Of a stretch of DNA of 64,000 nucleotides, positions 1 through 64,000 are shown in pieces. Source of the stretch: Pseudomonas fluorescens. Its GTDB lineage: Bacteria; Pseudomonadota; Gammaproteobacteria; Pseudomonadales; Pseudomonadaceae. The notes below the pieces were generated by a model. It was not told where the DNA came from and ran no database searches. It saw only the letters and a list, made by a program, of their open reading frames with translations. The stretch lies in NCBI RefSeq assembly GCF_902497775.2, contig NZ_OZ024668.1, forward strand, positions 4,076,326 through 4,140,325, written 5' to 3'. The translations under genes were made by a program, and so were the position numbers. Every line of letters begins with the position of its first letter. Position 1 is the first letter of the stretch.

Positions 1-215
1 TAGAACGCCGAGCGGATCACCGAACGCTTGATTGCCTCCGGCCAGGTTTCATCCCAGCGATCCACCGACCAGGCCCAGGCCAACTGATGCAGCAGGTGCG
101 CCGGACAGGTGTCGGGGTTGTACAGCGCACGCAGGGGGACTTCGGTGGTTTCAAAGCCGGCGGCTTCGATGGCCTGTTCGAGATCGGTACTGTTGAGCGG
201 GAGCAGACTGTCCAT
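1..215 (-). CDS. Tailocin baseplate protein gpI (tail protein I), 3' end outside window
   Basis: Only the first 71 codons are present; the gene runs off the left edge. The ATG at 215 lies 1 base after the gpJ stop and follows a GAGGAAGC ribosome site inside the gpJ end. The translated start (MDSLLPLNSTDLEQAI, then ALYNPDTCPAHLLHQLAWAW and SVDRWDETW) has the typical look of P2 gpI proteins, which sit at the baseplate rim and help attach the tail fibres. The order gpV-gpW-gpJ-gpI supports the call. A tail-fibre gene would be expected next, beyond the window. Confidence 0.85.
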   Translation of the reverse strand, partial: MDSLLPLNSTDLEQAIEAAGFETTEVPLRALYNPDTCPAHLLHQLAWAWSVDRWDETWPEAIKRSVIRSAF

Positions 216-216
216 G

Positions 217-1098
217 TCAGCTTCCTCGCGTCACGGTGATCCCTTCGCACCAGGCCGCTTGCGCCTGGGTCGGGCGGATGTCGGTCCAGTTGTTCAGGTC
301 GACTCGGCTGACGCCGTTGATATGCAACTGGGCGTCCACGCCGGAACGGGCAACTTGAGCGCCCAGGCGCCGGCGCGGATTGACCCAGGCTTGCAGCCGG
401 CTTTTGCACTCGGCAAGCGTCGCTTCAACCTCCGGGCCGCTGCCGCTCATGTGCACCATGGCATCGATGCGGTAGCGCAAGATCTGCGCACCTTGTACCG
501 TCAGGCGGTCGCCCACCGGGCGCACGTCATCGTCATTGAGCTTGAGCCGCACGGTGTCCAGCAGCGCAGCTGTGGCGCTGCCATCGCCTTCGAGCGCCAG
601 CACCGTCACCACCACCTGGGCCGGCGACGGGCTTTCGGCGCTGGCATCGGCCACCAGGCCGGAAGCGTTGCGGGCATGCAGGATGTAACTGTTGCGCGGA
701 CCCGCCGTGGTCAGCCCTTCATAGACCAGCTGCACTCGCTCACGCAGGGCGTCGTCTTCCTCGAGCACCAGCTGCGTTGGCGGCACCGTGCTGGTGTCCT
801 GAGCCTGCACCACCAGGCGCTGCAGTTGTACATTGGCCGCCAGTTGATCCAGATCGGAACCCTGCGCATAAGCCAGCAACAGTGCCTTGGCGGCATCGTT
901 GACCCGTGCGCGGTTGAGCAGCTTGCGGTAGGCGCCGACTTCCAACAGTTTGTTCACCGGGTCGCTTTCGACTGCGGCGTCCCAGTTGTCGCCCATATGC
1001 GACCGGAAGGTCGCCAGGTCAGCCTGGAAGAGTTCCTCGAAATCGAGGTCTTCCAGAACCTGCGGCGCGGGCAGCGCCGAAAGATCCACACTACTCAT
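217..1098 (-). CDS. Tailocin baseplate protein gpJ
   Basis: A 293-residue homologue of P2 gpJ, a baseplate wedge component of contractile tails. The chosen ATG at 1098 follows a very strong ribosome site (GGAGGTGACGGC) and overlaps the gpW stop by four bases (ATGA); an upstream in-frame start at 1215 would lie deep inside gpW. Family features visible are the start MSSVDLSALPAPQVLEDLDF, the stretch DPVNKLLEVGAYRKLL around residue 45, and the conserved C-terminal region with LNNWTDI. It is translationally coupled to gpW before it and gpI after it. Confidence 0.92.
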   Translation of the reverse strand: MSSVDLSALPAPQVLEDLDFEELFQADLATFRSHMGDNWDAAVESDPVNKLLEVGAYRKLLNRARVNDAAKALLLAYAQGSDLDQLAANVQLQRLVVQAQDTSTVPPTQLVLEEDDALRERVQLVYEGLTTAGPRNSYILHARNASGLVADASAESPSPAQVVVTVLALEGDGSATAALLDTVRLKLNDDDVRPVGDRLTVQGAQILRYRIDAMVHMSGSGPEVEATLAECKSRLQAWVNPRRRLGAQVARSGVDAQLHINGVSRVDLNNWTDIRPTQAQAAWCEGITVTRGS

Positions 1099-1421
1099 GC
1101 CGTCACCTCCAAAGTCTGGTTGGCGCCCTGGTACTGTCCGCTCAGTTGCAGAGTGATCTGCCCGCCCACCACTGCCGTTACTCGGACCCGCTCCAGCTTC
1201 AGTCGTGGCTCCCAACGGCCCAGTGCGCGCGCCACCTCCGCCTGCACCGCGCTTTTCCAGCCTTCGTTGACCGGCAAGTCGACGAAGCGGCGCAGCTTGC
1301 TGCCGTATTCCGGGCGCATGCGCCGGCTGCCCAGTGGCGTAGTGAGGATGTCTTCGATGGACTGGCGCAAATGTGCAATGCCGGATAACGGCTGGCCGCT
1401 CCGGCGATCCATGCCGATCAT
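1095..1421 (-). CDS. Tailocin baseplate protein gpW (gp25-like wedge protein)
   Basis: A 108-residue protein of the P2 gpW / T4 gp25 family. These small proteins form the inner baseplate wedge and start sheath polymerisation. The family signature is clear: SIEDILTTPLGSRRMRPEYGS near residues 21-41, with the invariant TPLGSR-RPEYG pattern. ATG at 1421 follows GGAGAACATCA. The gene sits 46 bases after gpV, with an intrinsic terminator-like hairpin between them, and overlaps gpJ by 4 bases. Confidence 0.92.
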   Translation of the reverse strand: MIGMDRRSGQPLSGIAHLRQSIEDILTTPLGSRRMRPEYGSKLRRFVDLPVNEGWKSAVQAEVARALGRWEPRLKLERVRVTAVVGGQITLQLSGQYQGANQTLEVTA

Positions 1422-1437
1422 TGATGTTCTCCAGGCG

Positions 1438-1463
1438 TAAAAAAGCCCGCAGTGGGCGGGCCG
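1438..1463 (-). terminator. Intrinsic terminator-like hairpin between gpV and gpW
   Basis: On the minus strand a GCCCGC stem, short loop and GCGGGC are followed by six T residues. It lies directly after the gpV stop (1468) and before gpW (1421), inside the baseplate operon. By its sequence it should terminate at least part of the transcripts. Confidence 0.6.
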
Positions 1464-1467
1464 GTTT

Positions 1468-2028
1468 TCAGTGTTTGTGATTGGCGGTGTTGCCGCCGGT
1501 GTCGATGATCTTACCGCCGCCGAGGATGTCGCCGGTTACCCGCAGGGGTCCGTTGATGTGCACCTCGCCAGTCAGGGTGATACTCGCAGCATTCGCGGTG
1601 ATGGCCTGATCCGTTACCACTGCAGAGCTGCTGCCAACCTTGATGTTGACGGTACCGCTGGGGAGCTCGATGCTGTAGCTGCGGGCCTGCCAGTCGTAGA
1701 CCAGCGAGCCACCATCGTCGAAGCGCCAGACCTCGACATGCTCGCGATTGTCCGCTGGCGCCCCGGCGTTGCCGTACAGGCCAGGCACGAAAGTGCCTTG
1801 TGCAGGTTCACCGCTCGGGCTGATCAACACCCCTTGCTCGTTTAGGCTGGGCGCACGCCAGTGGCGCACCTTGCCAGCGGCCTGGCTGTGCCAGCGCAAC
1901 CAGGCGCTGGTCCAGCCGGCGCCGTCGGCCACTCGCACTCGAGCGGCGGCAAGGTCAACAGCGACCACCCGGCAGGGAATCACCAGGCCGGCGAGCATGC
2001 GGTCGTGCATGGCGCTGGCGTAGCTCAT
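1468..2028 (-). CDS. Tailocin baseplate spike protein gpV
   Basis: A 186-residue homologue of P2 gpV, the trimeric central spike that pierces the target outer membrane. The N-terminal half is the OB-fold part (residues about 15-100, with ISPSGEPAQGTFVPGLYG); the C-terminal part is a beta-helix rich in G, T and V. It ends in NTANHKH, giving the HxH pair that in P2-type spikes binds an iron ion at the needle tip. ATG at 2028 overlaps the upstream stop (ATGA) and has a GGAGGA ribosome site. The apex function is inferred from the family. Confidence 0.93.
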   Translation of the reverse strand: MSYASAMHDRMLAGLVIPCRVVAVDLAAARVRVADGAGWTSAWLRWHSQAAGKVRHWRAPSLNEQGVLISPSGEPAQGTFVPGLYGNAGAPADNREHVEVWRFDDGGSLVYDWQARSYSIELPSGTVNIKVGSSSAVVTDQAITANAASITLTGEVHINGPLRVTGDILGGGKIIDTGGNTANHKH

Positions 2029-2543
2029 TGCATATCCTCCGGCGATTGGTAATCCGCTTCAAAGCCCGCACCGGTATCGGGGCTGAAGGCAAAGGCCAGC
2101 GGGCCCGGTTCAACGGGCCATGGCCATTGCTCGGCCCCCAGATACAGCACCTGCTCCCACTGCACCCGCCAACTGATTGGTGAAGTCGAGTCTGCTGCAG
2201 GTTGGACTACCGACGCCTGGACATTTTTGGCAGCCTCGACAAAGTCCATTTGCCAGAACTGCTGGCGCAACAAAATGGTCAACTGCATTGCCAGGGCAGT
2301 CACCAACAGCGGTGCCGGCGCAACACCGGCATCAACCAGGATGCGTGCTTCGAAGCTTGCCAGGATGCAACAGCGGCCATCGCCTGGATCTGCTGCGGGC
2401 TTAGAACCGGTTATAGCGTGATACAGCGCAGGAAGCGCCGTGTTCTGATCCGCTGCGGTATAGGCTGCAACGGTTTCAAGTTGAGGCATAGCGGCCTTGA
2501 TAGTCGCGGTAATGGCCTCGTGCAACGTCGTTAATTCGTTCAC
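2025..2543 (-). CDS. Conserved tailocin protein, PA0615-like
   Basis: A 172-residue protein starting with GTG at 2543 after a GAGGAGCGCAG ribosome site. Its place between the lysis genes and gpV is that of PA0615 in the P. aeruginosa R-pyocin cluster, whose role is not established. The sequence shows no membrane segment or catalytic motif; the middle (ILLRQQFWQMDFVEAA) and C-terminal half (WRVQWEQVLYLG) resemble phage tail completion or terminator proteins in character, but that is inference. The stop overlaps the gpV start. Confidence is high that it is a gene, low on function. Confidence 0.8.
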   Translation of the reverse strand: MNELTTLHEAITATIKAAMPQLETVAAYTAADQNTALPALYHAITGSKPAADPGDGRCCILASFEARILVDAGVAPAPLLVTALAMQLTILLRQQFWQMDFVEAAKNVQASVVQPAADSTSPISWRVQWEQVLYLGAEQWPWPVEPGPLAFAFSPDTGAGFEADYQSPEDMQ

Positions 2544-2662
2544 CTGCGCTCCTCGGCAACATTATCGTCAGGCACACGAAATCCGTGCGCCATCGCTCGG
2601 TCGGTTTGAGGGAGTTGTGCCTTGATGTTGCGGCACGAGGCACCTGTTGAAACCAGGTGCAT
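2540..2662 (-). CDS. Possible 40-residue ORF before the PA0615-like gene
   Basis: An ORF beginning MHLVSTGASCRNIKAQLPQT ends with TGA overlapping the GTG start of the next gene (GTGA), an arrangement typical of coupled phage genes. There is no convincing ribosome site, the ORF opens inside an inverted repeat (GCACCTG/CAGGTGC, about 2640-2660), and no family is recognised. It can be read in frame back to 2722, inside the preceding gene. It may instead be leader sequence or a gene remnant. Confidence 0.25.
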   Translation of the reverse strand: MHLVSTGASCRNIKAQLPQTDRAMAHGFRVPDDNVAEERR

Positions 2663-2673
2663 TGGATAAGGGA

Positions 2674-3330
2674 CTAGTGGGTAGTCGCGTGATCCGTCGG
2701 GGCTCTCAAGTGTCGCCACCAAGTCACCACAGCCGCCAGCAGACTCAGCACAGCCATCAGCACGGAAACTACCAGCCCGCGTTGCGCGCGCTCATCGCCA
2801 ACCGATACAACATGCTTGAGCAGGCTGTCATCAAACAGCAACCGACCGTCGAGCGAGTGCATTTCACGAACAATCACGTCCTCGGATATGCGCTCGACCA
2901 GCAACGCTACGTTCGCCTTTTCAGACAGTTGCGAGGATTGCAAAATATCTTTAGGCACATACACAGTCCGCCGCTGGTCTTCGCGTTCACCCGGCAGTCT
3001 GAACCTTACCCCCATGCGCATCAGCGATTGATCATAGTTCCACACCTCGGACCACCCCGTCAGCCGGCCTTCCAGGCCTTGCATTTGAAGAGGATTCGGC
3101 GTGGTATAGCCCTGAATGCTGCTCATGGATAAAACTGCAAACAACGACGTGACGACTACCAGCATGCAGTAAATCTTGATCTGTGATTTGGGTGGCTGCG
3201 ATGTGATCTGAGAGAACACCGAAGGCATGGGATTCCTTTCAAGACTGGGCAATTCTTTGCCAACCCTAGCACGCAAAGCATCTGTGCTGTCCGTGATGCA
3301 GCTGTCCGCGTCGGCAAAAACCTGATTCAT
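2674..3330 (-). CDS. Unknown two-helix membrane protein in the tailocin lysis region
   Basis: A 218-residue protein of unrecognised family. Visible architecture: a hydrophilic N-terminus, a membrane helix at about 52-73 (IYCMLVVVTSLFAVLSM), a soluble segment at about 74-185 with a basic, beta-like pattern (GVRFRLPGEREDQRRTVYVP), a second helix at about 187-207 (GLVVSVLMAVLSLLAAVVTWW) and a short basic tail. Both ends would be cytoplasmic with a periplasmic domain between. ATG at 3330 lies 4 bases after the holin stop and uses AAGGAG in the holin end; ATG at 3228 (184 residues) also has a good AAAGGAAT site and could be the true start. The position suggests a role in lysis or envelope disruption, but nothing in the sequence proves it. 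Confidence 0.65.
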   Translation of the reverse strand: MNQVFADADSCITDSTDALRARVGKELPSLERNPMPSVFSQITSQPPKSQIKIYCMLVVVTSLFAVLSMSSIQGYTTPNPLQMQGLEGRLTGWSEVWNYDQSLMRMGVRFRLPGEREDQRRTVYVPKDILQSSQLSEKANVALLVERISEDVIVREMHSLDGRLLFDDSLLKHVVSVGDERAQRGLVVSVLMAVLSLLAAVVTWWRHLRAPTDHATTH

Positions 3331-3334
3331 CGCC

Positions 3335-3688
3335 TCACTCCTTGTTGCCAGGGCTCTCCATGTTTGGCGATTGCGTCTCGATGCCCAGCCGCCGGGCCGC
3401 CCATCGCTCATAAAGGCCAATGGCGACATCGGCGCCGGCCATGGCGGTGAGGCAACCAAAAGCGCTGGCGCTCCAGATCGACATGCCGCTGGCGTACAGC
3501 AGCATCACCGTGGACACGCCGCAGACCATGCAGGCCCCCGAGCGCAATAACAGGCGCCGAAAAAGCGCCCAACCTCGGGCACCGGCCTTGTCCGCGCGCC
3601 ACATCTCTCCGGAAAGGCCGCCCAGCAAGGCCAGGACGATCACCAGCCAGATCGGCATTTCCAGCAACGTCTGTTGCTCGTTTGTCAC
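3335..3688 (-). CDS. Phage/tailocin holin
   Basis: A 117-residue small membrane protein with three hydrophobic segments (about 12-27, 46-66 and 71-91), including IWLVIVLALLGGLSGEMWR and SGACMVCGVSTVMLLYASGM. It closely resembles the holin at the start of Pseudomonas R-pyocin lysis and tail operons (PA0614 type). Holins form inner-membrane lesions that let tailocin particles be released by lysis. The start is GTG at 3688 behind AAGGAG with 8-base spacing. No endolysin is seen next to it; in the related pyocin loci that gene lies further down the tail operon. Confidence 0.85.
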   Translation of the reverse strand: MTNEQQTLLEMPIWLVIVLALLGGLSGEMWRADKAGARGWALFRRLLLRSGACMVCGVSTVMLLYASGMSIWSASAFGCLTAMAGADVAIGLYERWAARRLGIETQSPNMESPGNKE

Positions 3689-3936
3689 TGTCCTGTCTCC
3701 TTGGTAGTTCCGCTCGGCAGCTTGCCAGCGGCTTTTTTGTACCGTTACCCCCCTGCGAGGTAAAAACGGGTAAAGTTCATCTATCGATTAGCGTCTGAAA
3801 GAGCAGGCGCCGTGGCTCACGACAAGGCTCAGCATTGGCTGAAAAGAGATTCAGCGAATACATCGCTATAGCGAAAACTCGAAATACCGTTTTACCCGCC
3901 ACATACAATCCAATTATTTGAATCACCTGAATCGCC
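3689..3936. promoter_or_regulatory. Divergent control region between holin and immunity gene
   Basis: This 248-base, relatively AT-rich gap separates the minus-strand holin/tail operon from the plus-strand immunity gene. It holds two GGTAAA boxes 10 bases apart (3759-3764 and 3769-3774) and a related TTTACCCG on the plus strand at 3891-3898, so CGGGTAAA occurs as a widely spaced inverted pair. A TACAAT -10-like element lies at about 3904-3909 on the plus strand. No TGCAT element like those near the repressor is present. Function as a promoter is inferred. Confidence 0.4.
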
Positions 3937-4269
3937 ATGGAAAAAAACTACTATTTCAAGAACGTCCTGCTCGCCCTAGGCCTGTGCACAATAGGGACAG
4001 CAGTCTGGATGTACGACAACTCATTTTCAGCAGAGGAAAACCTGTTGTATTTCCTGGCTGCCAGTGCAAGCCTGGTGCTGTTCCCATTCTCGAGAAAGCT
4101 GATCGAACGATTCTTTCTCAGGTTTTCAACGCCGGAATTCTGGAGCCGTGGATTATTCATAGAGACGCCGGCTAAAAATGGCCTTTTTGCGCTGTTTTAT
4201 TTCGCCTGCATGGCGACAGCGATTCCCTTAGGCGGCGCTTACTTTATCTACCTGCTAATAAAAAGGTAG
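3937..4269 (+). CDS. Immunity protein for a pore-forming bacteriocin
   Basis: A 110-residue membrane protein with three clear hydrophobic helices (about 8-26, 34-51 and 84-107), of the size and layout of colicin E1/Ia and pyocin S5 immunity proteins. Such proteins sit in the inner membrane and block the helical hairpin of the cognate pore-forming toxin. The gene is convergent to the bacteriocin gene with only 31 bases between stops, the usual layout for pore-former immunity genes, which are transcribed constitutively on the opposite strand. ATG at 3937 lacks a strong ribosome site. Family assignment rests on topology plus context. Confidence 0.75.
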   Translation: MEKNYYFKNVLLALGLCTIGTAVWMYDNSFSAEENLLYFLAASASLVLFPFSRKLIERFFLRFSTPEFWSRGLFIETPAKNGLFALFYFACMATAIPLGGAYFIYLLIKR

Positions 4270-4300
4270 CCTGCGTTAGCCGCCTGTATGCTTGCGGCCT

Positions 4301-5407
4301 TCACAGCGCGATGACCGCATCGTTGAACTTCTTGACCAGCGCCTCATCGATGTACGCACCGGTCATCGCCATTAACAATGCAAAGGCAACCGCGCCCATC
4401 GCCGTCGAAGCGGCTGCCCCAAAAACAACGGCAAGTAATGCACTTGCGGCGCTGCCAGCAAAAAGTGTTTCCACTTTTAGAAAAGTGTTACTCCACTCTC
4501 CCGTCGTGTAGCTTTTCTTGATTTCTGTCAGCAGGTCGGCGTAATCAATGGCTTTACCGACATAACCGAAGGCCTTGCTGAACTGCTTCAGGTTTTTCGC
4601 CATTTGCTCCTTGTTCAGCGAATCCAATGCCTTGGCAATAGCCTGTCGATCCTTGACACTAAACTTCTTGTTCAACGCGTCTTTATATTTCTCGAACGCC
4701 GCCATGGCCTCCTTAGCATTGCCAATGCGCTTACCCTGGGCACTCGCTGCCAATGCTTGAGCTTGCCCGGCTAGCTGCCCACCCAGTTTCTGCGCCAAGT
4801 CCTTATAAAAATCTGCGGTAAACTTTAGCGCTGCCTTGTAATCAACCTCTGCCTTGGCTTTCTCGTCAGCCAGGCGTTTGGCTTCTTCGGCTTTTCGCTT
4901 TGCTTCAGCCTGTACTCGAGCTGCTTCCTGCGCTTTTCGCTGGGCTTCGATAGCCGCATGTTGCCGAGTGATTTCGGCATTTAGTTTACCCTGACGCTCC
5001 AGCAGGCTGGCGACCTGTTCATTGAGAAGCGTTGCGTTATAAGTAGCCATCAGCTTACCGATACTGTAGCTACTTTTAACCGCCTTCAATTCCGTTTGCA
5101 GCTCACTATTCTTTTTAATCAGCAACGTATTGATGACCGACACTTGCCGTTCCAGCACGACGACGGCCGCAGTATCGGCCAGCGGTGGAAACTGACTGGA
5201 CAACAGGTCGAGTTCTTTCTGCAGGTTGATCTCCAGGTTAGCGTGCGCAGCTTTGTAATCATTTTCGATGCCAATAACAGCTCCCAGCATGGGATTACCC
5301 ATCGGGTAGTTACCGAGAATACTGCCGCGTACCTGACCAGGGTTCAGACTGATAAATTCAACTGACCCGTCGCCGTAAATAATGGTCGTCGCTAGCTCTA
5401 GCGCCAT
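4301..5407 (-). CDS. Pore-forming colicin/pyocin-like bacteriocin
   Basis: A 368-residue toxin. The N-terminus (1-50) is short and Gly/Pro-rich; residues about 55-195 are strongly helical and include an Ala/Lys/Glu-rich coiled segment (EAKRKAEEAKRLADEKAKAE region); residues about 195-368 form a colicin-type pore domain, with amphipathic helices and a hydrophobic hairpin at about 314-350 (AGSAASALLAVVFGAAASTA then MGAVAFALLMAMTG). The ATG at 5407 follows GAAAGGGAA; an in-frame ATG at 5488 lies inside the preceding possible ORF. It would be released by lysis, enter sensitive relatives and depolarise the inner membrane. No pyocin S-type translocation domain is recognisable, and it is shorter than pyocin S5. 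The convergent immunity gene supports the call. Confidence 0.85.
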   Translation of the reverse strand: MALELATTIIYGDGSVEFISLNPGQVRGSILGNYPMGNPMLGAVIGIENDYKAAHANLEINLQKELDLLSSQFPPLADTAAVVVLERQVSVINTLLIKKNSELQTELKAVKSSYSIGKLMATYNATLLNEQVASLLERQGKLNAEITRQHAAIEAQRKAQEAARVQAEAKRKAEEAKRLADEKAKAEVDYKAALKFTADFYKDLAQKLGGQLAGQAQALAASAQGKRIGNAKEAMAAFEKYKDALNKKFSVKDRQAIAKALDSLNKEQMAKNLKQFSKAFGYVGKAIDYADLLTEIKKSYTTGEWSNTFLKVETLFAGSAASALLAVVFGAAASTAMGAVAFALLMAMTGAYIDEALVKKFNDAVIAL

Positions 5408-5420
5408 AAAAAATTCCCTT

Positions 5421-5678
5421 TCAAAACTGAAGCTGCTCGGCATCGTGCCAGCAGCGTATTGGGTAGAACCGATCGCTCGGCATTCCAAAAAGCCCGGCCT
5501 CCCCAGGCTTTTCAGTAATGCGTTGTCGAACCGCCCGCCACGACTGGTGCGCTGGGCGACTCCGCTTCAAATTGTTCTTCCGGCCGCGGCCACCTGCCCG
5601 CCGGATAACTGCTTCTGGTGCTTTACGCTGCACACCCGGGCCAGTTGCCAACCCTCTGAACAGTTCAGGCCTGTTCAT
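5421..5678 (-). CDS. Possible small basic protein upstream of the bacteriocin
   Basis: An 85-residue ORF (MNRPELFRGLATGPGVQRKA...) lies between a predicted promoter (5720-5748) and the bacteriocin start, with its TGA 13 bases before the bacteriocin ATG. A modest AAAGG site precedes the ATG at 5678. The product would be very basic, with an RRAGGRGRKNNLKRSRP stretch. I recognise no family and see no resemblance to the activator PrtN. It could be a regulator, a leader peptide, or simply untranslated leader sequence. Confidence 0.35.
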   Translation of the reverse strand: MNRPELFRGLATGPGVQRKAPEAVIRRAGGRGRKNNLKRSRPAHQSWRAVRQRITEKPGEAGLFGMPSDRFYPIRCWHDAEQLQF

Positions 5679-5719
5679 CGCTGCCTTTGTCACTGCCGGT
5701 GTCGACCGGCTTGAGACAA

Positions 5720-5748
5720 AGATTATGCATTGATGCATATACAGTCAA
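5720..5748 (-). promoter_or_regulatory. Predicted sigma-70 promoter for the bacteriocin unit
   Basis: On the minus strand TTGACT (5748-5743) and TAATCT (5725-5720) are spaced by 17 bases; CATAAT one register upstream is an alternative -10. Transcription would start near 5713 and run into the small ORF and bacteriocin. TGCAT operator-like palindromes cover the spacer and both hexamers, which fits direct repression. Confidence 0.55.
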
Positions 5749-5793
5749 TGCATTTGTGGAAATATTTATGCGCAGGAAAATGCATCTATGCAT
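5725..5793. promoter_or_regulatory. TGCAT operator cluster at the bacteriocin promoter
   Basis: Three elements are seen: TGCATTGATGCA (5726-5737), TGCATATACAGTCAATGCA (5734-5752, overlapping the first) and TGCATCTATGCA (5781-5792). The 19-base element shares its TACAGT core and TGCAT flanks with one at the repressor promoter. They are probable binding sites for the adjacent LexA-like repressor. Confidence 0.55.
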
Positions 5794-5840
5794 GTAAGGC
5801 TTGATCTACCTGGGCTGGACCGATTTCCTGCAGGCGAAAA

Positions 5841-5863
5841 AAAACCCGCCGAAGCGGGCTTTT
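5841..5863 (-). terminator. Terminator after the prtR-like gene
   Basis: CCCGC-CGAA-GCGGG hairpin flanked by A/T runs; read on the minus strand it ends in eight T residues, 18 bases after the repressor stop. Confidence 0.75.
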
Positions 5864-5880
5864 CTGAGGACGTGGACTAC

Positions 5881-6615
5881 TCAGCGGGCGTACATACCCC
5901 ACCAGAACACATGCCCGAGGATGCTGATCTGCTCCTCCTGCATCTGCTGGAAGCTGTAGTCTTCATCCGGGTGCTCGTCGCGATTGAAGCTGCGCAGGCG
6001 AATGCCGGTAGGCAGGCGATAGAGCTGCTTTACCCGCAACTGGCCGTTATGGTTGATGGCGTACAGGTCGCCGTCGACGATGTCGCCGATGCCACTTTTA
6101 CCGGCGTTGACGCCGACCGTGGCGCCGTCACGCAGTACCGGCAACATGCTGTTGCCGCGCACCGTCACGCACTTGGCCTGATCGAACTGCACGCCGTTGT
6201 GGCGCAGGCTGCGCTTGCCGAAGCGCAGGCTGGCCTTCTCGCTTTCTTCGATGACGAATCTTCCTGATCCTGCTGCCAACTCGACCTCGCGAAGAAACGG
6301 AATGGACACCTCGTCGTCCTCGACCGGGGTGTCGTCATCCCACAGGCTGATATCGTGCAACTCTGCATGACTGCGGCCAGGCGCGGCTTCACGGCTTTCG
6401 CCGAGCTCGGCGCGACCGCGCAACTGGTCGGTGCTCACGCCGAAGTACTCGGCGATCTTCGACACGTGTTTATCGGACGGGTCGACGATTTTCTCGCTGA
6501 GAATACGCGACAGGGTGGATTGCGGCACGCCGGTACGCCGGTGCAGCTCCGTGGGGGAGAGACCGTGGCGATCGAGCAGTGCTCTGAGGACGGATGCTAC
6601 GTTGCGTTTTTGCAT
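5881..6615 (-). CDS. prtR: LexA/CI-like tailocin repressor (PrtR type)
   Basis: A 244-residue repressor with an N-terminal helix-turn-helix (about 5-60; GLSPTELHRRTGVPQSTLSR) and a C-terminal S24 self-cleavage domain. The cleavage pair is Ala115-Gly116 (VELAAGSGRF), the catalytic serine Ser156 (VRGNSMLPV) and the lysine Lys196 (QLRVKQLY). Family knowledge: activated RecA triggers self-cleavage after DNA damage and derepresses pyocin genes. The ATG at 6615 was chosen because MQKRNVASVLRALLDRHG begins the DNA-binding domain; an ATG at 6624 falls inside the predicted -10 box. No separate prtN homologue is visible in this window. Confidence 0.88.
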   Translation of the reverse strand: MQKRNVASVLRALLDRHGLSPTELHRRTGVPQSTLSRILSEKIVDPSDKHVSKIAEYFGVSTDQLRGRAELGESREAAPGRSHAELHDISLWDDDTPVEDDEVSIPFLREVELAAGSGRFVIEESEKASLRFGKRSLRHNGVQFDQAKCVTVRGNSMLPVLRDGATVGVNAGKSGIGDIVDGDLYAINHNGQLRVKQLYRLPTGIRLRSFNRDEHPDEDYSFQQMQEEQISILGHVFWWGMYAR

Positions 6616-6674
6616 AAAATGCATAATGCCGGGAGCTTGAATAGAATGCAAACACTGTAATGCATGAATATGCA
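6611..6674. promoter_or_regulatory. prtR-like promoter and TGCAT operators
   Basis: Minus-strand TTGCAT (6651-6646) and CATTAT (6628-6623) with 17-base spacing would start transcription at or next to the repressor ATG at 6615, giving a leaderless or nearly leaderless mRNA. Operator-like elements are TGCATAAAATGCA (6611-6623), ATGCAAACACTGTAATGCAT (6646-6665) and TGCATGAATATGCA (6661-6674). They overlap both promoter hexamers, which fits autoregulation. Confidence 0.55.
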
Positions 6675-6784
6675 CGGACAAATGGTCGCGCCCGCCCGTT
6701 TGCCCTCGGCAGCCCAGGCAAAATCCCTGTACCATTGCCCGCTTGCCTTTGGTCTACAACGACACTGCGAGCCAAGTTTTTGCA

Positions 6785-9352
6785 ATGAGCGATCTTTCCG
6801 CACACACCCCGATGATGCAGCAGTACTGGAAGCTGAAAAACCAGCACCCGGACCAGCTGATGTTCTACCGCATGGGCGACTTCTACGAGATCTTCTACGA
6901 AGACGCGAAGAAGGCCGCAAAACTCCTGGACATCACCCTGACCGCCCGCGGGCAGTCGGCGGGCCAGTCGATTCCCATGTGTGGCATCCCCTACCACGCA
7001 GCCGAGGGCTACCTGGCCAAGCTGGTGAAGCTGGGCGAGTCGGTGGTGATCTGCGAGCAGATCGGCGACCCGGCCACCAGCAAGGGCCCGGTGGAGCGCC
7101 AGGTAGTGCGCATCATTACCCCGGGTACGGTCAGTGACGAAGCGCTGCTCGACGAGCGCCGCGACAACCTGATCGCCGCCGTGCTGGGTGACGAGCGCCT
7201 GTTCGGCCTGGCTGTGCTGGACATCACCAGTGGCAACTTCAGCGTGCTCGAGATCAAGGGCTGGGAAAACCTGCTGGCCGAGCTCGAGCGCATCAATCCG
7301 GTCGAGTTGCTGATCCCCGACGATTGGCCCCAGGGCCTGCCAGCGGAGAAACGCCGTGGCGCACGTCGCCGTGCGCCGTGGGATTTTGACCGCGATTCGG
7401 CACGCAAAAGCCTTTGCCAGCAGTTCGCTACCCAGGACCTCAAGGGGTTTGGCTGCGAGAAGCTGACCCTGGCCATTGGCGCCGCCGGCTGCCTGCTCGG
7501 TTACGCCAAGGAAACCCAGCGTACCGCCCTGCCCCACCTGCGCAGCCTCAAGCATGAGCGCCTGGACGACACCGTGGTGCTCGACGGCGCCAGCCGGCGC
7601 AACCTCGAGCTGGATGTGAACCTGGCCGGCGGCCGCGACAACACCCTGCAATCGGTAATCGACCGTTGCCAGACCGCCATGGGCAGCCGCCTGCTGACCC
7701 GTTGGCTGAACCGCCCGCTGCGCGACCTGAAAGTGCTGCAGGCGCGTCAGGGCTCGATTCGTTGCCTGCTCGACGGCTACCGCTTCGAGAAGCTGCAACC
7801 GCAGTTGAAGGAAATCGGCGACATCGAGCGCATCCTCGCCCGTATTGGCCTGCGCAACGCCCGTCCGCGGGACCTGGCGCGCCTGCGCGATGCCCTCGGC
7901 GCCCTGCCTGAACTGCAGAACGCCATGGCCGAGCTTGAGGCGCCGCACCTGGCGCGCCTGGCCGCCATCGCCGGGACCTACCCGGAGCTTGCCGACCTGC
8001 TGGCCAAAGCCATCATCGACAACCCGCCGGCGGTCATCCGCGACGGCGGCGTGCTCAAGACCGGCTACGACAGCGAGCTGGACGAGCTGCTGGCCATGAG
8101 CGAAAACGCCGGGCAGTTCCTGATCGATCTGGAAGCCCGCGAGAAAGCCCGCACGGGCCTGGCCAACCTCAAGGTCGGCTACAACCGTGTGCACGGCTAC
8201 TTCATCGAGCTGCCAAGCAAACAGGCCGAACAGGCGCCCGCTGATTACATCCGGCGCCAGACCCTCAAGGGCGCCGAGCGCTTCATCACCCCGGAGCTGA
8301 AAACCTTCGAAGACAAGGCGCTATCGGCCAAGAGCCGCGCACTTGCCCGCGAGAAGATGCTCTATGACGCCTTGCTGGAGAACCTGATCGGTCACCTGGC
8401 GCCGTTGCAGGACACCGCCGCAGCCCTGGCTGAGCTGGATGTGCTGAGCAACCTGGCCGAGCGTGCACTGAACCTGGACCTGAACTGCCCAAGTTTCGTC
8501 GACGAACCGTGCATGCGTATTACCCAGGGCCGTCACCCGGTGGTCGAGCAGGTACTGACCACGCCATTCGTGGCCAACGACCTGGCGCTGGATGACAACA
8601 CCCGGATGCTGGTGATCACCGGTCCGAACATGGGCGGTAAATCCACCTACATGCGCCAGACCGCACTGATCGTGCTGATGGCGCATATCGGCAGCTTCGT
8701 TCCGGCCGCGGCCTGTGAGCTGTCGCTGGTCGACCGCATCTTCACCCGCATCGGTTCCAGCGATGACTTGGCCGGCGGCCGCTCGACCTTCATGGTCGAG
8801 ATGAGCGAAACCGCCAACATCCTGCACAACGCCACCGAGCGTAGCCTGGTGCTGATGGATGAAGTCGGTCGCGGCACCAGTACCTTCGACGGCCTGTCGC
8901 TGGCCTGGGCCGCTGCCGAGCGTCTGGCGCAATTGCGTGCCTACACCCTGTTCGCCACGCATTACTTCGAGCTGACGGTATTGCCAGAGAGCGAACCGCT
9001 GGTGGCCAACGTGCACCTGAACGCCACCGAGCACAACGAACGTATCGTATTCCTGCACCACGTGCTGCCCGGCCCTGCCAGCCAGAGCTACGGCTTGGCG
9101 GTAGCGCAACTGGCTGGCGTACCGTCACCGGTGATCCAGCGTGCCCGTGAACACCTGGGCCGACTGGAAACTGCCAGCCTGCCCCATGAAACTCCTGTCT
9201 TGCAGCAAGGTGCACCTGCCGTACCGCACCAGAGCGACCTGTTTGCCAGCCTGCCGCATCCGGCCATCGAGAAGCTCGGAAAGCTGGACCTGGACAACAT
9301 GACGCCGCGTCAAGCTATCGAAATGCTCTATACACTGAAGACTCTGTTATAA
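6785..9352 (+). CDS. mutS: DNA mismatch repair ATPase MutS
   Basis: An 855-residue MutS, close to the usual pseudomonad length. It recognises mismatches and small loops and recruits MutL. The mismatch-reading Phe-x-Glu motif is at F33-Y-E35 (GDFYEIFY); the ATPase has Walker [10 protein letters not shown] at about 613-621 and Walker [17 protein letters not shown] at about 688-703, followed by the conserved ATHYFEL. The start [20 protein letters not shown] is the family start; an earlier in-frame ATG at 6743 lies in the intergenic region. It is the chromosomal anchor beside which the tailocin cluster sits. Confidence 0.98.
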
Positions 9353-9372
9353 CGCGCGCTCGCACAAGCTGA

Positions 9373-9438
9373 TAGAATCCCGCGCGGTTTGGCGGCGCTG
9401 CAGGTTACTAGCCTGGCCTGCAGCCGAACAACCAAACC
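9373..9438 (+). promoter_or_regulatory. fdxA promoter and structured leader
   Basis: A TAGAAT -10-like box lies at 9373-9378. About eight bases later a nested fold can form: GGTTTGG (9386-9392) with CCAAACC (9432-9438) enclosing GCTGCAGG (9397-9404) with CCTGCAGC (9417-9424). The leader runs about 105 bases to the fdxA ATG. Confidence 0.4.
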
Positions 9439-9492
9439 GAGCGGCCCTGTCTGGTAGGGCACCGCTGCCGTCGCCTGAGGAGAGAATTAGAA

Positions 9493-9816
9493 ATGACCTT
9501 CGTCGTCACCGACAACTGCATCAAGTGCAAGTACACCGACTGCGTAGAAGTCTGTCCGGTGGACTGCTTCTACGAAGGCCCGAACTTCCTGGTCATTCAC
9601 CCGGACGAGTGCATCGACTGTGCACTGTGCGAGCCTGAATGCCCCGCCGTCGCCATTTTCTCGGAAGACGAAGTGCCTGCCGGCATGGAAAACTTCATCG
9701 AGCTCAATGCCGAGCTTGCGGAAATCTGGCCGAACATCACCGAAAAGAAAGATTCGCTGCCAGATGCCGCCGAGTGGGATGGCAAGACCGGCAAGATCGC
9801 CGATCTGGAGCGCTAA
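9493..9816 (+). CDS. fdxA: Seven-iron ferredoxin FdxA
   Basis: A 107-residue ferredoxin carrying a [3Fe-4S] and a [4Fe-4S] cluster, as in Azotobacter ferredoxin I. By that pattern Cys9, Cys17 and Cys50 bind the 3Fe cluster and Cys21, Cys40, Cys43 and Cys46 the 4Fe cluster; extra cysteines are at 12 and 25. The acidic C-terminal tail is typical. It acts as a low-potential cytosolic electron carrier whose partners are not shown by context. The ATG follows GAGGAGAGAATTAGAA. A strong two-way terminator follows. Confidence 0.96.
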
Positions 9817-9830
9817 GCGCGCGGATCAAC

Positions 9831-9857
9831 AAAAAAGGCCCTTCGAGGGCCTTTTTT
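9831..9857 (+). terminator. fdxA terminator
   Basis: Perfect hairpin GGCCCTCGAAGGGCC-type (GGCCCT-TCG-AGGGCC) flanked by A6 and T6, so it can work on both strands; it lies 15 bases after the fdxA stop. Confidence 0.85.
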
Positions 9858-9872
9858 ATGTTTGTTGCGGGC

Positions 9873-10004
9873 AAAAAAAAGGGGCGGTTTAACCCGCCCA
9901 CATTTTTTCCGTAGTCCCTTTGTTCCCTTTCATCATCCTGATGAATCGCATCCTGCGATGTCCTTTGGCTTTCATCCTTGAGAGCCTGTGTCAGTCCGTA
10001 GACA
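9873..10004 (-). ncRNA. rsmZ: RsmZ regulatory small RNA
   Basis: The minus strand encodes a roughly 130-base RNA with eight GGA motifs, at least four in hairpin loops: TGTC-TACGGACT-GACA at the 5' end, GCTCTCAAGGATGAAAGC, TCGC-AGGAT-GCGA and TTCATC-AGGAT-GATGAA. It ends in a GGGCGG/CCGCCC terminator with eight T residues. The fdxA-rpoS gap is the known place of rsmZ in Pseudomonas. RsmZ titrates the translational repressor RsmA/CsrA, relieving repression of secondary metabolism and biofilm genes. A GacA box upstream gives its control. The 5' end is estimated from the TAATAT box at 10018-10013. Confidence 0.92.
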
Positions 10005-10178
10005 CAGGACAAATATTAGCGCTTCCAAGATTTACCACAACAGCACAAAGCTCTCAAAAAGCTGCGGTAACCGTACTGTCATAAACAAAATATTTGTTAT
10101 ATATCAATAAGTTAAACAAAAGCGCACACTAAAAACGACAACGATTTACTACAGCGTACAGCTATGACTTACATAACG

Positions 10179-10196
10179 GGTAAGCGATGGCTTACA
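10179..10196 (-). promoter_or_regulatory. GacA box (upstream activating site of rsmZ)
   Basis: Minus-strand TGTAAGCCATCGCTTACC matches the TGTAAG-N6-CTTACA GacA-binding consensus with one mismatch. It lies about 175-190 bases upstream of the predicted rsmZ start, the distance known for rsm RNA genes. The sequence from about 10019 to 10178 is AT-rich and shows no other gene. Confidence 0.85.
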
Positions 10197-10302
10197 CGAA
10201 CTAGAACAGTACCAACATCTCTGTCGGATCGCGCCCAAACCCGGATGTTTCATCAACACCATCGGGAAGCCGTTCACGGGTAATTCGGTGTTCTCCAGAT
10301 GC

Positions 10303-10333
10303 AAAAACGCCCCGATAGGACGGGGCGCTTTTC
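10303..10333 (-). terminator. rpoS terminator
   Basis: CGCCCCG (10308-10314) pairs with CGGGGCG (10321-10327); read on the minus strand it is followed by five T residues. It lies just after the rpoS stop. Confidence 0.8.
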
Positions 10334-10350
10334 ACGACGATATCGCGTTT

Positions 10351-11358
10351 TTACTGAAACAGCGACTCGCTGGACAGGCCGTTCTTTTCGAGGATCTCGC
10401 GCAGGCGCTTGAGCCCCTCTACCTGGATCTGCCGTACCCGCTCCCGGGTCAGGCCGATTTCCAGGCCTACATCTTCCAGCGTACTGCTTTCATGCCCGCG
10501 CAGGCCGAAGCGGCGGATCACCACCTCGCGCTGCTTGTCGGTCAACTCACTGAGCCACTGGTCAATGCTCTGGGACAGATCGTCATCCTGAAGCAGTTCG
10601 CACGGATCAGTTGGACGGTCGTCGGTCAGGGTATCGAGCAGGGTCTTGTCCGAATCAGGCCCCAGGGACACGTCCACCGACGATACCCGCTCGTTGAGCC
10701 CAAGCATGCGCTTGACCTCGCCGACCGGTTTTTCCAGGAGGCTGGCGATCTCTTCCGGGGACGGTTCGTGATCGAGCTTCTGGGTCAGTTCGCGGGCTGC
10801 GCGCAGGTAGACGTTGAGTTCCTTGACCACGTGAATGGGCAAGCGGATGGTACGGGTCTGGTTCATGATCGCCCGTTCGATGGTCTGCCGTATCCACCAG
10901 GTGGCGTAGGTGGAGAAACGGAAGCCGCGTTCCGGGTCGAACTTCTCGACCGCACGAATCAGGCCGAGGTTACCCTCTTCGATCAGGTCGAGCAGCGAAA
11001 GCCCCCGATTGACATAACGCCGGGCGATTTTAACCACCAGACGCAGGTTGCTTTCGATCATGCGCTTGCGCCCGGCCGGATCGCCACGTTGCGACAGGCG
11101 CGCAAAGTGCACTTCTTCTTCCGGTGAGAGCAATGGCGAGAAGCCAATTTCATTGAGGTAAAGCTGGGTCGCATCAAGTGCCCGAGTGTAATCGATGTAC
11201 TTGTGCTGTTTGAGCGTAGAGCCCTGTTTAGCCTTGGTCCGAACCGTAGGTACAGCAGGTTCGTCTGACATCACATCCGTTTCCAAAACGATGCCGGTCT
11301 CCATCAGGAGAACCTCATCGTCGATGTCAAACTCCGGCACTTCTTTACTGAGAGCCAT
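10351..11358 (-). CDS. rpoS: Stationary-phase sigma factor RpoS
   Basis: A 335-residue sigma-38, the usual Pseudomonas length. Region 2 is clear ([20 protein letters not shown] and [19 protein letters not shown], about 122-165), as is the region 4 helix-turn-helix ([18 protein letters not shown], about 295-312). It directs RNA polymerase to stationary-phase and stress genes. ATG at 11358 follows AAAGGAC. It lies downstream of nlpD, from within which rpoS is commonly transcribed in gammaproteobacteria. A GC-rich hairpin sits in the 106-base nlpD-rpoS gap (11425-11452). The open frame is intact, so this is not a natural rpoS mutant. Confidence 0.98.
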
Positions 11359-11464
11359 TGTTATAGTCCTTTGCTGAGTTCGAACTCAGACTCGAGCGAC
11401 GCCTTTATCCCTGGCAGCGCTGGAGCCTGTCCCCTCTACGCGAGGAACAGGCCGGGCCTAGCAA

Positions 11465-12364
11465 TCAACGACGTGGCAGGAATTGCAGCGGATCGACAGG
11501 TTTGCCCTGGCGGCGAATTTCAAAATGAAGCTTCACCCGGTCGGTACCCGTGGACCCCATTTCGGCAATTGTCTGCCCTACCTTGACCTGCTGTCCCTCC
11601 CGAACCAAAAGCCTGCGGTTGTGACCGTAGGCACTGACGTAGGTATCGTTGTGCTTGATGATTACCAACTCGCCGTAGCCCCGCAAGCCACTCCCGGCGT
11701 AGACAACTGAACCATCAGATGCAGCAAAAACAGGCTGTCCCAAATCACCGGCGATATCAATGCCTTTATTCAAACTACCGTTTGAAGCGAATTTTCCAAT
11801 CAGCACACCATTGGCCGGCCACGCCCAGCCGGCCGTGGAGCGCCCAGCCGGTGGCACCTGCACGGGTGCCGTGGTGGTCGCCACCGGGGCAACTGGCGGG
11901 GTGTTTGGCGTGGTTGCAGGCGCCGTAGTGGGCGGCGGCGTTATCGGTTTACCGGAGCTGTCCAGCGGACGCTTGATGATGGTGGTCTTGCTCGAGGACG
12001 AAGGCGAGCTGGTGACCACCGTGCTGCCCGCAACGGGCGCCGGGCCACTGGAGCGGCCATCGAAACGGATCGCCTGGCCCGGGCGAATGGTATATGGCGG
12101 GGCAATACCGTTGCGCGCAGCCAGGGCCTTGTAGTCCCAGCCGTAGCGAAAGGCAATGGAGAACAGGGTGTCGCCGGGGCGCACCACGTATTGACCGGTG
12201 GTGACCACAGGGCGTTTGGGCGCGGCGTTGTTGCGATCGACCACCCGAACACTGTTGGAGGACGTGCTGGTGCACCCCGTCACTAGCGTGCCCACGGCCA
12301 GTGCAATCAGCAGAAGCTTGAAGCTTGATGGATCCTTGCGCTGCCGAATGTTTGTGTGACCCAC
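11465..12364 (-). CDS. nlpD: LysM/M23 lipoprotein NlpD
   Basis: A 299-residue lipoprotein with signal peptide and lipobox (LVTGC, Cys31), a LysM peptidoglycan-binding domain at about 56-101 (YVVRPGDTLFSIAFRYGWDY), a long Pro/Thr linker and a C-terminal M23-type domain. The first metal-binding position of M23 peptidases is Asn (NKGIDIAG), so it is probably catalytically inactive, as in NlpD activators that switch on cell-wall amidases at division. The start is GTG at 12364 behind AGAGGGAG. Its gene precedes rpoS. Confidence 0.95.
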   Translation of the reverse strand: MGHTNIRQRKDPSSFKLLLIALAVGTLVTGCTSTSSNSVRVVDRNNAAPKRPVVTTGQYVVRPGDTLFSIAFRYGWDYKALAARNGIAPPYTIRPGQAIRFDGRSSGPAPVAGSTVVTSSPSSSSKTTIIKRPLDSSGKPITPPPTTAPATTPNTPPVAPVATTTAPVQVPPAGRSTAGWAWPANGVLIGKFASNGSLNKGIDIAGDLGQPVFAASDGSVVYAGSGLRGYGELVIIKHNDTYVSAYGHNRRLLVREGQQVKVGQTIAEMGSTGTDRVKLHFEIRRQGKPVDPLQFLPRR

Positions 12365-12543
12365 CCGCCGCTCCCTCTAATGGTGACCGATGTTAAAAAT
12401 GCAATATTGTTGCAATTATACCCGAGCGCGCCGCCATGCGGACGTCAGGCCATTGCTAAACGTGATCTGCAACAGATTATGGTAGCCCGCCAGATAGACA
12501 GGGCAATGCTGGCGAAATTCGCCCGGGCGAAAAAAAAGCCCGG

Positions 12544-13957
<1,414 letters not shown>

Positions 13958-13970
<13 letters not shown>

Positions 13971-15016
13971 GGGCTGTCCGTCTGCCCTGCCGGCACCAGA
14001 TCAACAAGCTCGCGCACCACCACGGTGGCGAAGCATCCGGCCGGAAGGACGAATTCCAGTTGCAGGATATCAGGCTCGGGATAATGCCACGTAAGCCCGC
14101 TAATGGGCAGTCGTAGAATGCGTCGTTCGTGACTCATGCCCGCCCGCGCCAGCCATTGGCACAAGGCCGCATGCTGCTCACCGATACGTTGCTCGAGTTC
14201 GCCGGCCGCTCCGCTGGCGCCGGACTGGCCTTCGCCCCACAGCGGGCCGGTGGGGTGCAGGTCAAGAATCGCCAGGCGTGGATCGGAGCATTCCGCCTCG
14301 CCGGCCGGAAAAAAGCTGCGGCTGTCGGTAAACGCCAGCAGATCACCAACCTGTGCCTGCTGCCAACTGCCATTGGCGACACGTTGAGCCAGCACCTGGT
14401 TGAACAGGTAACTGCGGGCAGTGGAAAGCAGCCGCGAACGGACGTTGCGCTGCTCCGGCAACGCCTGGCGGTTGGCCCAGTCGCGGGCGTCGTGCACATT
14501 GCCGCCGCCGTGGCCGAAGCGCTGGGTGCCGAAATAGTTCGGCACGCCCTGGCTGCGGATCTGCTCAAGCCGGGTATCCAGTGCCGCATGCTCGGCCTTG
14601 AGGCCAGTCAGGCGCAAGGTAAAACCGTTGGCCGAATGCGCGCCACGCTGCAGTTTGCGCGAGTGGCGGGTTTGCTTGAGGATACTCAGGGTTTCGTTTT
14701 CGGCCGCGCTCAGGTCAGGGTCGGCCTTGCCCGGCAGGTGCAGGCTGAACCACTGGCGGGTCAGGGCCTGGCGGTCCTTGAGGCCGGCGTAGCTGATGCT
14801 GCGTACCGGCACACCGGCAGCACGGGCCAGGCGGCGGGCAGCTTCTTCGGTGTTCAGGTCGCGTTTTTCGACCCACAGCCACAGGTGCTCACCGGCGCCG
14901 CTCAGGGGAATGTCGAGCACTTCGTCGACCTGGAAGTCTTCGGCGCAGGCCTTGAGAATTGCGCTGCCCAGCGCTTCACCCGACGCACGCGGGCCCAGCA
15001 GTTCGAGTTCAGTCAT
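13958..15016 (-). CDS. truD: tRNA pseudouridine(13) synthase TruD
   Basis: A 352-residue enzyme that makes pseudouridine 13 in tRNA-Glu. The catalytic aspartate lies in [15 protein letters not shown] (about 75-89), and NYFGTQRFG (about 160-168) is the second family motif. ATG at 15016 overlaps the ispF stop (ATGA) and the 3' end overlaps surE, so it is in the middle of a compact operon. Confidence 0.96.
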
Positions 15017-15486
15017 GCCGGCAGCAACAGCGCGACGGCGTGAACCGCAATGCCTTCCTCACGCCCGGTAAAGCCGAGCTTTTCGGTGGTGGTGGCCTTG
15101 ACGTTGACCTGGTCCAGTTCGACCTGCAGGTCTTCGGCGATCAACTGGCGCATGGTGTCGATATGCGGGGCCATCTTCGGCGCCTGGGCAACGATGGTGG
15201 CGTCGATATTGCCGACCTTCCAGCCCTTGGCCTGGACGATCTTGACGATATGGCGCAACAGCACACGGCTGTCTACGCCTTTGAACTGCGGGTCGGTATC
15301 GGGAAAATGCTTGCCGATATCGCCCAGCGCCGCGGCGCCAAGCAGGGCATCACTCAGGGCGTGCAGCAGAACGTCGCCATCAGAATGGGCCAGCAGCCCG
15401 AACTTGTGCGCAATGCGCACCCCACCCAAGGTGATGAAATCGCCTTCCGCGAAGCGGTGCACATCGTAGCCGTGGCCAATACGCAT
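15013..15486 (-). CDS. ispF: 2-C-methyl-D-erythritol 2,4-cyclodiphosphate synthase
   Basis: A 157-residue enzyme of the MEP isoprenoid pathway, converting CDP-methylerythritol 2-phosphate to the cyclic diphosphate. The zinc ligands Asp8 and His10 in [12 protein letters not shown] and the [20 protein letters not shown] stretch identify it. ispD and dxr, two other steps of the pathway, lie elsewhere in this window (18574 and 38504). ATG at 15486 lies next to a strong terminator that ends the upstream fghA transcript, so it probably has its own promoter or depends on readthrough. Confidence 0.97.
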
Positions 15487-15515
15487 AAAAAAACGCCCTG
15501 ATTGAGTCAGGGCGT
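15486..15515 (-). terminator. Terminator after fghA
   Basis: CGCCCTGA/TCAGGGCG hairpin (15494-15514) followed on the minus strand by seven T residues. It ends the adhC-fghA transcript and abuts the ispF start codon. Confidence 0.8.
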
Positions 15516-15557
15516 GATTCTACCTGCTTTGCCGGTGCTTGGGCTTGATTTGTAGGA

Positions 15558-16412
15558 TCAGTTACACGCACCTGTCAGCGCTGCGGCATGATGACGCAAG
15601 TGGTCATCGATGAAGCTGGCGATGAAGTAATAGCTGTGGTCATAGCCCGGCTGCAACCGCAAGGTCAGCGGATGGCCCGCGGCCTTGGCCGCCTGCTCGA
15701 GCACCTGCGGCTTGAGCTGGTTGTCGAGGAAATCATCGCGATCGCCCTGATCGACCAGCAGCGGCAAGCGCTCGCCAGCCTCGGCAAGCAACACACTGGC
15801 GTCCCACTCGCGCCAGCGGGCCCGATCCTGCCCCAGATAGCGGCTGAAGGCCTTCTGCCCCCAAGGGCAATCCATCGGGTTGCTGATCGGCGCGAACGCC
15901 GACACCGAACGGTAGCGCCCGGGGTTACGCAAGGCGCACACCAGTGCACCGTGCCCACCCATGGAGTGACCGCTGATGCCACGCTGCGTGGACGCGGGAA
16001 AATGCGCCTCGACCAGCGCCGGCAGCTCGTCCACCACATAATCGTGCATGCGATAGTGCTGGGCCCACGGCTGCTCGGTGGCGTTGAGGTAGAACCCGGC
16101 ACCCAGGCCGAAGTCCCAGGCGCCGTCCGGATCAGCCGGCACCTGCGGCCCGCGCGGGCTGGTATCGGGAGCAACGATGATCAAGCCAAGCTCGGCAGCC
16201 AGTTTGTGCGCACCGGCTTTGTGCATGAAGTTTTCATCGGTGCAGGTCAGGCCACTCAGCCAGTACAGCACCGGCAGCTTGCCGCCCTGCTCGGCCTGCG
16301 GCGGCAGGTACACGGCAAACACCATGTCGCAACCGAGCACCTGGGAGCGATGGCGGTAGCGTTTATGCCAACCGCCGAAGCTCTTCTGGCAGGAGATGTT
16401 TTCCAGGCTCAT
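15558..16412 (-). CDS. fghA: S-formylglutathione hydrolase
   Basis: A 284-residue serine esterase of the esterase D family. The nucleophile is Ser150 in GHSMGG; Asp in DQGDRDDF (about 223) and His in GYDHSYYF complete the triad. It hydrolyses S-formylglutathione to formate and glutathione, the second step of glutathione-dependent formaldehyde detoxification. It starts 8 bases after adhC, which performs the first step, so the two form an operon. Confidence 0.96.
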
Positions 16413-16420
16413 GGCAAACC

Positions 16421-18536
<2,116 letters not shown>

Positions 18537-18540
18537 AAAG

Positions 18541-18565
18541 CATCGCGGGGCAAGCCCGCTCCCAC
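18541..18565. repeat. REP element (single)
   Basis: ATCGCGGGGCAAGCCCGCTC followed by CCAC is the typical Pseudomonas putida-type REP sequence. It lies between the convergent LysR gene and ispD. Confidence 0.75.
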
Positions 18566-18573
18566 CCCCGCAA

Positions 18574-19278
18574 TCAGCGCTTGGCCCAGCGCTGGCGCAA
18601 CCACTCCAGATCTTCGGGGCGGGTGACCTTGATGTTGTCGCTGCGCCCTTCGATCAAGCGTGGCGCCTGCCCGGCCCATTCGATGGCCGAGGACTCGTCG
18701 GTAATCGCCACGTCAGCCACCAGGCTGTCGGCCAGGGCCTGGTGCAAGGCACCGAGGCGGAACATTTGCGGCGTGTAAGCCTGCCAGACGGTACTGCGGT
18801 CGATAGTGCTGCTGACCCGGCCGTTGGCATCCGCACGCTTGAGGGTATCGCGCGCCGGCACCGCCAGCAGCCCGCCCACCGGGTCATCGGCAAGTTCGGC
18901 CAGCAGGCGGTCGAGGTCGCTGCGTGCCAGGTTTGGCCGCGCGGCGTCGTGTACCAGCACCCAGTCGCTGTCCGCCGCGCCTTGGGCGTGTAGCAGCAAC
19001 AAGGCGTTGAGCACCGAGTCGGCGCGTTGCTGGCCGCCCTCGGCGCGCTGGATACGTGGATCGCTGGCGCAGCGCAAAGCGGGCCAGTAAGGATCGTCAG
19101 CGGCAACGCTGACCACCACCCCTTTGACACAGGGATGGTCAAGAAAACAGTCGAGGCTATGCTCGAGAATGGTCTGCCCGCCCAATTGCAGGTACTGCTT
19201 GGGACGGTCGGCAGCCATGCGGGCACCAACACCCGCAGCGGGAATCACGGCCCAGAAGGCCGGCAAGGTCTGGTTCAT
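18574..19278 (-). CDS. ispD: 2-C-methyl-D-erythritol 4-phosphate cytidylyltransferase
   Basis: A 234-residue nucleotidyltransferase of the MEP pathway. The CTP-binding signature AAGVGARMAADRPKQYLQLG (about 14-33) and VLVHDAARPNL are present. ATG at 19278 overlaps the ftsB stop by 4 bases (ATGA); the ftsB-ispD pair is conserved across gammaproteobacteria. Confidence 0.97.
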   Translation of the reverse strand: MNQTLPAFWAVIPAAGVGARMAADRPKQYLQLGGQTILEHSLDCFLDHPCVKGVVVSVAADDPYWPALRCASDPRIQRAEGGQQRADSVLNALLLLHAQGAADSDWVLVHDAARPNLARSDLDRLLAELADDPVGGLLAVPARDTLKRADANGRVSSTIDRSTVWQAYTPQMFRLGALHQALADSLVADVAITDESSAIEWAGQAPRLIEGRSDNIKVTRPEDLEWLRQRWAKR

Positions 19279-19553
19279 TGGGCAAGCTGGTAGAGGGTTT
19301 CACCCTCCTTGACCATACCCAGTTCGTGGCGAGCCCGTTCTTCGACGGTTTCCATACCTTTCTTCAGCTCCAGCACTTCGGCATCAAGCACGCGGTTACG
19401 CTCCAGCAAACGCTCGTTCTCAGCGTGCTGGTCAGCGATCTGTTGCTTGAGTTCGGTGACCTGGGCCAGGCTGCCATTGCCCACCCACAGACGATACTGC
19501 AGGCCACCGAGCAGCAGGAGCAAGACGAGGAACAACCAATAAGGACTGCGCAT
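19275..19553 (-). CDS. ftsB: Cell division protein FtsB
   Basis: A 92-residue bitopic membrane protein: helix at about 5-22 (YWLFLVLLLLLGGLQYRLW), then a periplasmic coiled coil (LKQQIADQHAENERLLERN). With FtsL and FtsQ it links early and late divisome proteins. The start MRSPYW is the family start; an in-frame ATG at 19583 has no better ribosome site. Confidence 0.94.
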   Translation of the reverse strand: MRSPYWLFLVLLLLLGGLQYRLWVGNGSLAQVTELKQQIADQHAENERLLERNRVLDAEVLELKKGMETVEERARHELGMVKEGETLYQLAQ

Positions 19554-19604
19554 CAGGGTATCCAGTGGAAAAGACCGCCACATCTGCAGGTCGCTGATGG
19601 CACG

Positions 19605-19626
19605 AAGCCTGGCCGAAGCCAGGCTT
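19605..19626 (-). terminator. Possible eno terminator
   Basis: AAGCCTGGC-CGAA-GCCAGGCTT hairpin between eno and ftsB. No long T run follows on the minus strand, so termination is uncertain. Confidence 0.4.
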
Positions 19627-19714
19627 TGTGTTCAGACACCTGCAGCATGGGCTTCTGAACGATCAGTATGACCGCTCGGCGCCGCTTTGCTGCTGTCTTT
19701 TTACCATCTCTTGC

Positions 19715-21139
<1,425 letters not shown>

Positions 21140-21157
21140 TTACCGGAGAATCGAGGA

Positions 21158-23656
<2,499 letters not shown>

Positions 23657-23906
23657 TTAAAGCGGTCAGTGCCGCCGGGGAAAGCGAAGGAAGGCCGAAG
23701 CCCCCGATCACCTGCGTCAATCACAGTGCATCTTAAAAAACTGCCGCGTCTGGTCACACCGGGGGTTGGATACCCGGTTAGGAGCTCGCTAAACATTTTT
23801 AGAATCGCCCAGCAAAAAACTGCTTGGTAATCGGCAACTGCTGTGATTTCGGGGAAGCCACAGAAGCTGTATCAAGAAGGGAGCGTAGTCTACCCGAATG
23901 TGCCTT

Positions 23907-25202
23907 TCATCTCAAACCTTGCTCGCTCGTCGGCGCATGCCAATGCAATTGCCAGTCGCCCTGGCTCAAACCCGGCAGGTTGGCCACCGCCAGCAATTGC
24001 TCGCTGCAATACAGCAGCGGCAGGCGTGAACGGACGAATGACGGCAGCTGCGACTCGTTGAGCAGGCGCTTCAGATCGCGCTGGCCGCGGCCGTTGATTG
24101 TCAGGGTTTCGCCGCCCTGGCGGTAGGCAATATGCAAGGGCCCCTGCGGCAACGTGCCGCTGAGGCTGACGCTGCCGTTACCGCTCAACGCCAGCACTTT
24201 GCCCGCATCAGGCCAGGCCTGCGGGCCGCCCACAGGCATCAGCCAGTCAGCGGCCAACCACCAGATCCGGGCGCCTGCGCGGTGCAGCTCGCCGTCGGTC
24301 AGCCGCCACAGTGGCCATCCGTCGGATGCAGCATCGCGCAGAGCCTCCCAGCCGGCCCAGTGGCGGCTATCGGGCAGCCGTGTGCGCGGTGCCAGCCAGT
24401 ACTGCAGGGCATTGCGCTGACGGGCCGGGGATAGCCGGCGCAGCACCTCAAGGTCCAACGAGTCGAGGCCAAGCCAGGCGAACGGCGCCGGGGTCGAGGC
24501 CTCGGCCAGATCCTCCAGGGCCAGCTCATCGAGCAGGCCCTGGGCTTCACTCAGGTGTTCGGCGCTGCGTGCCAGGTTTTGCGCCGCTTGCGGCCAGCGC
24601 TGCACGAGCGTCGGGAAAACCTGGTGGCGCAGGTAATTGCGGGAGAACTGGGTGTCGTTGTTGGACGGATCTTCGATCCAGTTCAACTGCTGCGCCTGGG
24701 CGTAAGCCTGCAGGTCACTACGAGAAACACCCAGCAACGGCCGCACCAGCATGCCCTGCCCTAGCGGCCGCTGCGCCGGCATCGCACTCACGCCGCGCAG
24801 GCCGGCACCGCGCAACAGGCGAAACAACAGGGTTTCGGCCTGGTCTTCGCGGTGCTGGCCGGTCAGGAGGATTTCGCCGGGAGCCAAGGCAGCGCTAAAA
24901 GCTGCGTAGCGCGCATCACGGGCGCCCTGCTCGAGGCTGGCACCAAGGGCGACGCTGACCCGAATGATCTGCAGTTCGACGCCCAGAGCGTCGCACAGGC
25001 GCTGACAATGACCCGGCCAGGCATCAGCCGCAGCTTGCAAACCGTGATGGATGTGAATGGCGCGCAGTGCAGGCAGGGGTTGCTGGCGGGACAGGGTTGC
25101 CAGCAGGTGCAGGAGGACGGTGGAATCCAGGCCGCCAGAGAGGGCGATGCACCAGGAGGGGGCGGTGAGCCAGGGGGACAGCTTGGTGTGAAGATCAATC
25201 AT
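23907..25202 (-). CDS. tilS: tRNA(Ile)-lysidine synthase
   Basis: A 431-residue ATP-pyrophosphatase that puts lysine on C34 of tRNA-Ile (CAU), changing its decoding from AUG to AUA. The PP-loop motif SGGLDST is at 22-28; HREDQAETLLFRLLRGAGLRG (about 117-137) is the second family motif; the C-terminal domain follows. It lies between accA and pyrG, with a REP pair upstream. Confidence 0.96.
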   Translation of the reverse strand: MIDLHTKLSPWLTAPSWCIALSGGLDSTVLLHLLATLSRQQPLPALRAIHIHHGLQAAADAWPGHCQRLCDALGVELQIIRVSVALGASLEQGARDARYAAFSAALAPGEILLTGQHREDQAETLLFRLLRGAGLRGVSAMPAQRPLGQGMLVRPLLGVSRSDLQAYAQAQQLNWIEDPSNNDTQFSRNYLRHQVFPTLVQRWPQAAQNLARSAEHLSEAQGLLDELALEDLAEASTPAPFAWLGLDSLDLEVLRRLSPARQRNALQYWLAPRTRLPDSRHWAGWEALRDAASDGWPLWRLTDGELHRAGARIWWLAADWLMPVGGPQAWPDAGKVLALSGNGSVSLSGTLPQGPLHIAYRQGGETLTINGRGQRDLKRLLNESQLPSFVRSRLPLLYCSEQLLAVANLPGLSQGDWQLHWHAPTSEQGLR

Positions 25203-25234
25203 CAGCGTCGACCCGGTTGCGAGCGCTTTGCGCT

Positions 25235-25303
25235 CGATCGCGGGTCAAGCTCGCTCCCACAGTGCTCAAGGCAAACTGTGGGAGCGGACGTGACCCGCGA
25301 TTG
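25235..25303. repeat. REPIN-like inverted REP pair
   Basis: ATCGCGGGTCAAGCTCGCTC-CCACAG and its inverted counterpart CTGTGGGAGC...GACCCGCGAT face each other with a short spacer in the accA-tilS gap. Confidence 0.75.
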
Positions 25304-25308
25304 TCAGA

Positions 25309-26256
25309 TCAGAGCCCGTAGCTCATCAGACGGTCATAACGGCGCTTGAGCAGCGCGTCGTTGTCTAACGTCTTGAGCATGTCCAGTTGCTCGATCAGCT
25401 CGCTACGAACGTTGGCGGACATCTTCGCCGGATCACGGTGCGCGCCGCCCAGCGGCTCGGCGATGACCTTGTCGACGATGCCCAGGCCTTTCAGGCGCTC
25501 GGCGGTGATGCCCATGGCTTCGGCTGCGTCCGAGGCTTTCTCGGCGGTCTTCCACAGGATCGAGGCGCAACCTTCTGGCGAGATCACCGAGTAGGTCGAG
25601 TACTGCAGCATGTTCAGCTGGTCGCAGACACCGATAGCCAGCGCACCGCCAGAACCACCTTCACCGATAACGGTGGCGATGATCGGGGTTTTCAGACGCG
25701 CCATGACCCGCAGGTTCCAGGCAATGGCTTCGCTCTGGTTGCGCTCTTCGGCGTCGATGCCAGGGTAGGCGCCCGGGGTGTCGATGAAGGTCAGGATCGG
25801 CATCTTGAAACGCTCAGCCATTTCCATCAGGCGGCACGCCTTGCGGTAGCCTTCAGGGCGCGGCATGCCAAAGTTGCGGCGAACCTTTTCGCGCACTTCG
25901 CGGCCTTTCTGGTGACCGATGACCATCACCGGCTGGTCGTCCAGGCGGGCGATACCGCCAACGATGGCAGCATCGTCGGAGAAATGACGGTCACCGTGCA
26001 GCTCGTCGAACTCGGTGAAGATGTGTTCGATGTAGTCCAGGGTGTACGGACGGCGCGGATGACGGGCCAGGCGGGCGATCTGCCAGCTGGTCAGGTTGCC
26101 GAAAATGCTTTCGGTCAGGGTGCTGCTCTTGTCTTGCAGACGGGCGATCTCATCGCCGATGTTCAGCGAGTTGTCATTGCCAACCAGGCGCAGCTCTTCG
26201 ATCTTGGCTTGCAGGTCAGCAATCGGCTGTTCGAAATCCAGAAAATTCGGGTTCAT
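25309..26256 (-). CDS. accA: Acetyl-CoA carboxylase carboxyltransferase subunit alpha
   Basis: A 315-residue subunit which with AccD transfers the carboxyl group from biotin to acetyl-CoA, the first step of fatty acid synthesis. Characteristic stretches are [39 protein letters not shown] and [15 protein letters not shown]. The start [12 protein letters not shown] is the family start. It follows dnaE, as in many gammaproteobacteria. Confidence 0.98.
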
Positions 26257-26354
26257 AGGCATCCGTCTTGGGTCTACGGCCAGGCGGCCGGCCGGTTGAT
26301 CCGTTTGGCGCCCTACCTTAAGGGATCAGGCGCATTCAGGTCGAGATTAAAAAT

Positions 26355-29300
26355 TCATCGATATTGCAAAAAGACGTTCTCACGTCCGAACTGGTCACGC
26401 AGGGCCTGAATCAGGCCATCGGCGGGGTCGATACGCCAGCTTTCACCGAACTGCAGCATGGCCTTGGCATCGCTGCCGGTGTATTCCATGGTGATCGGGC
26501 AGGCGCCGCGATGGCGCTTGAACAACTCGCCCAGCCAGTTCAGCCGGTCGCCCTTGAGGGCGTCGGTGTGCACCTTCAGGCGCAGGCTTTCGGCCAGGTT
26601 GGTGCGGGCATCTTCCATGCTCATCACCCGCTTGACCCGCAGGCGCAGGCCACCGGAGAAGTCATCGTTGCTGACCTCGCCTTCAACCACCACCATAGCA
26701 TCGGTCTGCAGCAGTGCCTGGTTGGCCATGAAGGCGTCGGCGAACAGCGACGCCTCGATGCGCCCGGAGCGGTCGTCGAGGGTGACAAAGCCCATCTTGT
26801 CGCCCTTTTTATTCTTCATGACGCGCAGGGCAATGATCATCCCGGCGACGGTCTGGGTGTCGCGCGCAGGCTTCAGGTCAATGATGCGCTGGCGTGCGAA
26901 GCGGCGGATCTCGCCTTCGTATTCGTCGATCGGGTGACCGGTCAGGTACAGGCCCAGGGTGTCTTTTTCACCCCGCAGGCGCTCCTTGAGGGTCAGCTCG
27001 CGGGCCTTGCGGTGGTTGGCATAGACGTCGGCATCCTCTTCGACGAACAGCCCGCCGAACAGGTCGACATGACCGCTATCGGCGGTGCGTGCCGTCTGCT
27101 CGGCAGACTTGATCGCCTCTTCCATGGCCGCCAGCAGCACCGCGCGGTTGCGGTCGATGTTGGCCTGATAGGCCTTGAGCTCGTCATGAAAATGCGGGCC
27201 GAGGCGATCCAGCGCGCCGCTGCGAATCAAGGCATCGAGGGTACGCTTGTTGATGCGTTTGAGATCGACTCGCTCGCAGAAGTCGAACAGGTCCTTGAAC
27301 GGGCCGCCAGCACGGGCTTCGACGATGGCCTCGACTGGCCCCTCGCCCACGCCCTTGATCGCGCCCAGGCCATAGACGATGCGGCCATCGTCATTGACCG
27401 TGAACTTGAAGTCGGAGGTGTTCACATCCGGCGCATCGAGGCGCAACTTCATGCTGCGCACTTCCTCGATCAAGGTCACGACCTTGTCGGTGTTGTGCAT
27501 ATCCGCCGACAGCACCGCGGCCATGAACGGCGCCGGGTGGTGGGTCTTGAGCCAGGCAGTCTGGTAGGACACCAGGCCATAGGCGGCGGAGTGGGATTTG
27601 TTGAAGCCGTAACCGGCGAACTTCTCTACCAGGTCGAAAATGTTACCGGCGAGGTCCGGATCGATGTTGTTACTGGCACAACCTTCAATGAAACCGCCCC
27701 GCTGCTTGGCCATTTCCTCGGGTTTTTTCTTACCCATGGCCCGGCGCAGCATGTCCGCGCCGCCGAGGGTATAGCCCGCCATGACCTGGGCAATCTGCAT
27801 CACCTGTTCCTGGTACAGGATGATGCCGTAGGTCGGGGCCAGAACGGGCTTGAGGCCTTCGTACTGGTAGTCCGAGTGCGGGTAAGCCAGTTCCGCGCGA
27901 CCGTGCTTGCGGTTGATGAAGTCGTCCACCATGCCCGATTGCAGCGGGCCGGGACGGAACAGCGCCACCAGTGCGATCAAGTCTTCCAGGCAGTCGGGCT
28001 TGAGCTTTTTGATCAGCTCTTTCATGCCCCGCGATTCAAGCTGGAACACCGCCGTGGTTTCGGCTTTCTGCAGCAGGTCGTAGGTCTTCTTGTCATCCAG
28101 CGGGATGAAATCGATGTTCAGGTCATCGAGGCCTTTCTTGGCCTGTTCGCGGTTGATGGTTTCCATCGCCCACTTGATAATGGTCAGGGTCCGCAGGCCG
28201 AGGAAGTCGAACTTCACCAGGCCGGCGGCCTCGACGTCATCCTTGTCGAACTGGGTAACCAGGCCGCCGCCTTCTTCATCACAGGCGATCGGCGAGAAGT
28301 CGGTAAGCTTGGTCGGCGCGATAACCACACCACCGGCGTGTTTACCGGTACCCCGGCAAACGCCCTCGAGCTTGAGGGCCATGTCCCAGATTTCCTTGGC
28401 GTCTTCGTCGCTCTTGAGGAAATCGCGCAGGATTTCTTCCTGCTCGTAGGCTTTTTCCAGGGTCATGCCGACTTCGAAGGGGATCATCTTCGACAGACGG
28501 TCAGCCAGGCCGTAGGACTTGCCCTGCACCCGCGCCACGTCGCGCACCACCGCCTTGGCGGCCATGGTACCGAAGGTGATGATCTGGCTCACGGCGTTGC
28601 GCCCGTAGGCGTCGGCCACGTATTCGATTACCCGGTCGCGACCATCCATGCAGAAGTCGACGTCGAAGTCGGGCATCGAGACCCGTTCCGGGTTGAGGAA
28701 GCGTTCGAACAGCAGGTCATAGGCCAGCGGATCGAGGTCGGTAATCTTCAGTACGTAAGCGACCAGCGAGCCGGCACCCGAACCCCGGCCCGGGCCGACC
28801 GGCACGCCGTTGTTCTTGGCCCACTTGATGAAGTCCATAACGATCAGGAAGTAACCGGGGAAGCCCATCTGGATGATGATATCCAGTTCGAACTTCAGCC
28901 GGTCGAGGTAGACCTGGCGCTTCTCTTCGTAATTCGGTGTGGTGTCTTTCGGCCAGAGTACCGCCAGACGCTCTTCCAGGCCCTCGTGGGAAACGTGGCG
29001 CAGGTAGTCGTCGATGCCCATGCCGTTGGGTGTCGGGAAGTCCGGCAGGAAGTGCTTGCCCAACTGAACCTGGATGTTGCAGCGCTTGGCGATCTCGACG
29101 GTGTTGGCAATCGCCTCGGGCAGGTCGCTGAACAGCTCGGCCATTTCTTCCGGGCTTTTCAGGTACTGCTGGTCACTGTAGTTACGCGACCGGCGCGGGT
29201 CGTCCAGCGCCCGACCTTCACCGATGCACACGCGGGTTTCGTGGGCGTCGTAGTCGGTCTGCTTGATAAAGCGCACGTCGTTGGTTGCCACCAGCGGTGC

Positions 29301-29876
29301 GTTCAGCTTGTCGGCCAGGGCCACGGCGGCGTGCAGGTATTCTTCGTCACCGGCGCGGTTGGTGCGCTGCACTTCGACGTAGAAGCGCTCAGGGAACATC
29401 TGCATCCAGTCGCGCAGCAAGGCCTCGGCTTCATCCGGGTTGCCATTGAGCAACGCCATGCCGATGTCGCCCTCTTTGGCCGCAGACAGCGCAATCACGC
29501 CCTCGCTGGCTTCAGCGATCCACTGACGCTCAATGATCACCAGGCCATTGCGCTGGCCATCGACCCAGCCGCGGGAAATCAACTCGGTAAGGTTGCGGTA
29601 GCCCTTGGCGTCCATGGCCAGCAGGCAGATGCGCGACAACGGCGCATCCGGGTCGCTGTTGGCCAGCCACAGGTCGGCGCCGCAGATTGGCTTGATACCG
29701 GCGCCCATGGCGTTCTTGTAGAACTTGACCAGCGAACACATGTTGCTCTGGTCGGTAACCGCGACCGCCGGCATGTTCATCGCCGCCAATGCCTTGGCCA
29801 GCGGCTTGATCCGCACCAGGCCATCGACCAGCGAGTATTCGGTGTGCAGGCGAAGATGAACGAAAGAAGCCGACAT
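26355..29876 (-). CDS. dnaE: DNA polymerase III alpha subunit
   Basis: A 1173-residue replicative polymerase catalytic subunit. An N-terminal PHP domain begins at FVHLRLHTEYSLVDG; the palm carries the catalytic aspartates in MPDFDVDFCMDGRDRVIEYV (about 401-420); helix-hairpin-helix and OB-fold parts follow. The start MSASFVHLRL was chosen; a longer in-frame start at 29933 is in the intergenic region. Length fits the proteobacterial DnaE1 type. Confidence 0.98.
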   Translation of the reverse strand: MSASFVHLRLHTEYSLVDGLVRIKPLAKALAAMNMPAVAVTDQSNMCSLVKFYKNAMGAGIKPICGADLWLANSDPDAPLSRICLLAMDAKGYRNLTELISRGWVDGQRNGLVIIERQWIAEASEGVIALSAAKEGDIGMALLNGNPDEAEALLRDWMQMFPERFYVEVQRTNRAGDEEYLHAAVALADKLNAPLVATNDVRFIKQTDYDAHETRVCIGEGRALDDPRRSRNYSDQQYLKSPEEMAELFSDLPEAIANTVEIAKRCNIQVQLGKHFLPDFPTPNGMGIDDYLRHVSHEGLEERLAVLWPKDTTPNYEEKRQVYLDRLKFELDIIIQMGFPGYFLIVMDFIKWAKNNGVPVGPGRGSGAGSLVAYVLKITDLDPLAYDLLFERFLNPERVSMPDFDVDFCMDGRDRVIEYVADAYGRNAVSQIITFGTMAAKAVVRDVARVQGKSYGLADRLSKMIPFEVGMTLEKAYEQEEILRDFLKSDEDAKEIWDMALKLEGVCRGTGKHAGGVVIAPTKLTDFSPIACDEEGGGLVTQFDKDDVEAAGLVKFDFLGLRTLTIIKWAMETINREQAKKGLDDLNIDFIPLDDKKTYDLLQKAETTAVFQLESRGMKELIKKLKPDCLEDLIALVALFRPGPLQSGMVDDFINRKHGRAELAYPHSDYQYEGLKPVLAPTYGIILYQEQVMQIAQVMAGYTLGGADMLRRAMGKKKPEEMAKQRGGFIEGCASNNIDPDLAGNIFDLVEKFAGYGFNKSHSAAYGLVSYQTAWLKTHHPAPFMAAVLSADMHNTDKVVTLIEEVRSMKLRLDAPDVNTSDFKFTVNDDGRIVYGLGAIKGVGEGPVEAIVEARAGGPFKDLFDFCERVDLKRINKRTLDALIRSGALDRLGPHFHDELKAYQANIDRNRAVLLAAMEEAIKSAEQTARTADSGHVDLFGGLFVEEDADVYANHRKARELTLKERLRGEKDTLGLYLTGHPIDEYEGEIRRFARQRIIDLKPARDTQTVAGMIIALRVMKNKKGDKMGFVTLDDRSGRIEASLFADAFMANQALLQTDAMVVVEGEVSNDDFSGGLRLRVKRVMSMEDARTNLAESLRLKVHTDALKGDRLNWLGELFKRHRGACPITMEYTGSDAKAMLQFGESWRIDPADGLIQALRDQFGRENVFLQYR

Positions 29877-29903
29877 GATGATCCTATAGCAGCACAAAAC
29901 AAC

Positions 29904-29928
29904 AAGGCCCGGATTGTACCGGGCCTTG
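29904..29928 (-). terminator. Terminator-like hairpin after rnhB
   Basis: AAGGCCCGG/CCGGGCCTT with loop ATTGTA, followed on the minus strand by a T-rich stretch; it lies between rnhB and dnaE. Confidence 0.6.
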
Positions 29929-29981
29929 ATCAAAACAACAGCCAGTGCAGGGCGATCCTGACTATTGACGCCCTTGCCTAG

Positions 29982-30611
29982 TCAGACCTCGGCAAACCCG
30001 CCGCTGATGGCATCGCGGGCTTCGAAGGCGGCGCGTACCGGTGCGAACGAGCGCCGGTGGATCGGCGTCGGCCCCAGGCGCGCCAGGGCTTCGAGGTGCA
30101 CCGGGGTCGGGTAGCCCTTGTGCCCGCCAATGCCGTAGCCAGGATAGATCAGCTCGAACGCTGCCATTTCGCGGTCACGGGTGACCTTGGCCAGGATCGA
30201 CGCGGCGGCAATAGCCGGCACCTGGCTATCGCCCTTGACCACCGGCGCCGCCGGCACCGATAGCTGCGGGCAGCGGTTACCGTCGATCAGCGCCAGTTTT
30301 GGCGTGACGCTCAATCCCTCGACCGCTCGCTTCATGGCCAGCATGGTGGCGTGAAGGATATTGAGCTGGTCGATTTCCTCGACCTCGGCACGGGCGATGC
30401 AGAAGCTCAGGGCTTTTTCACAAATTTCGTCAAAAAGCTTTTCACGCTTGGCTTCGGTGAGCTTCTTCGAGTCGTTGAGCCCCAGAATCGGCCGCTTAGG
30501 GTCGAGAATCACCGCAGCGGTCACCACTGCGCCGCACAGCGGGCCACGGCCCACCTCGTCGACACCGGCGACCAGGTCCTCGACCAGGTTGAAGTCCAAT
30601 CCCATTTGCAT
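29982..30611 (-). CDS. rnhB: Ribonuclease HII
   Basis: A 209-residue RNase H type 2 that removes RNA, including single ribonucleotides, from DNA hybrids. Metal-binding residues are seen in [13 protein letters not shown] (Asp18, Glu19) and later LALIDGN and VTRDREM. It starts directly against the lpxB stop with no gap; the lpxB-rnhB-dnaE order is conserved. Confidence 0.97.
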
Positions 30612-31739
30612 CTATTGGTTTTCCAGCAAAGCCAGCACCGCGTCAGCTGCCTGGTTGGAGGCATCGCGGCGCAAGGTACGGTGAATCTGGTCAAAGCCTT
30701 CGGTCTGCTGCACACCACCATGTACCAACGGCGCCAGGGTCTGGGCCAGGGCGTCGGCAGTGGCGGCTTCCTGCAGCAACTCGGGCACCAGCATGCGCTG
30801 GGCCAGCAGGTTGGGCAGCGATACGTACGGGCTTTTTACCAGGCGTTTCAAAATCCAGTAAGTCAGCGGCGCTAAGCGGTAGGCCACGACCATCGGCCGC
30901 TTGAACAGCAAGGCTTCAAGGGTAGCTGTACCGGACGCGATCAATACCGCGTCGCAGGCAGCCAGGGCCTGATGCGAGCGACCGTCAAGCAGGGTCACCG
31001 GCAGGTCGCGGCCCTGGAGCATCTGTTCAAGCTGGGCACGGCGCTCGGCATTGGCACACGGGGAAACGAAACGCACCTCCGGCACCAATTCGCGCAGACG
31101 CTGGGCGGTGTCGAGGAACAGCGTACCCAGGCGGCCGACCTCACCACCCCGGCTGCCAGGCATCAGGGCAACCAGCGGCCCTTCACCCAGCCCGAGCTGT
31201 TCGCGGGCAGCGCCGCGGTCAGCGTCCAGTGGAATGCTGTCGGCCAGCGGATGGCCGACAAAGCGCACCGGTACGCCCTTCTCTTCATAGAACTTGGCTT
31301 CGAACGGAAACAACGTGAGCATCAGGTCGCAGCCTTCGCGAATCTTCAGCACCCGCTTCTGTCGCCAGGCCCAGACCGACGGGCTGACGTAATGCACGGT
31401 TTTGATCCCGGCCTTGCGCAGGTTCAGCTCGATATTGAGGGTGAAGTCCGGGGCATCGATGCCGATGAACACGTCCGGGCGCTCGGCGATCAGGGTCTGG
31501 ATCAGTTCCTTGCGACGCTTGAGCAGCTCGCGCAGGCGCCCTAGCACCTCGACCAGGCCCATCACCGCCAGGCGCTCCATGGGGAAGTACGAGGTCAGGC
31601 CTTCGGCCTGCATCAACGGTCCACCGACACCAATGAAGCGTACCTGCGGATGGCGCGCCTTGAGCGCGCGCATCAACCCGGCGCCGAGAATATCACCACT
31701 GGCCTCACCGGCCACCAGCGCTACACAAAGCTCGGCCAT
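30612..31739 (-). CDS. lpxB: Lipid-A-disaccharide synthase
   Basis: A 375-residue GT19 glycosyltransferase that joins UDP-diacylglucosamine and lipid X into the lipid A disaccharide. The start [20 protein letters not shown] and later [14 protein letters not shown] and [10 protein letters not shown] are family marks. The ATG at 31739 is one base past the lpxA stop; longer in-frame starts would lie within lpxA. Confidence 0.97.
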
Positions 31740-31740
31740 A

Positions 31741-32517
31741 TCAGCGAGTGATGCCGCGGCTGGAGTTCTGGATCGACTTGAGGAACACGTCGACTTCAGG
31801 GAACTGGGTCGCAGGCTCTGCCAACTCGGCAATCGCCTGCTCGACGGTCAGGCCCTGGCGGTAGACCACCTTGTAGGCCCGACGCAGGGCGTGAATCGCA
31901 TCCTCGCTGAAACCGCGACGGCGCATGCCCTCGAAGTTCATGCTGCGCGCTTCGGCCGGGTTGCCGAACACCGTCACGAAGGCCGGTACGTCCTTGCCGA
32001 TCGCCGTGCCCATGCCGGAAAAGCTGTGGGCGCCGATATGGCAGAACTGATGCACCAGGGTGAACCCGGAGAGGATCGCCCAGTCATCAACATGAACATG
32101 GCCAGCCAGCGCCGTGTTGTTGACCAGAATGCAATGGTTACCGATGACACTGTCGTGGCCGATGTGGGCATAGGCCATGATCAGGTTGTGATCACCCAGG
32201 GTGGTTTCCGAGCGGTCCTGCACAGTGCCACGGTGAATGGTCACGCCTTCGCGGATCACATTGTGATCGCCGATCACCAGGCGCGTAGCCTCACCCTTGT
32301 ACTTGAGGTCAGGGGTATCTTCGCCTACCGAGGAAAACTGGTAGATGCGATTGTGCCGACCGATGCGGGTCGGCCCCTTGAGAATCACGTGCGGACCGAT
32401 AACGGTCCCCTCGCCGATCTCGACCCCGGCACCGATGATCGACCAAGGGCCTACCTCGACACCGTCGGCAAGCTTGGCCGACGGATCGATGATTGCCCGA
32501 GGGTCAATCAAACTCAT
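31741..32517 (-). CDS. lpxA: UDP-N-acetylglucosamine O-acyltransferase
   Basis: A 258-residue left-handed beta-helix acyltransferase, first step of lipid A synthesis. Hexapeptide repeats run from about residue 2 to 180; the catalytic histidine is in the [15 protein letters not shown] stretch (about 118-132). The start overlaps the fabZ stop (ATGA). Confidence 0.97.
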
Positions 32518-32954
32518 AGCTTGCGTTCCGCGCAGATGATCTCGGCCGAGCATACCGGCTTGCCATCAACCGACGCCTGGCACTCGAACTTCCAGATCTG
32601 GCGCTTGCAGCTGATGAACTTGGCTTCGAGGATCAGTTGATCACCCGGCAGCACTGGCTGGCGGAAGCGCAGTTTGTCGGAACCGACGAAGTAGTACAGG
32701 GTACCGTCCGCAGGTTTCACGTCGAGCATCTTGAAGCCAAGGATACCGGCTGCCTGGGCCATGGCCTCGATGATCAGCACGCCCGGCATGATCGGGTGCG
32801 CCGGGAAGTGACCATTGAAGAAAGGTTCGTTGATGCTGACATTCTTGTAGGCACGAATGCGCTGGGCCTCGACGTCCAGTTCCACCACCCGGTCCACCAA
32901 CAGGAACGGGTAACGGTGAGGCAGGTATTCGCGAATCTCGTTGATGTCCATCAT
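32514..32954 (-). CDS. fabZ: 3-hydroxyacyl-ACP dehydratase FabZ
   Basis: A 146-residue hot-dog-fold dehydratase of fatty acid synthesis. [14 protein letters not shown] (about 10-23) and [20 protein letters not shown], with the catalytic His and Glu, are clear. [13 protein letters not shown] is the family start; a longer frame extends to 33017 without support. Its substrate, 3-hydroxyacyl-ACP, is shared with lpxA and lpxD. Confidence 0.97.
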
Positions 32955-33064
32955 TTCGGGGGGAAGCCTGTAGTAAAGATAGGGAGCGCCGGTTTTCACA
33001 CGGCGCTCCTTTAGCAAATCAAAGAGTCAGTCTAGGGCTGTTCACTCTTGATCAGGAAATGGTA

Positions 33065-34120
33065 TCAGCCTTCTGATGAAGCTTTATCGCCAGAGGTCAC
33101 GGCGGCGAGACGCTTTTCCAGTTGTTGAAGGCGTTTTGACATCTCGTCCAGCTGGCGAATCCGTGCGGCGCTTTTGCGCCACTCGGCCAGCGGCTGCATC
33201 GCCGTACCGGAAGAATAGGCGCCTGGCTCGGTAATCGAGCGCGTCACCATGGTCATCCCGGATACGAAAACGTTGTCGCAGACATCGATGTGCCCAACCA
33301 TGCCGACACCGCCGGCAATGGTGCAATGCTTGCCGATCCTGGTGCTGCCGGAAATCCCGACACACGCCGCCATGGCCGTATGATCGCCGATCTGTACGTT
33401 ATGGGCGATCTGGATCTGGTTGTCGAGCTTGACCCCGTCACCAATACGGGTATCGGCCAGGGCACCGCGGTCGACCGCCGTATTGACGCCGATTTCGACA
33501 TCGTCACCGATGCTCACGCCACCGATCTGGGCGATCTTCTGCCACACACCCTTCTCGTTGGCAAAGCCGAAGCCTTCGCCACCGATCACTGCGCCCGACT
33601 GGATCACCACACGCTTGCCGATACGCACATCGTGGTACAGGGTCACCCGCGGGGCCAGCCAGCCGCCTTCGCCGATCACGCAACGCGCGCCGATGAAGCA
33701 CTGCGCACCGATGGTCACACCCGGGCCGATCTGCGCACCGCTCTCGATCACTGCACAGGCACCAACGCTGGCGCTGGCATCGACCTGGGCATCGGCGGCA
33801 ACCACGGCGCTGGGATGGATTCCCGCTACAGCCCTGGGCTTTGGATCGAACAGGTGGGAGATGCGCGCATACGCGAGGTACGGGTCGGGAACGATCAGGG
33901 CGTTGCCGGTAAAGCCTTCGGCGTCGGCCGGCTTGAGTAGGATCGCCGCCGCGTGGGTTTCACCCAGGTACTTGCGGTACTGAGGGTTGGCGAGAAAGCT
34001 CAACTGCCCAGGCCCGGCTTCCTGAAGGGTTGCCAGGCCAGTGATTTCCAGCTCCTCGGGGCCACTCAGGGTGGCTCCGAGGAACTCGGCCAGCTGACCG
34101 AGTTTCATGGTCACGGTCAT
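33065..34120 (-). CDS. lpxD: UDP-3-O-(3-hydroxyacyl)glucosamine N-acyltransferase
   Basis: A 351-residue lipid A enzyme with an N-terminal uridine-binding domain (about 1-100), a hexapeptide-repeat beta-helix (about 105-315, with [17 protein letters not shown] holding the catalytic His) and a C-terminal helix ([19 protein letters not shown]). It begins 2 bases after the skp stop. MTVTMKL was chosen; [11 protein letters not shown], 4 codons later, is the alternative. Confidence 0.97.
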
Positions 34121-34122
34121 GA

Positions 34123-34626
34123 TCAACGGGACTGGTTCATGCGCTCGATAACCTGGCGGGTGATGTCGTACTGAGGTTTGACATCAATGACCGCGCCACG
34201 CTCGAGAACCAGATCGAAACCGCCTTTCTTGATCACTTCTTCAACTGCGCCATCAAGCTTGGGCTTGAGCTGCTTGAGCATTTCGCGGTCAGCCACGGCC
34301 TTGGACTCGTTCAGCTCCTTGGACTGGAACTGGAAGTCACGGGCTTTCTGCTTGTATTCAAGCTCCAGGCGCTCGCGCTCTGGCTGGGCCATCTTGTCGC
34401 CACCGGCACGGATGCGATCGGCAATGCCCTTGGCGCTGCTTTCCAGGTTCTTCAGCTTGGTCAGCTGCGGGCCGAACTTCTTCTCGGCATCGACGGCGTA
34501 TTTCTTCGCCGCGTCCGACTCGAGCAGAGCCATTTGATAGTTCAGCACGGCAACTTTCATTTCGGCGAAAGCCGGGGTTGCGATCAGGGTCGCAGCCAGT
34601 ACTGCCAGTTGAGTCAACTTACGCAC
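34123..34626 (-). CDS. skp: Periplasmic chaperone Skp/OmpH
   Basis: A 167-residue periplasmic chaperone that holds unfolded outer-membrane proteins on the way to BamA. Signal peptide 1-21 ends in TPAFA before [10 protein letters not shown]; the rest is strongly helical and charged ([20 protein letters not shown]), the tentacle arms of the trimer. It lies directly after bamA. Confidence 0.95.
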
Positions 34627-34670
34627 GATGCACTCCTACAGAATCCGTTGTCGTTAGCAAGGGGCAGACC

Positions 34671-37019
34671 TTAGAAGGTCTGGCCCAGAGAGAATTGGAA
34701 CACCTGGGTATCGGCTTCGTCCGGCTTCTTCACCGGCATTGCCAGGCTGAAGCTCAACGGACCGAGCGCGGTAATCCAGGTCACGCCCAGGCCGACGGAG
34801 CTGGCCAGGCCCGACAGGCCGACCTTCTCGCAGTCCGGCTTGGAACCGCAGTTGGTGTCGAATACGTTACCCACATCCCAGAAGACCGAGGTGCGCAGCG
34901 AGCGTTGGTCCTTGACGAACGGCAGCGGGAACAGCAGCTCTACACCACCCTGGACGAGGACGTTACCACCGAACGGCAGCGGGTCCTGATCCGGATCTTC
35001 AATGGTGCCGGGCTTGTTACCTTTGCTCGGCGTACTGCGTGGACCGAGGCTGCTGTCCTTGAAGCCACGTACCGAGTTGAAGCCACCGGCGTAGTAGTTC
35101 TCGTAGAACGGCAGGCTTGAGGTACCGCCGAAGCCATCACCATAGCCCAGCTCGGTGTGCAGGCGCAGGGTGTAGTCATTGTTGATTGGCTTGAACAGCT
35201 GGCCACGGTAATCGAGTTTGAAGAACGACAGGTCGCTACCCGGAGTGGTTGCTTCCAGCACCAGGCTTTGCGAATGGCCACGGGTAGCCAGCACGCCCTT
35301 GTTCAGAGTCGACTCGGACCAACCGGCCGAGGCCTTGAAGTTCAGGTACTTGTCGCCTTCCTTGTCGACGAAGTCGAAGATCTCGTCAACGGTGTACTTG
35401 CCGGTCTTGATCTCGTCCTGCTGTACGGTCAGACCGAAGGTCAGGCGCGAGGTTTCGCTGATCGGGTAACCAACGCTGACACCGGCACCCAGGCTGTCGA
35501 CCGCATAGCTGGCAACGTCGACGTCGAGGTCATCGTAGTCGGTGGTGCGATAGAAAGCGTTGTAGCCCAGGCTCACGCCGTCAGCAGTCCAGTAGGGGTC
35601 CACATAACCGAAGTTGTAGCGGCTCTGGTATTCACTGCGGGTCAGGCCGAGGGAAACCTTGTTACCGGTACCGAGGAAGTTGTTCTGGCTGATCGAACCA
35701 CCGAGGATCAGACCGGCGCTCTGGGCGAAACCGACGCTGGCGGTGATCGAACCAGAGGCTTGCTCTTCAACGCTGTAGTTGACATCGACCTGGTCGTCAG
35801 TGCCCGGAACAGCCGGGGTCTCGACGTTGACTTCCTTGAAGAAGCCCAGGCGCTCCAGACGGGTCTTGGACTGGTCGATCAGGTAGGTCGAAGCCCAACC
35901 ACCTTCCATCTGGCGCATTTCACGGCGCAGCACTTCGTCTTCGGACTTGGTGTTGCCGCGGAAGTTGATGCGGTTGACGTAGGCACGCTTGCCTGGGTCG
36001 ACCACGAACATGATGTCGACGGTGTGATCTTCATCGTGCGGTTGCGGCACGCCGTTGACGTTGGCGAAGGTATAGCCTTCGTTACCCAGACGACGGGTGA
36101 TCAGCTCGGACGTGGTGGTCATCACCTTGCGCGAAAATACCTGGCCAGGTTGTACCAGCAGCAGCGACTTGACCTGGTCTTCAGGCACCTTGAGGTCGCC
36201 GGAAAGCTTGACGTCACGAACGGTGTACTTCTCGCCTTCGTTGACGTTGACGGTGATGTAGACGTGCTTCTTGTCCGGGGTGATCGACACCTGGGTGGAA
36301 GCGATGTCCATGTTGATGTAGCCGCGGTCCAGGTAGTAGGAACGCAGACGTTCCAGGTCACCGGAGAGTTTTTCGCGGGCGTACTTGTCGTCGTTCTTGA
36401 AGAACGACAGCCAGTTGGTGGTCTTGAGTTCGAACAGGCCGATCAGGTCTTCATCGGGGAAGACGGTGTTGCCGACCACGTTGATGTGCTGGATCGCAGC
36501 AACCGTGCCTTCGTTGATCTTGATCTTCAGGCCCACGCGGTTGCGCGGTTGCGGCACCACTTCGGTGTCGACCTCGGCCGAGTAGCGGCCTTGGGCAACG
36601 TACTGGCGCTGCAGTTCGTTACGCACGCCTTCGAGGGTGGCACGCTGGAAGATCTCGCCTTCGGACAGACCGGACTGCTTCAGACCCTTCATCAGGTCTT
36701 CAGTGCTGATCGCCTTGTTGCCTTCGATCTCGATGCTCGACACCGAAGGACGCTCGACCACGGTAATGATCAGGACGTTGCCGTCCCGGCTCAGTTGGAT
36801 GTCCTGGAAGAAACCGGTCTTGAACAGGGACCGGGTGGATTCCACCAGGCGCCGGTCATCGGCCTCATCGCCGACGTTCAATGGCAAGGCACCAAAAACG
36901 CTGCCCGCGGAAACCCGCTGCAGACCATTGACACGAATATCGGAGATGGTGAAGGACTCGGCGTGAACTTCAGCGATCATCAGTACGGCGAGAACCGCAG
37001 TTAGCAGCAGACGTTTCAT
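34671..37019 (-). CDS. bamA: Outer membrane protein assembly factor BamA
   Basis: A 782-residue outer-membrane insertase. Signal peptide MKRLLLTAVLAVLMIAEVHA; five POTRA domains follow at about 22-420; the C-terminal barrel includes the lid motif SVRGF (in AGGFNSVRGFKDSSLG) and ends in a Phe (VFQFSLGQTF), the outer-membrane sorting signal. The start at 37019 was chosen at the signal peptide; longer in-frame starts run into the intergenic region and rseP end. skp follows, matching function. Confidence 0.97.
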   Translation of the reverse strand: MKRLLLTAVLAVLMIAEVHAESFTISDIRVNGLQRVSAGSVFGALPLNVGDEADDRRLVESTRSLFKTGFFQDIQLSRDGNVLIITVVERPSVSSIEIEGNKAISTEDLMKGLKQSGLSEGEIFQRATLEGVRNELQRQYVAQGRYSAEVDTEVVPQPRNRVGLKIKINEGTVAAIQHINVVGNTVFPDEDLIGLFELKTTNWLSFFKNDDKYAREKLSGDLERLRSYYLDRGYINMDIASTQVSITPDKKHVYITVNVNEGEKYTVRDVKLSGDLKVPEDQVKSLLLVQPGQVFSRKVMTTTSELITRRLGNEGYTFANVNGVPQPHDEDHTVDIMFVVDPGKRAYVNRINFRGNTKSEDEVLRREMRQMEGGWASTYLIDQSKTRLERLGFFKEVNVETPAVPGTDDQVDVNYSVEEQASGSITASVGFAQSAGLILGGSISQNNFLGTGNKVSLGLTRSEYQSRYNFGYVDPYWTADGVSLGYNAFYRTTDYDDLDVDVASYAVDSLGAGVSVGYPISETSRLTFGLTVQQDEIKTGKYTVDEIFDFVDKEGDKYLNFKASAGWSESTLNKGVLATRGHSQSLVLEATTPGSDLSFFKLDYRGQLFKPINNDYTLRLHTELGYGDGFGGTSSLPFYENYYAGGFNSVRGFKDSSLGPRSTPSKGNKPGTIEDPDQDPLPFGGNVLVQGGVELLFPLPFVKDQRSLRTSVFWDVGNVFDTNCGSKPDCEKVGLSGLASSVGLGVTWITALGPLSFSLAMPVKKPDEADTQVFQFSLGQTF

Positions 37020-37093
37020 GAAGTCCTTTCTTATTCCAACTGGCAATAAACGACCCGCCGCGGGACGCGGCAGGTTCGCAATTGAGCGAAGCT

Positions 37094-38446
37094 TTACAGT
37101 CGACCCAAATCGTTGATCAGGGCAAGCAACATCACCCCGACTACCAAACTGATACCGATCTGGATCCCCCAACCTTGCACCCGATCCGAAAGCGGACGAC
37201 CACGCGCCCACTCGATCAGGTAGAACAGCAAATGCCCCCCATCCAGTACAGGAATGGGCAGCAAATTAAGAACCCCCAGGCTAATGCTCAGGTAGGCGAG
37301 GAAATTCAGGAAATCTCCAACGCCGGACTGGGCCGAAGCGCCCGCCACTTTAGCAATGGTTATCGGTCCGCTCAAGTTTTTTACCGAGAGCTCGCCGAAC
37401 AGCATTTTCTTGAGCGATTCGAGGGTCAGGACGCTCATGTTCCAAGTGCGTGAAAGCCCCTCCCCCACAGCCTCGAGCGGCCCGTAGCTAACCTCACGAA
37501 GCATGGCATCCGGCCACTTCACGGCCTTGACCCCGGCACCGAGATAACCCTTAGCCGATTTACCTTCTCCGCGACTGGCCAAGGTTACCGGCACTTCAAG
37601 CGGCGCGCCGTCACGTTCGATACGCAGAACGATCTTGCTGCCGGCGCGGCCACGCACGGTATCGACCACTTGCTGCCAGTCGTTCAGCGCCTGGCCATCG
37701 AGAGCCAGCAGGCGGTCGCCGGTTTTCAGCCCAGCGGCCTGCGCCGGGCCTTTAGGGTCAAGCTCAGCCAGCACCGGCGGCAACGCCGGGCGCCACAGGC
37801 GCAAGCCCAGGGAGTGGATCGGATCGGGCTCGTCGGCGCCCTTGAGCCAGTTGTTCAGGGTCAGCACGTGGGGGCTGTCGACCGTAGCGCCCTCTTCACG
37901 CACGCTGATGTGCAACTGACCGCTCTCGCCCAGGCGGCGGATCAGTTGCAGGTTGACCGCAGCCCAACCGCTGGTCGCTTTGCCATCAATGGAAACAATT
38001 TCCTGGCCAGCTTTGAGCCCGGCCACTTCGGCAATGCTCCCAGCCTCGACCGCACCAATGACCGGGCGCTCCTGCTGGGTGCCGACCATGGCCAGGATCC
38101 AGAAGAAGAAAATCGCCAGAAGAAAGTTGGCCACCGGTCCCGCCGCAACAATCGCGATACGCTGGCGCACCGATTTGCGGTTGAACGATTGCTCGACCTG
38201 ATCGCGGGGCACCTCGCCTTCGCGCTCGTCGAGCATCTTCACATAGCCGCCCAGCGGAATCGCCGCCACCACAAACTCGGTGCCATGGCGGTCATGCCAG
38301 CGCAGCAACGGCATGCCGAAACCGACGGAGAAACGCAAAACCTTGACGCCGCAACGCCGGGCCACCCAGAAGTGACCGAATTCGTGAAAGGTGACCAGCA
38401 CACCCAATGCCACCAGGGTGCCGATAATCATGTAGAGCGCACTCAT
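37094..38446 (-). CDS. rseP: Site-2 metalloprotease RseP (MucP)
   Basis: A 450-residue intramembrane zinc protease. The HExxH motif is H21-E22-F-G-H25 in the first membrane helix; two PDZ domains lie at about 115-310; the second active-site motif is in LLPIPVLDGGHLLFY near the C-terminus. It cleaves the anti-sigma factor (MucA/RseA) to release the envelope-stress sigma factor, which in Pseudomonas governs alginate production. Confidence 0.97.
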   Translation of the reverse strand: MSALYMIIGTLVALGVLVTFHEFGHFWVARRCGVKVLRFSVGFGMPLLRWHDRHGTEFVVAAIPLGGYVKMLDEREGEVPRDQVEQSFNRKSVRQRIAIVAAGPVANFLLAIFFFWILAMVGTQQERPVIGAVEAGSIAEVAGLKAGQEIVSIDGKATSGWAAVNLQLIRRLGESGQLHISVREEGATVDSPHVLTLNNWLKGADEPDPIHSLGLRLWRPALPPVLAELDPKGPAQAAGLKTGDRLLALDGQALNDWQQVVDTVRGRAGSKIVLRIERDGAPLEVPVTLASRGEGKSAKGYLGAGVKAVKWPDAMLREVSYGPLEAVGEGLSRTWNMSVLTLESLKKMLFGELSVKNLSGPITIAKVAGASAQSGVGDFLNFLAYLSISLGVLNLLPIPVLDGGHLLFYLIEWARGRPLSDRVQGWGIQIGISLVVGVMLLALINDLGRL

Positions 38447-38503
38447 GTCTCTCTCCGAATGACGTTCAGCGGCACCGGGCCTGACGCACTAGGGCGCCAG
38501 ACC

Positions 38504-39694
38504 TCAGCGGCCGTGATGAGCCAACCATTGTCCGGCCAGTTGCCGTGCACGCTGATCGGCGGCAAACACCGCATCGAGCGACTCGACAGCAACCACCGGC
38601 TCCTGATCGAGCACGTGTTCGATCATACTCGGGATCTCGGGGAAGCGGATGCGCCGCTGGAGAAATGCCTCCACCGCCACTTCGTTGGCCGCATTGAGCA
38701 TGGCCGGCGCGCTGTTACCCGCTTCAGCTGCCTCACGGGCCAGGCGCAAGCACGGGAAACGCTGCTCGTCCGGGGCGTTGAAGTCCAGGCGGGCAACCGC
38801 GAACAGGTCCAGTGGCGCCACCCCCGAATCGATCCGCTCAGGCCAAGCCAGGGCATTGGCGATCGGCGTGCGCATATCCGGATTGCCCAACTGGGCCAGC
38901 ACCGAGCCGTCGACATAATCGACCAGCGAGTGGATCACACTTTGCGGGTGCACCACCACCTCGACCTGGCTAGGCCGGGCATCGAACAGCCAGCACGCCT
39001 CGATCAGTTCAAGGCCCTTGTTCATCATGCTGGCCGAATCAACCGAGATCTTGCGGCCCATTGACCAGTTCGGGTGGGCGCAGGCCTGCTCTGGGCTGAC
39101 ATCCATGAGCTCGGCCATCGGCGTTTCGCGAAACGGCCCGCCAGAAGCGGTCAACAGGATTCGGCGCACGCCAACCCGGGCCAGGCCACGGGAGTAATCG
39201 CCCGGCAGGCACTGGAAGATCGCATTGTGCTCGCTATCGATCGGCAGCAGCACCGCGCCACTGCGCCGCACCGCCTGCATGAACAAGGCGCCGGACATCA
39301 CCAGCGCCTCCTTGTTGGCCAGTAAAACCTTTTTGCCCGCCTCGACCGCAGCCAGGGTCGGACGCAGGCCGGCAGCGCCGACGATCGCCGCCATCACGGC
39401 ATCGACCTCGGCAGCCGCAGCCACCTGACACAGGCCCTGCTCGCCGACCAGCACCTCGGTGGCCGAACCTGCTGCCGCCAGGCCTTCGCACAGCTGCTGC
39501 GCAGCCTCGGCCGAAGGCACCACGGCAAACGCCGGGGTATGGCGCAGGCACAGCGCCAGCAGCTCTTGCACACGCGAGTAGCCGCTCAGGGCGAACACCT
39601 GGTAACGATCCGGGTGACGGGCTATCACATCGAGGGTGCTCAGACCGATGGAGCCGGTCGCACCCAGTACGGTAATACGCTGCACGCCGCTCAC
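38504..39694 (-). CDS. dxr: 1-deoxy-D-xylulose 5-phosphate reductoisomerase
   Basis: A 396-residue NADPH enzyme (also ispC) making methylerythritol 4-phosphate. The NADPH-binding start [20 protein letters not shown] and the substrate loops ([29 protein letters not shown]) are present. The start is a GTG at 39694 overlapping the cdsA stop; a TTG four codons upstream is possible but lacks support. Confidence 0.96.
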
Positions 39695-40506
39695 ATTACG
39701 CCCCAATTGGCTGCCCAGAGCAGCACTGCAAACACCGGGATCGCCGCAGTGAGGCTGTCGATACGGTCCAGCACGCCGCCGTGACCGGGCAGCAGGTTGC
39801 TGCTGTCCTTGATCCCCGAACGACGCTTGAACATGCTTTCGGTCAGATCGCCGACCACCGACACCAGCACCACCACCGCAGCGCCGAACAGGCCAAGGAC
39901 CAACTCGCCAGCACTCCAGTCGCGATAGATGCCTACCGCTGCGGTGATCACCAGGCTCAGGGCCAGGCCGCCATAAACACCTTCCCAGCTCTTGCCCGGG
40001 CTGACCTGCGGGGCCAGCTTGCGCTTGCCGAAGGCACGACCGGAGAAGTACGCGCCAATATCCGCCCCCCAGACCAGCACCATCACCGCCATGATCAGCC
40101 AGTTACCCAGCGGCCACTGCTTGAGCAGTTCCAGGCCTTGCCAGGCCGGCAACAGGATCAGCAAACCGATCAGCAAGCGGCAGGCCGCACTGGACCACAG
40201 CTCGCTGCTGCGTGGATAGGTGAGCACCAACCAGGTGGCCAGCCCCCACCACAATACCGACGCACCCAGCACCCAGGGCGCCAGGTCCGGCATCAGGTAG
40301 AGCAGCATCAGCAGCCCGGCGACGACTGCCGCATAGGCCACCCGCAGGGATTGCGCGACCAGACCAGCCAGTCGTGCCCACTCCCAGGCACCCAGGGTCA
40401 CTACCACCCCGATGAACAGGGCGAAGTCGCCACCGTTCAACAGGAAGAAACCGCAAAGAGCGATCGGCAGCAGGATCAGCGCAGTAATGATGCGTTGTTT
40501 AAGCAT
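39691..40506 (-). CDS. cdsA: Phosphatidate cytidylyltransferase
   Basis: A 271-residue polytopic membrane enzyme making CDP-diacylglycerol for phospholipids. About eight hydrophobic segments are visible; the C-terminal CDP-alcohol signature [20 protein letters not shown] followed by [14 protein letters not shown] is intact. [10 protein letters not shown] overlaps the uppS stop by one base (TAATG). Confidence 0.97.
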
Positions 40507-41261
40507 TAAGCACGGGCTCCAGCTTCGACCTGCTCGCTGGTTTTCCCGAAGCGGCGCTGGCGCGAAGCGAAATCGGCCAGCGCAGTGCGCATGGCCTCGT
40601 GTTTGAAGTCCGGCCAGAACAGGTCGGAAAAGTACAACTCGGCGTAGGCCAGCTGCCACAGCAGGAAATTGCTGATGCGGTGCTCGCCACCGGTACGGAT
40701 GCACAGATCGGGCAACGGCAGGTCACCTGTGGACAGGCAGGTCTGTAGCAGCTCGGGGGTGATGTCCTCCGGGCGCAGGTGACCGGCCTGGACTTCCCGC
40801 GCCAGGCGCTGGGCGGCCTGGGCGATATCCCATTGACCGCCGTAGTTGGCGGCGATCTGCAGGATGAAGCGATTGGCACCCGCGGTCAGCGCTTCGGCTT
40901 CACGCATGGCGGCCTGCAGCTCAGGGTGAAAGCGCGAGCGGTCACCGATGATGCGCAGGCTGATGTTGTTGTCGTTGAGGCGCTTGGCTTCCCGGCGCAA
41001 AGCCGAGAAGAACAGCTCCATCAACGCCCCGACCTCTTCGGCCGGGCGCTGCCAGTTTTCACTGGAAAAGGCGAACAGGGTCAGCACCTCGACCTTGGCC
41101 TCGGCACACACCTCGATGACCGCGCGCACCGCATCGACACCGGCCTTGTGCCCGGCAACACCGGGCAACAGGCGCTTCTTCGCCCAGCGATTATTCCCAT
41201 CCATGATGATCGCGACATGGCGCGGCACCGATGGGGACACACCTTGCTTGGTCTTTTCCAT
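40506..41261 (-). CDS. uppS: Undecaprenyl diphosphate synthase
   Basis: A 251-residue cis-prenyltransferase making the lipid carrier for cell wall and O-antigen. The catalytic aspartate is in HVAIIMDGNNRWAKKR (about 15-30), and LCIRTGGEHRISNFLLWQ is the second signature. It uses isoprenoid units from the pathway to which dxr, ispD and ispF here belong. Confidence 0.97.
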   Translation of the reverse strand: MEKTKQGVSPSVPRHVAIIMDGNNRWAKKRLLPGVAGHKAGVDAVRAVIEVCAEAKVEVLTLFAFSSENWQRPAEEVGALMELFFSALRREAKRLNDNNISLRIIGDRSRFHPELQAAMREAEALTAGANRFILQIAANYGGQWDIAQAAQRLAREVQAGHLRPEDITPELLQTCLSTGDLPLPDLCIRTGGEHRISNFLLWQLAYAELYFSDLFWPDFKHEAMRTALADFASRQRRFGKTSEQVEAGARA

Positions 41262-41279
41262 TAAAAAAAGTCCCGACCC

Positions 41280-41837
41280 TTAAACGGCCATCAGGTCCTT
41301 TTCTTTCTGCTTGACGGCAACTTCGATCTCAGCCACGAACTTGTCAGTCAGCTTCTGGATTTCGTCAGCGGCACGGCGCTCGTCGTCTTCGCTGATTTCC
41401 TTTTCCTTGACCAGATCCTTGAGCTGGCTCAGCGCATCGCGACGGATATTGCGCACGGCAATACGGCCATCTTCAGCAGCGTCACGAGCCTGCTTGGTGA
41501 AACCCTTGCGGGTCTCTTCGGTCAGCGCTGGCATGGTGATCAGCAGCAGCTCGCCCAGGTTGGTCGGGTTAAGGTTCAGACCCGCACTGCCGATTGCCTT
41601 GTCGACAGCACCCAGCATATTGCGCTCGAACGCCACGACCTGCAGGGTACGGGCATCTTTAACGGTGATATTGGCCACTTGCTTGATTGGCGTATCGGCA
41701 CCGTAGTAAGGAACCATCACACCTTCCAGAACGCTAGGGTGCGCCTGGCCAGTACGAATTCGGCTGAAAGCGTGCGCCAGGGATTCCAGCGACTTTTGCA
41801 TGCGCTCTTGAGCGTCTTTCTTGATTTCGTTGATCAT
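41280..41837 (-). CDS. frr: Ribosome recycling factor
   Basis: A 185-residue helical protein that with EF-G splits post-termination ribosomes. [20 protein letters not shown] and the [17 protein letters not shown] stretch are diagnostic, as is the C-terminal acid/lysine-rich helix. ATG overlaps the pyrH stop by four bases. Confidence 0.98.
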
Positions 41838-42577
41838 TTTTGAACTTCCTCGATCAGAGTACCTTCAGCGCCGCCATGCACGATATTCAGCAGGGCGCCG
41901 GGCTTGTTCATGTTGAAGACGCGCAGCGGCATCTTGTGATCGCGGCAAAGGCAGATTGCCGTCAGGTCCATCACGCCCAGCTTGCGATCCAGTACTTCAT
42001 CGTAGGTCAGATGATCGAACTTCTCGGCATGCGGGTCTTTGAATGGATCTGCAGTGTATACACCATCGACTTTGGTTGCCTTCAATACCACGTCGGCATC
42101 GATTTCGATGGCGCGCAGGCAAGCGGCGGAGTCGGTGGTGAAGAACGGGTTGCCGGTACCGGCAGCGAAGATGACCACTTCTTTCGAGTTCAGGTGGCGC
42201 ATGGCTTTGCGGCGATCATAGTGATCGGTGACGCCAACCATGGAGATGGCCGACATGACGATCGCGGTAATGTTGGCACGCTCCAGCGCATCGCGCATGG
42301 CCAGGGCATTCATTACGGTCGCCAGCATGCCCATGTGGTCGCCAGTGACGCGGTCCATGCCGGCTGCACTGAGCGCCGCACCACGGAACAGGTTGCCACC
42401 ACCGATCACCAAACCTACCTGAACACCAATGCCAACCAGTTGGCCGACTTCCAGTGCCATGCGATCCAGGACCTTGGGGTCGATCCCGAACTCTTCCGAG
42501 CCCATCAGGGCCTCGCCGCTAAGCTTGAGTAGAATGCGTTTATAGCGAGCTTGATAACCACTGCCCTGCTGAGCCAT
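41834..42577 (-). CDS. pyrH: UMP kinase
   Basis: A 247-residue bacterial UMP kinase of the amino-acid kinase fold. [15 protein letters not shown] (about 13-27), [10 protein letters not shown] and the [14 protein letters not shown] stretch are typical. It makes UDP, upstream of the CTP synthase step. The 182-base gap to tsf includes a terminator-like hairpin. Confidence 0.97.
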
Positions 42578-42703
42578 TGCGAATCTCTCCTGCGGCGTTT
42601 TGAAAAAAATCTGGCGGGCTGCTTTCAGCCTGCGCGTAACTCTAGCGTGGCGCAGCTACTGCGCCAGCGAAAGGCGGTCTCGTAAACCGCTCCCGCTTTG
42701 ACA

Positions 42704-42735
42704 AAGAGGCTGCGCGCGTGAGCGGGCAGCCTCTT
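42704..42735 (-). terminator. Hairpin after tsf
   Basis: AAGAGGCTGC/GCAGCCTCTT, a perfect 10-base stem with a 12-base loop, 24 bases after the tsf stop. The following T run is weak (TTTG), so it may terminate only part of the transcripts. Confidence 0.55.
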
Positions 42736-42759
42736 CGGGGCGACAGAGGTGAATCTGTC

Positions 42760-43623
42760 TTATTGCTTGGCAGCAGCCAGCTGAGCAGCAACTTCTTCAG
42801 CGAAGTTGTCGACTGGCTTCTCGATGCCTTCGCCTACTTTGAAGTAGGTGAAGGAAACGATTTCAGCACCGGCTTTCTTGGCCAGCTCGCCGACCTTGAC
42901 TTCCGGGTTCATGACGAAGGCTTGCTCGACCAGCGAAGCTTCGGCCAGGAACTTCTTGATACGACCGTCGATCATGTTGGCGACGATGTTCTCAGGCTTG
43001 CCCTTCATCTTCTCTTCGTTCAGCTGCATGAATACAGCCTTCTCGCGCTCGATTGCTTCAGCGGAGACTTCCGATGGATTCAGGAACTCTGGGTTGCTGG
43101 CAGCTACGTGCATGGCGATTTCTTTGGCCAGCTGGACGTCGCCGCCCTTCAGGACAACAGCAACGCCGATCTTGTTGCCGTGCAGGTAGGTGCCGACAAC
43201 GTCACCTTCAACGCGCACCAGGCGACGGATGTTGACGTTCTCACCAACCTTGGCAACCAGCGCTTCACGAGCCGATTCGCGCGAAGCGATCAGCGGAGCG
43301 GCTTCGGTCAGTTTCTCGGCGAAGGCCTGTTCAACGCTGTCGTTTACGAAAGCTTTGAAGTCGTCTTGCAGGGCCAGGAAGTCGGTCTGCGAGTTGACTT
43401 CCAGCAGGACGGCGGACTTGTCGTCGGCCTTGATGGCGATAGCGCCTTCAGCGGCAACGTTGCCGGCCTTTTTAGCGGCCTTGATGGCGCCCGAAGCGCG
43501 CATGTCGTCAATGGCTTTTTCGATGTCGCCGCCGGCCTTTTCCAGAGCCTTTTTGCAATCCATCATACCTTCGCCGGTACGCTCACGCAGTTCTTTGACC
43601 AGCGCTGCAGTAATTGCTGCCAT
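42760..43623 (-). CDS. tsf: Elongation factor Ts
   Basis: A 287-residue nucleotide exchange factor for EF-Tu. The N-terminal UBA-like domain (LVKELRERTGEGMMDCKKAL) and the VNSQTDFLALQDDF stretch are signatures. It follows rpsB, with a partial terminator between. Confidence 0.98.
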   Translation of the reverse strand: MAAITAALVKELRERTGEGMMDCKKALEKAGGDIEKAIDDMRASGAIKAAKKAGNVAAEGAIAIKADDKSAVLLEVNSQTDFLALQDDFKAFVNDSVEQAFAEKLTEAAPLIASRESAREALVAKVGENVNIRRLVRVEGDVVGTYLHGNKIGVAVVLKGGDVQLAKEIAMHVAASNPEFLNPSEVSAEAIEREKAVFMQLNEEKMKGKPENIVANMIDGRIKKFLAEASLVEQAFVMNPEVKVGELAKKAGAEIVSFTYFKVGEGIEKPVDNFAEEVAAQLAAAKQ

Positions 43624-43759
43624 TTCAAATTCCTCTTGGATAGGTTTTCAACCATTCCACCCGATACTTGACGGGCGTTCAATTCTGTAAATCCACTTAC
43701 CAGCACTCATGCAGTAACAAGGTTGCAACGGCGATGCTGACAAGAGGATTTCAAGGTGG

Positions 43760-43785
43760 CAAAAAGGGGGCAAAGCCCCCTTTTC
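43760..43785 (-). terminator. Terminator/attenuator between rpsB and tsf
   Basis: AAGGGGGC-AAA-GCCCCCTT stem with five T residues on the minus strand. An intergenic terminator in the rpsB-tsf gap is known in E. coli and reduces tsf transcription. Confidence 0.7.
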
Positions 43786-43816
43786 GCGTGCCGAGTAGAC
43801 GCTAAGCGTCAGTTAC

Positions 43817-44557
43817 TCAGGCTTCGGCAGCCGGCGCTGCTGCTTCTTCGGCGTACACTTCGGTACCGCCAGCAACGTTGTTGCGGCCACGGATCACGGC
43901 GTCAGCCATCGAACCCATGTACAGTTGGATAGCGCGGATGGCGTCATCGTTACCTGGGATGATGTAGTCAACGCCTTCTGGGCTGGAGTTGGTATCGACA
44001 ACGCCGATGACCGGGATGCCCAGCTTGTTGGCTTCGGTGATAGCGATGCGCTCGTGATCAACGTCGATCACGAACAGGGCATCAGGCAGGCCGCCCATGT
44101 CCTTGATACCACCCAGGCTGCGATCCAGTTTTTCCAGATCACGGGAGCGCATCAGGGCTTCTTTCTTGGTCAGCTTGGCGAAAGTGCCGTCTTCGGCCTG
44201 GGTTTCCAGGTCGCGCAGACGCTTGATCGAAGCGCGGATGGTCTTGTAGTTGGTCAGCATGCCGCCCAACCAGCGGTGATCGACGTACGGCGAACCGCAA
44301 CGTGCTGCTTCTTCAGCAACGATCTTGCCAGCGGAACGCTTGGTGCCGACGAACAGAATCTTGTTTTTGCCCTGGGCCAGACGCTCTACGAAGGTCAGTG
44401 CCTCGTTGAACATTGGCAGGGTTTTTTCAAGGTTGATGATGTGAATCTTGTTGCGCGCACCGAAAATGTACTTGCCCATTTTCGGGTTCCAGTAACGGGT
44501 TTGGTGACCGAAGTGCACACCGGCCTTCAGCATATCGCGCATGTTGACTTGGGACAT
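43817..44557 (-). CDS. rpsB: 30S ribosomal protein S2
   Basis: A 246-residue ribosomal protein. [20 protein letters not shown] and the [20 protein letters not shown] stretch are invariant features. The start at 44557 was chosen over in-frame starts in the leader. The C-terminal tail is Ala/Glu-rich. Confidence 0.98.
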
Positions 44558-44720
44558 GATAGTTCCTTGATAAGTCGGGTTGGGCCTCCACGTATCCCAA
44601 TGACCAACCCGCGATCCGAGGATCGAAGGCACCCAGGTCATCGTGTCGACACGTGTGTGGGTTTAGTGCTTCCGGAGCTATCCCCGGAAAGCGGCGCATT
44701 TTATACCACAGATGCCCGCC
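44558..44720 (-). promoter_or_regulatory. rpsB promoter and leader RNA
   Basis: A TATAAA -10 box is at about 44706-44701 on the minus strand, with a weak TTTCGC -35 17 bases away. The leader of about 140 bases can form several GC-rich hairpins, one from CCGGGG/CCCCGG-type sequence at about 44677-44692. In gammaproteobacteria this leader binds S2 for autogenous control. The rest of the 344-base gap to map (44721-44901) shows only promoter-like sequence. Confidence 0.45.
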
Positions 44721-44901
44721 AAGCGAAACCCGAATTACCATAGAACGTCACAGGCTTTTGCACACACCGCCCATAAGCGCCAGAATGGTCCCTATATAAA
44801 GGCTGTATCAGCGCCATAGCCGCCTGAATCGGGCTTCGCTCTGTTAGAATCCGGCCTTTCCCCAGATTACTTGCGCCTTGCTGCGCCGTAGAGAGCCTGT
44901 A

Positions 44902-45684
44902 ATGACCGTTACCATCAAAACCGCCGAAGACATCGAAAAGATGCGCATCGCCGGCCGCCTGGCCGCCGAAGTCCTGGAGATGATCGAAGAGCACGTCAAG
45001 CCCGGTGTCACCACCGAAGCGCTCGACCGCCTGTGCCACGACTACATCGTCAACGTCCAGCAGGCAATCCCGGCACCGCTCAACTACAAGGGCTTCCCCA
45101 AGTCGATCTGCACCTCGGTCAACCACGTGGTTTGCCACGGCATCCCCGGTGACAAGCCGCTCAAGGATGGCGACACCCTGAACATCGACGTTACGGTGAT
45201 CAAGGACGGCTACCACGGCGACACCAGCCGCATGTTCCACGTCGGCAACGTGCCGGTCTGGGCCGAACGCCTGTCCCAGGTCACCCAGGAATGCATGTAC
45301 AAGGCCATCGAACTGGTCAAGCCGGGCTGCCGCCTGGGCGACATCGGTGAAGTGATCCAGAAGCACGCGGAAAAGAACGGCTTCTCGGTGGTGCGCGAGT
45401 TCTGCGGCCACGGCATCGGCAAGGTGTTCCACGAAGAGCCGCAGATCCTCCACTATGGTCGCGCCGGCACCGGTATGGAGCTCAAGGAAGGCATGACCTT
45501 CACCATCGAGCCGATGATCAACCAGGGCAAGGCTGACACCAAGGTGCTGGGCGACGGCTGGACCGCTATCACCAAGGACCGCAAGCTCTCGGCCCAGTGG
45601 GAACACACCCTGGTGGTGACCGCGACTGGTTACGAAATCTTCACCCTGCGTAAAGACGACACTATTCCTCGCACATCGGCCTGA
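44902..45684 (+). CDS. map: Methionine aminopeptidase type I
   Basis: A 260-residue metallopeptidase removing initiator methionine. Metal ligands fall in NIDVTVIKDGYHGDTSRMF (two Asp), EFCGHGIGKVFHEEP (His), FTIEPMI (Glu) and SAQWEHTLVV (Glu). MTVTIKTAEDIEKMRIAG is the family start; the upstream in-frame ATG at 44878 adds eight odd residues. It is divergent from rpsB. Confidence 0.97.
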   Translation: MTVTIKTAEDIEKMRIAGRLAAEVLEMIEEHVKPGVTTEALDRLCHDYIVNVQQAIPAPLNYKGFPKSICTSVNHVVCHGIPGDKPLKDGDTLNIDVTVIKDGYHGDTSRMFHVGNVPVWAERLSQVTQECMYKAIELVKPGCRLGDIGEVIQKHAEKNGFSVVREFCGHGIGKVFHEEPQILHYGRAGTGMELKEGMTFTIEPMINQGKADTKVLGDGWTAITKDRKLSAQWEHTLVVTATGYEIFTLRKDDTIPRTSA

Positions 45685-45705
45685 CTCCTACAGGAAAGCC
45701 TCTCG

Positions 45706-48405
45706 ATGCCCCAGGTGGATCCCGAGCTGTTCGATCGCGGCCAGTTCCAGGCGGAACTGGCCCTTAAGGCAAGCCCCATCGCTGCCTTCAAGAAAGCCAT
45801 CCGCCAGGCCGGCGAGGTGCTCGACAACCGTTTTCGCAGCGGTCGCGAGATCCGCCGGCTGATCGAGGACCGCGCCTGGTTCGTCGACAATATCCTGCAA
45901 CAGGCGTGGAACCAGTTTACCTGGAGCGAAGACGCCGATATCGCCCTGATCGCCACCGGCGGTTACGGGCGCGGGGAGCTGCACCCCTATTCCGACATCG
46001 ACCTGCTGATCCTGCTCGACAGCGCCGATCACGAGGTCTTTCGTGACTCGATCGAACGTTTCCTGACCCTGCTTTGGGATATTGGCCTGGAAGTGGGCCA
46101 GAGCGTGCGCTCGGTCGATGAATGCGCAGAACAAGCCCGCGCCGACCTGACGGTTGTCACCAACCTCATGGAAAGCCGCACCATTGCCGGCCCCGAGCAC
46201 CTGCGCCAGCGCATGCTCGAAGTGACCAGCACCGCGCACATGTGGCCGAGCAAGGAATTCTTCCTGGCCAAGCGGGCCGAGCAAAAGGCCCGGCACCACA
46301 AATACAACGATACCGAGTACAACCTGGAGCCCAACGTCAAGGGCTCACCGGGCGGCCTGCGCGACATCCAGACGGTCCTGTGGATCGCCCGCCGCCAGTA
46401 CGGCACCCTCAACCTGCACGCCCTGGCCGGCGAAGGCTTCTTGCTGGAAAGCGAGAACAACCTGCTGGCCTCGTCCCAGGAGTTTCTCTGGAAGGTGCGC
46501 TACGCCCTGCACATGCTTGCCGGACGCGCCGAAGACCGCCTGCTGTTCGACCATCAGCGCAGCATTGCCGCCCTGCTCGGTTTTGGCGACGAAAACCCCA
46601 AGCGCGCCATCGAACAGTTCATGCAGCAGTACTACCGGGTGGTGATGAGCATCGCCGAGCTCAGCGACCTGATCATCCAGCACTTCGAAGAAGTCATCCT
46701 CGACGACGACAGCGGCGCCGCCCAGCCGCTCAACGCGCGCTTCCAACTGCATGACGGCTATATCGAGGCGGTGCGCACCAACGTCTTCAAGCGCACACCG
46801 TTCGCCATGCTGGAAATCTTCGTGCTGATGGCCCAGCACCCGGAAATCAAGGGCGTGCGCGCCGACACCATTCGCCTGCTGCGCGAACACCGGCACTTGA
46901 TCGACGACGACTTTCGTAACGATATCCGCAACACCAGCCTGTTCATCGAGCTGTTCAAGTGCGAGATCGGTATCCACCGCAACCTGCGGCGGATGAACCG
47001 CTACGGTATTCTCGGCCGTTACCTGCCGGAGTTCGGCCTGATCGTCGGACAGATGCAGCACGACCTGTTCCACATCTACACGGTCGATGCGCACACCCTG
47101 AACCTGATCAAGCACCTGCGCAAACTGCAGTACACCCCGGTTTCGGAGAAATTCCCGCTGGCCAGCAAGCTCATGGGCCGCCTGCCCAAGCCGGAGCTGA
47201 TCTACCTGGCCGGGCTCTATCACGACATCGGCAAGGGCCGCCAGGGCGACCATTCCGAGCTTGGCGCGGTGGACGCCCAGGCCTTCTGCGCACGCCATCA
47301 GTTGCCGAGCTGGGATAGCCGCCTGATCGTCTGGCTGGTGCAACATCACCTGGTGATGTCGACCACCGCCCAACGCAAGGACCTTTCCGACCCACAGGTG
47401 ATCTACGATTTTGCCCAACTGGTGGGCGACGAAACGCGCCTGGACTACCTCTACGTGCTGACCGTGGCCGATATCAACGCCACCAACCCGAGCCTGTGGA
47501 ACTCCTGGCGCGCCAGCCTGCTGCGCCAGCTCTACACCGAGACCAAGCGTGCCCTGCGCCGCGGCCTGGAAAACCCGCTGGACCGCGAAGAGCAGATCCG
47601 CCAGACCCAGAGCGCGGCACTGGACATCCTCATTCGCGAGGGCACCGACCCGGACGACGTCGAGCAACTATGGTCGCAACTGGGCGATGACTACTTTCTG
47701 CGCCACACTGCCGCCGACGTGGCCTGGCACAGCGATGCCATCCTTCAGCAGCCGGCCGACGGCGGGCCACTGGTGCTAATCAAGGAAACCACCCAGCGCG
47801 AGTTCGAAGGCGGCACCCAGATCTTCATCTACGCCCCCGACCAGCACGACTTCTTCGCCGTGACCGTGGCGGCCATGGACCAGCTGAACCTGAACATCCA
47901 TGACGCGCGGATCATCACCTCGAGCAGCCAGTTCACCCTCGACACCTATATCGTGCTCGACAACGATGGCGGCTCGATCGGCGACAATCCCGTGCGAGTC
48001 AAGCAGATTCGCGACGGCCTGACCGACGCCCTGCGCAACCCCGACGACTACCCGACCATCATCCAGCGCCGGGTACCGCGCCAGCTCAAGCACTTCACCT
48101 TTGCCCCGCAGGTGACCATCCATAACGATGCCCAGCGCCCGGTGACCATCCTCGAACTCAGTGCCCCCGACCGCCCCGGCCTGCTGGCGCGGATCGGCAA
48201 GATTTTCCTGGAGTTCGACCTGTCACTGCAAAATGCCAAGATTGCCACCCTCGGCGAACGGGTCGAAGACGTGTTCTTCATTACCGACGCCGACAACCAG
48301 CCCCTGTCCGACCCGCAACTGTGCAGCCGCCTGCAGGATGCGATCGTCGAGCAACTGCGCGTCGACCAGGCGACCGGGGTGCCTTTGACCCGCCTGACCA
48401 TTTGA
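45706..48405 (+). CDS. glnD: PII uridylyltransferase / uridylyl-removing enzyme GlnD
   Basis: An 899-residue bifunctional nitrogen sensor. The nucleotidyltransferase site [20 protein letters not shown] is at about 85-104; the HD hydrolase site is in [17 protein letters not shown] (about 505-521); two C-terminal ACT domains (about 700-780 and 808-890, with [18 protein letters not shown]) sense glutamine. It uridylylates PII proteins when nitrogen is short and reverses this when glutamine is plentiful. It lies 21 bases after map. Confidence 0.98.
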
Positions 48406-48428
48406 ACGTTTGACGAGACCTTGCGCCG

Positions 48429-49622
48429 ATGAATTCCGATTTGCTTCAGCTTCAGCCCTACCCGTTCGAAAAGCTCCGCGCCCTGCTCGGCAGCGTGACG
48501 CCGGCGGCGGACAAACGCGCCATTGCCCTGTCGATCGGTGAACCGAAGCATGAGTCGCCGGCGTTCGTCGCCCAGGCCCTGGCCGAAAGCCTCAAGCAAA
48601 TGGCGGTGTACCCGACCACCGTCGGCCTGCCAGCCCTGCGCCAGGCCATCGTGCGCTGGTGCGAGCAACGCTTTGGCGTACCGGCGGGATGGCTGGATGC
48701 CGACAAACACGTATTGCCGGTCAATGGCACCCGTGAAGCGCTGTTCGCCTTCACCCAGGCAGTGGTCAATCGCGCCGACGATGGCCTGGTGATCAGCCCC
48801 AACCCGTTCTACCAGATCTATGAAGGCGCAGCCTTGCTGGCCGGCGCCACCCCGCATTACCTGCCGTGCCTGGACAGCAACGGCTTCAACCCGGACTTCG
48901 ACGCGGTGTCGGCCGAGACCTGGCAGCGCTGCCAGATCCTCTTCCTTTGCTCCCCGGGCAACCCCACCGGCGCCCTGGTGCCGATGGACACCCTGAAAAA
49001 GCTCATCGCCCTGGCCGACCAGTACGACTTCGTCATCGCCGCCGACGAGTGCTACAGCGAGCTGTACTTCGACGAGCAAAGCCCGCCGCCGGGCCTGCTC
49101 AGCGCCTGCGTCGAGCTTGGCCGCAGCGACTTCAAGCGTTGCGTGGTGTTCCACAGCCTGTCCAAGCGCTCTAACCTGCCGGGCCTGCGCTCAGGCTTCG
49201 TGGCCGGCGACGCCGAGATCATCAAGCCGTTCCTGCTTTACCGCACCTACCACGGCTGCGCCATGCCGGTACAAACCCAGCTGGCGAGCATTGCCGCCTG
49301 GAACGACGAAGAGCACGTGCTGGCCAACCGCGACCTGTACCGCGAGAAGTTCGAGGCAGTGCTGCAGATCCTCGCCCCGGTACTGGACGTGCAGCGCCCG
49401 GATGGCGGCTTCTACCTGTGGGCCAAGGTACCTGGCGATGACGCCGCCTTCACCCGCGACCTGTTCCAAGCCCAGCACGTTACCGTAGTTCCGGGCTCGT
49501 ACCTGTCCCGTGAAGTAGATGGCGTCAACCCGGGTGCCGGGCGCGTGCGCATGGCGCTGGTGGCGCCATTGGCCGAATGCGTGGAAGCCGCCGAGCGCAT
49601 TCGCGCGTTCTTGCAGAAGTAA
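48429..49622 (+). CDS. dapC: Succinyldiaminopimelate transaminase
   Basis: A 397-residue fold-type I PLP aminotransferase of the lysine/diaminopimelate pathway. The PLP lysine lies in VVFHSLSKRSNLPGLRSGF (about 238-256), and CSPGNPTGALV is the substrate/cofactor loop. Its neighbours dapD (51972) and dapE (58498) catalyse the steps before and after, which supports the specific call over a general aminotransferase. Confidence 0.95.
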   Translation: MNSDLLQLQPYPFEKLRALLGSVTPAADKRAIALSIGEPKHESPAFVAQALAESLKQMAVYPTTVGLPALRQAIVRWCEQRFGVPAGWLDADKHVLPVNGTREALFAFTQAVVNRADDGLVISPNPFYQIYEGAALLAGATPHYLPCLDSNGFNPDFDAVSAETWQRCQILFLCSPGNPTGALVPMDTLKKLIALADQYDFVIAADECYSELYFDEQSPPPGLLSACVELGRSDFKRCVVFHSLSKRSNLPGLRSGFVAGDAEIIKPFLLYRTYHGCAMPVQTQLASIAAWNDEEHVLANRDLYREKFEAVLQILAPVLDVQRPDGGFYLWAKVPGDDAAFTRDLFQAQHVTVVPGSYLSREVDGVNPGAGRVRMALVAPLAECVEAAERIRAFLQK

Positions 49623-49629
49623 GTAGCCA

Positions 49630-49687
49630 CATCGCGGGGCAAGCCCGCTCCCACTGAAGATGGTAGGAGCAGGCTTGCCCCGCGATG
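49630..49687. repeat. REPIN-like inverted REP pair
   Basis: ATCGCGGGGCAAGCCCGCTC and an inverted GAGCAGGCTTGCCCCGCGAT face each other in the gap between the convergent dapC and antiporter genes; the outer arms may serve as a two-way terminator. Confidence 0.8.
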
Positions 49688-49689
49688 CT

Positions 49690-51336
49690 TTACTTCACCG
49701 GCCCCAGATTCGCCTCACTCATATCCAGCTCCCCCAGCACCTGACGCACCACGTCATCGCCAATCTGGTGCTGGCGATGCAGGTTGTACAGTTCCAGACG
49801 CTGGGCCCGCAGCGCCCGCAGGCGCAAGCGCCGCTCCAGGTGATCCATCTGCTCGGCAAGGGCCTGGGCCTCGGCGCTGTCGTTGAAGGTATCGAGCTGA
49901 TGCCGGTACTCCGCCATCAACCGTGCCTTGAGTTCTGCCGCCAGTGCTGCCTGGGACGCATCCAGTGGGGCACCGGCCTCAGCCAGGTCTTCTGCCTCGA
50001 GGGCGTGAATCGCCGCTTCAGCTGTGCGCCGCCAGGCGTCCTGGGCTTCCTGGCGCAGGGCGTCATCCGGGCTCTTGGTGACACCGCGCAACAGCAACGG
50101 CAAGGCAATGCACGCCGACACCAGCGACAGCAGAATCACCCCGGCAGCAATGAATATCAGCAAATCGCGCTCGGGGAAGTCCTTGCCGGCGCTGATCAGC
50201 AGCGGCACCGACATGACACCGGCCAGGGTCACCGCCCCGCGCACGCCACCGACAGTCAACAACCAGCAAGAACGGGCGTTGGGCATCAGCACCAGGTCTT
50301 CCTTGCCGCGCCAGCGACGGATCACGCCAATCAAGCGCCAGATGCTCTGCACCCAGATGAAACGCAAGGCCAGCAACACCGCGAAGATCGCCACCACATC
50401 CAGGCAGCGCCACAACAAGGTCGGCCACAGCGAGGCTTCGTGGCTGGTCACCGCCTTGATGATATCGGGCAACTGCAAGCCCAACAGCAGAAAGATCAGG
50501 CCATTGAACGCGAACTCCAGCAGCGACCAGACGCTGCGGTTGAGCAAGCGCGTGCTGGTCTGGCGGGGCAGCAGGTCGAGCCAGCTCTGCATCATCCCCG
50601 CCGCCACTGCCGAGAGAATGCCGGAGGCGCCCAGGCGTTCGGCCAGCACATAAGCGGCAAATGGCAACAGCAACATGAACACCACATGGGTGGCCGGATC
50701 ATCCCAGCCGCGGGCAATCATCCAGGCGCGCAGGCGGCCGACCAGCCAGCTCAGGGCCACACCAATGGCCAGGCCACCGACGGCCACCAGCACAAAGGTC
50801 AAGCTGGCCTCGGCCAGGGAGAACACGCCGGTAATCGCCGCCGCCAGGGCGAACTTGAAGGTCACCAGGCCCGAGGCGTCGTTCATCAACGCCTCGCCCT
50901 GAAGCATGTGCATCAACGGGGTCGGCAAGCGGTCCTGGGTAATCGCCGAGACCGCCACGGCATCGGTGGGCGACAACACGGCAGCCAGGGCAAAGGCCAC
51001 CGGCAAGGGGATGCTCGGCAGTATCCAGTGAATGAAATAGCCCGCCCCGACCACGGTAAACAGCACCAGGCCGACGGCCAGGGTCAGGATAGGCCCGCGC
51101 AACTTCCACAGTTCACGCTTGGGCATCCGCCAGCCATCGGAAAACAGCAGCGGCGGCAAGAACAAGAACAGAAACAATTCCGGGTCCAAGGCCACGTGCA
51201 GGCCCAGGGTAGGCCACGCCAGCAAGGCGCCAGCGGCAATTTGCACCAACGGCAAGGGCAGCGGGATCATCCGCCCGACCAGTTTGGATACACTCACCAG
51301 CATCAGCAGGATGAGAACGGTGTAGGCTGATTGCAT
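49690..51336 (-). CDS. CPA1-family Na+/H+ antiporter
   Basis: A 548-residue cation/proton antiporter. About 12 hydrophobic helices cover residues 1-415, with the family motifs LSPTDAVAVSAI (about 124-135) and GEALMNDASGLVTFKFALA (about 148-166), which holds the conserved acidic ion site. A cytoplasmic, charged helical tail of about 130 residues follows (EAEDLAEAGAPLDASQAAL). It exchanges Na+ or K+ for H+ for pH and salt balance; the exact ion is not clear. ATG at 51336 follows AGGA. It is divergent from the ArsC-like gene. Confidence 0.93.
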   Translation of the reverse strand: MQSAYTVLILLMLVSVSKLVGRMIPLPLPLVQIAAGALLAWPTLGLHVALDPELFLFLFLPPLLFSDGWRMPKRELWKLRGPILTLAVGLVLFTVVGAGYFIHWILPSIPLPVAFALAAVLSPTDAVAVSAITQDRLPTPLMHMLQGEALMNDASGLVTFKFALAAAITGVFSLAEASLTFVLVAVGGLAIGVALSWLVGRLRAWMIARGWDDPATHVVFMLLLPFAAYVLAERLGASGILSAVAAGMMQSWLDLLPRQTSTRLLNRSVWSLLEFAFNGLIFLLLGLQLPDIIKAVTSHEASLWPTLLWRCLDVVAIFAVLLALRFIWVQSIWRLIGVIRRWRGKEDLVLMPNARSCWLLTVGGVRGAVTLAGVMSVPLLISAGKDFPERDLLIFIAAGVILLSLVSACIALPLLLRGVTKSPDDALRQEAQDAWRRTAEAAIHALEAEDLAEAGAPLDASQAALAAELKARLMAEYRHQLDTFNDSAEAQALAEQMDHLERRLRLRALRAQRLELYNLHRQHQIGDDVVRQVLGELDMSEANLGPVK

Positions 51337-51566
51337 TCGGCGAGTCCTGTTCAATTCAAACGCATTCAATAACTTATGCGGGCCTGGGTACGGCATTGCC
51401 ATTGAAACGACATATTAGCCGCTTAGGCTGCCGGCGCACCGCTGCACAAAAGTCGCAGTACTGCCAAGAACCTGTAACACAATGCTACAAAGAGCCGCGG
51501 CAGCGCCAACCCAAAGCTGCCGACCATGGCATAATCCTTCACCATTTTTTCCCAGGGGGGCAAGAC

Positions 51567-51929
51567 ATGACCAAACGCGACACGCCATTGCACCTTTATG
51601 GAATCAAGGCCTGTGACACCATGAAGAAAGCCCGCACCTGGCTCGAAGACCAGGGCCTGGGCTACGATTTCCACGACTACAAGACCCAGGGCATCGACCG
51701 TGCGAGCCTTGAGCGCTGGTGCGATGAACATGGCTGGCAAACCGTACTCAACCGTGCTGGCACCACCTTCCGCAAACTCGACGACGCCCAGAAGGCCGAT
51801 CTCGACCAGGCCAAAGCCATCGAACTGATGCTGGCCCAGCCGTCGATGATCAAGCGCCCTGTGCTCGACCTCGGCAAGCGGACCCTGGTCGGCTTCAAGC
51901 CTGATCTGTACGCGGCCGCCCTTCAGTAA
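51567..51929 (+). CDS. ArsC/Spx-family protein, YffB-like
   Basis: A 120-residue thioredoxin-fold protein of the ArsC family. It starts LYGIKACDTMKKARTWLEDQ, with a single cysteine in ACDT and the RPVLDLGKRTLVGFKPD end. E. coli YffB is the closest kind; it lies next to dapE there as this one lies next to dapD. A glutathione-linked reductase role has been proposed for the family, but true arsenate reduction is unlikely given its context. Confidence 0.88.
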   Translation: MTKRDTPLHLYGIKACDTMKKARTWLEDQGLGYDFHDYKTQGIDRASLERWCDEHGWQTVLNRAGTTFRKLDDAQKADLDQAKAIELMLAQPSMIKRPVLDLGKRTLVGFKPDLYAAALQ

Positions 51930-51971
51930 CCCGGCGCCGAGCTTTCATTCAATTTCGCAAGAGGTAACTGC

Positions 51972-53006
51972 ATGTCCACTACCCTGTTCAGCCTGGCCTT
52001 CGGTGTCGGCACCCAGAACCGTCAAGGCGCCTGGCTGGAAGTCTTCTACGCACAGCCGCTGATCAACCCGGCTGCCGAACTGGTCGCGGCCATCGCCCCA
52101 GTCCTGGGCTACGAAGGCGGTAACCAGGCGATCGCCTTCAGCACCAGCCAGGCGGCCCAACTGGCCGAAGCCCTCAAGGGCGTCGACGCTGCCCAGGCCG
52201 CACTGCTGACCCGCCTGGCAGAAAGCAACAAGCCGCTGGTGGTCACCCTGCTGGCCGAAGACGCCGCACTGACCTCCACCCCGGAAGCCTACCTGAAGCT
52301 GCACCTGCTCTCGCACCGCCTGGTCAAGCCACACGGCCTGAACCTGGCCGGCATCTTCCCGCTGCTGCCGAACGTAGCCTGGACCAGCCAGGGCGCCATC
52401 GACCTGGCCGAGCTTGCCGAGCAGCAACTGGAAGCGCGCCTGAAGGGCGAACTGCTGGAAGTGTTCTCGGTGGACAAGTTCCCGAAAATGACCGACTACG
52501 TCGTCCCTGCCGGCGTGCGTATCGCCGACAGCGCTCGTGTGCGCCTGGGCGCCTACATCGGCGAAGGCACCACCATCATGCACGAAGGCTTCGTCAACTT
52601 TAACGCCGGCACCGAAGGCCCGGGCATGATCGAAGGCCGCGTTTCTGCGGGCGTCTTCGTCGGCAAGGGTTCGGACCTGGGCGGCGGTTGCTCGACCATG
52701 GGCACCCTGTCCGGCGGCGGCAACATCGTCATCAAGGTTGGCGAAGGCTGCCTGATCGGCGCCAACGCCGGTATCGGCATCCCGCTGGGCGACCGCAACA
52801 CCGTCGAAGCCGGCCTGTACATCACCGCTGGCACCAAGGTGAACCTGCTGGACGAGAACAACCAGCTGGTCAAGGTCGTCAAGGCCCGTGACCTGGCCGG
52901 CCAGACCGACCTGCTGTTCCGCCGCAACTCGCTCAACGGCGCCGTGGAGTGCAAGACCCACAAATCGGCCATCGAGCTGAACGAAGCGCTGCACGCCCAC
53001 AACTAA
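51972..53006 (+). CDS. dapD: 2,3,4,5-tetrahydropyridine-2,6-dicarboxylate N-succinyltransferase
   Basis: A 344-residue enzyme of the pseudomonad/actinobacterial long DapD type. The C-terminal half is a hexapeptide-repeat beta-helix (about 175-300, with GEGTTIMHEGFVNFNAGTEG). It adds the succinyl group in the DAP pathway, before the DapC step. A strong terminator follows at 53014-53047. Confidence 0.96.
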   Translation: MSTTLFSLAFGVGTQNRQGAWLEVFYAQPLINPAAELVAAIAPVLGYEGGNQAIAFSTSQAAQLAEALKGVDAAQAALLTRLAESNKPLVVTLLAEDAALTSTPEAYLKLHLLSHRLVKPHGLNLAGIFPLLPNVAWTSQGAIDLAELAEQQLEARLKGELLEVFSVDKFPKMTDYVVPAGVRIADSARVRLGAYIGEGTTIMHEGFVNFNAGTEGPGMIEGRVSAGVFVGKGSDLGGGCSTMGTLSGGGNIVIKVGEGCLIGANAGIGIPLGDRNTVEAGLYITAGTKVNLLDENNQLVKVVKARDLAGQTDLLFRRNSLNGAVECKTHKSAIELNEALHAHN

Positions 53007-53013
53007 GTGGTAC

Positions 53014-53047
53014 CATCGGGTCTGGCCTAACGCCAGGCCCGATTTTC
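53014..53047 (+). terminator. dapD terminator
   Basis: ATCGGGTCTGGC/GCCAGGCCCGAT stem with loop CTAAC, followed by TTTT. It lies between dapD and csdA. Confidence 0.8.
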
Positions 53048-53060
53048 AGGTCCGATCATC

Positions 53061-54266
53061 ATGTTCCAGCCCTCCCCCTGGCGCGCTGACTTTCCAGCCA
53101 TCGACGCCCTGCAACGGCAACACCAGACCTACCTGGACAGCGCCGCTACCACGCAAAAACCGCAAATCCTGCTCGATGCCTTGAGCCACTATTACGGCCA
53201 TGGTGCAGCCAATGTGCACCGTGCCCAACACTTGCCCGGCGCCCTGGCTACCCAGGCCTTCGAACGCAGCCGGGAAAAGGTTGCCGGTTGGCTGAACGCC
53301 GCAGACAGCCAGCAAATCGTCTTCACCCATGGCGCCACCTCGGCCCTGAACCTGCTCGCCTATGGGCTTGAGCCGCTGTTCGAGGCCGGTGACGAGATCG
53401 CCATCAGCGCCCTGGAACACCATGCCAACCTGCTGCCCTGGCAGCAGTTGGCTCAGCGTCGCGGGCTCAAGTTGGTAGTCCTGCCACTGGACAGTCGCGG
53501 CCTGATCGACCTCAACATCGCCCTGCAACTGATTGGCCCGCGTACCCGGGTGCTGGCGGTCAGCCAGCTTTCCAACGTACTCGGCGCCTGGCAGCCACTG
53601 GAGCCACTGCTGGCTCATGCCCAGGCCCAAGGCGCACTGACCGTGGTCGATGGCGCCCAAGGCGTGGTCCACGGCCGCCACGACGTACGTCAACTGGGCT
53701 GTGACTTCTACGTATTCTCCAGCCACAAGCTGTATGGCCCTGACGGTGTCGGCGTGCTCTACGGCCGCAGCGAAGCCCTGGCGCGCCTGCGTCACTGGCA
53801 GTTCGGCGGCGAGATGGTACAGGTCGCCGACTACCACAGCGCCAGCTTTCGCCCGGCGCCCCTGGGCTTCGAAGCCGGTACCCCGCCCATTGCCAGCGTG
53901 ATCGCTCTGGGCGCCAGCCTCGATTACCTGGCGGGTCTGGATGCCAACGCAGTCGCCGAGCATGAAGCCGGCCTGCACCGCCACCTGCTGCGCGGCCTCA
54001 ACGACCGCGACGGCATCCGCTTGCTCGGCCAGCCGCAACTGGCCCTGGCCAGCTTCGTGGTCGAGGGCGTACACAACGCTGATCTGGCCCATATGCTCAC
54101 CGAGCAGGGTATCGCCGTGCGCGCCGGCCATCACTGCGCCATGCCGTTGCTTAAAAGCCTCGGCCTGGACGGCGCGATCCGCGTATCCCTGGGTTTGTAC
54201 AACGACTCCAACGACCTGCAGCGCTTCTTCGAAGCTCTGGATCAAGCCCTGGAGTTGCTGCGATGA
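53061..54266 (+). CDS. csdA: Cysteine desulfurase CsdA (SufS-like)
   Basis: A 401-residue PLP enzyme taking sulfur from cysteine as a persulfide. The PLP lysine is in VFSSHKLYGPDGVGVLYG (about 220-237); the catalytic cysteine lies in RAGHHCAMPLL near 358. It passes sulfur to the SufE/CsdE-like protein whose gene overlaps its stop by four bases (ATGA). Confidence 0.95.
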   Translation: MFQPSPWRADFPAIDALQRQHQTYLDSAATTQKPQILLDALSHYYGHGAANVHRAQHLPGALATQAFERSREKVAGWLNAADSQQIVFTHGATSALNLLAYGLEPLFEAGDEIAISALEHHANLLPWQQLAQRRGLKLVVLPLDSRGLIDLNIALQLIGPRTRVLAVSQLSNVLGAWQPLEPLLAHAQAQGALTVVDGAQGVVHGRHDVRQLGCDFYVFSSHKLYGPDGVGVLYGRSEALARLRHWQFGGEMVQVADYHSASFRPAPLGFEAGTPPIASVIALGASLDYLAGLDANAVAEHEAGLHRHLLRGLNDRDGIRLLGQPQLALASFVVEGVHNADLAHMLTEQGIAVRAGHHCAMPLLKSLGLDGAIRVSLGLYNDSNDLQRFFEALDQALELLR

Positions 54267-54673
54267 GCCTGCCCGTCGTGGCACAACAAGCCCTGAATGC
54301 TTTCGAACAGGCGCCAGGCTGGGAACAGCGGGCGCGACTGCTGATGCAATGGGGCGAGCGTCTGGCGCCCTTGAGCGAAGAGGAAAAGACTGAATCCAAC
54401 CGTGTTCATGGCTGCGAAAGCCAGGTCTGGCTGGTGGCCGAGCAACAGGACGGCCAGTGGCGCTTCAAAGGTGCCAGCGATGCGCGGATCATTCGCGGCT
54501 TGCTAGCACTATTGCTGGTGCGGGTCGAGGGACTGTCCAGCGCTGAGCTGGCGCAACTGGACCTGCCCGCGTGGTTCAATCAACTGGGCCTGGGCCGCCA
54601 GCTCTCGCCTTCGCGCAGCAACGGCCTGAACGCCGTGCTGCAACGCATGGCTCAGCTTGCCGCAGGCACCTGA
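54263..54673 (+). CDS. csdE: SufE/CsdE-family sulfur acceptor
   Basis: A 136-residue SufE-fold protein that accepts persulfide sulfur from CsdA. The acceptor cysteine is in NRVHGCESQVWLV (about 49-61). The last 22 bases overlap the 3' end of the convergent tcdA gene; the csdA-csdE-tcdA (csdL) set matches the E. coli Csd system. Confidence 0.94.
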   Translation: MSLPVVAQQALNAFEQAPGWEQRARLLMQWGERLAPLSEEEKTESNRVHGCESQVWLVAEQQDGQWRFKGASDARIIRGLLALLLVRVEGLSSAELAQLDLPAWFNQLGLGRQLSPSRSNGLNAVLQRMAQLAAGT

Positions 54674-55473
54674 GCCTTGCGCTCGGACGGGCGGCGGGCA
54701 CCGGCCACAAGCTTTTCCACCGCCTTGCTGGCGGCGACCATGCCAAAGGTCGCGGTGACCATCATCACCGCGCCGAAGCCGCCGGAGCAATCGAGCTTCA
54801 CCCCCTCGCCGACAAAGCTCTTCTGCAGGCAGACGCTGCCGTCACCTTTGGGGTAGCGCAGTTGCTCGGTGGAGAACACACAGGGCACGCTGTAGTTGCG
54901 GGTTACCGTGCGGGAAAACCCATAGTCACGACGCAGGGTCGAACGCACCCGCGAGGCCAGCGGGTCGTTGAAGGTCTTGTTCAGGTCGGCGACGCGGATC
55001 TGGGTCGGGTCGATCTGCCCACCGGCACCACCGGTGCTGATAATGGTGATCTTGTGGCGCTTGCACCAGCCAATCAACGCGGCCTTGGCCATGACACTGT
55101 CGATGCAGTCGATCACGCAATCGATGTGCTCGCCGATGTACTCGGGCAGGGTTTCCTTGGTGACGAAATCCACCACCGCATGCACCTTGCACGCTGGGTT
55201 GATGGCCCGCAGGCGCTCGGCCATGACCTCGGCCTTGGCCCGGCCGATATTGCCTTCCTGGGCATGCAACTGGCGGTTGGTGTTGCTGACGCAGACATCA
55301 TCGAGGTCGAACAGCGATATTTCGCCCACACCGCTACGGGCCATGGCTTCGGCCGCCCAGGAGCCGACCCCGCCGATACCGACGATGGCCACATGGGCCT
55401 CGCGCAGGCGCTGCAGGCCGTTGTCACCGTATAACCGGGCGACACCGGCAAAGCGTGGATCTTCTGTACTCAT
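54652..55473 (-). CDS. tcdA: tRNA threonylcarbamoyladenosine dehydratase TcdA (CsdL)
   Basis: A 273-residue E1/MoeB-like ATP-dependent enzyme that converts t6A37 of tRNA to its cyclic form. The ATP site VAIVGIGGVGSWAAEAMARS (about 28-47) and the conserved DCIDSVMAK and ISTGGAGGQIDPTQI stretches identify it. Sulfur relay from CsdA/CsdE supports its function in E. coli, and those genes are convergent with it here. Confidence 0.95.
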   Translation of the reverse strand: MSTEDPRFAGVARLYGDNGLQRLREAHVAIVGIGGVGSWAAEAMARSGVGEISLFDLDDVCVSNTNRQLHAQEGNIGRAKAEVMAERLRAINPACKVHAVVDFVTKETLPEYIGEHIDCVIDCIDSVMAKAALIGWCKRHKITIISTGGAGGQIDPTQIRVADLNKTFNDPLASRVRSTLRRDYGFSRTVTRNYSVPCVFSTEQLRYPKGDGSVCLQKSFVGEGVKLDCSGGFGAVMMVTATFGMVAASKAVEKLVAGARRPSERKAQVPAAS

Positions 55474-55763
55474 GGCCCAACCCCGAAAAAACCGGCGCGC
55501 ATTATAGGCCTCTTGCGGCGCGATGGCACCCTGCTGTGCCCGCCGCCTGAGTGGTGCATTGGTAAAGGTAGTTGTAATCCTGCTTTAATGTCCTATGCAA
55601 TCCTAAGACTTGGACGACAAAAGCACGGGCCTAAGAACTTCAGCTCCTGAAGCCAATCCAATCTTCTGCCACCGACCTGCTCCCACACTGCCTGGGCAGG
55701 AAGCACGCAGGATTCGCGCCTCCTGGCGCCCGCCCGTTCCACCTTTCGGAACCCGAACTATCT

Positions 55764-58355
55764 ATGTCATCGCGTAAATTTGGTATCAACCTGGTAATAG
55801 TCATGGCTATCGCCGCACTATTCACCGGGTTCTGGGCGCTGATCAACCGCCCGGTTTCCGCCCCCAACTGGCCGGAGCAGATTTCCGGTTTCTCCTATTC
55901 GCCGTTCCGCCTGGGCGAGAGCCCGCAAAAGGGCCAGTACCCGAGCGAGGACGAACTGCGCCAGGATCTCGAGCAGCTCAGCAAGCTGACCGACAGCATC
56001 CGGATTTACACTGTTGAAGGCACCCAGGCGGAGATTCCGCGCCTGGCCGAAGAGTTCGGCCTGCGTGTGACCCTGGGGGTGTGGATCAGCCCCGACCTTG
56101 AGCGCAACGAGCGGGAAATCGAGAAAGCCATCGAACTGGCCAACAGCTCGCGCAGTGTCGTGCGGGTAATGGTCGGCAACGAAGCGCTGTTTCGCAAGGA
56201 GATCACCCCTGAAGCGCTGATCCAGTACATGGACCGGGTGCGCGCGGCGGTAAAAGTGCCAGTCACCACCAGTGAGCAGTGGCACATCTGGAAAGATCAT
56301 CCGGAGCTGGCCAAGCATGCGGACCTGGTGGCGGCGCACATCCTGCCGTATTGGGAATTCATCCCGATGAAGGATGCCGGCCAGTTCGTCCTGGATCGCG
56401 CCCGCGACCTCAAGCAACAATTCCCACGCAAACCCCTGCTGTTGTCTGAAGTCGGCTGGCCGAGCAACGGCCGCATGCGCGGCGGTGCCGACGCCACCCA
56501 GGCCGACCAGGCCATCTATCTGCGCACCCTGGTCAACAAGCTCAACCGCCAGGGTTACAACTACTTTGTCATCGAAGCCTACGACCAACCGTGGAAGGCC
56601 AGCGACGAAGGCTCGGTGGGCGCCTATTGGGGCGTGTTCAACGCTGCCCGCCAGCAAAAATTCAACTTCGAAGGCCCGGTGGTGGCCATTCCGCAATGGC
56701 GCGTGCTGGCAGTCGGCTCGGTGGTGCTGGCGATGCTCTCGCTGACCCTGCTGCTGATCGACGGCTCGGCCCTGCGCCAGCGCGGCCGGACCTTCCTGAC
56801 CTTCATCGCTTTCCTTTGCGGTTCGGTGCTGGTGTGGATCGGCTACGACTACAGCCAGCAGTACAGCACCTGGTTCAGCCTGACCGTGGGCTTTTTGCTC
56901 GCCCTCGGCGCACTCGGCGTATTCATTGTGTTGCTCACCGAGGCCCATGAACTGGCCGAAGCGGTATGGATCCACAAGCGCCGCCGGGAGTTCCTGCCGG
57001 TGCAGGCCGACGCCGCCTACCGCCCCAAGGTCTCGGTGCATGTGCCCTGCTACAACGAGCCGCCGGAGATGGTCAAACAGACCCTCAACGCCCTGGCCGC
57101 GCTGGACTATCCGGACTACGAAGTCCTGATCATCGACAACAACACCAAGGACCCGGCGGTCTGGGAGCCGATCAAGGCCCACTGCGAGATGCTCGGCGAG
57201 CGCTTCAAGTTCTTCCACGTCGCGCCCCTGGCCGGCTTCAAGGGCGGCGCGCTGAACTACCTGATCCCGCATACCGCCAAGGACGCCGAAGTGATCGCGG
57301 TGATCGACTCGGACTACTGCGTCGATCGCAACTGGCTCAAGCACATGGTGCCGCACTTCGCCGACCCGAAGATTGCCGTGGTGCAATCGCCCCAGGATTA
57401 TCGCGACCAGAACGAAAGCACCTTCAAGAAGCTCTGCTACAGCGAGTACAAGGGCTTCTTCCATATCGGCATGGTCACCCGCAACGACCGTGACGCGATC
57501 ATCCAGCACGGCACCATGACCATGACCCGCCGCTCGGTACTCGAAGAGTTGGGCTGGGCCGACTGGTGTATCTGTGAAGACGCCGAGCTGGGCCTGCGGG
57601 TGTTCGAGAAAGGCTACTCGGCGGCGTATTCCCACGAGAGCTATGGCAAGGGGCTGATGCCCGATACCTTCATCGACTTCAAGAAGCAGCGCTTCCGCTG
57701 GGCCTATGGCGCCATCCAGATCATCAAGCGCCACGCCGCGAGCCTGTTGCGCGGCAAGGACTCGGAACTGACCCGTGGCCAGCGCTACCACTTCCTCGCC
57801 GGCTGGCTGCCGTGGATCGCCGATGGCATGAACATCTTCTTCACCGTCGGCGCGCTGCTGTGGTCGGCAGCGATGATCATCGTGCCGCAACGGGTCGACC
57901 CGCCGCTGCTGATCTTCGCCATTCCACCGTTGGCGCTGTTCGTGTTCAAGGTCGGCAAGATCGTGTTCCTCTACCGCCGTGCGGTGGGCGTGAACCTCAA
58001 GGACGCCTTCGCCGCGGCGCTGGCCGGCCTTGCGTTGTCGCACACCATCGCCAAGGCGGTGCTGTACGGTTTCTTCACCAGCAGCATTCCGTTCTTCCGC
58101 ACGCCAAAGAACGCCGACAGCCATGGTGTGCTGGTGGCACTGTCCGAGGCCCGTGAAGAGCTGTTCATCATGCTGCTGCTGTGGGGCGCGGCGGCCGGGA
58201 TCTATCTGGTCCAGGGTCTGCCGAGCAATGACATGCGCTTCTGGGTGGCCATGCTGCTGGTGCAGTCGCTGCCGTACCTGGCGGCGCTGATCATGGCCCT
58301 GCTGTCGTCGCTGCCAAAGCCGGTGGATGCCGCGCAGCCGGCCCAGGCCTCCTGA
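55764..58355 (+). CDS. ndvB: Beta-(1,3)-glucan synthase NdvB-like (GH17-GT2 fusion)
   Basis: An 863-residue inner-membrane protein. After an N-terminal anchor helix (about 7-27) comes a GH17-like domain (about 35-310, with VGNEALFR and LLSEVGWPSNG), then two or three helices (about 312-395) and a GT2 domain (about 415-650, with CYNEP, AVIDSDYCV, the ED pair and the KKQRFRWAYG motif), then more helices. P. aeruginosa NdvB (PA1163), next to dapE there as here, makes cyclic glucans linked to biofilm antibiotic tolerance. The 290-base gap upstream shows no gene. Confidence 0.9.
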   Translation: MSSRKFGINLVIVMAIAALFTGFWALINRPVSAPNWPEQISGFSYSPFRLGESPQKGQYPSEDELRQDLEQLSKLTDSIRIYTVEGTQAEIPRLAEEFGLRVTLGVWISPDLERNEREIEKAIELANSSRSVVRVMVGNEALFRKEITPEALIQYMDRVRAAVKVPVTTSEQWHIWKDHPELAKHADLVAAHILPYWEFIPMKDAGQFVLDRARDLKQQFPRKPLLLSEVGWPSNGRMRGGADATQADQAIYLRTLVNKLNRQGYNYFVIEAYDQPWKASDEGSVGAYWGVFNAARQQKFNFEGPVVAIPQWRVLAVGSVVLAMLSLTLLLIDGSALRQRGRTFLTFIAFLCGSVLVWIGYDYSQQYSTWFSLTVGFLLALGALGVFIVLLTEAHELAEAVWIHKRRREFLPVQADAAYRPKVSVHVPCYNEPPEMVKQTLNALAALDYPDYEVLIIDNNTKDPAVWEPIKAHCEMLGERFKFFHVAPLAGFKGGALNYLIPHTAKDAEVIAVIDSDYCVDRNWLKHMVPHFADPKIAVVQSPQDYRDQNESTFKKLCYSEYKGFFHIGMVTRNDRDAIIQHGTMTMTRRSVLEELGWADWCICEDAELGLRVFEKGYSAAYSHESYGKGLMPDTFIDFKKQRFRWAYGAIQIIKRHAASLLRGKDSELTRGQRYHFLAGWLPWIADGMNIFFTVGALLWSAAMIIVPQRVDPPLLIFAIPPLALFVFKVGKIVFLYRRAVGVNLKDAFAAALAGLALSHTIAKAVLYGFFTSSIPFFRTPKNADSHGVLVALSEAREELFIMLLLWGAAAGIYLVQGLPSNDMRFWVAMLLVQSLPYLAALIMALLSSLPKPVDAAQPAQAS

Positions 58356-58367
58356 CCCTGAGATAAC

Positions 58368-58432
58368 CTGTAGGAGCGGGCGTGCCCCGCGATGCGATGG
58401 CCCGCAATTGCGGGACACGCCCGCTCCTACAG
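58368..58432. repeat. REPIN-like inverted REP pair
   Basis: CTGTAGGAGCGGGCGTGCCC ... GGACACGCCCGCTCCTACAG, a near-perfect 65-base inverted repeat between ndvB and dapE, built of two facing REP units. Confidence 0.8.
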
Positions 58433-58497
58433 GGCGCTGAATTGCTATAAGATAACCCCCCTCGAATTCGTGCCCTGCCTTGCCCCCGGAGTTCCCC

Positions 58498-59649
58498 ATG
58501 ACGGCCCCAGCCGACCTCTCGCCTACCCTTGAACTGGCCTGCGACCTGATTCGCCGTCCGTCGGTAACCCCGCTGGACTTCGACTGCCAGAAACAGATGA
58601 TGCAGCGCCTGGGCGATGCCGGTTTCCTGCTTGAGCCGATGCGCATCGAAGACGTCGACAACTTCTGGGCTACCCATGGCACCCAGGAAGGTCCGGTGCT
58701 GTGCTTCGCCGGCCACACCGACGTGGTCCCGACCGGCCCGGTGCAGGCTTGGCAGAACGATCCGTTCGACGCCCTGATCGATGCCGACGGCATGCTCTGC
58801 GGGCGCGGCGCGGCCGACATGAAGGGCAGCCTGGCCGCCATGGTGGTGGCTACCGAGCGCTTCGTCGCCGACTACCCGAACCATCGCGGCAAGGTCGCCT
58901 TCCTGATCACCAGCGATGAAGAAGGCCCGGCCCACCACGGCACCAAGGCCGTGGTCGAGCGCCTGGCCGCGCGCAACGAGCGCCTGGACTGGTGCATCGT
59001 CGGCGAGCCATCGAGCACCAGCCTGGTCGGTGACGTGGTCAAGAACGGCCGTCGCGGCTCGCTTGGCGCCAAGCTCACGGTGCGTGGCGTGCAGGGCCAT
59101 GTGGCCTACCCGCACCTGGCCAAGAACCCGATTCACCTGGCAGCTCCAGCCCTGGCGGAACTGGCTGGCGAGCACTGGGACGAAGGCAATGCGTTCTTCC
59201 CGCCGACCAGCTTCCAGATCTCCAACCTCAACTCCGGCACCGGCGCCACCAACGTGGTACCGGGCGAGCTGACCGCGCTGTTCAACTTCCGCTTCTCTAC
59301 CGAATCGACGGTCGAAAGCCTGCAGCAGCGGGTTGCCGCCATCCTCGACAAGCACCAACTGGACTGGCATGTGGATTGGGCGCTTTCGGGCCTGCCATTC
59401 CTGACCGAACCGGGCGACCTGCTCGACGCGGTATCGGCCAGCATCAAGGCGGTCACCGGTCGTGAGACCAAGGCCTCGACCAGCGGCGGCACCTCCGACG
59501 GGCGCTTCATCGCCACCCTGGGCACCCAGGTGGTCGAATTGGGCCCGGTCAACGCCACCATTCACCAGGTCAACGAGCGGATCCTGGCCAGCGACCTCGA
59601 TGTGCTGACCGAAATCTACTACCAGACCCTGACCCGGTTGCTTGCCTGA
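58498..59649 (+). CDS. dapE: Succinyl-diaminopimelate desuccinylase
   Basis: A 383-residue M20 zinc peptidase-like enzyme removing succinate in the DAP pathway. [16 protein letters not shown] (about 72-87) holds the first zinc His and the Asp; [14 protein letters not shown] holds the catalytic Glu pair. [18 protein letters not shown] is the expected start. The stop shares one base with rlmA. Confidence 0.97.
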
Positions 59650-60461
59650 TGCTCACCTGCCCGATCTGCAGCGCCGCGCTGAGCACGCTCGACAATGGTG
59701 TGGCCTGCCCGGCCGGCCACCGTTTCGACCGTGCCCGTCAGGGTTACCTGAACCTATTGCCGGTGCAGCACAAGAACAGCCGTGACCCGGGTGACAACCA
59801 GGCCATGGTCGAGGCCCGCCGCGATTTTCTCAACGCTGGCCATTACGCTCCAGTAGCCCGGCGCCTGGCCGAACTTGCCGCTGAACGCGCACCCGCGCGC
59901 TGGTTGGACATCGGCTGTGGCGAGGGTTACTACACCGCGCAAATTGCCCAGGCATTGCCCGAAGCCGACGGTTACGCCCTGGACATCTCCCGCGAAGCGG
60001 TCAAGCGCGCCTGCAAGCGCAACCCGGCGCTGACCTGGCTGGTGGCGAGCATGGCCCGGGTGCCGCTGGCCGATGGCAGTTGCCAGTTCCTGGCCAGTGT
60101 CTTCAGCCCTCTGGACTGGCAAGAGGCCCTGCGCCTGCTCAGCCCCGGCGGCGGCCTGATGCGTGTCGGCCCGACCAACGAGCACCTGATCGAGCTGCGC
60201 CACAAGCTCTACGATGAAGTGCGCGACTACAGCGACGACAAGCACCTGGCACTGGTGCCCGAGGGCATGCGGCACGCCCACAGCGAAACCCTGAAATTGC
60301 GCTTGAGCCTTGCCGACAGCAAGGCCCGCGCCGACCTGCTGGCCATGACCCCGCATGGCTGGCGCGCCAGCGCTGAAAAACGCGCGCGCGTCATCGACCA
60401 GGCCGAACCTTTCGAGGTCACGGTATCGATGCGTTACGATTACTTTGTGCGCCAAGACTGA
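59649..60461 (+). CDS. rlmA: 23S rRNA (guanine745-N1)-methyltransferase RlmA
   Basis: A 270-residue methyltransferase (RrmA). The N-terminal zinc finger CPICSAALSTLDNGVACPAG-H (about 4-24) precedes the SAM site WLDIGCGEGYYTAQIA (about 84-99). It methylates G745 of 23S rRNA. It overlaps dapE by one base (TGATG). Confidence 0.95.
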   Translation: MLTCPICSAALSTLDNGVACPAGHRFDRARQGYLNLLPVQHKNSRDPGDNQAMVEARRDFLNAGHYAPVARRLAELAAERAPARWLDIGCGEGYYTAQIAQALPEADGYALDISREAVKRACKRNPALTWLVASMARVPLADGSCQFLASVFSPLDWQEALRLLSPGGGLMRVGPTNEHLIELRHKLYDEVRDYSDDKHLALVPEGMRHAHSETLKLRLSLADSKARADLLAMTPHGWRASAEKRARVIDQAEPFEVTVSMRYDYFVRQD

Positions 60462-60478
60462 GCGCACCCGGAGCCCCT

Positions 60479-60856
60479 ATGCGCCAACCCGATATCGAGA
60501 TTTACCTGAAAGACGCCGACGTCGACCACAAGCAGATTGCTGCCTGGCTCACTGAAGCGCTCGGCCCGTGCAGCGACTGGCAGCAGAAAGGCCAGACCTA
60601 CAAGTGCAAGGCCGGTAACATTCCAGTTACCTGGTTACCGAAGGCTGTAGGCAAATGGAACAGTCTTTTCCTGGAAAGCGACCAGACGCCGTGGGATGAC
60701 GACATTGCCTGCGCCCGCGCCGCCTTTGCCGCACTGAACGTCGAAGTGCGCTGCGCACCGGGCAGCTGGGTCGAGGAAGAAGGTGAAGAGGATGCCGATC
60801 GCTGGATCCGCATCAGTGCCGACGGTGAAGAGGAAATCACCTGGCGTACCGCCTGA
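60479..60856 (+). CDS. Conserved small acidic protein
   Basis: A 125-residue soluble, Trp-rich and acidic protein (MRQPDIEIYLKDADVDHKQI; later GSWVEEEGEEDADRWIRISA). I know no function; a gene of this kind sits beside rlmA/dapE in other pseudomonads. It starts 17 bases after rlmA, so it is probably in the dapE-rlmA operon, and is followed by a strong terminator. Confidence 0.85.
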   Translation: MRQPDIEIYLKDADVDHKQIAAWLTEALGPCSDWQQKGQTYKCKAGNIPVTWLPKAVGKWNSLFLESDQTPWDDDIACARAAFAALNVEVRCAPGSWVEEEGEEDADRWIRISADGEEEITWRTA

Positions 60857-60869
60857 AAGAGCTTTTTCG

Positions 60870-60906
60870 AAAAGGCCCGCCCCGGTCGTCCGGCGGCGGG
60901 CCTTTT
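60870..60906 (+). terminator. Two-way terminator between the acidic protein and csp genes
   Basis: AAAAGGCCCGCC pairs with GGCGGGCCTTTT around a short loop; T runs exist on both strands, serving both convergent genes. Confidence 0.85.
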
Positions 60907-60944
60907 CGCTTCTGGGCCCAGGCTCGAGGCTTGTGGCCCGGCGC

Positions 60945-61154
60945 TTACAGCCCGACTACGTCTTCTGCCTGCAGGCCTTTCTGGCCCTGAGTCAGATTGT
61001 ATTCGACCTGCTGCCCCTCAAGCAGGGTGCGATGACCCTCCCCGCGGATGGCACGGTAGTGAACGAACACGTCCGCGCCACCTTCACGCTGAATGAAGCC
61101 GTAACCTTTGGCGTCATTGAACCACTTTACACTTCCAGTCTCACGAGACGACAT
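60945..61154 (-). CDS. Cold-shock-domain protein
   Basis: A 69-residue CspA-family OB-fold protein. RNA-binding motifs RNP1 (KGYGFIQ) and RNP2 (VFVHYRAI) are present. The family binds single-stranded RNA and DNA; whether this copy is cold-induced is not known. ATG at 61154 with GGAG 8 bases upstream was preferred to the GTG two codons earlier. The 222-base gap to plsB holds its leader and an AT-rich promoter region. Confidence 0.93.
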
Positions 61155-61376
61155 CTGCACTACTCCGGATTTTTATTTTGGAATCGCCTTGCATGCAGAG
61201 GGGTCACGGCCCCCTGCCGACGCAGCTTGCGCAAATCTCTTGCAAGCGGCGGACCGAGTATATGACACACTTAAATTAATTTTCATGACCGGGGCGCTTT
61301 TTGCTGAACTTGCGCAGATACGGCACACTAGTCGACTGAGCAAGTACTCGAAAATCTCATCCAGAGCACACACCGT

Positions 61377-63863
61377 ATGACCCGTTCCCCCTTGCGCCGC
61401 CTGATCTTCGGCGCCCTGCGTCGCCTGTTGTACCTGTGGGTTCGCTCCGAGACCATCAACCAGTCGTCCTTTACCCTGAACCTGGATCGCAGCCGGCCGG
61501 TGTTCTACGCCCTGCAGTCGCCGTCGCTCACCGACCTTGCCGTGCTTGACCGCGAATGCACCAAAGCCGGGCTGCCTCGCCCGGTGCTACCGGTCGCCGT
61601 GGGTACCCTGCAAGAGCCCGCAGCGTTCTTTTACCTGACGCCGGAGCCCGACTGGCTCGGCCGCCAGGACAAGCGCGGCGCCCCTCCCACCCTGGCGCGG
61701 CTGGTCAACGCCATCAGCCAGCATGCCGAGGAAGATGCACAGATCATCCCCGTCAGCGTGTTCTGGGGCCAGTCGCCGGCCAGCGAATCCAGCCCCTGGA
61801 AGCTGCTGTTCGCCGACAGCTGGGCAGTTACCGGGCGCCTGCGCCGTCTGCTCACCGTACTGATCCTCGGGCGCAAGACCCGCGTGCAGTTCTCGGCGCC
61901 GATTCACCTGCGCGAGCTGGTGCAACACAACAAAGGTCACGAGCGCACCGTGCGCATGGCCCAGCGCCTGCTGCGGGTGCACTTTCGCAACCTCAAGAGC
62001 GCGGTCATCGGCCCGGACATCTCCCACCGGCGCAACCTGGTCAAGGGCCTGGTCCACGACCCGCTGGTGCGCCAGGCCATTGCCGATGAAGCCGAACGCG
62101 AGAAAATCCCGCTGGCAAAAGCCGAAGCCCAGGCCCTGCGCTACGGCAACGAGATCGCCTCGGACTACACCTACACCGCCATCCGCTTCCTCGAAGTGGT
62201 ACTGAGCTGGTTCTGGAACAAGATCTACGACGGCATCAAGGTCAACCACATCGAGCAGGTGCAGGGCATCGCCCCGGGCCACGAAGTCATCTACGTGCCG
62301 TGCCACCGCAGCCATATCGACTACCTGCTGCTGTCCTACCTGCTGTTTCGCAACGGCCTGACGCCGCCGCACATCGCTGCCGGGATCAACCTCAACATGC
62401 CGGTGATCGGCGGCCTGCTGCGCCGTGGCGGGGCGTTTTTCATGCGCCGCACCTTCAAGGGCAACCCGCTGTACACCGCCGTGTTCAACGAGTACCTGCA
62501 CACCCTGTTCACCAAGGGTTTCCCGGTCGAGTACTTCGTCGAGGGCGGCCGCTCGCGCACCGGGCGCATGCTGCAGCCGAAAACCGGCATGCTCGCCATC
62601 ACCCTGCGCAGCTACCTGCGTTCATCGCGCACGCCAATCGTCTTCGTGCCGGTGTACATCGGATATGAACGGGTACTCGAAGGCCGCACCTACCTGGGCG
62701 AACTGCGCGGGGCGAGCAAGAAGAAAGAAACGATTTTCGACATCTTCAAGGTCATCGGCGCGCTCAAGCAACGCTTTGGCCAGGTGGCGGTCAACTTCGG
62801 CGAGCCGATCCGCCTCGGCGCCTTCCTCGACCAGCAGCAACCCGGCTGGCGCGAGCAGGAGCACGGCCCACAGTTCCGCCCGGCCTGGCTCAACGAAACC
62901 ACATCGCGCCTGGGCGAGAAGGTCGCCCAGCACCTGAACGAGGCAGCGGCGATCAACCCGGTCAACCTGGTGGCCCTGGCGCTGCTCTCCACCAGCCGCC
63001 TGGCCCTGGACGAACGCGCCCTGGCGCGGGTGCTGGACCTGTACCTGGCACTGCTGCGCAAGGTGCCCTACTCGCCGCACACCACGCTGCCTGAAGGCGA
63101 TGGCCTGGCCCTGATCAGCCACGTCAAGGGCATGGAGCTGCTGGCCGAGCAGAGCGATGCGCTAGGCAAGATCCTCTACCTGGACGAGCAGAACGCCGTC
63201 CTGATGACCTACTACCGCAACAACGTGCTGCATATCTTCGCCCTGCCGGCCTTGCTGGCAAGCTTCTTCCAGAGCAGCTCGCGGATGAGCCGCGAACTGA
63301 TCCTGCAGTACACCCGGGCATTGTACCCGTACCTGCAATCGGAACTGTTCATTCGCTGGGAGCTCGATGAGCTGGACGCAGTCATCGACCAGTGGCTGGA
63401 GGCTTTCGTCGAGCAGGGCCTGCTGCGCTTTGAAAACGGCGTGTACCTGCGCCCGGCGCCAAGTTCGCGGCAGTTCGTGCTGCTGACCCTGCTGGCCCGT
63501 GCCATCACCCAGACCCTGCAGCGCTTCTACATGGCCACCGCCTTGCTGCTCAACAGCGGCCAGCACACGCTGAGCGCCGAAGAGCTGGAAGACCTGTGCG
63601 TGATCATGGCCCAGCGCCTGTCGATTTTGCATGGCCTGAACGCCCCGGAGTTCTTCGACAAAACCCTGTTCCGCCACTTCATCCAGACCCAGATCGAACA
63701 AGGCGTGCTGCATCCGGACGTCAATGGCAAGCTCGGTTACCACGAAAAACTCAGCGAGCTGGCCGAAGGCGCGGCCAAGCGGGTGTTGTCGGCGCAGGTG
63801 CGCCTGTCGATCCGCCAGGTAGCCCTGCATCGCAGCGAAGAAGCCACCGAGACCGCGGCATAG
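61377..63863 (+). CDS. plsB: Glycerol-3-phosphate 1-O-acyltransferase
   Basis: An 828-residue membrane-associated acyltransferase, first step of phospholipid synthesis. The HX4D site is in [15 protein letters not shown] (about 304-318), followed by [13 protein letters not shown] and the [13 protein letters not shown] substrate motif. Length fits the PlsB type. Confidence 0.97.
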
Positions 63864-63947
63864 GCCATACTGGCCCGTGCCATTGGAGCAACACGAATCG
63901 AACCGGTTGGCGACCGCCGTAGCGGCGCCAACGATAAGGAGCTACTG

Positions 63948-64000
63948 ATGAAAAAACTGTCCCTGATCCTTCTTGGCAGCCTGCTGGCCGCGTGCAGCAG
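63948..64000 (+). CDS. Start of a lipoprotein gene, cut by the window edge
   Basis: ATG at 63948 follows AAGGAGCTACTG. The first 17 codons read MKKLSLILLGSLLAACS, a lipoprotein signal peptide with lipobox LAAC. Nothing more can be said because the gene leaves the window. Confidence 0.75.
   Translation, partial: MKKLSLILLGSLLAACS

Follow-up and report, generated by a model that had tools for sequence, protein, structure and literature searches.

According to the available text of PMC5277000, colicin M-type pairs occur in tailocins located between mutS and cinA. The available parts of PMC2647930 describe a mutS–cinA element with a colicin M-like gene in Q8r1-96, and lectin-like bacteriocin genes by prophages in Pf-5. 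Also pore-formers are known from such clusters: in the available text of PMC5358913, the tailocin of P. putida PA14H7 carries as cargo a pore-former of either type, ColIa/PyoS5 and ColN. PMC6240691 suggests, as far as its available text goes, that bacteriocin genes so placed may benefit from shared expression and lysis.

The DNA analyzed here, a stretch of 64,000 nucleotides from Pseudomonas fluorescens (the window), includes a pore-former and immunity gene pair within an R-tailocin cluster. The following genes were identified:

217..2028, minus strand: R-tailocin baseplate genes J (217-1110), W (1095-1421) and V (1468-2028), by domain matches
3335..3688, minus strand: holin (PF16085), by Pfam
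3937..4269, plus strand: convergent immunity gene of colicin E1 type (PF03526), 110 aa, by Pfam and pairing in relatives
4301..5407, minus strand: pore-forming bacteriocin of pyocin S5/colicin Ia type, 368 aa, by Pfam, solved-structure match, protein search and fold match
5881..6624, minus strand: PrtR-like repressor with HTH_3 and Peptidase_S24, by Pfam and PHROG repressor families (run on 5881-6636)
6788..9352, plus strand: mutS with MutS domains I-V, the chromosomal boundary of the tailocin locus

The start codon of the repressor at 6624 was read from the sequence, and the name PrtR was given by resemblance and position. An earlier reading of the sequence alone (the sequence-only reading) had placed the pair between the tailocin repressor and the holin, and this was borne out by the flanking genes, the HTH_3 and Peptidase_S24 repressor and the PF16085 holin, inside an R-tailocin bounded by mutS and cinA. 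To the left of the window the genome continues with genes for the fibre, tube, sheath, tape measure, hub, a GH19-type lysin and an Rz-type spanin, and with cinA, recA and recX. No capsid genes were found among the cluster proteins scanned, which made up part of the ORFs of the cluster, and the 183-aa ORF at 2674-3225 had no family in Pfam or PHROGs.

A second pore-former gene (G000:C1:4064788-4066095, 435 aa, PF01024 E 8e-26) is located outside the window, beyond the reach of the sequence-only reading, between the spanin and cinA, and the tailocin therefore has a pore-former near each end. Behind it, and co-directional with it, is a gene for a 190-aa membrane-type protein (G000:C1:4064188-4064760) with no family in Pfam or PHROGs. 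Like the tailocin of PA14H7, the window tailocin thus carries a PyoS5-like and a weaker-matching pore-former, here one at either end of the cluster. In P. rubra ID1025 (G096, contig 27) both pore-formers and their linked genes are present at matching places between mutS and cinA. The pore-former pair is ordinary tailocin cargo, one more case of a known kind and possibly even the PA14H7 case itself. The sequence-only reading had taken the arrangement as surprising, which does not stand beside the available text of these publications, where bacteriocin cargo of mutS–cinA tailocins and pore-former cargo of the PA14H7 tailocin are already reported and lysis piggybacking is suggested; its central idea equals the published suggestion, because the available text of PMC6240691 proposes shared expression and lysis.

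The profile search agreed with the proposed 368-residue colicin-like pore-former, as residues 180-363, in the C-terminal half, matched the colicin pore-forming domain PF01024 (E 9.3e-57, 192 bits against a cut-off of 23.4). The ORF, 4301-5407(-), has a GAAAGGGA-type ribosome site upstream. Among solved structures the best match was pyocin S5 (6thk, E 5.4e-67). The alignment covers the pore domain and also a helical region ahead of it, where residues 47-164 aligning with pyocin S5 203-319 formed the sole aligned region. The window toxin has 368 aa and the solved chain 506 residues. The N-terminus of the toxin is short, ca. 38 residues, and of low confidence in the AlphaFold2 model. This model is confident only for a helical bundle at ca. 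residues 40-185; the pore domain is modelled weakly, with a mean pLDDT of 61.6. The single fold match of the model at E ≤ 0.001 was again pyocin S5, resting mainly on ca. residues 40-185 because of the weakness of the model over the pore domain.

Of the 7,996 candidates scored in the protein search, 63 were returned as relatives, and the whole toxin was covered in four entries only: the window's own, an identical longer form, a P. rubra homologue and another with 52% identity. Tblastn with the toxin gave no match in the phage collection and, in the plasmid collection, no record reaching 80% coverage, the 20 matches listed all being over the pore domain. PADLOC had no match for the toxin, the immunity protein or the 183-aa ORF, and NCBIfam none for the four proteins tested.

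The 110-aa protein matched PF03526 (E 9.2e-12, 45 bits against a cut-off of 25). At all 16 loci where an imm1-type gene accompanied the pore gene (G096 counted once) the two were convergent, and at all 13 with the second type of linked gene this one was co-directional; the pairing is not due to chance. Both the family match and the 16 convergent loci agree with the convergent immunity partner claimed earlier. The description of the immunity protein as three-helical was upheld in part: a simple hydropathy scan with one threshold flags one region. The available text of PMC5358913 describes the pyocin S5 immunity protein as a three-helix membrane protein. In one further locus, G302:C29 (L060, near 8858), the imm1-type gene alone remains, beside a pore-domain fragment, and is likely an orphan immunity gene. 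At G019:C1:3890867-3891417 the pore domain is split into two neighbouring pieces, and the gene seems to be broken.

PF01024 had altogether 31 matches in 28 of the 398 genomes of the genus sample. Five of these, in three genomes (the own genome, P. rubra and G074), were located beside homologues of this tailocin's genes, when neighbours were sought by tblastn (E ≤ 1e-4) within up to 20 kb and with markers of this tailocin type only. In G074 the pore-former is behind the holin and not before it.

The surroundings of mutS were compared within the genus. MutS was found in 136 of the 137 genomes, and at most 12 kb was taken at the 60 best-ranking matches; the loci of the own genome, P. rubra and G074 were added for their pore-formers to give 63 loci, and G035 was left out (match at contig end). 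Positions of CinA in the loci of the relatives are approximate (the 153-residue marker query was out of register and included a stop), and the own-genome cinA was checked separately. PrtR and holin were found in order at 43 of the 63 loci, the gap between the two matches being 129-277 nt in seven, 465-609 nt in 23 and 1229-2196 nt in 13 loci. The 13 long gaps hold inserts, with pore-formers in two (the own genome and P. rubra). Pfam identified Com zinc-ribbon in three, DUF642 in two (one locus having both), tail-fibre assembly in three and a transposase in one of the others; the remaining inserts yielded no family or lay outside the proteins scanned. In the slot of G098 (L109) a transposase gene (DDE_Tnp_1) lies between prtR and the copy of the leader.

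The elements of the leader between prtR and the toxin, and those at the ends of the cassette, are the following:

3712..3737, no strand: 26-nt direct repeat, holin-side copy, by repeat search and G089 alignment
5435..5460, no strand: 26-nt direct repeat, toxin-side copy, 81% to the other copy, by repeat search and G089 alignment
5479..5521, minus strand: conserved terminator-like hairpin, AAAAGCC...GGCTTTTT core, by alignment of 36 leaders and folding
5555..5692, minus strand: R1, conserved structured leader RNA of ca. 137 nt, 156.5 bits to a model which the window copy helped to build, and covariation
5720..5748, minus strand: promoter-like TTGACT-N17-TAATCT with the operator-like TGCATCAATGCA (5726-5737) in the spacer, by consensus inference
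5781..5792, no strand: operator-like palindrome TGCAT-N2-ATGCA, upstream copy, by pattern search against shuffles

The window leader was 94% identical over 422 nt to that of the cargo-free locus G007 and 89% identical over 433 nt to that of the cargo-free G089. With G007 the homology ends 62 nt short of the toxin start and begins again 14 nt ahead of the holin start; with G089 the corresponding distances are 28 and 53 nt. The toxin therefore occupies the place of the first gene. Its start is 72 nt behind the terminator-like hairpin, and the holin match is ca. 79 nt (G007) and ca. 69 nt (G089) behind it. The direct repeats at the cassette ends are 1723 nt apart and both copies align to one stretch of G089, and short repeats of this kind can arise by chance. 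The cassette, ca. 1.7 kb, has 50.1% G+C against 61.5% in the window.

Such foreign composition would also suit a toxin that simply resides in the cluster under a promoter or regulation of its own (e.g. LexA or iron), as would the 26 of the 31 PF01024 matches near which, within up to 20 kb, tblastn (E ≤ 1e-4) detected no homologue of the genes of this tailocin. Just 72 nt between the conserved hairpin and the toxin start speak against this explanation, as does the generic promoter scan of 3200-6900, in which no sigma-70-type site was found, the same scan having also missed the conserved promoter-like block of the leader. We regard an independently regulated toxin as quite improbable. Still less probable is that the cassette would be a passenger kept mainly for immunity, with the toxin rarely or never made: the sporadic distribution and the decay in G019 (two-piece pore-former) and G302 (immunity gene and fragment) fit with it, but the toxin has an intact frame, with 77% identity along its full length to the likewise intact P. 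rubra homologue at the same site.

The promoter-like block, the R1 core and the terminator-like hairpin followed each other in this order in the leaders of 36 of the 43 PrtR–holin loci, these 36 having been selected for the presence of all three with at most three errors each. TTGAC followed after 17 nt by TATTCT or TAATCT was present in 30 of the 36, and the palindrome TGCAT-N2-ATGCA of the spacer was exact in 31 and within two substitutions in all 36. The block was also kept in five of the seven PrtR–holin loci without R1. In the window the palindrome had two matches (shuffles on average 0.16, with two or more in 2/100), and the matches before prtR itself were weak. The palindromes are candidate operators, and by their position they may be assigned to PrtR. 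The conserved block, R1 and hairpin run from prtR to the first gene of the operon, which is the holin in the cargo-free relatives and the toxin here.

The domains, the pairing, the position, the promoter-like block with its leader, the R1 covariation and the cassette-end repeats can all be read from the DNA sequence. That the toxin and the tailocin are under a shared switch is likely, and we prefer this reading since the toxin comes immediately behind a leader that elsewhere stands before the holin. The shared switch had been suggested already in the sequence-only reading, and the conserved promoter-like block and leader lend it indirect support.

We consider it probable that a cassette has been inserted between the leader and the holin, with the pore-former as the first gene behind the PrtR-linked promoter and R1, and with a shared scheme of induction and release. 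A cassette of foreign composition, ca. 1.7 kb in size, would have entered the tailocin operon between the leader and the holin gene, so that the pore-former would be the first gene behind the promoter and R1. DNA damage would relieve PrtR and transcription would start just behind 5720-5748; R1 would modify RNA polymerase, or otherwise control the downstream hairpin, so that the long operon would be read through. Toxin and tail particle would be made together and freed by holin–lysin–spanin lysis, the toxin would depolarise the inner membrane of sensitive relatives, and the immunity gene, on the opposite strand and with an upstream region of its own, would protect the producer lineage. Against the shared switch counts that transcription to the holin must run antisense through the immunity gene, and there may be a separate promoter before the holin.

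From the 36 leaders one was dropped for its identical core, and the R1 model was built on the other 35; the R1 core of G098 (L109) was identical to that of G034. The structure-free alignment included 25 of the 27 strong sequences, with two near-duplicates and three weak matches left out. Its predicted structure had 26 pairs, of which 12 were changed on both sides, and 98.9% of the cells were able to pair. Cells with changes on both sides numbered 43 against a shuffled mean of 10.9, and none of the 500 shuffles was as high; for further pair types, 21 of the 500 shuffles attained the number of the alignment. The shuffles ignore sequence relatedness. In the model-fitted alignment of 30 sequences, which leans towards the structure, 16 of the 30 pairs change on both sides. 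R1 is built from four helices, and of 200 shuffles 199 folded less well than the window leader alone. For the second helix there are two mutually exclusive alternatives, 39-45/49-55 and 47-51/84-88, with two pairs changed on both sides in either one.

No Rfam 15 family was found over R1 in positions 1-10000 of the window (E ≤ 1) or in five phage and plasmid records (E ≤ 0.1), and no description of it was found in the open-access literature searched; R1 seems uncatalogued so far. One record annotates a short hypothetical ORF over R1, and the coding interpretation was rejected because the paired changes follow the helices. An Rfam rsmX match at 5839-5925, outside R1, was attributed to chance (32.4 bits against a gathering score of 56). 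The same search of the window gave a PrrB/RsmZ small RNA at 9874-10000, minus strand (120.7 bits, cut by the end of the searched stretch, 1-10000).

Strong matches of R1, altogether 65 with at least 91 bits, were present in 56 of 99 genus genomes, and three further genomes had matches of 22-27 bits only. In the class sample of 185 genomes, the own included, a strong match was found in the own genome only, and one other had an 18.8-bit fragment; weak relatives may have been missed since 17 candidates per genome were scored with strict filters. Among the mutS loci R1 was detected in 36 of the 43 PrtR–holin loci and, in the model search, in none of the 27 others (seven short-gap PrtR–holin loci and 20 without PrtR–holin). 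The seven PrtR–holin loci without R1 are the short-gap loci, in which recA begins within 4.2 kb of mutS. Also G025, a tail-bearing locus without PrtR, had no R1 within the 12 kb examined. R1 tracks the long operons imperfectly, as it is kept in G005, G114 and G135 with no or little tail-gene signal by the markers used.

R1 was also found in phages, with 11 records matched and three phages viewed. In PseuP_224, Orimi01 and Medea1 it is located near phage-type repressors and heads gene rows, the annotated genes behind it in the stretch examined (nine, ten and eight, respectively) being all co-directional. A copy in a prophage of the own genome lies behind an HTH_3 and S24 repressor and is followed downstream by ParB-like and methylase genes and, at a greater distance, by integrase genes:

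G000:C1:2232417-2232554 (L161 17818-17955), minus strand: second own-genome copy of R1, in a prophage behind a CI-type repressor

On P. syringae-group plasmids (27 records matched, six viewed), R1 is between Cro/CI- or XRE-type regulators and a transglycosylase–VirB3–conjugal transfer row (once VirB4) in five of the six viewed, the sixth having no annotated gene in that interval.

A fourth phage record, EU982300, is the tailocin of Q8r1-96. This P. fluorescens ssh6 tailocin shares with the window the mutS–cinA site, as given in the available text of PMC2647930, and also prtR, slot cargo before the holin and R1, which is at 1900-2036 and not annotated in the record. Its slot cargo consists of Com and one gene, and its bacteriocin is colicin M-like and behind the holin, whereas the window toxin is a pore-former before the holin. 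The same record (L123) has a C4 antisense RNA match at 452-538, minus strand, before prtR, and group II intron pieces at 5275-5880.

The available text of PMC9378689 describes HK022 put as a cis RNA downstream of an early phage promoter that acts on distant terminators, ca. 70 nt in size and with two stem-loops. Compared by these descriptions, R1 resembles put in its place by repressors, heading co-directional gene rows in three kinds of mobile element and followed by a terminator-like hairpin, but has ca. 137 nt and four helices, and because of this size and shape it was not classed as put. By this analogy it is plausible that R1 is a processive antiterminator. The nearest published promoter element to the R1 leader is PAPE of lscB/C, in the available text of PMC3899960 and PMC3973379 a mobile phage-associated promoter element with a com gene. 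The com part alone, in some leaders and slots, is common to PAPE and the tailocin leaders; on two plasmids, including the lscB plasmid of 1448A, no R1 was found in the region ahead of the GH68 gene (filters off, E ≤ 1), and an identity of R1 with PAPE was rejected.

Instead of acting on distant terminators, R1 might be an attenuator or translation-control leader affecting the first gene only. A terminator-like hairpin follows R1 in the 36 tailocin leaders (which were selected for having both), and the two mutually exclusive helices, both with changes on both sides, are as a switch might show. A gene-specific signal is made less likely by the wide variation of the first genes behind R1, which include holin, toxin, tail-fibre assembly, Com, phage early genes and a plasmid lytic transglycosylase, and we consider an effect confined to the first gene fairly unlikely. 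The antiterminator reading can be extended to a new Pseudomonas-restricted class of cis-acting processive antiterminators, with four helices and common to phages, tailocins and conjugative plasmids, which bacteriocin cassettes would exploit by inserting behind it; this proposal is tentative and somewhat doubtful. Should R1 prove to be an antiterminator, phage-tail weapons, temperate phages and plasmid conjugation would be connected in this genus through control by a single class of RNA.

The bacteriocin pair adds one more example of known cargo, and the leader RNA before the toxin, overlooked in the sequence-only reading, is the new part, worth following up. By offering a specific promoter, candidate operators and a structured RNA, the leader makes it testable how mutS-locus tailocins of environmental Pseudomonas switch on a cluster of nearly 20 kb behind one repressor. 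In three prophage-like loci (L161, L163 and L168) short ORFs starting with LATGPDGKS recur behind R1, perhaps as another conserved element of the sequence and not as the start of a protein.
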